A DNA stretch of 34,417 nt from Acidobacteriota bacterium (lineage in GTDB: Bacteria > Acidobacteriota > Terriglobia > Bryobacterales > Bryobacteraceae). Where the stretch lies: NCBI GenBank assembly GCA_016871055.1, contig VFZW01000022.1, positions 1 through 34,417 on the forward strand, given 5' to 3'. The position numbers and the translations under genes are program-made. Below, piece by piece: positions 1-34,417 of the stretch. The notes under the pieces are model-generated. The model was not told where the DNA came from. It made no database searches and saw only the letters and a program-made list of their open reading frames with translations. Every line of letters starts with the position of its first letter. Position 1 is the first letter of the stretch.

Positions 1-2
1 CG

Positions 3-140
3 ATTAACCAGCAAGGATTAACGCTGGTGCCGCTCGATGTCCGCGTGGTCAAGGGAGAGCTTCTGATTCGTGCTAAGGATCCTCGCTATGCGTCCCCTGG
101 TCCGGATGAGGCGCAGAAGTTTCCGGCAACGCGCCGGTAG
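3..140 (+). CDS. C-terminal end of an unidentified protein (cut by the left edge)
   Basis: An open frame enters from the left edge and runs 45 codons to a TAG. It includes the stretch GLTLVPLDVRVVKGELLIRA, which has the mixed hydrophobic/charged texture of a real beta-rich C-terminus. The tail is short and charged and ends in TRR. The first few residues recall the GLTLVPL segment of SmpB, but the rest does not follow that family, so I assign no function. The start lies outside the window. Confidence 0.4.
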   Translation: MNQQGLTLVPLDVRVVKGELLIRAKDPRYASPGPDEAQKFPATRR

Positions 141-610
141 TGGCCGATGCGTGTCGCTCGCGAGACGATTGGAGACACCCGCGAGGAGCATTTCACAACG
201 AACCGCACTCCGCCGGTCTTCGTGCCTTCCGGCAGCCAGCTGACGTCGCGGCAGACTATCCGTACTCCGGCTGATCAACCACGAGACAAATCCTGCGTCC
301 CGGCAGTCTGGCCCAGCTCGGGCTAATCATCCGTCAGGTAAGCCCGCGTCACGGCCAAATACAACGACATCAGTTTTTCGGCGTTGCTTGGCGTGCGTCA
401 ACTGCCGAGTACTTGTCCATGGCCTCCGTCGTTGTGGCAGTTCCGGTCCGAGGACAAAGTTTCCGCGGCGCCATCGACGGATTCTAATTCCAGGGAACCC
501 CCGTCATTGCGACCGGCGGTATTGGCGACGCGCAAACGGAGAGGTTTCTCCGAGGCCGCCTAAACCGCCAGCGCCCGCTGACGCGAACCCCGTCCCAAAG
601 GCGGCGTACA
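141..610. other. 470-bp stretch without a convincing gene
   Basis: Several short open frames exist on both strands, including a 59-codon one from ATG 147 and overlapping ones between 388 and 768. None has a recognisable motif, a good ribosome-binding site or protein-like composition, and they contradict each other. At 419-484 a 21-codon frame ends in GQSFRGAIDGF, which looks like the start of the mature part of an acidobacterial TonB-dependent receptor, but it stops at once. The promoter of the fucosidase unit should lie in the 3' part; no clear hexamers stand out. No strong hairpin or tRNA was seen. Confidence 0.5.
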
Positions 611-2215
611 ATGGCTTCGATGAAGTTTCTTCCGATCGCCTTCCTGCTGACCGCGACGTTGTCCGCGCAACCCGACCTCAACAAAGCCGACCGGCTTGAA
701 GAGTTTCGCGACCTCGGCTTCGGTCTCTTCATCCACTGGTCGGTGGATTCGCAGACCGGCGTGGTCATCTCGCACTCGCTGGCGGGCGCCGACGAGGCCT
801 ATACGAACCGCTTCTACAACGATCTCCCGAAGACTTTCAACCCGCGCAAGTTTCACCCCGAAGATTGGGCGGCGCTAGCGAAGCTGGCGGGGATCCGTTA
901 CGTCGTTTTCACAACGAAGCATCACTCCGGTTTTGCGATGTGGGACACCAAGACGACCGATTTCGGAATCATGCAGACTCCGTTCAAACGGGATATCACA
1001 CGCGAGGTTTTGAACGCGTTCAAAACACACGGCATCCGGCCTGGCATCTACTTTTCCCCCGACGACTTCTGGTGGCTGTGGAAGAACAAAATCGACATCC
1101 AGCGCAACATTCCCTCCGTGCAGCCGAGCAATAATCCGGGCCTCCTGAAACTCGACAGCGATCAAGTCCGTGAATTGATGACCAAGTACGGTCCGATCGA
1201 TTTCGTGTTCTTCGACGGCGAGGCGCATCAGCTCCGCGAAATCGCCTGGACGCTCCAACCAAACACGATTGTCACGCGCGGAGCAATTCCAACACCGGAA
1301 CTCTATGTGCCGGGCATTCCGCTCGACGGCGTGTGGGAAGCCTGTTTCACAATGGGCACGGCGTGGCAGTATCAGCCGCGGAACGAGACCTACAAAACAG
1401 GCGGGCAAGTTATTGACCTTCTGGTCGAAACACGCGCCAAGGGCGGCAATCTGCTGCTCAATGTTGGCCCGAAACCCGACGGCGAGTTTCCGATCGAGCA
1501 GGAAGAACGGCTTCGGGAACTCGCGTTGTGGATGCAAGTGAATCAGGAGGCCATTTACGGTGTGCGACCGTGGGTGATCACCAACGAACAGAACATCTGG
1601 TTCACCAAGTCGAAGAACGCCGACACCGTCTATGCGATCGTCAAGCAGCAGCCGCAGTGGATTCGCGGACAATGGCGCGATTTCGTGTTGAAGAGCGTCG
1701 CGGCAACGGAGAAGACGCAGGTTACCGTGCTTGGACAAAACGGCCGTGTCTTGGAGTACCGGCCAGAAGCGAATCCGTCGCCCTCGCTCAAACAGGAAAA
1801 CGACGGGCTCCACATCCGCGCGATGTTCACGCACCGCCTGCAGGACAACAGCCGCTGGCCGAATCCGATTGTGTTGAAGATCACCAAGGTGAAGCCGGCG
1901 TTCGCGCCGCCGAAGATCGAAACGGGCGGAGGGACGTTCTCTGGCGGGACCGCAACCGTGCGCGGAGATCTTACCGATCTCGGCAAGTCGGCAAGCCTTG
2001 AAGTTGGGTTTGAATTCCGGAGTATCATAGGTCTCGATGCGAGCGACCGCTCGATTCCGTGGCAGCAAGGGCCGTCGACGACGCGCACATCGACGGGCGA
2101 GTTTTCGCTCGAGTTGAACGGCTTGAGCGCCGCGGGCATCTACGAGTACCGCGCGTGGGCGAAGCATCCGCTATTGACGATCTACGGAGCGGAAAAGCGG
2201 CTGGCGACGCACTGA
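611..2215 (+). CDS. Secreted alpha-L-fucosidase, GH29 family
   Basis: Retaining exo-glycosidase that removes alpha-L-fucose from the non-reducing ends of glycans, probably in the periplasm or outside the cell. Residues 1-19 form a signal peptide ending before QPDL. The GH29 catalytic domain follows: GLFIHWS near 38-44, KHHSGFAMWDT at 103-113, the nucleophile in VFFDGE (Asp202), and VWEACFTMGTAW at 241-252, which matches the conserved GH29 segment after the nucleophile. GGNLLLNVGPKPDG at 278-291 is another family hallmark. The acid/base residue varies in this family and I cannot assign it. The last 120 residues or so look like a beta-sandwich add-on. The start is ATG 611, with AAAGG nine bases upstream; Met4 is an alternative. 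It is the first gene of a co-oriented set with a small membrane protein and a sulfatase, suggesting action on sulfated fucose-containing glycans. Confidence 0.92.
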   Translation: MASMKFLPIAFLLTATLSAQPDLNKADRLEEFRDLGFGLFIHWSVDSQTGVVISHSLAGADEAYTNRFYNDLPKTFNPRKFHPEDWAALAKLAGIRYVVFTTKHHSGFAMWDTKTTDFGIMQTPFKRDITREVLNAFKTHGIRPGIYFSPDDFWWLWKNKIDIQRNIPSVQPSNNPGLLKLDSDQVRELMTKYGPIDFVFFDGEAHQLREIAWTLQPNTIVTRGAIPTPELYVPGIPLDGVWEACFTMGTAWQYQPRNETYKTGGQVIDLLVETRAKGGNLLLNVGPKPDGEFPIEQEERLRELALWMQVNQEAIYGVRPWVITNEQNIWFTKSKNADTVYAIVKQQPQWIRGQWRDFVLKSVAATEKTQVTVLGQNGRVLEYRPEANPSPSLKQENDGLHIRAMFTHRLQDNSRWPNPIVLKITKVKPAFAPPKIETGGGTFSGGTATVRGDLTDLGKSASLEVGFEFRSIIGLDASDRSIPWQQGPSTTRTSTGEFSLELNGLSAAGIYEYRAWAKHPLLTIYGAEKRLATH

Positions 2216-2249
2216 CCGCGTGCCGGCGTTTCCGCTATACTGAGTTCCC

Positions 2250-2618
2250 ATGCGCCGCTGGATCATTATCGCCCTGTTGCTCATCGTCGTCGTGCCCGCG
2301 ATCGGCGTTGGTGCGTGGGCTTGGGCCGCATTGAAATTTGCCTATTCGACGGGCGATCGAACCGGATATGTGCAAAAGATTTCGAACAAGGGCTGGCTAT
2401 GCAAGACCTGGGAAGGCGAATTGACGATGATGACCGCGCCGGGCGTTCCGGCGCAGACGTTTCAATTCACCGTGCGCGACGAAGCAGTAGCGGGACAGAT
2501 CCGCATGTCGAGCGGCCAGAAGGTTCGCATCACCTACGAACAACACAAAGGTCTTCCGACGAGCTGTTTCGGGGAGACTGAATATTTCGTCACCGGAGTC
2601 CAAGCGGTCGCACCATGA
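2250..2618 (+). CDS. Small membrane-anchored protein of unknown function
   Basis: 122 residues. Residues 3-29 form one hydrophobic helix after MRRW, so the protein is probably anchored with its C-terminal domain outside. The soluble part contains the segments GYVQKISNKGWLCKTWEGEL and VRITYEQHKG, typical of a small beta-barrel-like family found in Bacteroidetes and Acidobacteria, where members share a G-x-x-x-K-x-S-x-K-G-x-x-x-K-T-x-E-G-E-L pattern. Some relatives carry a misleading '6-phosphogluconate dehydrogenase' label; nothing here supports that activity. The stop overlaps the next start (ATGA at 2615-2618), so translation is probably coupled to the sulfatase. Its role in the cluster is unknown. 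Confidence 0.8.
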   Translation: MRRWIIIALLLIVVVPAIGVGAWAWAALKFAYSTGDRTGYVQKISNKGWLCKTWEGELTMMTAPGVPAQTFQFTVRDEAVAGQIRMSSGQKVRITYEQHKGLPTSCFGETEYFVTGVQAVAP

Positions 2619-4219
2619 CACGACGGGCCTTTCTTGCTAGCGTAACCGCGACCGCGGCGCAGTCACGCAAGCCGAATCTATTGCTGATTCTCGCCGACGA
2701 TCTCGGCTACAGCGATTTGGGGTGCTTTGGCGGCGAAATCAAGACATCGCATCTGGACGCGCTCGCGGGCGCCGGCGTGCGGCTGACGCAGTTCTATAAC
2801 TACACGCGTTGTTGTCCGTCGCGCGCGGCCCTGATGACTGGCCTGTACCCTCACCGCGTTGGCGTTGGCGCGATGATCGGAGGGCCGAATGCACCGGCGC
2901 GGCCCGAGGCCGGCTATCAGCCGCGCATGGCCGCCGATTGCTTAACGCTTCCGCAAACGCTAAAGCGCGCGGGCTACAAAACGCTGATGTGCGGCAAGTG
3001 GCATTTGGGCGCGAACCTCACGCCGATCGACCGCGGCTTCGATGAGTTCTATGGAATGATCCACGGATTCGACAGTTTTTGGAACGAGCAGGTTTACACG
3101 CGTCTGCCGAAGGACCGGCCCGTGCGCGCTTCCCAGAACTTCTACGCAACCGATGCGATCACCGATCACGCACTCGATTTCATCGCAAATGCGCGCGGCG
3201 AGGCCAAGCCGTGGTTTCTCTATCTCGCCTACAACGCGCCGCATTTTCCGTTGCACGCTCCCAAAGAAATCATCGACGCGTACGCGCCGGTGTACGAGAA
3301 AGGCTGGGATGCGATCCGTGCGGAGCGGTTGCGGCGGCTGCGCGAAATGAAGTTGATCGACGCACGATGGGAGGAGACGCCGCGATCCTCAATTCCGGCC
3401 AACCGTTTCAACGGCGAGACCGGATGGGCGGGCAAGGATAACCCAGCCTGGAACTCGCTTACCGAGGACCGCCGCAAAGATCTTGCGCGGCGAATGGCCA
3501 CCTTCGCCGCCATGGTCGAACGAATGGACACGAACATCGGCCAGATCGTCGGCGACTTGAAGCAACGCGGCGAATTGGAAAACACATTGATCGTTTTCCT
3601 GAGCGATAACGGCGCATGCGCCGAATGGGATCCGTTCGGTTTCGATGGCAGTTCCGGTCCGAACAATAAACTTCACAAGGGCGCGGAACTGAATCAGATC
3701 GGTCAACCGGGAACGTATCACAGCTACGGCAGCGGGTGGGCCAATGCATCCAACACGCCGTGGCGGCTGTACAAACACTACGGGCACGAAGGCGGCATCA
3801 CGACGCCGTTCATCGCGCACTGGCCCGCGCGATTGAATCGTTTGATTTCGCATCGGCCCGCACACATAATCGACCTCATGCCGACCCTGGCGGCGATCGC
3901 GGGCGCGGCGCCGGTTTCATCCGATGGCGTCGACATTCTCCCGGTGCTGCAAGGCAAGCCCGTGAAGCGCGGTCCTTTGTATTGGGAGCATGAGGGCAAC
4001 CGTGCGATGCGAGATGGCCGCTGGAAGTTAGTGGCCCTTGGGCCGGCCGGGGTGTGGGAGTTGTACGATCTCGAGAAGGATCGAACCGAGATGCACAATC
4101 TCGCGGCGAAGCATCCGGAGATCGTCGCGAGGATGGCACGGCAGTGGGAAGAATGGGCGCGGAAGACGAATGTTCTGCCTTGGATTTGGACTCCCCAATA
4201 CGCGACGTCGAGCGGCTGA
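2615..4219 (+). CDS. Sulfatase (type I, formylglycine-dependent), Tat-like leader
   Basis: Hydrolyses a sulfate ester, most likely on a glycan. The N-terminus MTRRAFLASV carries a twin-arginine motif followed by a very short hydrophobic stretch, and the catalytic fold begins near residue 20 with NLLLILADDLGYSDLGCFGG (metal-binding Asp28-Asp29). The modification motif is CCPSRAALMTG with Cys66 as the predicted formylglycine, followed by GKWHLG at 127-132 and the second metal site FLSDNGA (Asp331-Asn332). Length (534) is normal for arylsulfatase A-like enzymes. No formylglycine-generating enzyme or anSME lies in the window, so maturation must be supplied from elsewhere. The start overlaps the upstream stop. 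Substrate is not determinable, but the adjacent fucosidase suggests a sulfated fucan or fucosylated glycan. Confidence 0.93.
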   Translation: MTRRAFLASVTATAAQSRKPNLLLILADDLGYSDLGCFGGEIKTSHLDALAGAGVRLTQFYNYTRCCPSRAALMTGLYPHRVGVGAMIGGPNAPARPEAGYQPRMAADCLTLPQTLKRAGYKTLMCGKWHLGANLTPIDRGFDEFYGMIHGFDSFWNEQVYTRLPKDRPVRASQNFYATDAITDHALDFIANARGEAKPWFLYLAYNAPHFPLHAPKEIIDAYAPVYEKGWDAIRAERLRRLREMKLIDARWEETPRSSIPANRFNGETGWAGKDNPAWNSLTEDRRKDLARRMATFAAMVERMDTNIGQIVGDLKQRGELENTLIVFLSDNGACAEWDPFGFDGSSGPNNKLHKGAELNQIGQPGTYHSYGSGWANASNTPWRLYKHYGHEGGITTPFIAHWPARLNRLISHRPAHIIDLMPTLAAIAGAAPVSSDGVDILPVLQGKPVKRGPLYWEHEGNRAMRDGRWKLVALGPAGVWELYDLEKDRTEMHNLAAKHPEIVARMARQWEEWARKTNVLPWIWTPQYATSSG

Positions 4220-4273
4220 CGGTCCGCCCGGAAAACAAATCGCGGGCAATCGCCGCGGGGTCGCATTTCAAAG

Positions 4274-4888
4274 ATGCTGTGTACTCGTGCGTTTTTCCTG
4301 TTTTGTTTTTTGCCCGCGGCGTGGCCGCAAGATACAACCGCGACCGGTCCGATTAGCGGCGTAGTCAAAAGGGATGGTGGTCAACCAGCGCCGGGCGCGC
4401 AAGTGTGTGTGCAGGACACGAATCGATGCGCGGTGACCGGCGTGGATGGGACGTTCCGGATTCCCGAAATCAGGGCGGGCATTGCGTTGTTGTCGGTCAC
4501 GATCGCCGGTCAACCGGCGCTCAAGAACATCCGGGCGGAAATGCGCCCGTTATGGCGGGAGGCATGCGCAGGAGGAGCGGCCGACGTCGAGATCGCACAA
4601 TGCGGTTACGTTAACACCGGGGATGCGGCGCAGCGCGGGGATATGAAGCGAGTCCGCCGCCCGCCCGCAACCGATTATGCCAAACCGCATCTCCTCTATT
4701 TAGACTGCACGGAGGCCCGCGTCGCACCGGTCGAGATGCCGCCGTCGACCAGCAACGTCTGTCCGCTGACGTACCGGCTCTCTTCGGAAGAGAGGAATAC
4801 GACCGCGCCGTCGAGATCGTTCGGCTGGCCCGGACGTTTGACCGGAATACGTTCCTTCAAGTACTCAAGCCACTCCTGGTTGTCGTAG
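4274..4888 (+). CDS. Secreted protein with a carboxypeptidase-regulatory-like domain; 3' part doubtful
   Basis: Residues 1-19 look like a signal peptide ending WPQ. Residues 25-80 form a carboxypeptidase regulatory-like beta-sandwich, with SGVVKRDGGQPAPGAQVCVQ and TGVDGTFRIPEI as the typical strands. This is the same fold that begins many acidobacterial TonB-dependent receptors, but no barrel follows. After about residue 90 the sequence loses any domain character, and from base 4696 to its stop the frame lies antisense to the 3' end of the SDR gene. Either the real protein is about 130 residues and the 3' end has decayed, or the overlap is genuine. It follows the sulfatase by 54 bp and may be part of that unit. 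Confidence 0.55.
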   Translation: MLCTRAFFLFCFLPAAWPQDTTATGPISGVVKRDGGQPAPGAQVCVQDTNRCAVTGVDGTFRIPEIRAGIALLSVTIAGQPALKNIRAEMRPLWREACAGGAADVEIAQCGYVNTGDAAQRGDMKRVRRPPATDYAKPHLLYLDCTEARVAPVEMPPSTSNVCPLTYRLSSEERNTTAPSRSFGWPGRLTGIRSFKYSSHSWLS

Positions 4889-5490
4889 AGCACTTTGTTT
4901 TGCTCGGTGCGAAACCAACCCGGGGCCAAACAATTCACGGTGATTCCGTTTTTGCCCCACTCGTCGGCAAGAGCCATAGTCAACTGCTTAACACCGCCAC
5001 GCGAGGCGCAATACGGCGCGATGCCGGCGTAGCCGAACACACTTGTTACCGAACCGATGTTGATAATGCGGCCGTATTCGCGCGGAATCATTTTCTTCGC
5101 GATTTGTTGCGCCACGAAGAAGGTTCCGCGCAGATTGGTTTCGAGCACGAGGTTGTACTCGTCCCAGCTAATATCGACGGCTGGCTTGCGCACATTGCAG
5201 CCGGCGTTGTTCACCAGGATGTCGATCTTGCCATAGGCGGCTTCGGCCTCCTCCGCGAACTTCACGATGCTGTCGTAGTTGCGGACATCGAGCTCGACGG
5301 GAATCGCCTTGCGACCGAGAGCTTCGATCTCCTTTACAAACGCGGCACAGTCGTCTTTCTTGCGGCTCGTGATCACAAGGTCGGCGCCGGACTTCGCCAA
5401 CGCCCTTCCGAAGTACTGGCCGAGCCCGCGGCTCGCGCCTGTCACCACGGCCACGCGGCCGGTGAGGTTGAAGAATGGAGTTGGATTCAT
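4696..5490 (-). CDS. Short-chain dehydrogenase/reductase (gluconate 5-dehydrogenase-like) with Arg for the catalytic Lys
   Basis: NAD(P)-dependent oxidoreductase of the classical SDR family, 264 residues. It has TGASRGLG at 17-24 (cofactor), NNAG at 94-97, Asn119, Ser147 in IGS and Tyr160. The active-site pattern reads YCASRGG: the normally invariant Lys at Tyr+4 is Arg164. The overall pattern (GRVAVVTGASRGLG, LAPGWFRTE near 188-196, SGQTLLVDGG at the end) resembles gluconate 5-dehydrogenase and 2-keto-sugar reductase-like members that act on sugar acids. Its start overlaps the stop of the upstream zinc dehydrogenase by one base (TGATG on the minus strand), so the two are translationally coupled. 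Probable role: oxidation or reduction of a sugar or sugar acid released by the glycosidase and sulfatases. The substrate is inferred. Confidence 0.9.
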   Translation of the reverse strand: MNPTPFFNLTGRVAVVTGASRGLGQYFGRALAKSGADLVITSRKKDDCAAFVKEIEALGRKAIPVELDVRNYDSIVKFAEEAEAAYGKIDILVNNAGCNVRKPAVDISWDEYNLVLETNLRGTFFVAQQIAKKMIPREYGRIINIGSVTSVFGYAGIAPYCASRGGVKQLTMALADEWGKNGITVNCLAPGWFRTEQNKVLYDNQEWLEYLKERIPVKRPGQPNDLDGAVVFLSSEESRYVSGQTLLVDGGISTGATRASVQSK

Positions 5491-6521
5491 CAGGGCTGCA
5501 CGATCACTTTCATCAGATTTGGTTCGTGATTGTAAAGCCGGTTGAATGCGTTGGCCGCGTCATCGAGCGAAACCTTCGCGCTGATGATCTTGTCGACTTT
5601 GATCAATCCTTTAACGAGCAAGTCGATGCAGGCCGGATACTCGCCGTTCGAACCGCAAGTACCCTGCAGACGGATCTCGCGCGTAACCACTTTCTGCAAG
5701 TGCAGGTCGATACGCGGCGTGATGTTTCCGATTAGCGTCACGACACCGCCCTTGCGCACGCAATCGAGCGCGGTTTGAATCGGCGAAGTCGCGCCAACGG
5801 CTTCGAGCACGATATCGGCGCCGCGGCCTTCGGTGCGCTTGACGATTTCGGCGGCGGCATCGCAAGTCTTCGGATTGAAGCCTTCGGCCGCGCCGAGTTC
5901 CTTGGCGAGCGCGAGCTTCGCGTCGTCGAGATCGATGGCGTACACCGTTGTGCAGCCCGCGTTCAGCGCGGCTTGAATCGTCAACAATCCGATCATGCCC
6001 GCGCCAACAACAACAGCCGTGTCCCCTAATTTCACCGGCGTAATATCGACGGCATGAACGGCGACCGAAACGGCTTCGATTAACGCGGCATGTTCGAACG
6101 GCAGCGCGTCCGGAATCTTGTAGCAGATACGCTCTGGCACCGAGACGTATTCGGCGAAGGCGCCGTGCCGGCGGTAGTCGCCGCACGAAACGCCGAGAAT
6201 GACGCGGCTGTCGCAGAGATTGCGATGTCCGCTCGTGCAGAAGGAGCACTTTCCGCACGAGATCATCGAGTCGAATGTCACGCGGTCGCCCGGCGCGAAC
6301 GCCTTGACGGCGCCGCCGATCTTCTCGACGGTGCCGGCGGCTTCGTGACCCATTACCAGCGGAGGGATGCGGCGGCCGCTGGAGCCGTCGATGCCGTGGA
6401 TGTCGCTGCCGCAGATGCCGCAGGCGCGTACCCGCACGAGAATGTCGTCTGGGCCGATCTCGGGCTCGGGGAAGTCGGTGACTTCCAGCTTCATGTATTC
6501 CTTGAGAAGTAGTGCTTTCAT
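5490..6521 (-). CDS. Zinc-dependent alcohol/polyol dehydrogenase (MDR superfamily)
   Basis: 343 residues, normal for medium-chain dehydrogenases. The catalytic zinc ligands are Cys37 in CGICGSD and His59-Glu60 in GHEAAG. The structural zinc site is Cys89, Cys92, Cys95 and Cys103. The Rossmann motif VVVGAGMIGLL lies in the middle. The pattern fits the sorbitol dehydrogenase / L-threonine dehydrogenase / galactitol dehydrogenase branch, which oxidises a secondary alcohol with NAD. It leads a two-gene unit with the SDR and diverges from the Gfo/Idh gene across only 22 bp. There is no clear Shine-Dalgarno before the start. Family is certain; substrate is not. Confidence 0.92.
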   Translation of the reverse strand: MKALLLKEYMKLEVTDFPEPEIGPDDILVRVRACGICGSDIHGIDGSSGRRIPPLVMGHEAAGTVEKIGGAVKAFAPGDRVTFDSMISCGKCSFCTSGHRNLCDSRVILGVSCGDYRRHGAFAEYVSVPERICYKIPDALPFEHAALIEAVSVAVHAVDITPVKLGDTAVVVGAGMIGLLTIQAALNAGCTTVYAIDLDDAKLALAKELGAAEGFNPKTCDAAAEIVKRTEGRGADIVLEAVGATSPIQTALDCVRKGGVVTLIGNITPRIDLHLQKVVTREIRLQGTCGSNGEYPACIDLLVKGLIKVDKIISAKVSLDDAANAFNRLYNHEPNLMKVIVQP

Positions 6522-6543
6522 ATGATTCTACTATGATAAGTCC
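6522..6543. promoter_or_regulatory. 22-bp divergent intergenic region with candidate back-to-back -10 elements
   Basis: Only 22 bp separate two divergent start codons. On the plus strand TATGAT at 6532-6537 sits six bases before the Gfo/Idh ATG. On the minus strand TAGAAT (6530-6525) sits three bases before the dehydrogenase ATG. Neither gene has a Shine-Dalgarno, so both messages may be leaderless or nearly so, with -35 regions inside the opposite gene. This is pattern inference only. Confidence 0.35.
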
Positions 6544-7704
6544 ATGTACCGTCGAACGTTTTTGATGAGCGCGGCAGCGCTCGCCGCCGATCGTGTTCGC
6601 CTCGGCGTGATCGGCGCCGGCGGCCGGGGCACGTTTGTCATGAGCGAGTTTCAAAAAGATGCCGCTGTCGATGTCACGGCGATCTGCGATGTGTATGAGC
6701 CGAATCTGGAACGCGCGTTGTCAAAGGCGCGCGGCGCGCAGGCGTATCGCGACTATCGCAAGCTGCTGGATACGAAATCGACCGACGCCGTTTTGATTGC
6801 AACGCCCGAACACTGGCATCACCGCATGGTGCTGGATGCGCTCGCCGCGGGCAAGGATGTCTACGTCGAGAAGCCGTTGTGCCAGACGCCGGAACAGGGC
6901 GTGGAACTTGTTGCGGCGGAGGCGAAGTCGAAGCAGATCGTGCAGGTCGGCATGCAGCGGCGCTCGTACGATTTGTATTTGCAGGCCCGCGAAGTGATCG
7001 CGGCGGGAACGTTGGGCACGGTGCGGATGGTGCGCGGTTGGTGGCTGAACAATCACGTAGACGCGGCGCCGGCGGGGAAGCTCGAAGGCAAACTCGATTG
7101 GGAGCAGTGGCAGGGCCCGGCGGAGAAGCACGAATTCGATCCGGGACGATTTCGGAACTGGCGATTCTATTCCGAGTACGCGGGCGGCATCGTAGCCGAT
7201 CAGGGCGCGCATGTTTACGATGGCATTCACATGCTGATGAACGCGTCGTATCCGCTCGCGGTGACCGCGGCCGGCGGGCGTCCGCATCGCGCCGGTGTGA
7301 ACACGGCGGAGTCGGTGGTCGTTACGGCCGAATACCCGGAAGATTTTCTGGGCGTGTTCTCGATCAACTACGCAGCGATGCGGTATCAAAGCCGCAACGA
7401 TCAACTCAATCAACTCGACGGCAACAAAGCGCGAATGGATGTCGGCCGCGAGATCTGCCGTGTGTATGCCGCGGGCAAGGAAGATGAGTTGTTGCTCGAA
7501 CGCAAATCGGCGCGCGGTTTTGGATTCGCGACGGAGCTGCATGTCCGCAATTTCCTCGAGTGCGTGCGCACGCGGCGGAAGCCAACGGCGCCGATGTGGC
7601 TCGGCTTTCAAGCTGCGCTCGTTGTACAAATGGCGAATCTGTCGATCAAACACGGGCGGCGCATTCGTTGGAACGACGCGGCGAAGAAAGTGGAGATGTC
7701 GTAA
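6544..7704 (+). CDS. Gfo/Idh/MocA family oxidoreductase with Tat-like leader
   Basis: NAD(P)-dependent sugar or inositol dehydrogenase-type protein, 386 residues. MYRRTFLMSAAALAAD is a twin-arginine leader, immediately followed by the Rossmann motif LGVIGAGGRGT at 20-30. The family signature EKP lies at 109-111 within DVYVEKPLC. GGIVADQGAHVYDGIHML in the C-terminal domain holds the conserved His of the active site. Exported Gfo/Idh proteins are common in Acidobacteria, Planctomycetes and Bacteroidetes; some relatives act as glycoside hydrolases (GH109-like) using tightly bound NAD, so a hydrolytic role on the same glycan is possible. Its stop overlaps the start of the second sulfatase (TAATG). 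Confidence 0.9.
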   Translation: MYRRTFLMSAAALAADRVRLGVIGAGGRGTFVMSEFQKDAAVDVTAICDVYEPNLERALSKARGAQAYRDYRKLLDTKSTDAVLIATPEHWHHRMVLDALAAGKDVYVEKPLCQTPEQGVELVAAEAKSKQIVQVGMQRRSYDLYLQAREVIAAGTLGTVRMVRGWWLNNHVDAAPAGKLEGKLDWEQWQGPAEKHEFDPGRFRNWRFYSEYAGGIVADQGAHVYDGIHMLMNASYPLAVTAAGGRPHRAGVNTAESVVVTAEYPEDFLGVFSINYAAMRYQSRNDQLNQLDGNKARMDVGREICRVYAAGKEDELLLERKSARGFGFATELHVRNFLECVRTRRKPTAPMWLGFQAALVVQMANLSIKHGRRIRWNDAAKKVEMS

Positions 7705-9014
7705 TGGTCCGGCGGGATCTGCTCACCGGCGCGCTGGCGCCCTTCGCGCAATCCGCGCGCGCCGAGCGGCCGAACATTCTGCTGATCCTGACCGACCAGC
7801 AGACGCACAACGCCTGGAGCGGTTGCGGGAATCCATGGCTGCGCACACCGGCGATGGACTCAATCGCCACTCGCGGTCTCGCCTTTACAAACGCGATCTG
7901 CCCGTATCCGGTGTGCTCGCCTTCGCGATCGGCGATTTTCACCGGCCGCATGCCCCACGAGTCCGGCGTGATGGACAACGGCAAGTCGATTCCTCCCGGC
8001 ATAGCGACGATGGGCGAAATCTTCCGCGCGACGGGCTACAACACTGCCTACGGCGGCAAGTGGCATCTGCCGAAATCGTTCGACGGCATGACGGCATTCA
8101 CGAAGATCGCTGGCGGTTCGGCGCTTGGCCGCAATATGGACGCGCCGCTCGCCGACGCGTGTGTGAAATGGTTGCGCGCCAATCCGAAAGGCCCGTATTT
8201 ATTGGTCGCGAGCTTCATGAACCCTCACGACATTTGCGATTGGATTCGCCAACAGCCTGGCGCACGCGAACATCCCAACGTCGACAAGTATCAGCCCGCA
8301 CCCGTGAACATGGGCGTTGACCCCGATGAACCCGAGGCGATTCAACACCATCGTAACGCCGGTTATGACTTGATGTCGCAGACGGTTGGGATCGCCAAGG
8401 ACTGGCAGCCGGACGACATGCGGCACTATCATCACGACTACTACCGCATGGTGGAGCAGGTCGACGGCGAGATCGGCAAAGTGCTGGCCGCGGTCGATCT
8501 TCCAAACACCGTCGTGATTTTTGCGAGCGATCACGGCAAGGGACTTGGTGCGCAACGATGGGCGCAGAAGGCGGCGTTTTATGAGGAGTCGTTGCGTGTG
8601 CCGCTGTTGATCGCCGGACCTGGTGTTGTGAAAGGCGTCAATCGTCAACTCGCGACGCTGGCCGACATCCTACCGACCATGTGCGCGATTGCGGGCCTGC
8701 CCGCGCCGAAAGAAAGACGCGGCGTGAATTTGCTCGCTCCGTTTGATCGAGCTTTCGTAACGAGCGAACTGCGTTACGGCGCGGCGGAGCGTGAAGGGCG
8801 CATGCTGCGCACGAGGCGATACAAATACATCCGCTTCAACTCCGGCGCACGGCCCGAGCAGTTGTTTGATCTCGCGAGCGATCCGGGTGAAACGATTAAT
8901 CTTGCTCGGCGGCCGGAAGGCGCTTCAGTGTTGGATGAGCACCGGCAATTGATGCGTGGCTGGTTGGCGAGCACCGGAGATGTGTTTCAGATACCTTCAT
9001 CGCGAAGCCAGTAA
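7704..9014 (+). CDS. Second sulfatase (formylglycine-dependent), Tat-like leader
   Basis: 436 residues. The start at ATG 7704 is supported by GGAG eight bases upstream and by the leader MVRRDLLTGALAPFAQ; a longer frame upstream overlaps the Gfo/Idh gene and is not used. The fold begins with NILLILTDQQTHNAWSG; the metal site is Asp31-Gln32, as in the choline-sulfatase-like branch. The modification motif is VCSPSRSAIFTGR with Cys71 as formylglycine. GGKWHLP and FASDHGKGLG (Asp-His instead of Asp-Asn) follow. The sequence is clearly different from the sulfatase at 2615, so the two probably cleave different sulfate positions. Coupled to the Gfo/Idh gene; its 3' end overlaps the convergent protease gene by 28 bp. 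Confidence 0.93.
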   Translation: MVRRDLLTGALAPFAQSARAERPNILLILTDQQTHNAWSGCGNPWLRTPAMDSIATRGLAFTNAICPYPVCSPSRSAIFTGRMPHESGVMDNGKSIPPGIATMGEIFRATGYNTAYGGKWHLPKSFDGMTAFTKIAGGSALGRNMDAPLADACVKWLRANPKGPYLLVASFMNPHDICDWIRQQPGAREHPNVDKYQPAPVNMGVDPDEPEAIQHHRNAGYDLMSQTVGIAKDWQPDDMRHYHHDYYRMVEQVDGEIGKVLAAVDLPNTVVIFASDHGKGLGAQRWAQKAAFYEESLRVPLLIAGPGVVKGVNRQLATLADILPTMCAIAGLPAPKERRGVNLLAPFDRAFVTSELRYGAAEREGRMLRTRRYKYIRFNSGARPEQLFDLASDPGETINLARRPEGASVLDEHRQLMRGWLASTGDVFQIPSSRSQ

Positions 9015-10948
9015 TAGGCTGTGTTCGACCGCACACCGAACGCTTCGACTTGCACCGGCACGTAGCCGCGGTAGGGAAAGCCGGCGGGGATATCGCACTC
9101 GACCACGCCCGCCTGGTAGCTGGCGGACAGACGTTGGCCAGCGATCCAAACGGCGACATCCGCGCTGTCGACGAGAGCCATTCCGCCGAGCGCCAGCGTC
9201 AGTTTTGCAGGTACAGAGCGCGGCTGGCGATCGAAGGTAGCATAGAGGCCCGGAGAAACCGGACGGACCTCGAATCGGACCGACGAGGGCAGCGTCGATG
9301 GCACACGCAACTCGGCTGGGCCGATCGCGAGTGTGCGCGGCAGAAGCAGATTCACCTGTTGTCCGAAGGTCGCGCCAACGATCGTATGTTCGACACCGGC
9401 CGCGTCGCGAATAGTGAAAGCTGCTTCGCGCGCGGGAAACTCCGAAGCCGTGAATAGCGATGCGATGGCGCCCGGCGAGAGCGGCCCTTGCCGAAAGCCG
9501 GCCGCATGAACAAAGCCGCCTGGTAGCGGTTGCTGTGGGCCGAGAAGTATCGCTGTCGGACGGGTGAAATTGTCATTGCGGTCGCCAGCCAGGATGCAGA
9601 AGCGAACGAGTTCGGACTGTGCGGGCACGCGTATGGGCACTCGCCGGTAGATCTGGTAGCCATCGTTCGCATCGCAAACGGTGACCGAAGCCGGGCCGAA
9701 TTTGTAGCGGTAGTCGGAGATGTCGGGCACGAGAAAATTCATCCGAACCGAGTAGCCGTTCTCCTCGCCGAAGACATCCCAAAACGGCGAAATGACGGGA
9801 GGGGTTGCATCGACCGCCGTGTGCACGTAGGTTGCGAATCGCGCCGGCTGCCAGCGCCCGCCGGCGCCGCCGAGCAGGCACAGCACATAACGCGCTTCGG
9901 CCTTCGGAATTTCTTGGTTGAACCGTGTCGACGCTTCAATCGGGCCCGAGTATCCGCGTTCGTCGCGACAATCGACTTCGTGCTCTCGACCCGTCTTGTA
10001 CCGATAGTGTGTGTATGGCGCGTCACCGAGCGCGATGTCCCACGACGCCCCTGGCCGCACGGAAACAAGCGGCGCCCCGCGCAACGGGAACTCAATGCCC
10101 GGGTCGAGCGTGCAGGTCGATTGACGCAGGTTGAAGCGGCCGCCGTTGTCGAAACAGCCGTCGATGCCGCCGAGGGGCAGTGCATAACCGGCGTCGAGCT
10201 CTACATGAGCGCCATTTTCGCCGAGCTCACACGGCGAGCTCGTGAAACAAACGAAGTCGCCGGAACTGAATGTGTTCCCTTGCGTCGACGTATTGATAAT
10301 CGCGGCAACCCGATTCGTACGCTTATCGAACACCGGTGAACCCGACGCTCCACCGAAAACCGCGCCGCAACGAAGCCGCAGGGCGTCGTGAAATTTCCAT
10401 GGGCCCTCCGCGAGTTGGGCGATGCGTTCTACGGCGCAATCGGACCGGCGTAGCCATTGCTCTTCGGCGGGAATTCCGTTTACCGGCAGACCGATTGAGT
10501 AGACCTCATCGCCCCGCCGGAGCGGCGCGTCCGAAAGCATCACCGGCTGAACGCGCATCGCATCGAGTTGCGCCCATGTGGTATCGAGTTCAACGACACC
10601 GATATCGAGTCCCTTCAACGTGCCGTAAGGGATGGACTTCACGCGCAACGGCTGGGCGGTGTTTGGGGAATCGAAGAACTGGCTGAATGCGGCCGTGCCG
10701 TTGCGTGTTGGGACGTTGGTTTCGACCTGGTTCTGGACGCCGCCGCCGAGCACGCAGTGGCCATTTGTCAGGACGTAAACGGGAGCCTCCGGACTCGGCC
10801 GCGGGCGGATGAGGAACGCCGTGCAGGAACCCATCACGCGCAGGCGTGCGATGCCAGAGAATTCCGGCCGGGAACGGAGCAGTCTCGATGGATTCGGATT
10901 CGCTTCGAGTGCAGCTGCGGTCAATAAAATCAGGGGCGCCAGTGGCAT
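8987..10948 (-). CDS. Secreted trypsin-like serine protease with TIGR03437-like C-terminal domain
   Basis: 653 residues. Residues 1-15 are a signal peptide. The trypsin-like domain carries the triad His64 (TNGHCV), Asp115 (GLDIGVVEL) and Ser202 (GGASGSPVF); Cys residues near His64 and Ser202 may form disulfides, as expected for an exported enzyme. Residues 300-480 are a Cys-containing region with Tyr-rich repeated motifs and no recognised fold. The last 170 residues or so (from PLSPGAIASLF) resemble the Solibacter C-terminal domain TIGR03437, here diverged. The substrate is unknown and it is probably a general secreted protease. It is convergent with the sulfatase, sharing 28 bp at the 3' ends. 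The start is the ATG at 10948. Confidence 0.87.
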   Translation of the reverse strand: MPLAPLILLTAAALEANPNPSRLLRSRPEFSGIARLRVMGSCTAFLIRPRPSPEAPVYVLTNGHCVLGGGVQNQVETNVPTRNGTAAFSQFFDSPNTAQPLRVKSIPYGTLKGLDIGVVELDTTWAQLDAMRVQPVMLSDAPLRRGDEVYSIGLPVNGIPAEEQWLRRSDCAVERIAQLAEGPWKFHDALRLRCGAVFGGASGSPVFDKRTNRVAAIINTSTQGNTFSSGDFVCFTSSPCELGENGAHVELDAGYALPLGGIDGCFDNGGRFNLRQSTCTLDPGIEFPLRGAPLVSVRPGASWDIALGDAPYTHYRYKTGREHEVDCRDERGYSGPIEASTRFNQEIPKAEARYVLCLLGGAGGRWQPARFATYVHTAVDATPPVISPFWDVFGEENGYSVRMNFLVPDISDYRYKFGPASVTVCDANDGYQIYRRVPIRVPAQSELVRFCILAGDRNDNFTRPTAILLGPQQPLPGGFVHAAGFRQGPLSPGAIASLFTASEFPAREAAFTIRDAAGVEHTIVGATFGQQVNLLLPRTLAIGPAELRVPSTLPSSVRFEVRPVSPGLYATFDRQPRSVPAKLTLALGGMALVDSADVAVWIAGQRLSASYQAGVVECDIPAGFPYRGYVPVQVEAFGVRSNTAYYWLRDEGI

Positions 10949-10989
10949 CCTGCCAGATATAGCATTTGCCGCGCCAACCGTGTCCGCCG

Positions 10990-11076
10990 TGAAAAATAGG
11001 ATGCGTAATCCTATTTTTCATGATTAAACGGTGTTAACCACAATGTGAAGAATAGGAGCTGGTATCCTAAATTTCA
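10990..11076. repeat. Two copies of a TGAAnAATAGGA palindrome before the ATPase gene
   Basis: Copy 1 is a perfect inverted repeat: TGAAAAATAGGAT at 10990-11002 and ATCCTATTTTTCA at 11008-11020, with a 5-nt loop. Copy 2, 56 bp downstream, has arms TGAAGAATAGGA (11046-11057) and TCCTAAATTTCA (11065-11076), imperfect by three positions, with a 7-nt loop. Both copies are followed by TGAT, and in copy 2 the last A of the palindrome is the first base of the ATPase start codon. The equal orientation and spacing suggest paired operator sites or a hairpin controlling initiation. The AGGAG of copy 2 lies within the left arm, so pairing would hide it. Confidence 0.7.
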
Positions 11077-12242
11077 TGATCATCAGGGAAAGAGTCGTCG
11101 CCGGCATCCGCTCCAACATGCGGCAGTTCCAGGTGACCGCGCTGCTCGGTCCCAGGCAATGTGGAAAGACAACACTGGCGCGCGGCATGCACGTCCGGCC
11201 CGAAAACTACTTCGACATGGAGGACCCTCGCGACGTCACGCGACTTGATAATCCGCGCACGGTGCTCGCAAAATTGAAAGGTCCAGTTGTGATCGATGAA
11301 ATCCAACGAATGCCGGACCTGTTCCCCCTGCTGCGTGTTTTGGCGGATCGGCCAGGCCGGCCGGCTTCGTTTCTGATTCTCGGAAGCGCGACGCCCGACC
11401 TTGTCAAAGCCGCTTCCGAGTCCCTCGCTGGCCGAATCGGTTTCATCGACCTGACCGGCTTCGACTTGGAGGAAGTTGGCGCGGACAATCGCGATCGACT
11501 CTGGCTTCGTGGCGGATTTCCAGGTTCCTTCCTGGCTGCGAGTGACGACGCCAGCTTCCGCTGGCGAGCCAATTTTTTTCGCACATTTCTGACGCAGGAT
11601 CTCCCCGCTTTCGGCATTCGCGTACCGACCGAGCGGCTCAGGCGTTTTTGGATGATGTTGTCCCACTATCACGGACAGATCTGGAACGCGAGTGAAATCG
11701 GGGCGTCTTTGAATCTAGACTACAAATCTTGCCAATACTACCTTGACATCCTGCGCAACACTTTCATCCTTCGCACCCTGCAGCCTTGGTTCGAGAACGC
11801 CGGCAAGCGGGAACGCCGCGCTCCAAAAGTCTATATGCGTGATTCCGGGCTCTTCCACACCCTGATGAACCTGCACTCCATGCGAGATATTGAATCGCAT
11901 CCCAAACTTGGCGCCTCTTGGGAGGGATTTGCCATTGAGCAAATCATCAGCGCGTTTCGTCTGGCCGCCGACGAGTGTTTCTATTGGGCCGTTCATTCGG
12001 GACCCGAGATCGACCTTCTGATGATGCGCGATGGCAAGCGGACGGGATTCGAAATCAAGTTCGCGGACGCCCCGCGGCTGACGGCGTCGATGATGACCGC
12101 GATGGAGCACCTGCGTCTCAACCGGCTCTACGTTGTGTATCCGGGCGAACTGCGCTACGATCTCGCCACCGGTATTGAAGCGATTCCGGTTACGGACGTT
12201 CCCACGCTCAACGCCAAGAAAAAACGCCGTACCGCAAGATAA
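11076..12242 (+). CDS. AAA+ ATPase with C-terminal DUF4143 domain
   Basis: 388 residues. N-terminal AAA_14-type ATPase: Walker A GPRQCGKTT at 25-33, Walker B VVIDEIQ at 71-77 (Asp74-Glu75) and sensor motif LGSATP near 102-107. LRGGFPGSFL near 144-153 leads into the second half. The C-terminal DUF4143 part contains VYMRDSGLFHTL, WEGFAIEQII and EIDLLMMRDGKRTGFEIKF, which looks like a PD-(D/E)xK nuclease-type core (Asp followed by E-x-K). These proteins are widespread, often horizontally mobile, and of unknown cellular role; proposals include toxin-antitoxin-like and DNA-handling functions. The gene stands alone, and its start codon is embedded in a palindrome that is repeated just upstream, suggesting autoregulation. 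Confidence 0.9.
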   Translation: MIIRERVVAGIRSNMRQFQVTALLGPRQCGKTTLARGMHVRPENYFDMEDPRDVTRLDNPRTVLAKLKGPVVIDEIQRMPDLFPLLRVLADRPGRPASFLILGSATPDLVKAASESLAGRIGFIDLTGFDLEEVGADNRDRLWLRGGFPGSFLAASDDASFRWRANFFRTFLTQDLPAFGIRVPTERLRRFWMMLSHYHGQIWNASEIGASLNLDYKSCQYYLDILRNTFILRTLQPWFENAGKRERRAPKVYMRDSGLFHTLMNLHSMRDIESHPKLGASWEGFAIEQIISAFRLAADECFYWAVHSGPEIDLLMMRDGKRTGFEIKFADAPRLTASMMTAMEHLRLNRLYVVYPGELRYDLATGIEAIPVTDVPTLNAKKKRRTAR

Positions 12243-12252
12243 TTCAATTTTT

Positions 12253-12306
12253 CACTTGCAAGTGGTGGTCGAGTCATGTTAGTCTGACTAAGTCGTCGTC
12301 GACGAC
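12253..12306. promoter_or_regulatory. Cluster of three palindromes downstream of the ATPase gene
   Basis: Three short palindromes occur within 54 bp: CACTTGCAAGTG (12253-12264), TTAGTCTGACTAA (12279-12291) and GTCGTCGACGAC (12295-12306). The middle one recurs as TTAGTATGACTAA at 19608-19620, and both copies are followed by GT and preceded by a GAGTCA[TC]G string. This suggests binding sites of one regulator acting on the structured RNA / slipin unit downstream and on the membrane-protein gene at 19621. The regulator is not identified. Confidence 0.45.
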
Positions 12307-12436
12307 CGTTATGACAAGCACGAACGAACGCAAACAAATCCGTGATTCCTTCGCGCGAGCGTGTAGACTTCCAATAGTCCTATCGCGGCGCGGATAATTG
12401 CGCGCGGCTATTTTCTAAGTTTGCCATCACTTCGAT

Positions 12437-12743
12437 GGCTTGCAAGGGTGTCCTCGACCGGATAAGTGCCCCGGGGCGGCAGCGTCTTATCGCTGCGCGG
12501 CGCAGGCTCGCTGAGTGACTGCGTACCGGCCTTTTCGCGTCGTTGACCTATTCGACGACTAGCTCAACGGTTAGAGCATTGGGCAATCCCCCAAGGGTTG
12601 CGGGTTCGACTCCCGCGTCATCGCCAACTAACGACCAGCCTGTAAAGCTGACTCCGTGAATCTGCAATTCACCGGGCCGCCGAGTTCTTTTGGGGAACGG
12701 CTTTGCGCCAAGTGGAAACTGTCACTTATCGAGGTTTGCTAAG
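12437..12743 (+). ncRNA. Large structured RNA enclosing a tRNA-like domain, upstream of slipin
   Basis: Nested complementary segments can be read directly. Outer helix: 12439-12445 with 12736-12743 (one bulge). Next: CCTC 12452-12455 with GAGG 12731-12734, a 5-nt bulge, then GATAAGTG 12461-12468 with CACTTATC 12723-12730. Inside: hairpin GCAGCG/CGCTGC (12479-12484, 12491-12496); GGCGCA 12499-12504 with TGCGCC 12704-12709; CGGCC 12527-12531 with GGCCG 12675-12679; GTCGTT 12539-12544 with AACGAC 12630-12635, which closes on the tRNA-like element; and hairpins GTGAAT/ATTCAC (12656-12661, 12667-12672) and GTTC/GAAC (12684-12687, 12695-12698). CGCAG/CTGCG (12501-12505, 12519-12523) competes with one long-range helix. 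The sense strand is fixed by the tRNA-like arms. The ends are approximate. It is either an independent RNA or the 5' leader of slipin. It is not tmRNA, RNase P RNA or 6S by any motif I can see. Confidence 0.65.
12553..12626 (+). other. tRNA-like cloverleaf domain (not a decoding tRNA)
   Basis: Acceptor-like stem CGACGAC (12553-12559) with GTCATCG (12617-12623), 6 of 7 pairs and one C-A mismatch. T60-A61 then D stem GCTC/GAGC (12562-12565, 12574-12577) with the GG-containing loop AACGGTTA. Anticodon-position stem TTGGG/CCCAA (12579-12583, 12590-12594) with a 6-nt loop CAATCC. Variable region GGGTT. T stem GCGGG/CCCGC (12600-12604, 12612-12616) with the canonical loop TTCGACT. CCA follows at 12624-12626, directly after the 7-nt strand with no discriminator base. 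The loop lacks U33 and has six, not seven, bases, and forcing a 7-nt loop breaks the stem, so no usable anticodon exists. Confidence 0.75.
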
Positions 12744-12757
12744 TGGCTTATAACTTC

Positions 12758-12790
12758 GGCCCGCCGTTATGGCGGAAAAAGGGCCGGCCC
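12758..12790 (+). promoter_or_regulatory. Hairpin-forming segment between the structured RNA and slipin
   Basis: CGGCCC (12758-12763) can pair with GGGCCG (12781-12786), enclosing a small GCC/GGC hairpin; alternatively CCGCC/GGCGG (12761-12765, 12771-12775) forms with a 5-nt loop. GGGCCGGCCC at 12781-12790 is itself a palindrome. An A-run, not a T-run, follows the inner hairpin, so this is not a plus-strand intrinsic terminator. It lies 45 bases before the slipin start and could modulate translation. Confidence 0.35.
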
Positions 12791-12834
12791 CCCGGTGGGT
12801 TATTCAGAACATTTTCAAGAAGGAGGAGAAACCA

Positions 12835-13956
12835 ATGTGGAAGAAAGTAATTGTACGTGAAACCGAGCGCGCCCTGGTGTTGGAGCGTGGCCGTTTGGCC
12901 GCGGTTCTGGGTCCGGGCGTGCACCGCGTGTGGACGTTCGCGCGCGGCATCGAGATCGAAATCCTGTCGACGTTGCTGACCAAGGCTGTGCCGGCATGCG
13001 GCGCCGAACTGGTCCGCGCGAAGTCCGCGTTGGTTGACGAGTACTTCGAGCGCGTGATCGTTGCCGAGGGCCGCGTCGCCGTGGTCTTCTCCGACAAGAT
13101 GTTGATCTCCGTGCTCGGCCCCGGTGAGACCGCGTTGATCTGGAAAGCGCCCCGCGCAATCGAGATCCGCGAGTTCGACATCGTGGCCGAGCCCGAGGTC
13201 GACGCTGCGATGTTGCCCGCTCTCACCCGCATGGGCGCGAACGCGGCCAAGGTGCAGTTCGTCACGGTGCCCGACCAGACCGCGGCGCTGGTCTATGTGA
13301 ACGGCAAGTTCGTTCGCGTGGCCGGTCCCGGTGTGACGGCGTTCTGGACGGCGCTCGGCGCGGTACGCGTCGAGTTCGTCGACCTGCGTCGCCAGATGCT
13401 CGACATCAACGGCCAGGAGATGTTGACCAAGGACAAGGTCACTCTGCGTGTGAACATCGCCGCCGAGTACCGCGTCGTTGATCCCGTTCTGGCGGCGTCG
13501 AAGGTTCGCAACGCCGGTGAAGTGTTGTACCGCTTGCTGCAATTGGCGGTACGGCGCGCTATCGGTTTGAAGACGCTCGACGAGTTGCTTGCCGACAAGG
13601 TCGAGATCGATGCCATCGCGGCCGGAGCGATCCGTGCCGAGATGTTGTCGATCGGCGTCGAGGTCGGCGCGATGGCGCTCAAGGACGTCATTCTGCCTGG
13701 CGAGATCCGCGAGATCTTGAACCAGGTAGTGGCGGCCGAAAAGCAGGCGCAGGCCAACCTGATCAAGCGCCGTGAAGAGACGGCGGCCGCGCGGTCGCTG
13801 TTGAACACGGCGAAGTTGATGGAGGAGTCGCCTCTGTTGCTTCGTTTGAAGGAACTGGAGACGCTCGAGAAGTTGACGGAGAAGGTTGGTTCCGTGACGG
13901 TGACCGGTGGCTTCGAGGGCATGCTCGAGAAGTTGCTGGTGCCGATCCGGAAGTAA
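12835..13956 (+). CDS. Slipin / SPFH (band 7) family protein without an N-terminal membrane helix
   Basis: 373 residues from ATG 12835, chosen because AAGGAGG lies 8-10 bases upstream; a longer frame from 12769 would run through that site. Three repeats of a motif ending in GPG are visible: RALVLERGRLAAVLGPG (12-28), VVFSDKMLISVLGPG (83-97) and ALVYVNGKFVRVAGPG (151-166). The SPFH core follows: DLRRQMLDINGQEMLTKD at 183-200, RVNIAAEYRVVDP near 205-217, then a helical C-terminal half rich in Ala and Glu (VAAEKQAQANLIKRREETAA, 299-318), as in stomatins that oligomerise. Unlike typical stomatins there is no N-terminal transmembrane segment. Slipins scaffold membrane microdomains and often partner a protease (NfeD/ClpP class), but no partner gene adjoins. 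The immediate upstream region encodes the structured RNA; a strong GC hairpin follows the stop. Confidence 0.88.
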   Translation: MWKKVIVRETERALVLERGRLAAVLGPGVHRVWTFARGIEIEILSTLLTKAVPACGAELVRAKSALVDEYFERVIVAEGRVAVVFSDKMLISVLGPGETALIWKAPRAIEIREFDIVAEPEVDAAMLPALTRMGANAAKVQFVTVPDQTAALVYVNGKFVRVAGPGVTAFWTALGAVRVEFVDLRRQMLDINGQEMLTKDKVTLRVNIAAEYRVVDPVLAASKVRNAGEVLYRLLQLAVRRAIGLKTLDELLADKVEIDAIAAGAIRAEMLSIGVEVGAMALKDVILPGEIREILNQVVAAEKQAQANLIKRREETAAARSLLNTAKLMEESPLLLRLKELETLEKLTEKVGSVTVTGGFEGMLEKLLVPIRK

Positions 13957-13969
13957 TTCGCGCCGAAGT

Positions 13970-14000
13970 GCCCGGGCCGCTAAAGGCGGGCGGCCCGGGC
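13970..14000 (+). terminator. Strong GC-rich hairpin after slipin
   Basis: GCCCGGGCCGC (13970-13980) pairs perfectly with GCGGCCCGGGC (13990-14000), an 11-bp stem with a 9-nt loop, beginning 14 bases after the slipin stop. No T-run follows, so termination or 3'-end protection is inferred from the stem alone. Confidence 0.6.
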
Positions 14001-14033
14001 TGTGGCGAAACGCGATATGCTCGCTAACGGCCC

Positions 14034-15659
14034 ATGAAACTCGCCCTATTCGTTCTACCCGCGTTGATCGCCGTAGCCGCCGATCCCGATAACGTCGTCA
14101 TTCATCGTGCGGTCGATTACACATCCATTCCCCAGGGCAAACTGGCCATGGATATTGTCACACCGAAAGCCGCGGGCCAGTATCCCGGCGTTGTGTTGAT
14201 TCACGGCGGCGGCTTCAGCGGCGGTTCGCGTGACAGCTATCTGCCAATGGCGATTCGCCTCGCGCAGAACGGTTACGTCGCCGCGGCGGTGAGCTACCGC
14301 CTCGCGCCGATGTTCCAATTTCCACTTCCATTGCATGACGTCAAAAGCGCGGTGCGATTCCTGCGCGCCAACGCCGCCAAGTATTCCCTCGACACCACGC
14401 ACATGGGCGCGATCGGCGTCAGTGCCGGCGCGACATGGGCGCAGTTCCTCGCCACATCGCGTAACGTTACCTCGTTGGAAGGAAGCGGCCCCCACAAGGA
14501 CCAATCGAGCGCCGTCGATTGCGCCGTCAGCTACTACGGCCGTTCCGACATGCTCCGCAGTTACGAAGGCAGCCGCAACGCCGCGCAAGCTTTGCCGCAA
14601 CTACTCGGCGGCGATCGCAATGCCGCGCGCGACACCCATCTCCGCGCCAGCCCGCTAAACTGGATCACGCCCGACTCCGCTCCGATTCTTGCCATTCACG
14701 GCACGCGCGATCTAAACGTCCCTTACGAACAATCGCGGCTTCTCGTCGATCGCCTGAAAAGCGTCGGCGTTGAAGCCGAACTAGAAACAATCGCAGAAGC
14801 CGGCCACGGCTTCAAAGGCGCCGACGAAGAACGCGCCTTCGCGCGGACGCTCGACTTCCTCAATCGCAAGCTCAAGCCCAAGCTGGTCGAGACGCGCAAC
14901 ATTCTCGTCACCGAACACGGCGCGGGCGCTTCGATCATCGCCATGGCGTGGCCCTCCGGGCGTATCCTGTGGAAGCGGCCGAACAGCCGCGCCACCGAAG
15001 CCACCGTGCTTCCGAACGGCAACGTGCTCTATATCGAAGATCCGAAAGGCATCGTCACCGAGATCGACAAAGAGCAAAACATCGTGTGGCAGTACAAAAC
15101 GCTCAATCCCGCCGGCCTCGTTAGCGCCGAACGTCTCGCTAACGGCAACACGTTGTTAGTCGACGACGCCGCGTCACGTGTGTTCGAAGTTGCGCCCAAT
15201 GGCAAGGTCGCCTGGAGCGTGGTTCGCGCCGAGTTCAAAGGCCTCGCCATGCGACGCGCGACACGCACGCCGCAGAACACAACGTGGATCACCGTGCAGC
15301 GCGCTGGGCTTGTCATCGAGATCGATCAAAACGGCCGCGACGTGCGCAAGTGGGAGTTCCCCAATCGCATGCCCGCGCAGGCCCTGCCTCTCTCAAACGG
15401 CGATGTGCTGATCGGCCTCGCCAATCCAGGAGAAGTGCGGCGGGTGTCGTTCGACGGCAAAATCCTCAACACCTTCGGCGGCGCCAACGACGCCGCTCGC
15501 ACGGCGTGGACATCCGGTTTCACGCCGCTTGCCGGCGGGGGACTGCTGGTCGCCGATTACATGGGCGGCCGCATCATCGAGTTCGATGCCAAGGGCAACA
15601 TCGTGCACCAGATTAAGAACCTGCCGTGGATGATGACGGCGGTGGGCGTGTTGAAGTAG
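14034..15659 (+). CDS. Secreted alpha/beta-hydrolase (esterase) fused to a PQQ/arylsulfotransferase-like beta-propeller
   Basis: 541 residues. Residues 1-16 are a signal peptide (ending AVAA). The N-terminal half is a BD-FAE/acetyl-esterase-like alpha/beta-hydrolase: oxyanion motif HGGG at 57-60, nucleophile Ser130 in GVSAG, Asp226 in GTRD and His258 in GHGF. From about residue 290 the protein turns into blade-like repeats (ATVLPNGNVLYIEDPKG, AERLANGNTLLVDDA, ALPLSNGDVLIGLANPG, GGGLLVADYMGGRIIEFD), each with the NG-N-x-L-hydrophobic pattern typical of PQQ-like or NHL-like propellers. The likely substrate is an acyl or carbohydrate ester outside the cytoplasm; the propeller may bind substrate or a partner. 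The gene is flanked by hairpins on both sides and stands alone. Confidence 0.88.
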   Translation: MKLALFVLPALIAVAADPDNVVIHRAVDYTSIPQGKLAMDIVTPKAAGQYPGVVLIHGGGFSGGSRDSYLPMAIRLAQNGYVAAAVSYRLAPMFQFPLPLHDVKSAVRFLRANAAKYSLDTTHMGAIGVSAGATWAQFLATSRNVTSLEGSGPHKDQSSAVDCAVSYYGRSDMLRSYEGSRNAAQALPQLLGGDRNAARDTHLRASPLNWITPDSAPILAIHGTRDLNVPYEQSRLLVDRLKSVGVEAELETIAEAGHGFKGADEERAFARTLDFLNRKLKPKLVETRNILVTEHGAGASIIAMAWPSGRILWKRPNSRATEATVLPNGNVLYIEDPKGIVTEIDKEQNIVWQYKTLNPAGLVSAERLANGNTLLVDDAASRVFEVAPNGKVAWSVVRAEFKGLAMRRATRTPQNTTWITVQRAGLVIEIDQNGRDVRKWEFPNRMPAQALPLSNGDVLIGLANPGEVRRVSFDGKILNTFGGANDAARTAWTSGFTPLAGGGLLVADYMGGRIIEFDAKGNIVHQIKNLPWMMTAVGVLK

Positions 15660-15669
15660 TCTCCGTAGA

Positions 15670-15691
15670 GCGGCGGTTAGGAAACCGCCGC
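15670..15691. terminator. Bidirectional hairpin between the esterase fusion and smc
   Basis: GCGGCGGTT (15670-15678) pairs perfectly with AACCGCCGC (15683-15691) around a 4-nt loop. It lies between convergent genes and overlaps the smc stop codon at 15677-15679. No clear T-run is seen on either side. Confidence 0.55.
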
Positions 15692-18600
15692 CCTTCGCGG
15701 CTCGGGGGAGCGCGGCGGAACCGTTTGATGGTTGAATTTCACGGACACGAGTTTGGACACGCCCGGTTCTTCCATCGTCACGCCATACAACGTCTGCGCC
15801 GCTTCCATCGTGCGCTTGGCGTGGGTAATCAAAATAAACTGTGTTTCGGACGCCATCTCGAGCAACAACCGCGCGAGGCGTCCGGTGTTGGCTTCATCGA
15901 GCGGCGCGTCGACTTCGTCGAGGATACAGAACGGGCTCGGCTGATAGCGGAAGATGGCCATCAACAGCGCCATCGCAGTCAGCGATTTCTCACCGCCCGA
16001 TAACAGCAGCACGTTCTGCAGCCGCTTGCCGGGAGGCGATGCGATCATCTCAATGCCGCTCTCGTTCACATTCGATTCGTCGGTCAGCCGCATCTCCGCC
16101 GCGCCGCCGCCGAACAGAACTTTGAACATCTCGCCGAACTGCGCGTTGATCTTCTCAAACGCCTCCAGGAACCGCTTGCGCGACTCGACGTCGATGTCCT
16201 GAATCGCTTTTTCGGTATCGCGGATCGAGTCGAGCAAGTCCTGCCGCTGCGTGTTCAAGAACGTGAAGCGTTGCTCGGACTCCTTGTACTCTTCGAGCGC
16301 CTGCGGATTCACCGCGCCCAGCGCCTCGATCCGGTTCCGCACATCAACGTACTTGGTTTCCAGTTCCGACAACGCCAGTTCGTCCAGTTCCGGATCGTCC
16401 TCGCGGCCCAACTCGGAAGCCGCCATCTGCAAGTCTTTCCGGCTATTCTCGTCGAGGTGCTTCAAGTCCGACTGCAACTGCACAAAACGGATTTCGATCT
16501 GCGAACGGCGCTCCTGCGCCTCCTGCACGGCGATGCGATGCGCCTTTAGCGCCTCGTCCAACGCCGACAGGCGCGCGCGCATCTCCAGATCTTTCGCCGC
16601 CGCTTTGTTGACCAGCACATCTACCTTCGCCGACTCCTCGGTCAAACGCGACAACGCCCCATCGAGCTCCATATTCTCGTTCAGCAACCGCGCGCGGTCG
16701 AGCGACAACCGCTCCATCTCCGCCGCGATCGCCGAACGCCGCCGCGTCAGTTCGCCGGCCTGTGCTTCCAGACGTTGGCGAGCCGCCGCTTCGCTGCGTT
16801 GCCGTTCGTCCAGCGAGGCCAGTTCCACTCGAACCACGGAGTGCTCCTCCGAGACTCGCTGGACGGACTCACGCAACACATCCAACTCACCGCGGCCCGC
16901 TTCGAGTTCGCGCTCGGCCACGCCTCGCGCTTCTTCCTTCGAAGCCAGCAACTGCTGCTTTTCCCGTTTATTGGAAAGACTGCGCGCCGACTCGCGTCCC
17001 AGCCGCTCCAACTCCAACCGCGCCGACGACAGCCGTGCGTTCGAACGATTCGTCTCCTCGCCCAATCGCCGCATTTCATGATCGAGCGCCAGCGCCTCTT
17101 TCTCTTCGCGCTGTTGTTGTTGACGAATCTGCTCCAGGCCCTCGCTGAGCGTGTGTATCGCTTGTTCAAGTTCGCCGATCGAATGCTGCGTCGTCTCGAA
17201 CGACTTCTGCTTCGACTGCACCGTTCCCATCAACTCGCGCAACTCGCGCTTCAACGCCAGCGGGCCCGAGCCCGTCTTCCGCCCGCCGCTCACCGCGTGG
17301 CCGTGATAACAAACCCCATCCGCCATCAGGAAATACACGTCCGGATACTGCATCGCCAAACGCTGCGCCGCGGCGCGGTCCTGCACCAAATAACATCGCG
17401 CCAGGCGCGGCAGAATTTCGGCCGGCGCTTGCGTGAGCCCGTTCGTCATTTTGACGAAATCGCTCAAGCGGCCGACGATTCCGGTCTCCGGTCCGATCGG
17501 CGGTTCGACAGGCGGAGCGCTGGCGTACTTATCTTCAAGTTCAGGATGAACCAAAAATGTCGCGCGGCCGTCGAGATCGCCGCGCATCAGGTCGATGCCG
17601 CTATCTGCCTGCGACCAGTTCGCCACAACCACGTATTCAAGCTCGTCGTGCAAAAATTCTTCGGCCGCCTTTTCAAACGCCGAATCGACTTCGATGAAAT
17701 CCGCCAGCACGCCCGCCGGTTTCAACTCCTGCGTCTCGCCGCGCTTCACCGCCGTGAACAACCGCTTCACCGACTCCGTGGTATACGCGCGATGGGAAAG
17801 AATCTCTTCGAGCGAATCCTTGCGCGCCTTCAACCGCGCCAACTCCGCGCGCACCGTCTCCAGCGTGCGCCGCGCTTCGGCCAATCCGTTCTTCCGCCCG
17901 CCGAGATCCTCTTCGGCTCTCTTCTTCTGGTCCGACAACGATTCGAGCTGCATCTGCCGGTCGCCCAGCTTCGTCTGCAACGCGGTCTTCGTTTCCGCCA
18001 GCCGCGCCAGATCCGCCGTCGCGCCTTCTTCTTCCTTCGAAGCCCGCACGCGGTCGCGCTCATTCGACGCCAAATACTCTTCGATCTGCGCCAACTGATT
18101 TCGCAGCGTCGACGACTCGCCCAACAGCCGCAACACCTGCTGCCGCGCCGATTCCAATCCCTGCTCGCGCGCCCGCAACGCCGATTGCGTTTTCTCGCGC
18201 TCCTCGTTCTTCAAACGCAGCCGTTCGCGCGCTTCGTTGGCTTTCGCCGACGCCTCTTCAAGCGACTGCCGGAACTTCTCGATTTCGGCATCGAGCAGCG
18301 CCAGACGCTTCTCCACTTCCTGCCACTCATTCTCGCCGCCCGTCAACCGCTGTTCGATCGACGCCACTTGCGTCGACTGGCTGGCCAGTCGCCCGCGCGT
18401 CCGTTCGGCTTCCAACTGCAAATCGGCCAACTGCCGCCGCTGCGCCGTCAACGTTTCTTCGTGCGAATAACAGGCCTGTTGCAGCGCCGTGAATTCCGCC
18501 TCTTTGGTGTGCAGTTCCTGGCCTAGCGTTTCAAACGCCGCCGCGGCTTGGCTCATCTCGATCGCGGCTTTCGACGCCTCGCGCTCCAGCGTCTTGTATT

Positions 18601-19393
18601 TGCCCGCGAGCAACAACCGCAGATGTGTCACCAACTCTTCGCGTAGCTTGACATACCGCTCCGCCTTCGCCGCTTGCCGTTTTAGCGAATTCACCTGCCG
18701 CGTAACTTCTTCCAAAATGTCGAACACGCGCGTCAGGTTCTGCTTCGCGCCTTCAAGCTTGGCTTCCGCCAATCGCCGCTTCGTCTTGAACCGCGTGATG
18801 CCCGCGGCTTCTTCAATGACCGACCGCCGGTCCTGCGGACGCGAACTCAGAATCTGCCCGATGCGGCCCTGTTCGATAATCGCGTACGACTCCGGGCCAA
18901 GGCCCGTGCCGAGAAAGATGTCTTGAATATCGCGCAGCCGGACCTGCTTGCCGTCGATCAGATATTCGCTCTCGCCCGACCGGTACAACCGCCTTGTGAT
19001 CGAAAATTCGCTCTTCTTCTTTTTCTCGGCGTGCTCGGCGATCGCTTGCGTCACCGCTTCGCTCTGCTCGGTGGGCGCCGGTGCATCCTGTACTGCCAGA
19101 TCGGTCGGCAGCGCCACTTCCACGGTCGGGTCGACGAGCGTCAACGTCACCGAGGCCATCCCCATCGGTTTCCGTTCGCGCGTACCCGCGAAGATGACGT
19201 CTTGCATGCTGCCGCCGCGCAAACTTTTTGCGCTCTGCTCGCCCAGCACCCAACTGATGGCGTCGCTGAGGTTCGATTTCCCGCATCCATTCGGGCCGAC
19301 GATCGCCGCGACACCGGCTCCGTTAAACCGCATCTCCGTGCGGTCGCAGAAGGATTTGAATCCTTGGATTTCAACGCGCTTCAGTCGTAGCAA
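15677..19393 (-). CDS. smc: Chromosome partition/condensin protein SMC
   Basis: 1238 residues, slightly longer than usual. Head domain: GFKSFCDRT and Walker A GPNGCGKS at 33-40, followed by DAISWVLGEQS. A long coiled coil rich in Glu, Arg, Lys and Ala then leads to the hinge region around 530-650, which contains DELEYVVVANW, and a returning coiled coil. C-terminal head: signature LLSGGEKSLTAMALL and Walker B CILDEVDAPLDE. It compacts and segregates the chromosome as an ATP-dependent loop-extruding dimer with ScpA and ScpB, neither of which is in the window. The start is TTG 19393, since an in-frame stop lies 15 bases upstream and GAGGGGG is correctly placed. It ends in a hairpin shared with the convergent esterase gene. 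Confidence 0.97.
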   Translation of the reverse strand: MLRLKRVEIQGFKSFCDRTEMRFNGAGVAAIVGPNGCGKSNLSDAISWVLGEQSAKSLRGGSMQDVIFAGTRERKPMGMASVTLTLVDPTVEVALPTDLAVQDAPAPTEQSEAVTQAIAEHAEKKKKSEFSITRRLYRSGESEYLIDGKQVRLRDIQDIFLGTGLGPESYAIIEQGRIGQILSSRPQDRRSVIEEAAGITRFKTKRRLAEAKLEGAKQNLTRVFDILEEVTRQVNSLKRQAAKAERYVKLREELVTHLRLLLAGKYKTLEREASKAAIEMSQAAAAFETLGQELHTKEAEFTALQQACYSHEETLTAQRRQLADLQLEAERTRGRLASQSTQVASIEQRLTGGENEWQEVEKRLALLDAEIEKFRQSLEEASAKANEARERLRLKNEEREKTQSALRAREQGLESARQQVLRLLGESSTLRNQLAQIEEYLASNERDRVRASKEEEGATADLARLAETKTALQTKLGDRQMQLESLSDQKKRAEEDLGGRKNGLAEARRTLETVRAELARLKARKDSLEEILSHRAYTTESVKRLFTAVKRGETQELKPAGVLADFIEVDSAFEKAAEEFLHDELEYVVVANWSQADSGIDLMRGDLDGRATFLVHPELEDKYASAPPVEPPIGPETGIVGRLSDFVKMTNGLTQAPAEILPRLARCYLVQDRAAAQRLAMQYPDVYFLMADGVCYHGHAVSGGRKTGSGPLALKRELRELMGTVQSKQKSFETTQHSIGELEQAIHTLSEGLEQIRQQQQREEKEALALDHEMRRLGEETNRSNARLSSARLELERLGRESARSLSNKREKQQLLASKEEARGVAERELEAGRGELDVLRESVQRVSEEHSVVRVELASLDERQRSEAAARQRLEAQAGELTRRRSAIAAEMERLSLDRARLLNENMELDGALSRLTEESAKVDVLVNKAAAKDLEMRARLSALDEALKAHRIAVQEAQERRSQIEIRFVQLQSDLKHLDENSRKDLQMAASELGREDDPELDELALSELETKYVDVRNRIEALGAVNPQALEEYKESEQRFTFLNTQRQDLLDSIRDTEKAIQDIDVESRKRFLEAFEKINAQFGEMFKVLFGGGAAEMRLTDESNVNESGIEMIASPPGKRLQNVLLLSGGEKSLTAMALLMAIFRYQPSPFCILDEVDAPLDEANTGRLARLLLEMASETQFILITHAKRTMEAAQTLYGVTMEEPGVSKLVSVKFNHQTVPPRSPEPRRAAVS

Positions 19394-19620
19394 CGCGATG
19401 CCCCCTCAATAGTTGATATTCACTCTGACGCCATGCCAGAGTGCTCGGGGGGGGGTATTCCTATCGTAGAGTCCCCGCGCGAGAAATGCAAGCACATTGT
19501 GCCCTTGATTTAGTTGTGGAAATCCTGCGGCCACAATATATAGTATCCAATTGGCGGGCTACTACAAGCAACTCGGCGCGCGGCTGACCGAATGGAGTCA
19601 CGTTGAGTTAGTATGACTAA
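19394..19620. promoter_or_regulatory. Intergenic region between smc and a membrane-protein gene, with inverted repeats
   Basis: Divergent promoter region. CACTCTG (19421-19427) pairs with CAGAGTG (19437-19443) around a 9-nt loop; a run of nine G follows at 19447-19455. TTAGTATGACTAA at 19608-19620 abuts the downstream GTG start and repeats the palindrome at 12279-12291. TATGAC inside it could serve as a -10 element. No gene is seen here. Confidence 0.4.
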
Positions 19621-20379
19621 GTGCGGATTAAGAAAATTGAAGAATTTGTAGACGGACCGGGAGAATCGGCGCTTGATGTATCGAAGATTCCGATTGTGCG
19701 CTGGCTGGCCATCATCGCGTTCGTGCTGGTCGCCATCGGCATCTCGTCACAGGCGTACTTGTACGCAGCCACGCCGGCCACCGGCCTCCGGCTGATTCGA
19801 TTGTTCGATCTCGACCAGGAAAACAACATTCCTTCCTACTTCTCGGCGATTCTATTATTCCTCGCCTTCCTGTTCACGGCGATTGTGGCCTTCGTAAAGG
19901 CGCGGAGGAAGGATCGTTTTCGGTTCCATTGGGCCACACTCGGGATACTTGTGCTCGGCGCCTCGGTCGATGAGGCGGCTAGCATCCACGAGATCCTGAC
20001 TGAGACGACGCGGGAACTGTTAGGAGCCGACGGCGTCGGCTACCTTTACTTCGCGTGGGTCGTTCCAGGAATGATTTTTGTGACGCTCGCGGCGATCCTG
20101 TTCTCCAGGTTCGTCTACCACCTCCCGGGGCCGATACGCTCGCAAATGGTAACCGCCGGCATCGTCTTCCTGGGCGGCGCTGTCGGGGTAGAGATGCTCG
20201 GCGGTGAGCACTTCGAACTCTGGGGCCCGCGAAACTTCACGTTCGCGGCCTATTGCGCCGCCGAAGAAAGTATGGAGATGGCGGGCGTCCTGCTTTACAT
20301 CCGCGCGATACTCGCCCAACTTCGGATGTCGGGCGAAAACATTCGCCTGCGGTTCGGCGATTCTTCCACTTCTTCTTAG
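19621..20379 (+). CDS. Multipass membrane protein of unknown function
   Basis: 252 residues with about six predicted membrane segments (roughly 25-48, 72-92, 102-120, 138-163, 178-196, 205-233). The first loop contains LFDLDQENNIPSYFS, and acidic/His residues sit in or next to membrane segments: GASVDEAASIHE, GGEHFELWG and AEESMEMAG. I recognise this as a conserved uncharacterised pattern in Acidobacteria and other environmental bacteria but cannot assign a function; embedded Asp, Glu and His could bind a metal or cofactor. The start is a GTG with no Shine-Dalgarno, placed directly at the end of a palindrome, so a leaderless message is possible. The next gene is 74 bp downstream on the same strand. 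Confidence 0.82.
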   Translation: MRIKKIEEFVDGPGESALDVSKIPIVRWLAIIAFVLVAIGISSQAYLYAATPATGLRLIRLFDLDQENNIPSYFSAILLFLAFLFTAIVAFVKARRKDRFRFHWATLGILVLGASVDEAASIHEILTETTRELLGADGVGYLYFAWVVPGMIFVTLAAILFSRFVYHLPGPIRSQMVTAGIVFLGGAVGVEMLGGEHFELWGPRNFTFAAYCAAEESMEMAGVLLYIRAILAQLRMSGENIRLRFGDSSTSS

Positions 20380-20453
20380 ACGGACCGCCTGTGCAAAGCG
20401 CGTACCATCCAGCATGGGACGAAATGTCCGATTAACCTTGTTACCCTGTGGAC

Positions 20454-22190
20454 ATGCGGATCGCATGGCTTTTACTCATGCCCATTGCATTCGGCCAGGG
20501 ATGGCCTTCGGTGCGATGGGAGCCGTTCGTAAGCGGCCTGTCCTCGCCCGTCGACATCCAATCGCCGCACGATGGCAGTGGCCGATTGTTCGTCCTGGAA
20601 CAAGTCGGGCGAATCAGGTTGATCCGCAATGGCGCGCTCGTCACGGCGCCGGTTCTCGACATCGCCGCGCGCGTCCAGTTCGGCGGTGAGATGGGACTTC
20701 TCAGCCTCGCCTTCCCGCCCGAGTTCGCAACCAAGCAATACTTCTACGTTAACTACGTCGACCGCCAACGCCGTACCATCGTCTCACGGTTCAAAATCAA
20801 CGGCGATGTCGCCGATCCCTCCTCCGAAGAGATCCTGCTGACCGTCCCGCAGCCCTTCACCAATCACAACGGCGGCCAGATCGTCTTCGGCCCGCGCGAC
20901 GGCTACCTCTACATCGGCATGGGCGATGGCGGTTCGGCCGGCGATCCGCAACGCCACGGCCAAAACCCCACTTCCCTGCTCGGCAAGATGCTCCGGCTCG
21001 ACACCGAACGCTCCTCGCGCCCTACACCCGAAATCTGGGCGCTCGGCCTCCGCAATCCCTGGCGCTTTTCCTTTGACCGCGAGACAGCCGACCTCTACAT
21101 CGCCGATGTCGGCCAGGGTGCGAAAGAAGAGATCGACTTCCAACCCGCCGACAGCGCCGGCGGCGAAAACTACGGCTGGAACCTGATGGAAGGAACCAAC
21201 TGCTATAACAACTCCAACTGCACAAATCGCGCCGATCTCGTCCGGCCCATTTTCGAATACGGCCGCGGCGACGGCGTCTCGGTCACCGGCGGCTTCGTCT
21301 ATCGCGGAGCGCGGTATCCGTTTCTGCACGGCGTCTACATTTGCGGCGACTTTGGCAACGGTAACATCTTCGGCGTGCGCCGCGCGGGCGATGGATGGGA
21401 GTCAACCAAGTTCGCCAATGCCGGCTCTCAAGTAAGCACTTTCGGCGAAGACGAAGCGGGCGAGATACTCATGGCGGACTACACCCGCGGCACGATTCGC
21501 CGCCTGGCCGCCGATCCGCCTCCGCTCGCCATTTCGACCATCGTGAGCGGCGCCGACTTCACCGCCGCCGGCGCTCCCGGTGCAATCATGTCGCTGTTCG
21601 CAAACGCAATCCCCGGCGTCGACGGTATCACCGCCGCCACGCGTTATCCGTTGCCAACAACTCTCAGCGGCGTATCCGTCCGCGTGAATGGAACCGCCGC
21701 GCCGCTTTACGCGGTAACCCCGAGGCAAATCAATTTTCAGCTGCCCTGGGACACGAGCGGCGATGTTTCGATCGCCGTTTCAGCAGGTGCAATCACCGCG
21801 CCCGTGTTCCGGCTTCGCACAGGCCAAGCCGCGCCGGCGCTGTTCGCGGTCGCGCAGCGGGGCGTCAACTCGTCGATCATCTCGGCGTCAAATCTCGCGT
21901 TGCGTGGCGAGACGATCATTCTCTACGCCAGCGGCCTCGGCACGGTTTCCAACGCGCCGCCCGCCGGCGCGGCCGCCCTCGCGTCGCCACTGTCGATGGT
22001 ACTCGGCAACACGGAAGTGTCGATCGGCGGGCGCTCCGCTCGCATCGATTTCGCAGGCCTCGCCCCGGGTTTCGCCGGCTTGTATCAGATCAACGTAGTC
22101 GTCCCGTCCGATGCCGCGCCCGGCGAATCGGAGGTCGTCTTGCGGACCGGCGGCGTGGGCAGCGCCACGTTTCGGATCAACGTGCGCTAG
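20454..22190 (+). CDS. Secreted PQQ-dependent sugar dehydrogenase-like protein with TIGR03437 C-terminal domain
   Basis: 578 residues from ATG 20454 (a GTG six bases upstream is possible). Residues 1-14 are a signal peptide. The beta-propeller domain matches soluble glucose dehydrogenase/HHIP-like enzymes: GSGRLFVLEQVGRIRLI at 41-57, catalytic-type His138 in NHNGG, GYLYIGMGDGGSAGDP near 150-164, WALGLRNPWRFSFD near 195-208, DLYIADVGQG and VTGGFVYRG. From about 353 a clear Solibacter C-terminal domain TIGR03437 follows, with GAIMSLFANAIPG, APLYAVTPRQINFQLPW, ETIILYASGLGTVSNAPP and GLYQINVVVP. It probably oxidises aldose sugars outside the cytoplasm, passing electrons to the respiratory chain. 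The TIGR03437 domain is likely for surface retention or secretion (inferred). Its stop shares the bases CTAG with the stop of the convergent gene. Confidence 0.92.
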   Translation: MRIAWLLLMPIAFGQGWPSVRWEPFVSGLSSPVDIQSPHDGSGRLFVLEQVGRIRLIRNGALVTAPVLDIAARVQFGGEMGLLSLAFPPEFATKQYFYVNYVDRQRRTIVSRFKINGDVADPSSEEILLTVPQPFTNHNGGQIVFGPRDGYLYIGMGDGGSAGDPQRHGQNPTSLLGKMLRLDTERSSRPTPEIWALGLRNPWRFSFDRETADLYIADVGQGAKEEIDFQPADSAGGENYGWNLMEGTNCYNNSNCTNRADLVRPIFEYGRGDGVSVTGGFVYRGARYPFLHGVYICGDFGNGNIFGVRRAGDGWESTKFANAGSQVSTFGEDEAGEILMADYTRGTIRRLAADPPPLAISTIVSGADFTAAGAPGAIMSLFANAIPGVDGITAATRYPLPTTLSGVSVRVNGTAAPLYAVTPRQINFQLPWDTSGDVSIAVSAGAITAPVFRLRTGQAAPALFAVAQRGVNSSIISASNLALRGETIILYASGLGTVSNAPPAGAAALASPLSMVLGNTEVSIGGRSARIDFAGLAPGFAGLYQINVVVPSDAAPGESEVVLRTGGVGSATFRINVR

Positions 22191-23371
22191 GCGGACTTCA
22201 GAATTTCGCGAAGCTTTTTCACCACGATTTTCTCTTCGCCGGGCTGCAGCATCCAGACACCGATCCCGAGGAAGTTCTCGCTTCCAGGCACCACTTCAAT
22301 CGAGGGATCGCCCTGTCGCATCTTCTCCGCCACGTCACGATAGCTGAGTTTGACCTTCGACGAATCCCACGTCAATTTCAAATGCGGAACGTGGTTGGCG
22401 ATCTCTGGCATATACTGCTCCGCCTTCACGGAAGGCGTCGACGCCACGCTGTCGCCGATGAACTTAACACGGCGCTCCCATTCCTTCCACTCGGCCTGAT
22501 GATCCTTCTTCAGGAAAGTTTCGACCGCCGCCAGCATGCCTAGGAGTTCTTCCTTGTTCACCTTCATGCCCCGCCCGATCGCATCGCCGTTCGGCGAAGC
22601 GTTCATTCGCGCGGCTTCGATCAGGTCTTTGCGGCCAAGCAGCAATCCGGCCGACTGCGGCCCGCGGATGCCTTTGCCGCCCGAGAAGGTCACCAGCGAG
22701 AACCCCAACTTCAAATACTTCGTCAAATTCTCCAGCGGCGGCGCATCGGCCGCGCAATCGTTGAAAGTAGGAATGTTTAGTTCTTTGCCGAGCTGCGCGA
22801 ACTCCGCATCCTTGACCTGCCCGCGGTTGTTGGCGTCGTTGAAAAACAGCGCCAGTGCGGCCTGCGGCCCGGCCAGACGCCGCATGTCGGCCGCGGTTTC
22901 GAATTCGACCATCTTCACGCCGCAATTGCGAACCGCGCGATCGTAACCGAATCGATGCGCCTTCTGAATCAGGACCTCGCTCTTCATCCCGGTCAAATCC
23001 GGAATCTGCTGTATGAACTTGCGGTTCGATCCGGTTAGACACGCCGCCGTGCCTAGCGTCAGCGCCGACGCCGCGCCCGCCGACACCATCGCGCCTTCGG
23101 CATTCAACAGTTCGGCGATGCGCTTGCCGACCGCGTCATGCAACTCGGCGAGACGGCAGAAATGTTTCGAAGAGTAGTTGATTGCCTCCATCACCTCCGG
23201 CAACATGAGCGAGGCCGTGAACGAGGTGTAGGTGCCGGCCGCGTTAATAATCGGTTTTACACCGAGCTCCTTGAAGAAGTCGCGCTTGGTGGCGGCGGCA
23301 GCGGCGGGCGCCAGCGAACCCGCGAGCGGCGCGGCGATCGATCCGGTGATGAACTTGCGTCGGTTGGCCAT
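22187..23371 (-). CDS. SelA-like PLP-dependent enzyme with Tat-like leader
   Basis: 394 residues. MANRRKFITGSIAAPLAG plus an Ala-rich stretch to residue 27 is a Tat-like signal, unusual for a fold-type I PLP enzyme. The catalytic domain matches the SelA / glucosaminate-ammonia-lyase-like family: GVKPIINAAGTYT at 37-49, small-residue-rich VSAGAASALTLGTAACL (96-112), PLP-binding Asp205 in NDCAAD, and Lys233 in SGGKGIRGPQ for the Schiff base. It lacks the N-terminal domain of true selenocysteine synthase, and no selB/selD lies nearby, so selenocysteine synthesis is unlikely. An amino-sugar or amino-acid lyase/aldolase acting outside the cytoplasm is the better guess. AGGAG is well placed before the ATG. 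Convergent with the sugar dehydrogenase. Confidence 0.88.
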   Translation of the reverse strand: MANRRKFITGSIAAPLAGSLAPAAAAATKRDFFKELGVKPIINAAGTYTSFTASLMLPEVMEAINYSSKHFCRLAELHDAVGKRIAELLNAEGAMVSAGAASALTLGTAACLTGSNRKFIQQIPDLTGMKSEVLIQKAHRFGYDRAVRNCGVKMVEFETAADMRRLAGPQAALALFFNDANNRGQVKDAEFAQLGKELNIPTFNDCAADAPPLENLTKYLKLGFSLVTFSGGKGIRGPQSAGLLLGRKDLIEAARMNASPNGDAIGRGMKVNKEELLGMLAAVETFLKKDHQAEWKEWERRVKFIGDSVASTPSVKAEQYMPEIANHVPHLKLTWDSSKVKLSYRDVAEKMRQGDPSIEVVPGSENFLGIGVWMLQPGEEKIVVKKLREILKSA

Positions 23372-23471
23372 GAAAATAACTCCTGCAAACGATTATAGTC
23401 GGAACTCCGAGGATGGAGTAAAGCGATTTGCCAATTGCGTTCGCCTATCGGTTGCGGTGTATGCTCGGAGC

Positions 23472-23783
23472 GTGATCCCGGCTTTGCTTGTCATCTTCGC
23501 CGTCGGCGCCACGGGAGTGTTCGTCCTGGCCACAGCCGCCGGACGGCGATGGCTATGGTGCGCGGCACTCCTCGAAACGGCGCTGCTGTTCCATGAGTTG
23601 TCCTTCGCGCTCGGACCAACCCGAGAATGGATCCGCCTCGATCTTCTGGTCACGATGCCGGCGTTTTCCATCGCCAACCTGCTCCTGGCGCTTTACGCCG
23701 GACGCCGCGCCGGGGCCTATGCGGGCCTCGCTCTGGCCGGTAGCGCGGTCGCGCTTCCCATCTGGTTTTTCCTGCTTCGATAA
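23472..23783 (+). CDS. Small multipass membrane protein of unknown function
   Basis: 103 residues from GTG 23472, or 108 from GTG 23457; neither has a well-spaced ribosome-binding site (GGAG lies only one base before 23472). Hydrophobic segments at about 2-20, 26-42, 55-75 and 82-102 suggest three to four membrane helices; the loop contains ALGPTREWIRLDLLVTMP. I do not recognise the family. It stands between a divergent SelA-like gene and a convergent glycosyltransferase, eight bases from the latter's stop. Confidence 0.6.
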   Translation: MIPALLVIFAVGATGVFVLATAAGRRWLWCAALLETALLFHELSFALGPTREWIRLDLLVTMPAFSIANLLLALYAGRRAGAYAGLALAGSAVALPIWFFLLR

Positions 23784-23790
23784 TGCTTGG

Positions 23791-24705
23791 CTATGCCACC
23801 CGCACTCCCGCCAATTTCTCCAGCCACCGGTGCACGCGCTCGGGCAGAGCGTAACCGGCCAAACACGCCGCTCCCAGTTTCCAATTCCTGGCGTCGCTGA
23901 AAAAGCGCGTCCCTCGCAGCAGCCCAATCGCCTCGTCGAACGATCCCCGCTCGTACGCCAGGAATGCGAAGTACCGCGTCATGTTCGCGTCACCGGCGGC
24001 CGCCGCCGAAGGCGCCATCGGTCCAAGTTTCTGCAACAACCGCTCCCACTCCGCCTTCATCTTCCGCCAGTCCGCCGAAATCCGAACCGAGTGCCGCCGG
24101 TAAAACGTCACCTCCTGCTCATACGCCCGGCAGTTTCCGCTCCGGAGCGCCGCCACGCGCAAAAACAAGTCCATATCGTAGTAAAGCCGGAACGATTCGT
24201 CGAACAGCCCGGCTCGCTCAATCGCCGATCGCCGCAACACTACCGACGACGTGTTGCCGATTATAAAGTCCTCCATCATCTGTTCAAACGATAACAATCC
24301 CCGCCAACGCCGGGAATACAGCCCCAACGGCCTGCCCTCGTCGTCGCACAACCGCGACCAGCTAAACGTCAAATCCAGCCCGGAATCCCGTTCCATCATT
24401 TCCACCTGCCGGTCGGTCTTCCATGGGGCCCACAAGTCGTCGTGATCCAGTAGCGCTATATAGTCTCCTCGCGCCGCCGCAACCGCCCGGTTCAACGCCG
24501 CCGCCGGCCCCGCATTCTCCTGACGGAAGACCCGCACCCGCGGATCAGCGAACGCCGCCAACGGCTCGGTCGATCCATCGTCGACCACGATTACCTCGAG
24601 CGGCGAATAGCTCTGGTTCAGCGCCGACCGCACCGCTTCCACCACGTACTGGCCCGAGTTGTAGGCGGGCGTCAAAACCGAAACAAGTGGCGCCGGATCA
24701 GTCAA
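23791..24705 (-). CDS. Glycosyltransferase family 2
   Basis: 304 residues. GT-A fold: VSVLTPAYNSGQYVVEAVRS at 8-27, nucleotide-binding VDDGS at 41-45, the metal-binding DHDD at 87-90 and a later YYDMDLFLR that stands in for the usual ED region before the acceptor site. The C-terminal 60 residues are helical and rich in Arg and Ala, without a membrane helix, so the enzyme is cytoplasmic or peripheral. It transfers a sugar from a nucleotide donor in cell-surface polysaccharide or lipid glycosylation. The start is TTG 24705, overlapping the upstream gene by eight bases, so it relies on coupling. rmlA about 3 kb away would supply dTDP-sugars, but they are not co-transcribed. Confidence 0.92.
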   Translation of the reverse strand: MTDPAPLVSVLTPAYNSGQYVVEAVRSALNQSYSPLEVIVVDDGSTEPLAAFADPRVRVFRQENAGPAAALNRAVAAARGDYIALLDHDDLWAPWKTDRQVEMMERDSGLDLTFSWSRLCDDEGRPLGLYSRRWRGLLSFEQMMEDFIIGNTSSVVLRRSAIERAGLFDESFRLYYDMDLFLRVAALRSGNCRAYEQEVTFYRRHSVRISADWRKMKAEWERLLQKLGPMAPSAAAAGDANMTRYFAFLAYERGSFDEAIGLLRGTRFFSDARNWKLGAACLAGYALPERVHRWLEKLAGVRVA

Positions 24706-25174
24706 AGATCGAAATCTGCCGGTCGTCGGGCTTCTTGGAGCGGCCCAAACCGCTCCCGACCACGGCCATCACGTGGATCGACTTCAAGGCCTCCCGGGGT
24801 ATGAAGACCCGCTGTGGCGTAACGCTCAGGTCTGGCGGCGTTAAGGTAAATCCATACGGCTCCGGCGTCAGCAAATTGTTCGGGAGGATGCCGTCCATCA
24901 TCGCCCCGTCGCGGTACACCAGCCGAACCCAAAGCCCCGGAGACTTTGGACGGCTGGCAAACGTCCGGTTGTTCAGATCGGGCGTTTCTTCATCGAAATC
25001 TTGAACAAAACAAAGGACTTTCACTTCGGCGTACGGCAACGTCAGTATGTTGCCGTCCCGGGTCAACATCTCGATTCCGCCCGAGGTTTGGAATGTCTGG
25101 GGATGCACGAACCCCGTCACCGCATCCCGTTCGAAACGGAGGATCCGTACCCGCTTGTTGGTTGATCCGCTCAC
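24698..25174 (-). CDS. Conserved small protein, possibly the DUF6982 type; function unknown
   Basis: 158 residues, no signal or membrane helix. It is mainly beta: VRILRFERDAVTGFVHPQTF, GGIEMLTRDGNILTLPYAEV, KVLCFVQDFD, VRLVYRDGAMMDGILPNNLL and the closing RVFIPREALKSI. The pattern (relation between a field value, a 'page' of text-like beta strands and DG-containing turns) is conserved in Acidobacteria as an uncharacterised domain that I associate, from memory, with DUF6982. It is translationally coupled to the glycosyltransferase downstream. No catalytic motif is visible. The tail ends in a charged, flexible segment. Confidence 0.7.
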   Translation of the reverse strand: MSGSTNKRVRILRFERDAVTGFVHPQTFQTSGGIEMLTRDGNILTLPYAEVKVLCFVQDFDEETPDLNNRTFASRPKSPGLWVRLVYRDGAMMDGILPNNLLTPEPYGFTLTPPDLSVTPQRVFIPREALKSIHVMAVVGSGLGRSKKPDDRQISIFD

Positions 25175-25228
25175 GCCGCCCGTGTTTTTCGTTCAAACAT
25201 TTTTTGCAATATTGTATCATTAGGTGAC
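25175..25228. promoter_or_regulatory. AT-rich divergent promoter region before xerD
   Basis: A 54-bp intergenic stretch, much richer in A and T than its surroundings, between divergent genes. It contains a T6 run, the palindrome CAATATTG (25207-25214) and TATCAT (25215-25220), a plausible -10 for xerD, followed by AGGTGA just before the ATG. Confidence 0.4.
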
Positions 25229-26128
25229 ATGGCCCAATTGGGTTGCCTCGGTGCGCAAGTCCATCAATTTCTAGACTTTTGCCGGATTGAGAAGGGCCTG
25301 GCAACCAACTCGGTGTCTTCCTATGCGCTGGATCTCGAACGGTTCGTCGCTTCCCGAGGTGGCGCCGAGTCCCCCGTCCCAGCCTCCCAGGCCGAAATTC
25401 AGTCCTACATCGATGAGCTGTTCGCCACTGGATTGTCCTCGCGGACAGTCGCCCGGCACCTTACCACTCTGCGCAACTTCTACAAACATCTTCAGCGCGA
25501 AAAAATTCTCGACGAGAATCCGACGGATTTGCTCGCCTCGCCGCGCCACAGCCGCGCGCTTCCCAAGTACCTCAACGCCGCACAAATCGAAAAGCTCCTC
25601 GACTCCCCCAACGCCGAAAAACCCGGCGGCCTTCGCGACCGCGCCATGCTCCATCTCCTCTATGCGAGCGGCCTCCGCGTCAGCGAACTCTGCGCGGTCG
25701 AACTCAACGACCTCAACCTCAACATGGGATTCATCCGGGTTACCGGAAAGGGCGACAAGACGCGCCTGGTTCCCATGGGCCAAGCCGCGATGAACGCCGC
25801 CGAAGCCTATCTCGCCGGCGGCCGCCCCGCGATTCTCAAAGGGCGCGCCAGCCGCTTTTTGTTCGTGACCGGCCGCGGGTCGAAGATGACTCGTCAGGCT
25901 TTTTGGAAACTCTTGGCCGGCCACGGTAAAGCCGCCGGTTTGTTCGACGGGCTGAGCCCGCACGTACTCCGGCACACATTCGCCACGCATTTGCTCGAAG
26001 GTGGGGCGGACCTTCGCAGCGTTCAAACCATGCTCGGCCACGCCGACATCGGAACAACTCAAATCTACACGCACGTCGCGCGCCGAAGGTTGCGCGCGGT
26101 CGTCGACCAGCATCATCCGCGCGCTTAA
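25229..26128 (+). CDS. xerD: Site-specific tyrosine recombinase XerD-type
   Basis: 299 residues, normal length. N-terminal SAM-like core-binding domain (FLDFCRIEKGLATNSVSSYA, 14-33), then the catalytic domain with all conserved residues: Arg150 (ASGLRVSEL), Lys174 (GKGDKTR), His245 and Arg248 (HVLRHTFATHL), His271 (MLGHADIGTT) and the nucleophile Tyr280 (QIYTHV). With a XerC partner it would resolve chromosome dimers at dif near division. It is in a housekeeping context, with no integrase-type neighbours or att sites, so it is not a phage integrase. The next gene starts 25 bases downstream and is probably co-transcribed. The ATG has AGGTGA very close; an in-frame TTG nine bases later would have better spacing. 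Confidence 0.93.
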   Translation: MAQLGCLGAQVHQFLDFCRIEKGLATNSVSSYALDLERFVASRGGAESPVPASQAEIQSYIDELFATGLSSRTVARHLTTLRNFYKHLQREKILDENPTDLLASPRHSRALPKYLNAAQIEKLLDSPNAEKPGGLRDRAMLHLLYASGLRVSELCAVELNDLNLNMGFIRVTGKGDKTRLVPMGQAAMNAAEAYLAGGRPAILKGRASRFLFVTGRGSKMTRQAFWKLLAGHGKAAGLFDGLSPHVLRHTFATHLLEGGADLRSVQTMLGHADIGTTQIYTHVARRRLRAVVDQHHPRA

Positions 26129-26152
26129 CCGCCGGAGGGATGGAGACCAACA

Positions 26153-27469
26153 ATGAGCGATCACATGTTCATGCTCGAGAGCCACCTCAACGTCCAGCAA
26201 ATGGCGGCTCTGTTGTCCGTGCAGGCAGCCGCCAACGACGCCGGCCTGTCGATCTATCTGACCGGCGCCGCACTTCGCGACATGCTCGGCGGCTTTCAGA
26301 TCCGCGACCTCGACTTCACCGTCGAAGGCAACGCCGCCGCTTTTGCCAAAACGCTTCCCAAAAAGCTCGGCGCCGAACTAGTCTCAATCGACCCCAAACG
26401 CAACCTCGCCGAATTAATTCTGCCCAAGCATGTCACCATCCGCATCGGTATGTCGCGGAAAGAAGTGTACGGCAAGCCCGCGTCCAAGGCGCAGATCTCG
26501 CCGGCGCCAATTCACGATGATCTGCTTTGCCGCGACTTCACCATCAACGCCATCGCCATGTCGCTCAACAAGCAGTCGCTGGGCCTGTATGTCGATCCCT
26601 CCAACGGCATCGGCGACATGCAGAACAAGGAACTGCGCATCGTCGGCAAGTACAGCCTGTATGACGATCCCGCCCGCATCCTGCGCCTGTTCCGCTACCG
26701 CGTTCGCATGGGCTTTACTCTCAGCGAGAAAACCCAGAATCAGTACAGCAACGTGCGCGAGCTGAAGCTGGAATCGAAAATTTCCAACGAGGCGATCGGC
26801 AAGGAGTTCCGCGCCATCGCCGCCGAGGCCAACTCCGCCGACATCGTAAAGCTCCTCGACGAAGAAAAGCTGCTATCCCTCTTCTGCCCCGCGTTGACAG
26901 GCGCCAAGGTGAATCATGCTGGCCTCCAGAAGCTGCAAAGGGTGCGGACCAACGTTCCGCCCGAATTGGACTTCCCGGTCGACAACCTGCCGCTGTTCCT
27001 CGCCGTCCTCGGCGAAAAACTCGCCCCCCGCGATCGTTCCGCGCTGGCAAAAATCTGCGGCCTGACCAGGGCCGAAGTGGCCGCCTGGGGCAAGCTCGAA
27101 GCGGGCGCGAAGAAGTTGGAACGCGATCTGAAGGCCGGCACGCTCAACAAGCCGTCCAAGGTGTTCGCCGCGGCATCCAAGGGGACCGGCGAACAGATCC
27201 TGTTTGTACTCTATCGATCCGAAGCCCGCCTGGTCCAGGACCGCCTCAAGAATCACCTGCAAAAGTATCTAATGGTGCAGCACGAGATGACCGACGAAGA
27301 GATCGCCGAAGGCGTCGGCGCGGCCAAACCCGGCACGCCCAAGTACGAGAAGGCGTGCATTGCCGTATTGCACAAGAAACTCGACGCCCGGCCGAAGAAG
27401 ATCGTGGTTGAGGTCCCGCCGCCAGGCCCCGTACTATCGGCCCCCATCGTCGCCAGTGCGAGGCGGTAA
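26153..27469 (+). CDS. tRNA nucleotidyltransferase / poly(A) polymerase family protein
   Basis: 438 residues. Class II nucleotidyltransferase: LTGAALRDMLGG at 36-47 replaces the usual GGxVRD motif, with catalytic Asp52 and Asp54 in RDLDFTVEG, and CRDFTINAIAM at 126-136 followed by DPARILRLFRYRVRMGF near 172-188. The C-terminal half is helical and ends in a Pro-rich tail. It would add CCA or A residues to tRNA 3' ends. Class II CCA-adding, A-adding and poly(A) polymerases cannot be separated reliably by eye, and some bacteria split the activities between two proteins. GGAGG and GGAG lie just upstream of the ATG. It is co-oriented with xerD (24-bp gap). Confidence 0.87.
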   Translation: MSDHMFMLESHLNVQQMAALLSVQAAANDAGLSIYLTGAALRDMLGGFQIRDLDFTVEGNAAAFAKTLPKKLGAELVSIDPKRNLAELILPKHVTIRIGMSRKEVYGKPASKAQISPAPIHDDLLCRDFTINAIAMSLNKQSLGLYVDPSNGIGDMQNKELRIVGKYSLYDDPARILRLFRYRVRMGFTLSEKTQNQYSNVRELKLESKISNEAIGKEFRAIAAEANSADIVKLLDEEKLLSLFCPALTGAKVNHAGLQKLQRVRTNVPPELDFPVDNLPLFLAVLGEKLAPRDRSALAKICGLTRAEVAAWGKLEAGAKKLERDLKAGTLNKPSKVFAAASKGTGEQILFVLYRSEARLVQDRLKNHLQKYLMVQHEMTDEEIAEGVGAAKPGTPKYEKACIAVLHKKLDARPKKIVVEVPPPGPVLSAPIVASARR

Positions 27470-27496
27470 CCGGGTAGACCGCCCTCCCGTGCGGCG

Positions 27497-28378
27497 CTAC
27501 TCCAAATGCGCCACGTACTGATAGTATTCCGAGTTTGACGTCTTGTACTTCTCCAGCATCGCCGAGTCAATGTAGCCGAGTTGGTAAGCGATTTCCTCCA
27601 GACAACCGACCTTTAGCCCCTGCCGGCGTTCAAGGGTCTCGATAAAATTTCCAGCCTGCAGCAGGCTCTCGGGCGTCCCAGTATCGAGCCAGGCAACGCC
27701 GCGGCCCATAATCTCGACCCGCAGCCGCGATTGCTCCATGTAGGCCCGATTGACATCGGTGATTTCGTACTCGCCGCGCGCCGACGGCTTAATATTGGCC
27801 GCGATGTCGACTACCGAGTTGTCATAGAAGTACAGACCGACGACCGCGTAATTCGACTTCGGCTTTGCAGGCTTTTCCTCAATACTGGTCGCGAAGCCGT
27901 TTTCGTCGAGCGCGACAACCCCATAGCGGCCAGGATCCTGAACGCGGTAGGCGAAGATTGTGGCGCCTTCGGTGCGGGCGTTCACTTCGCGCAGCGAACC
28001 GGTCAATCCGTGGCCGTGGAACAGGTTGTCGCCGAGGATGAGACACACCGGCGAATTGTCGATGAACTCGCGGCCAATGACAAACGCCTGCGCCAAACCG
28101 TTGGGCTGAGGCTGCTCGGCGTATTCGATCCGAATTCCGTACGACGATCCGTCGCCGAACAATGCACGGTAGTTCGGCAGATCCTGGGGCGTGGAAATCA
28201 GCAGAACCTCACGAATGCCGGCCAGCATCAAGGTCGAAAGCGGGTAGTAGATCATCGGCTTGTTGTAGATAGGCAGGAGTTGTTTGCTCACCGCCGCCGT
28301 GATCGGATGGAGGCGCGTTCCGCTGCCGCCCGCGAGAATAATTCCTTTGCGCTTCGTAGCTTCCGGCTGTTTTTGCAT
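27497..28378 (-). CDS. rmlA: Glucose-1-phosphate thymidylyltransferase
   Basis: 293 residues, the usual length. Motifs: [16 protein letters not shown] at 12-27 with the signature [23 protein letters not shown] at 31-47 (catalytic Lys), [10 protein letters not shown] at 113-122 with the metal-binding Asp, and [20 protein letters not shown] in the acceptor region. It makes dTDP-glucose from dTTP and glucose-1-phosphate, the first step to dTDP-L-rhamnose and related cell-surface sugars. The other rml genes are not in the window. It is convergent with the nucleotidyltransferase gene and divergent from dprA. Confidence 0.96.
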
Positions 28379-28502
28379 CTATTCTTGATTGTCGCCCAGT
28401 TAGGCGCCCGCGACAAAATTGAGAATTTCCCAGACATGCCGCCACTATTACACTAAGGCCCTTCCAGATGCCAGCCGCCGCCCCCTCCCCACCCTTACCG
28501 CC

Positions 28503-29636
28503 TTGTCGCCCGAGGACGAACTACATTGGCTGGCGCTGCGCCTTGTGCCCGGACTCGGCACGCGGCGGGTGATTCAACTCCTCGAGAAGTTCAAGACGCC
28601 CCAGTTGCTGTTTCGTTCCTCGGTATCGGAACTCGAAGCCGCGGGCGCTCCGCCGGGACCGGCGCGGTCAATCGTCTCCGGCTGCACCTTCGACGACGCC
28701 ATCGATCAGCAGAACCGAGTCCGCGCGGCGGGCGCCTCGCTGGTCAGCTTTCACGATCGCTTCTATCCGGAGTTGCTAAAAGAGATACTCGACCCTCCGC
28801 TATTGCTATTCGCGCGCGGCGACTTGTCGTTGCTTTCCCATCCGTCGATCTCGGTCGTCGGCACGCGCAAACCGACACCTTACGGAATGGCCGTGGCCGA
28901 AAAACTCGGCGGTGAACTCGCGGCCGCGGGACTGTGTGTGATCAGCGGCATGGCGCGCGGCATCGATACCGCGACCCACAAAGCCGCCCTTTCCGTTGGC
29001 GGCAAAACCACCGCGGTCTTCGGGTGTGGCGTCGACATGACCTATCCCAGCGAGAATCGAAAATTCCAGGAGCAGATCGTCTCGCGCGGGCTGACCATTT
29101 CGGAATTTCCCATGGGCGCGCCGGCTTACCCGCAGAATTTTCCGATTCGAAACAGGATCGTCGCAGGAATGAGTCAAGGCGTGCTGGTTGTGGAGGGCGC
29201 GCAGTACTCCGGTTCGGCGATCACCGCCCGCCTGGCCGTGGAGCAGGGACGCGAAGTCTTCGCCGTTCCGGGCAACATCACCAGCCAGGCGTCGTGGGGC
29301 CCTAACCTGCTGATTCGACAAGGCGCGAAACTGGTAACTACAGCCCAGGACGTGATCAACGAACTGAGTCCGGAGACGCGCCGGCGCATCCAAAACGGCG
29401 GCGGCGCATCTATGGAGGATAACCGCAAACAGGGCACGTTGCCCCTCGGCCCAAACTCGGTTCTGGGCGACGAGATTCTGGCAAAACTGAAGGTCGACCA
29501 GCCGGTGCATGTTGACGACTTGTTGTCCGGTCTGGAAAACTATTCCTCGTCTGAGATTGTCGCGACTTTGTTCGAACTGGAACTCCTAGGACTGGCAAGA
29601 CAGCTCCCCGGCAAGCAGTACGTCAAGGTTTGGTGA
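28503..29636 (+). CDS. dprA: DNA-processing protein DprA (Smf)
   Basis: 377 residues from TTG 28503, chosen because MSPEDELHWLALRLVPGLGT then aligns with the usual DprA N-terminus; a TTG at 28419 would add 28 unconserved residues. Domains: N-terminal SAM-like part, Rossmann-like core with VVGTRKPTPYG at 118-128, SGMARGIDTATHKAAL near 148-163, FGCGVDMTYPSENRKF near 173-188 and FPIRNRIVAGMS at 213-224, and a C-terminal winged-helix domain (VHVDDLLSGLENYSSSEIVA). It loads RecA onto incoming single-stranded DNA during transformation. topA follows 42 bp downstream on the same strand, an arrangement common in bacteria. An ATG at 28468 with good TAAGG is out of frame by one base (see findings). Confidence 0.95.
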   Translation: MSPEDELHWLALRLVPGLGTRRVIQLLEKFKTPQLLFRSSVSELEAAGAPPGPARSIVSGCTFDDAIDQQNRVRAAGASLVSFHDRFYPELLKEILDPPLLLFARGDLSLLSHPSISVVGTRKPTPYGMAVAEKLGGELAAAGLCVISGMARGIDTATHKAALSVGGKTTAVFGCGVDMTYPSENRKFQEQIVSRGLTISEFPMGAPAYPQNFPIRNRIVAGMSQGVLVVEGAQYSGSAITARLAVEQGREVFAVPGNITSQASWGPNLLIRQGAKLVTTAQDVINELSPETRRRIQNGGGASMEDNRKQGTLPLGPNSVLGDEILAKLKVDQPVHVDDLLSGLENYSSSEIVATLFELELLGLARQLPGKQYVKVW

Positions 29637-29678
29637 CGGACACTCGACCCGTTTAGCGGTTACACTGGAAATTCAATC

Positions 29679-32093
29679 ATGTCGAAATCACTCGTCATCG
29701 TCGAGTCGCCGGCGAAGGCGAAAACAATCGGAAAATATTTGGGCAAACACTTCGTCGTCAAAGCCTCGCTCGGCCACGTCAAGGACCTGCCGAAGAACGA
29801 TCTCGCGGTGGATGTGGACCGCGGCTTCGAGCCTACCTATGAAGTCATCGAGGGCAAGAAAAAGCTCATCGGCGAACTGAAGGCGGCGGCCAAAGGCGCC
29901 GACAACATCTATTTGGCGGCTGACCCGGATCGCGAAGGCGAAGCCATCTGTTATCACCTGCAGGAAGAGTTGCAGTCCAAGGCGGGAAATGGCCCAGCCA
30001 TCTTCCGCGTGATGTTTAACGAAATCACGGCGAACGCGGTTCGCAAGGCGTTCGAGAAGCCGCTGACGGTCAACACCAATCTCGTCGATGCGCAGCAGGC
30101 GCGGCGCGTTCTCGACCGTTTGGTCGGTTACAAAATCTCTCCGCTGCTCTGGGATAAAGTCCGTCGCGGGCTATCGGCGGGGCGCGTGCAAACCGTCGCG
30201 TTGCGGCTGATCGTCGACCGCGAGCGCGAGATTCAAGCGTTCGAAAAAACCGAATACTGGACGATCGACGTCGCGTTGAACGCGAAGAAGCCGCCGGTGC
30301 TCAAAGCGCGCCTGGCCAAGCGCAACGGCGAAAATCCGGTCATCGGCAACGAGGAAACATCGAACGCGATCGTCAAGGACTTGAACGGCGCGGCATACGT
30401 TGTGCAGTCGGTCGGGACGAAAGAAAAGAAGCGCAATCCGGTGCCGCCGTTCATCACCTCGACGCTGCAACAGGAAGCCGCGCGCAAGCTGCGGTTCTCT
30501 GTCAAGCGCACGATGATGATCGCGCAGCGCTTGTATGAAGGCGTCGAACTTGGCGACGAAGGCGCGACCGGTCTGATTACCTACATGCGTACCGATTCGG
30601 TGCGTGTGGCCGACGATGCGCTGGCCGAAGCGCGCGAGTTCATCGGCAGGAAATTCGGCGACGCCTACCTGCCCGAGAAGGCGAATGTCTATCGCGGCAA
30701 GAAGGACGCGCAGGACGCGCACGAAGCGATCCGCCCGGCCTCGGCCGCTCGCACGCCCGAGTCGCTGACGAAGTTCCTGCAGGAAGACGAATTAAAGCTG
30801 TACACGATCATTTGGAACCGCTTCGTGGCTTCGCAGATGATGCCGGCGATCTTCGATCAAACGACGATCGATGTGGAGGCAACGGGCGAGTCCAAGGACT
30901 CCTATCTGTTCCGCGCAACCGGTTCGGTTATGAAGTTCAATGGCTTCCTAGCGGTCTACGAAGAAGGCAAGGACGCCAAGGACGAAGAAGACGAAGAGCT
31001 GAAACACAAGCTGCCGCTCGTCGCGCAGGGCGAAGAGTTGCGGTTCAAGGCCATCGAGCCCGAACAGCATTTCACCGAGCCGCCGCCGCGCTACACCGAA
31101 GCGACGCTGGTGAAGGAGTTGGAAGCCAAGGGAGTGGGTCGGCCGTCGACCTACGCCTCGATTCTTTCGACGATTCAAGAGCGTGAATACGTGAAAAAAG
31201 AGGGCGGCAAGTTTGTGCCGACCGAACTGGGCACGGTGGTCACGGACCTGCTGCTCGAGTCATTCGCCGACATCTTCGACGTGCTCTACACTGCCCGCTT
31301 GGAGGAACGGTTCGACGAGATCGAAGAAGGTGCGATCGACTGGCGCAACGCGATGGGAGATTTCTACGAGAAGTTCTCCATCGATCTGGAACGCGCCGCC
31401 GTGCAGATGACCGACATCAAGCGCATGGAGAAGCCGACCGACTTCGTCTGCGACAAATGCGGCAAGCCGATGGTCATCAAATGGGGCCGGCATGGCAGCT
31501 TCATCGCCTGCACCGGCTACCCCGAGTGCACTTCGACGCGCGAGATCCCAACCACTTCAACAGAAGATCTGGGCGAACAGGGCGAGGACGAATACTGTGT
31601 CAACTGCGGCCGTCCGATGGTCTTGAAGAAAGGCCGCTTCGGACAGTTCATGGCTTGCACCGGATACCCCGATTGCAAGACCACGCGGCAACTCGGACAG
31701 GCCGAGAAGAAGGCCGATGTCAAACTCGATGAATTGTGCCCGCAATGCAATAACAACCTGGTGCTGAAGTCGGGCCGGTTCGGCGAGTTCACGGCGTGTT
31801 CCAACTACCCGGCGTGCAAATACGTCAAGCAGAAGACGATCGGCGTAATTTGTCCGCAGTGCAAGGAAGGCGATCTGATCGAGCGCCGGTCCAAGCGCGG
31901 CAAGACGTTCTACGGCTGCAACCAGTATCCGAAGTGCGACTTCGTCGCGTGGGCCAAGCCCGTCGACAAGCCGTGTCCCAAGTGCGGTGCGAATTACATG
32001 CTGGAGAAGTTCCTCAAGTCGGGCGCCATTTTGCAATGCGCCAACGAGGAGTGCAAGCACAAGGAACCGGTCGCCGAGGCCGTTACGGCGTAA
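29679..32093 (+). CDS. topA: DNA topoisomerase I
   Basis: 804 residues. TOPRIM domain: LVIVESPAKAKTIGKYLG with Glu9, and DPDREGEAI with Asp82 and Asp84 as metal ligands. The catalytic tyrosine is Tyr302 in GLITYMRTDS (Arg304 beside it). The relaxation of negative supercoils is its main job. The C-terminal 220 residues hold five zinc ribbons of topo_C4 type: CDKCGKPM...C-x4-C, CVNCGRPM, CPQCNNNL, CPQCKEGD and CPKCGANY, each with a paired C-x-x-x-x-C later; more than the three typical of E. coli TopA. Start ATG 29679. It lies between dprA and an aminotransferase gene. Confidence 0.97.
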   Translation: MSKSLVIVESPAKAKTIGKYLGKHFVVKASLGHVKDLPKNDLAVDVDRGFEPTYEVIEGKKKLIGELKAAAKGADNIYLAADPDREGEAICYHLQEELQSKAGNGPAIFRVMFNEITANAVRKAFEKPLTVNTNLVDAQQARRVLDRLVGYKISPLLWDKVRRGLSAGRVQTVALRLIVDREREIQAFEKTEYWTIDVALNAKKPPVLKARLAKRNGENPVIGNEETSNAIVKDLNGAAYVVQSVGTKEKKRNPVPPFITSTLQQEAARKLRFSVKRTMMIAQRLYEGVELGDEGATGLITYMRTDSVRVADDALAEAREFIGRKFGDAYLPEKANVYRGKKDAQDAHEAIRPASAARTPESLTKFLQEDELKLYTIIWNRFVASQMMPAIFDQTTIDVEATGESKDSYLFRATGSVMKFNGFLAVYEEGKDAKDEEDEELKHKLPLVAQGEELRFKAIEPEQHFTEPPPRYTEATLVKELEAKGVGRPSTYASILSTIQEREYVKKEGGKFVPTELGTVVTDLLLESFADIFDVLYTARLEERFDEIEEGAIDWRNAMGDFYEKFSIDLERAAVQMTDIKRMEKPTDFVCDKCGKPMVIKWGRHGSFIACTGYPECTSTREIPTTSTEDLGEQGEDEYCVNCGRPMVLKKGRFGQFMACTGYPDCKTTRQLGQAEKKADVKLDELCPQCNNNLVLKSGRFGEFTACSNYPACKYVKQKTIGVICPQCKEGDLIERRSKRGKTFYGCNQYPKCDFVAWAKPVDKPCPKCGANYMLEKFLKSGAILQCANEECKHKEPVAEAVTA

Positions 32094-32096
32094 GTT

Positions 32097-33272
32097 ATGT
32101 CTGAGTTCTACCGGATCGCAAAACTGCCGCCCTACGTATTCGCCGTGATCAATGAGATGAAGGCGAAGTTGCGCGCGCAGGGGCAGGACGTCGTCGACTT
32201 CGGCATGGGCAATCCCGACGGCGAGACGCCGTCGATCATCGTCGACAAACTGGTCGAGGCCGCCCGGAATCCGAAGAACCACCGCTACTCGATGTCGCGC
32301 GGTATCCCACACCTGCGGCAAGAGATGGTCAAGCGCTACAAGCGCAACTACGATGTCGATCTCGATCCGGAGAAGGAAGCGATCGTGACGATCGGCGCCA
32401 AGGACGCCATCGCGCATCTGCTATTTGCGATCATCGCGCCTGGAGATATCGTGGTGTCGCCCAACCCCGCGTATCCGATTCATCAGTACGGCGTCATCAT
32501 GGCCGAAGGCGAAGCCCACATGCTGCCGATGCCCGACGCGGCAACGTTTTTGCAAGGGCTTGAGGATCTCTACAACAAGCCCGCGGAGAAGAGGCCGAAG
32601 GTCATCCTCATCTCCTTCCCGCACAATCCAACAACCACTTGCGTCGACCTGCCCTTCATGAAAGAGATCGTGCGGCTCGCGCAACGGCACGGCTCCTACA
32701 TCGTGCACGACTTCGCCTACGCCGATCTCGGCTTCGACGGCTACAAGCCGCCGAGCATTCTGCAAGTGCCGGGCGCCAAGGACATCGCGGTCGAGATCTT
32801 CTCGCTGTCGAAGAGCTACAACATGGCCGGATGGCGCGTCGGATTTTGCCTCGGCAATCCGAAGATGATCTACGCGCTGAGCCGCATCAAGAGCTACCTC
32901 GACTATGGAACGTTTCAGCCGATTCAAATTGCATCGATCATCGCACTGCGCGAATGCGAGGAAGAGACGATCAAGATTCGCGACATCTATCAGGAGCGGC
33001 GCGACGTGTTGGTCGAGGGCCTGAACGCAGCCGGTTGGCCGGTAACGACGCCGCAAGGGTCGATGTTCCTATGGGCCAATATCCCGGATCGATTTGCACC
33101 GATGGGTTCGCTGGAATTTGCAAAGCTGCTGATGGAAAAGGCTCTCGTGGCGGTATCGCCGGGCATCGGCTTTGGACCGATGGGCGAAGGCCACGTGCGG
33201 TTCTCGTTCATTGAAAACCCGCACCGCACACGCCAGGCGATCCGCGCTCTCAAGCCCTTTTTGCAAGCCTAG
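32097..33272 (+). CDS. Class I/II aminotransferase, alanine-aminotransferase (AlaC)-like
   Basis: 391 residues. PLP enzyme of fold type I: DFGMGNPDGETP near 34-45, Asn177 in SFPHNPTT, Asp205 and Tyr208 in VHDFAYADLGFD, Lys239 in SLSKSYNMAGWRVG for the Schiff base, and the C-terminal Arg in GHVRFSFIEN. The pattern matches AlaC/YfdZ glutamate-pyruvate aminotransferase and the related LL-diaminopimelate aminotransferase branch; the AlaC side fits better. It transfers an amino group between glutamate and a keto acid, probably pyruvate. It starts three bases after the topA stop and is likely co-transcribed. Confidence 0.9.
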   Translation: MSEFYRIAKLPPYVFAVINEMKAKLRAQGQDVVDFGMGNPDGETPSIIVDKLVEAARNPKNHRYSMSRGIPHLRQEMVKRYKRNYDVDLDPEKEAIVTIGAKDAIAHLLFAIIAPGDIVVSPNPAYPIHQYGVIMAEGEAHMLPMPDAATFLQGLEDLYNKPAEKRPKVILISFPHNPTTTCVDLPFMKEIVRLAQRHGSYIVHDFAYADLGFDGYKPPSILQVPGAKDIAVEIFSLSKSYNMAGWRVGFCLGNPKMIYALSRIKSYLDYGTFQPIQIASIIALRECEEETIKIRDIYQERRDVLVEGLNAAGWPVTTPQGSMFLWANIPDRFAPMGSLEFAKLLMEKALVAVSPGIGFGPMGEGHVRFSFIENPHRTRQAIRALKPFLQA

Positions 33273-33314
33273 CGATAATCTTTCGGGATACTCCTGTATA
33301 TTGGTCAGGCGAAG

Positions 33315-34417
33315 ATGCCCATCAACCGTTTGATGTTTAGAATGCTGTTCGCCACATTGTGCTTACAGGCGCAAGAGCCGGTGATCACAACGGCCGTCGG
33401 GACCGACTGGCTGTTTAACGGCGACGGAAAACCCGCCCTGGACGCACCGCTTGGATTCGCAAGAGCGGTGGCGATAGCGCCGGATGGCGCTGTCTACTTC
33501 TCGGACCCGGACAATGCCATCGTCGGACGAATCGCTTCCAATGGCCGGTTGAGCGTCGTTGCCGGAAACGGGATTCAGGGACTTTCCACGTTCGGCGGCG
33601 ATCCGGCTTCACGAAGTCTGCTGCGGCCCGATGGCGCCGCGGTCGATAGCAAAGGCCGGATGGCGTTCTTCGAAGGCGGAGTGATCTGGTTGCTCGCCGA
33701 TGGCGGCGCTGTGCGATTTGCCGGCGGCGGGACTTCAACGGCGGAAGGCGTCGCGGCGGCATCGGCGCGGCTTGCACCGGCGGCGATCGCCTTTGGACCG
33801 GACGACTCGCTCTACATATTGGAGACCGTGAATCACCGCGTGCGGCGGCTGTCGAACGGCATCGTCACCACGGTCGCGGGCAACGGCAGCGCCGGATTGT
33901 CGGGAGACAACGGCCCCGCGGTACAGGCACAACTGCAGTTTCCGGAGGGAATCGCGGTGGGCCGCGACGGGGTTCTATACATCGCCGATTGGCAGAACAA
34001 GCGGGTCAGACGCGTCGACGCCGCTGGCATCATTACCACCGTCGCGTCGCACTTCAACAACATCAACGGTGTTGGCGTCGATAACGCGGGACGTGTCCAC
34101 TTCGCCGATGTACGGACGATCTTTCGGGTAACGGGCCCAGGTGAGCCGGCCGTCGTTGCGGGCCTTGGGGAAGAAGGTCTTTCCGGGGATGGCGGTCCGG
34201 CCTCGCGCGCCGAGGGTTTTGATCCGCATTCGCTCGTGTTCGATGCGGCGGGGAACATGTTTTTCTCCGACCTTGGCAATATGCGAATCAGGCGAATCGC
34301 CGCGAACGGAGTGATCACGACAATCGCGGGCAACGATCGCTATCGGGAATCGAACGAGGGTGTCGCCGCCGTCGCGGCGACCTTGAACCGGCCGGAAGCC
34401 GTGGCGGTGGCCACCGA
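33315..34417 (+). CDS. Secreted NHL-repeat beta-propeller protein (cut by the right edge)
   Basis: At least 367 residues, open to the right edge. After a short signal peptide (MLFATLCLQAQ; the first start is ATG 33315, Met7 or Met10 are alternatives) come NHL-type repeats: TTVAGNGSAGLSGDNGPA, LQFPEGIAVGRDGVLYIADW, NKRVRRVDAAG, VVAGLGEEGLSGDGGPASR, LVFDAAGNMFFSDLGNMRIR and TTIAGNDRYR. Each blade alternates a 'VAGNG..GDGG.A' turn with a 'D..G.LYIAD..N.RVR' strand pair, as in acidobacterial NHL proteins that often end in a TIGR03437 domain. The function is not known; binding to carbohydrate or protein partners is plausible. The start codon is 42 bases after the aminotransferase stop. Confidence 0.85.
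   Translation, partial: MPINRLMFRMLFATLCLQAQEPVITTAVGTDWLFNGDGKPALDAPLGFARAVAIAPDGAVYFSDPDNAIVGRIASNGRLSVVAGNGIQGLSTFGGDPASRSLLRPDGAAVDSKGRMAFFEGGVIWLLADGGAVRFAGGGTSTAEGVAAASARLAPAAIAFGPDDSLYILETVNHRVRRLSNGIVTTVAGNGSAGLSGDNGPAVQAQLQFPEGIAVGRDGVLYIADWQNKRVRRVDAAGIITTVASHFNNINGVGVDNAGRVHFADVRTIFRVTGPGEPAVVAGLGEEGLSGDGGPASRAEGFDPHSLVFDAAGNMFFSDLGNMRIRRIAANGVITTIAGNDRYRESNEGVAAVAATLNRPEAVAVAT

What the first reader, a model, noticed from the sequence alone, without database searches (positions are those of the whole stretch)
12437..12743. Structured RNA of about 300 nt with a built-in tRNA-like domain upstream of a slipin gene
About ten helices, including long-range ones, nest consistently: an outer bulged helix (12452-12468 with 12723-12734), a long-range helix 12499-12504/12704-12709, 12527-12531/12675-12679 and 12539-12544/12630-12635, plus local hairpins. 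The tRNA-like domain sits at the centre. I know of no class with this layout and recognise no motif of tmRNA, RNase P RNA, 6S RNA or T-box. tRNA mimicry and a bulged terminal helix recall YrlA-type Y RNAs, but those are shorter and come with a Ro60 gene. This is the best candidate here for an undescribed system.
Basis: partly seen in the sequence, partly recalled or inferred. Interest (0 to 1): 0.87.

Follow-up and report, generated by a model that had tools for sequence, protein, structure and literature searches.

The report
tRNA-like RNA paired with slipin
In front of a slipin gene this bacterium carries a large folded RNA with a tRNA look-alike built in; tRNA look-alikes sit before relatives of the same gene in four bacterial phyla, often beside RNA-repair genes, and this looks like an undescribed kind of RNA that may help cells cope with damaged tRNA.

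Summary
The finding is real and larger than reported. An RNA of about 500 nt (about 12290-12800) with a tRNA-like cloverleaf (12553-12626) precedes a slipin gene (12835-13956). Five more genomes of the genus carry it. Six aligned copies keep one fold: 41 of 135 pairs are changed on both sides, 15.1 when shuffled. A model of its three-way junction built only from Gammaproteobacteria finds the window; the acidobacterial model finds 6 of 35 gammaproteobacterial loci at E up to 10. tRNA T-arms lie within 700 nt upstream of 75 of 80 slipin relatives in four phyla, against 46 of 1916 control stretches. In 18 of 36 gammaproteobacterial loci rtcB lies upstream of the RNA; 6 others have a sigma54-type site before it, which ties it there to the tRNA-damage (RtcR/RtcB) regulon. 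Rfam knows only the tRNA part. The anticodon loop drifts at about the neutral rate and is often aberrant, so it is hardly a decoding tRNA. Best reading: a tRNA-shaped partner RNA of a soluble SPFH protein whose predicted fold partly resembles the vault protein. The mechanism is inferred; there are no transcript data.

The parts
12253..12287 (+). Conserved promoter-like box (palindrome CACTTGCAAGTG ... CATGTTAGTCTGA); transcript probably starts just after it (inferred)
   Evidence: Strongly conserved in 6 of 6 acidobacterial copies. No sigma-70 consensus hit
12289..12443 (+). 5' leader hairpins (12289-12318, 12322-12352, 12353-12391, 12407-12443)
   Evidence: RNAalifold on 6 copies; 7 of 36 pairs with double changes
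12447..12549 (+). Domain 1: closed three-way junction; P1 12447-12470/12528-12549, hairpin 1 12476-12498, hairpin 2 12500-12524
   Evidence: 9 of 17 P1 pairs with double changes in 6 copies; related to the gammaproteobacterial domain with 16 of 20 pairs double-changed; cross-phylum model hits both ways
12553..12626 (+). tRNA-like domain: acceptor 12553-12559/12617-12623 (6 of 7 paired), D arm 12562-12577, anticodon arm 12579-12594 with a 6-nt loop, T arm 12600-12616, CCA 12624-12626
   Evidence: ARAGORN, Rfam RF00005 48.8 bits, arms read
12635..12651 (+). Hairpin directly after the tRNA-like domain
   Evidence: Kept in acidobacterial copies, 28 of 30 cells paired; a hairpin stands at the same place in gammaproteobacterial copies
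12664..12800 (+). Domain 3: long 3' domain closed by 12664-12680/12784-12800, with hairpin 12721-12747
   Evidence: Hairpin 12721-12747 has 7 of 10 pairs double-changed; helix 12696-12701/12763-12768 has 3 of 6
12820..12829 (+). Shine-Dalgarno AAGGAGGAG of the slipin gene
   Evidence: Sequence; AGGAGG present in all 6 copies
12835..13956 (+). Slipin: SPFH protein with three tandem beta repeats, SPFH core and a long helix, no transmembrane segment predicted by hydropathy
   Evidence: Pfam Band_7; repeats E 2e-14 to 9e-17; KD19 maximum 1.38; model pLDDT 82.3

Best explanation
It is an undescribed class of structured RNA, lying directly before the slipin gene and probably made as the 5' part of its transcript, that carries one (here) or two (many Gammaproteobacteria) tRNA-shaped domains between a three-way-junction domain and a large 3' domain. 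Shown by comparison: the fold, its conservation in Acidobacteria and Gammaproteobacteria, the place of tRNA-like arms before this slipin family in four phyla, and, in many Gammaproteobacteria, its place in RtcR/RtcB/sigma54 RNA-repair loci. Inferred: when tRNAs are broken, the regulon makes RtcB together with this RNA and the slipin. The slipin assembles into a ring or cage, as stomatin and vault protein do, and the RNA serves as its tRNA-mimicking partner, docking through the tRNA elbow and acceptor rather than the anticodon, to hold, sort or recruit factors to damaged tRNAs or stalled translation machinery. It would work like a Y RNA for Ro60, but with another protein.
For: Fold: 94.8% of cells paired against 87.3% shuffled and 34-40% for slid pairs; 41 of 135 pairs double-changed in 6 sequences. 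Gammaproteobacteria: 87.6% against 67.7% shuffled, 16 of 20 pairs double-changed in 29 sequences; 53 of 106 predicted pairs in 15 full-length copies. Purifying selection: in three close relatives the RNA flanks differ in 57 of 1077 pairwise site comparisons against 163 of 628 at fourfold sites of the slipin gene. Partner: T-arms upstream of 75 of 80 slipins, control 46 of 1916. Of 14 R1 matches in 390 genomes, the 12 at 38 bits or more all have a T-arm and a slipin downstream; 10 of these were not used to build R1. Other Band_7 genes of this genome: T-arm-like match near 1 of 5. Damage regulon: RtcB, RtcR and RtcA neighbours, sigma54-type sites (background 14 of 4583 stretches at the same score), RtcR activated by tRNA halves (PMC7790460, passages). 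Not decoding: a 5-bp stem with a 7-nt anticodon loop in 3 of 23 distal and 28 of 36 proximal or single tRNA-likes, U33 in 20 of these 31. Cage: PDB relatives by sequence are stomatins, several with 16 chains per entry; 6 of 9 listed vault chains align from residue 3-5 on, no other listed row before residue 115.
Against: No transcript, binding or cage assembly has been shown. The RNA's fixed place just before the start codon would equally suit a cis-acting leader. The three-way junction was found in none of 39 Bacteroidota and Firmicutes loci; there only tRNA-like arms link them, and 3 of 8 Firmicutes and 2 of 31 Bacteroidota lack even a T-arm. Among 36 gammaproteobacterial loci, 11 have neither a forward rtcB upstream nor a sigma54-type site, and no junction was found in L037, L063, L073 and L085. 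RtcB was not found in this genome, so here the pair may work without it or the contig is missing; RtcR and sigma54 sites were not tested in the Acidobacteria. Within Acidobacteria the RNA was found in one genus only, which suggests transfer. The fold match to vault protein has rmsd 7.1-8.9 and Z 10.5-11.5, below the best SPFH-only matches (up to 15.0), so it is an arrangement, not proven kinship. Slipins of L068 and L070 carry a stop codon in the frame given.
Confidence: 0.45

Rival explanations
1. Cis-acting leader: the RNA is a 5' untranslated region that controls slipin (and operon) expression, for example by tRNA-type processing or cleavage of its tRNA-like domains when nucleases are active.
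For: On the same strand and upstream in all 75 loci with a T-arm (the pattern was sought only there); domain 3 ends about 20-35 nt before the start codon; no terminator-like site between RNA and gene. RNAalifold pairs the slipin Shine-Dalgarno with the box at 12252-12257, which would matter if transcription starts upstream of that box.
Against: That box looks like promoter, upstream of the presumed start; in Gammaproteobacteria only 2 pairs reach the Shine-Dalgarno. About 500 nt with two cloverleaves is large for a switch (general knowledge).
Confidence: 0.22
2. Bait or competitive inhibitor of anticodon nucleases: the tRNA-like domains occupy or are cut by toxins so that real tRNAs survive.
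For: Place in the tRNA-damage regulon; Hughes et al. raise this for YrlA (PMC7790460, passage); proximal or single domains mostly keep a 7-nt loop (28 of 36), often C32-U33 and A37-A38.
Against: Loops change no faster than fourfold sites (6 of 20 against 163 of 628 pairwise comparisons, p 0.80), so no arms race is seen; distal domains mostly lack a 7-nt loop (20 of 23); the window has 6 nt.
Confidence: 0.15
3. Stress tRNAs or processing signals: real tRNAs or RNase P punctuation marks co-transcribed with the repair genes.
For: NCCA follows 15 of 23 distal tRNA-likes and tandem domains abut; Anabaena co-regulates rtcB, a slipin and a 26-tRNA operon (PMC10272220, passages).
Against: Aberrant anticodon loops; 5 or 6 of 7 acceptor pairs in the acidobacterial copies; covarying domains 1 and 3 unexplained.
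Confidence: 0.08
4. Bacterial vault-like particle: the slipin forms a closed soluble cage that encloses the RNA and damaged RNAs.
For: Tandem beta repeats plus SPFH plus long helix without a membrane anchor; 6 of 9 listed vault chains align from the N-terminus on, no other listed row does.
Against: No sequence match to vault protein in Pfam or the PDB; fold alignments loose; no assembly data.
Confidence: 0.12

Closest known systems
YrlA-type Y RNA with Rsr (Ro60) in rsr-yrlBA-rtcBA operons
   Same: tRNA-mimicking noncoding RNA co-encoded with a ring-type protein in RtcB/RtcR operons
   Different: Partner is an SPFH slipin; TROVE gene not found in 24 of 26 genomes tested; about 500 nt with a three-way junction and up to two cloverleaves; no Y RNA match in Rfam
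Eukaryotic vault (MVP with vault RNA, TEP1, PARP4)
   Same: SPFH-type protein without membrane anchor and with tandem beta repeats, alignable with MVP over most of its length; a small structured RNA goes with it
   Different: No MVP sequence match; three repeats instead of nine (MVP number recalled); RNA not compared with vault RNA beyond the Rfam scan
tmRNA
   Same: Large RNA with a tRNA-like domain
   Different: tRNA part is internal, no Rfam tmRNA match, and the genome has its own tmRNA (158 bits)
Stomatin/slipin-NfeD operons (SPFH1)
   Same: SPFH core followed by a long helix
   Different: Two extra N-terminal beta repeats, no transmembrane segment by hydropathy, tRNA-like RNA upstream; absence of NfeD seen only among the proteins annotated in the window
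Anabaena TrcR regulon (trn operon, rtcB, alr0740 slipin)
   Same: Slipin, RtcB and tRNA supply under one stress regulator (PMC10272220, passages)
   Different: True tRNA array on a megaplasmid; no tRNA-like leader in the passages read; homology of alr0740 with this slipin not tested

Membership tests
YrlA-type Y RNA | Encoded with a Ro60/Rsr (TROVE) protein | tested here: not met
   TROVE in 2 of 26 genomes, not in G000; none among the annotated neighbours in the window
YrlA-type Y RNA | tRNA-like domain | tested here: met
YrlA-type Y RNA | Matches a Y RNA covariance model | tested here: not met
   Only RF00005 reaches cut-off in the window and in 16 loci; that Rfam holds a bacterial Y RNA model is recalled
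Functional tRNA | Cloverleaf with D and T arms | tested here: met
Functional tRNA | 7-nt anticodon loop with U33 | tested here: not met
   Window loop CAATCC, 6 nt; over 59 tRNA-likes 31 have a 5-bp stem with a 7-nt loop, 20 of them with U33; with stems extended as far as they pair, 27 and 19
Functional tRNA | Aminoacylation | not testable with these tools
   -
tmRNA | Rfam tmRNA match | tested here: not met
   No match in window; true tmRNA elsewhere in G000
Slipin/SPFH protein | Band_7 (SPFH) domain | tested here: met
   PF01145 E 2e-31
Slipin/SPFH protein | N-terminal membrane anchor | tested here: not met
   Maximum 19-residue hydropathy 1.38
Vault (MVP) | MVP sequence family | tested here: not met
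   No MVP match in Pfam for the slipin or among PDB sequences at E up to 10
Vault (MVP) | Tandem beta repeats, SPFH shoulder, cap helix | tested here: inconclusive
   6 of 9 listed vault chains: Z 10.5-11.5, from residue 3-5 to 330-357, rmsd 7.1-8.9
RtcR/RtcB RNA-repair operon | rtcB or rtcR adjacent to the RNA | tested here: not met
   Not among the window's annotated proteins, and no RtcB found in G000; met elsewhere: RtcB cluster in 39 of 80 loci, RtcR in 21

The most novel reading that the evidence does not exclude
Bacteria of at least four phyla make a vault-like ribonucleoprotein: a soluble, MVP-like SPFH cage paired with a dedicated tRNA-mimicking RNA, induced by tRNA damage. It would be the counterpart of Ro60/Y RNA, the other RNA-protein pair of rtc operons, and would place an ancestor or analogue of the vault, whose function is unknown, in bacterial RNA repair.
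Probability: 0.2. Interest if true: 0.96.

Novelty: categorically new. Interest (0 to 1): 0.86.

Why it matters
It adds an undescribed RNA class with full tRNA mimicry to the tRNA-damage response of bacteria and pairs it with a protein family (SPFH) that, to my knowledge, is not known to act with RNA outside the vault. It gives a testable bacterial system for two open questions: what slipins in RNA-repair operons do (in Pseudomonas aeruginosa the SPFH protein PaFlo8 lies in the rtc locus, and PA4582 and PA4584 of the rtcB operon have unknown function; their kinship with this slipin was not tested), and what vault-type RNA-protein cages are for.

Tried and rejected
Rejected: chance tRNA-like sequence or pseudogene (covariation and purifying selection). 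tmRNA or another Rfam class at its cut-off. Fast diversifying selection on the anticodon loop: it looked hypervariable but matches the neutral rate. Ro60 link. A defence-system label: PADLOC gives nothing for four slipins.

Ten paper searches on slipin, RtcB, tRNA-like, stomatin, SPFH and vault show no description of this RNA in the listings and passages that I saw; the library holds open-licence papers only, and a main paper on RNA-repair systems (Burroughs and Aravind 2016, recalled) is not held.

Dropped rows: L129 (27 bits, no motif) from the tRNA-like work; L122 gave no tRNA-like (its contig ends). L123 is a decayed copy without slipin but its tRNA-likes were counted. The catalogue of 59 tRNA-likes depends on my pattern and misses some that ARAGORN sees; loop counts depend on how far the stem is extended (searches give both). 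The p values treat pairwise comparisons as independent, which they are not. Slipin alignment A9 holds 27 of the 45 first named.

Full report
1. The observation. ARAGORN reads a tRNA at 12553-12625 without a proper anticodon; Rfam gives only RF00005 at 48.8 bits, the lowest of 38 tRNA matches in the genome, and only sub-threshold matches at relaxed settings. Single-sequence stability of 12437-12743 is unremarkable (z -0.79; 19 of 100 shuffles fold as well), so energy alone would not support the claim; conservation does.

2. Relatives in the genus. A DNA search of 61 genomes finds the region in 7, the window's own included: 5 of the 18 other genomes of the genus (G003, G004, G005, G011, G014) and one 25-base match in another genus (L015, no tRNA). 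Each of the 5 has a tRNA-like domain at the homologous place with a different or no anticodon (TCT, TGA, none, none, TAG in that order) and a slipin 66-69% identical to the window's. Named copies of these five are Acidobacteria, among them Candidatus Sulfopaludibacter and Bryobacterales.

3. The fold. The six full regions were aligned (A4). RNAalifold, counted with controls without its promoter-region pairs, gives 135 pairs in 19 helices: 94.8% of cells paired (shuffles 87.3%, slid partners 34-40%) and 41 pairs changed on both sides (shuffles 15.1, slid 6-12). The structure was derived from this alignment, so it leans towards itself; the gammaproteobacterial data below are separate. Layout: 5' hairpins (12289-12443), a closed three-way junction (12447-12549), the cloverleaf, a hairpin (12635-12651) and a long 3' domain (12664-12800) ending 34 nt before the slipin start codon.

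4. The same RNA in Gammaproteobacteria (the GTDB sense, Methylotenera included). A slipin search gave 80 loci of 177 relatives. Upstream of most gammaproteobacterial slipins lie one or two tRNA-like domains, two abutting in many, preceded by a domain with the motif CTGACGC...GCGTATC. Twenty-nine of these domains (A3) fold into the same kind of three-way junction: 87.6% paired against 67.7% shuffled and 27-38% slid; 16 of 20 pairs double-changed, P1 in 7 of 7 pairs. Full-length alignment of 15 copies gives 53 of 106 predicted pairs with double changes, in the first domain, both cloverleaves and the 3' domain. Model R1, built from Gammaproteobacteria only, finds the window at 12462-12541 as its best match outside that class in 610 kb (15.2 bits, E 0.08; E 0.0024 unfiltered in 18 kb), with L011 and L010 at their homologous sites; L012, L013 and L014 were not found at E up to 1. 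These E-values are modest. The reverse model R2, from the six Acidobacteria, gives 7 matches up to E 10 in 35 gammaproteobacterial loci; 6 are at the right place, three of them at E 0.004 or better (best 0.0002), and 29 loci are missed.

5. A family-wide signature. A strict T-arm pattern (five pairs around TTCRANN) occurs within 700 nt upstream, on the gene strand, of 75 of 80 slipins: 5 of 5 Acidobacteria, 36 of 36 Gammaproteobacteria, 29 of 31 Bacteroidota, 5 of 8 Firmicutes; in the same loci 46 of 1916 control stretches of either strand have one, ordinary tRNA genes included. In Bacteroidota and Firmicutes most escaped ARAGORN; alignments of two groups of Bacteroidota show tandem tRNA-like pieces, but the three-way junction was not found in any of the 39 Bacteroidota and Firmicutes loci. 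Prospective test: R1 was run over 390 further genomes. All 12 matches of 38 bits or more have a T-arm and a slipin downstream, 5 with RtcB within 1.5 kb upstream; two weak matches (24-25 bits) have neither. Two of the 12 were in the training set, so 10 are new. Distribution is patchy: 17 of 301 (one doubtful), 13 of 390 (one with a weak match only), and in 396 evenly drawn acidobacterial genomes, at strict filters, only the window's own.

6. Context. Among clusters around the 80 slipins, RtcB occurs in 39 loci, RtcR in 21 and RtcA in 4 (one representative of each cluster was annotated). Of 36 gammaproteobacterial loci, 18 have a forward rtcB upstream of the RNA, several in the order rtcR(-), rtcB(+), RNA, slipin. 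Six others (L048, L052, L068, L072, L080, L081, Thiothrix and Thiolinea) have a sigma54-type site scoring 11 of 12 at 66-78 nt before the RNA core; L063 has one too, but no junction was found there. Eleven have neither. In 12 of 19 loci with a forward rtcB a site of 9 or more lies before rtcB. Background in 160 nt is 14 of 4583 for 11 or more and 180 of 4583 for 9 or more. RtcR is activated by 5' tRNA halves with cyclic phosphate (PMC7790460, passages). RtcB was found in 23 of 26 genomes with this slipin, not in G000, G005 and G463; TROVE in 2 of 26. In Pseudomonas aeruginosa an SPFH protein, PaFlo8, lies in the rtc locus (PMC13086221, passage), and PA4582 and PA4584 of the rtcB operon have unknown function (PMC8619066, passage). 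Whether Pseudomonas aeruginosa has the RNA was not tested by name.

7. What the tRNA-like domain is for. Of 59 tRNA-likes read by pattern, 23 are distal (followed by another) and 36 proximal or single. D and T arms and most of the acceptor are kept by the terms of the pattern; the anticodon loop was left free. A 5-bp stem with a 7-nt loop is present in 3 of 23 distal and 28 of 36 proximal or single ones, with U33 in 20 of these 31; if stems are extended as far as they pair, 4 of 23 and 23 of 36. In L010, L012 and L013, over three pairwise comparisons, the loop differs at 6 of 20 positions, the tRNA body at 4 of 162 and the RNA flanks at 57 of 1077, and fourfold sites of the slipin at 163 of 628. 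So the loop is free (p 0.80 against fourfold sites) while the rest is strongly constrained (p 2e-33; pairwise counts are not independent). Reading: recognition is through elbow and acceptor, not the anticodon. This argues against decoding and gives no support to an arms race with nucleases.

8. The protein. The slipin has no transmembrane stretch by hydropathy. Residues 1-62, 64-134 and 136-200 hold three repeats of one beta domain (hhalign E 2e-14 to 9e-17), followed by the SPFH core and a long helix (model pLDDT 82.3, pTM 0.59). Sequence relatives in the PDB are stomatins, QmcA, HflK/C and flotillin. Foldseek adds the vault protein. In the 50 rows of VIA-align, 6 of 9 vault chains align from residue 3-5 to 330-357 (Z 10.5-11.5, rmsd 7.1-8.9), and no other row starts before residue 115; the tool warns that parts outside 128-355 are barely tested. 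A 2025 paper calls the vault an apparent exception among SPFH complexes for forming a complete enclosure and lacking membrane association (PMC12624060, passages).

9. Judgement. That this is a real, conserved RNA class tied to one slipin family, undescribed as far as my searches reach, I hold at about 0.95. That it acts as a trans-acting, tRNA-mimicking partner of the slipin in the tRNA-damage response is the best single mechanism, at 0.45; a cis-acting leader is the main rival.

Noticed in passing
L090 3271-3467, L094 454-2020, L103 2840-3397, L107 2391-3474, L108 3193-3606: In Chitinophagaceae and relatives, arrays of 2 to 15 tRNA genes lie about 2.5-5.5 kb upstream of the same slipin, with an AAA ATPase, an RNase H-like protein and RtcB in the locus: possibly spare tRNAs in the same damage locus.
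   Followed up: partly
Bacteroidota loci, cluster 2 (for example L038 4280-5308, L054 4275-5315): A WYL/WCX-domain regulator gene occurs in 23 loci and reads away from the slipin RNA in those printed, perhaps in place of RtcR.
   Followed up: no
L072 5576-6002: In Thiothrix lacustris the alignment shows one deletion that fuses the two tandem tRNA-like domains into one: one may suffice, or the copy is decaying.
   Followed up: no
L123 1500-1850: A decayed copy: the 3' domain is cut, the proximal T arm is damaged and no slipin follows in the held DNA, consistent with joint function.
   Followed up: partly
L068 and L070, 6001-7122: Slipin reading frames with an in-frame stop codon although the RNA looks intact.
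   Followed up: no
window 12253-12264: Palindrome CACTTGCAAGTG in the promoter-like box, conserved in part in the five relatives; possible operator. RNAalifold also pairs this box with the slipin Shine-Dalgarno.
   Followed up: no
23 proximal or single 7-nt loops: Consensus C32 U33 N A U36 A37 A38, which resembles the t6A37 modification context (recalled); the modification enzymes might recognise these domains.
   Followed up: no
window 22187-23371: Weak SelA (selenocysteine synthase) match, E 1e-7; not examined further.
   Followed up: no
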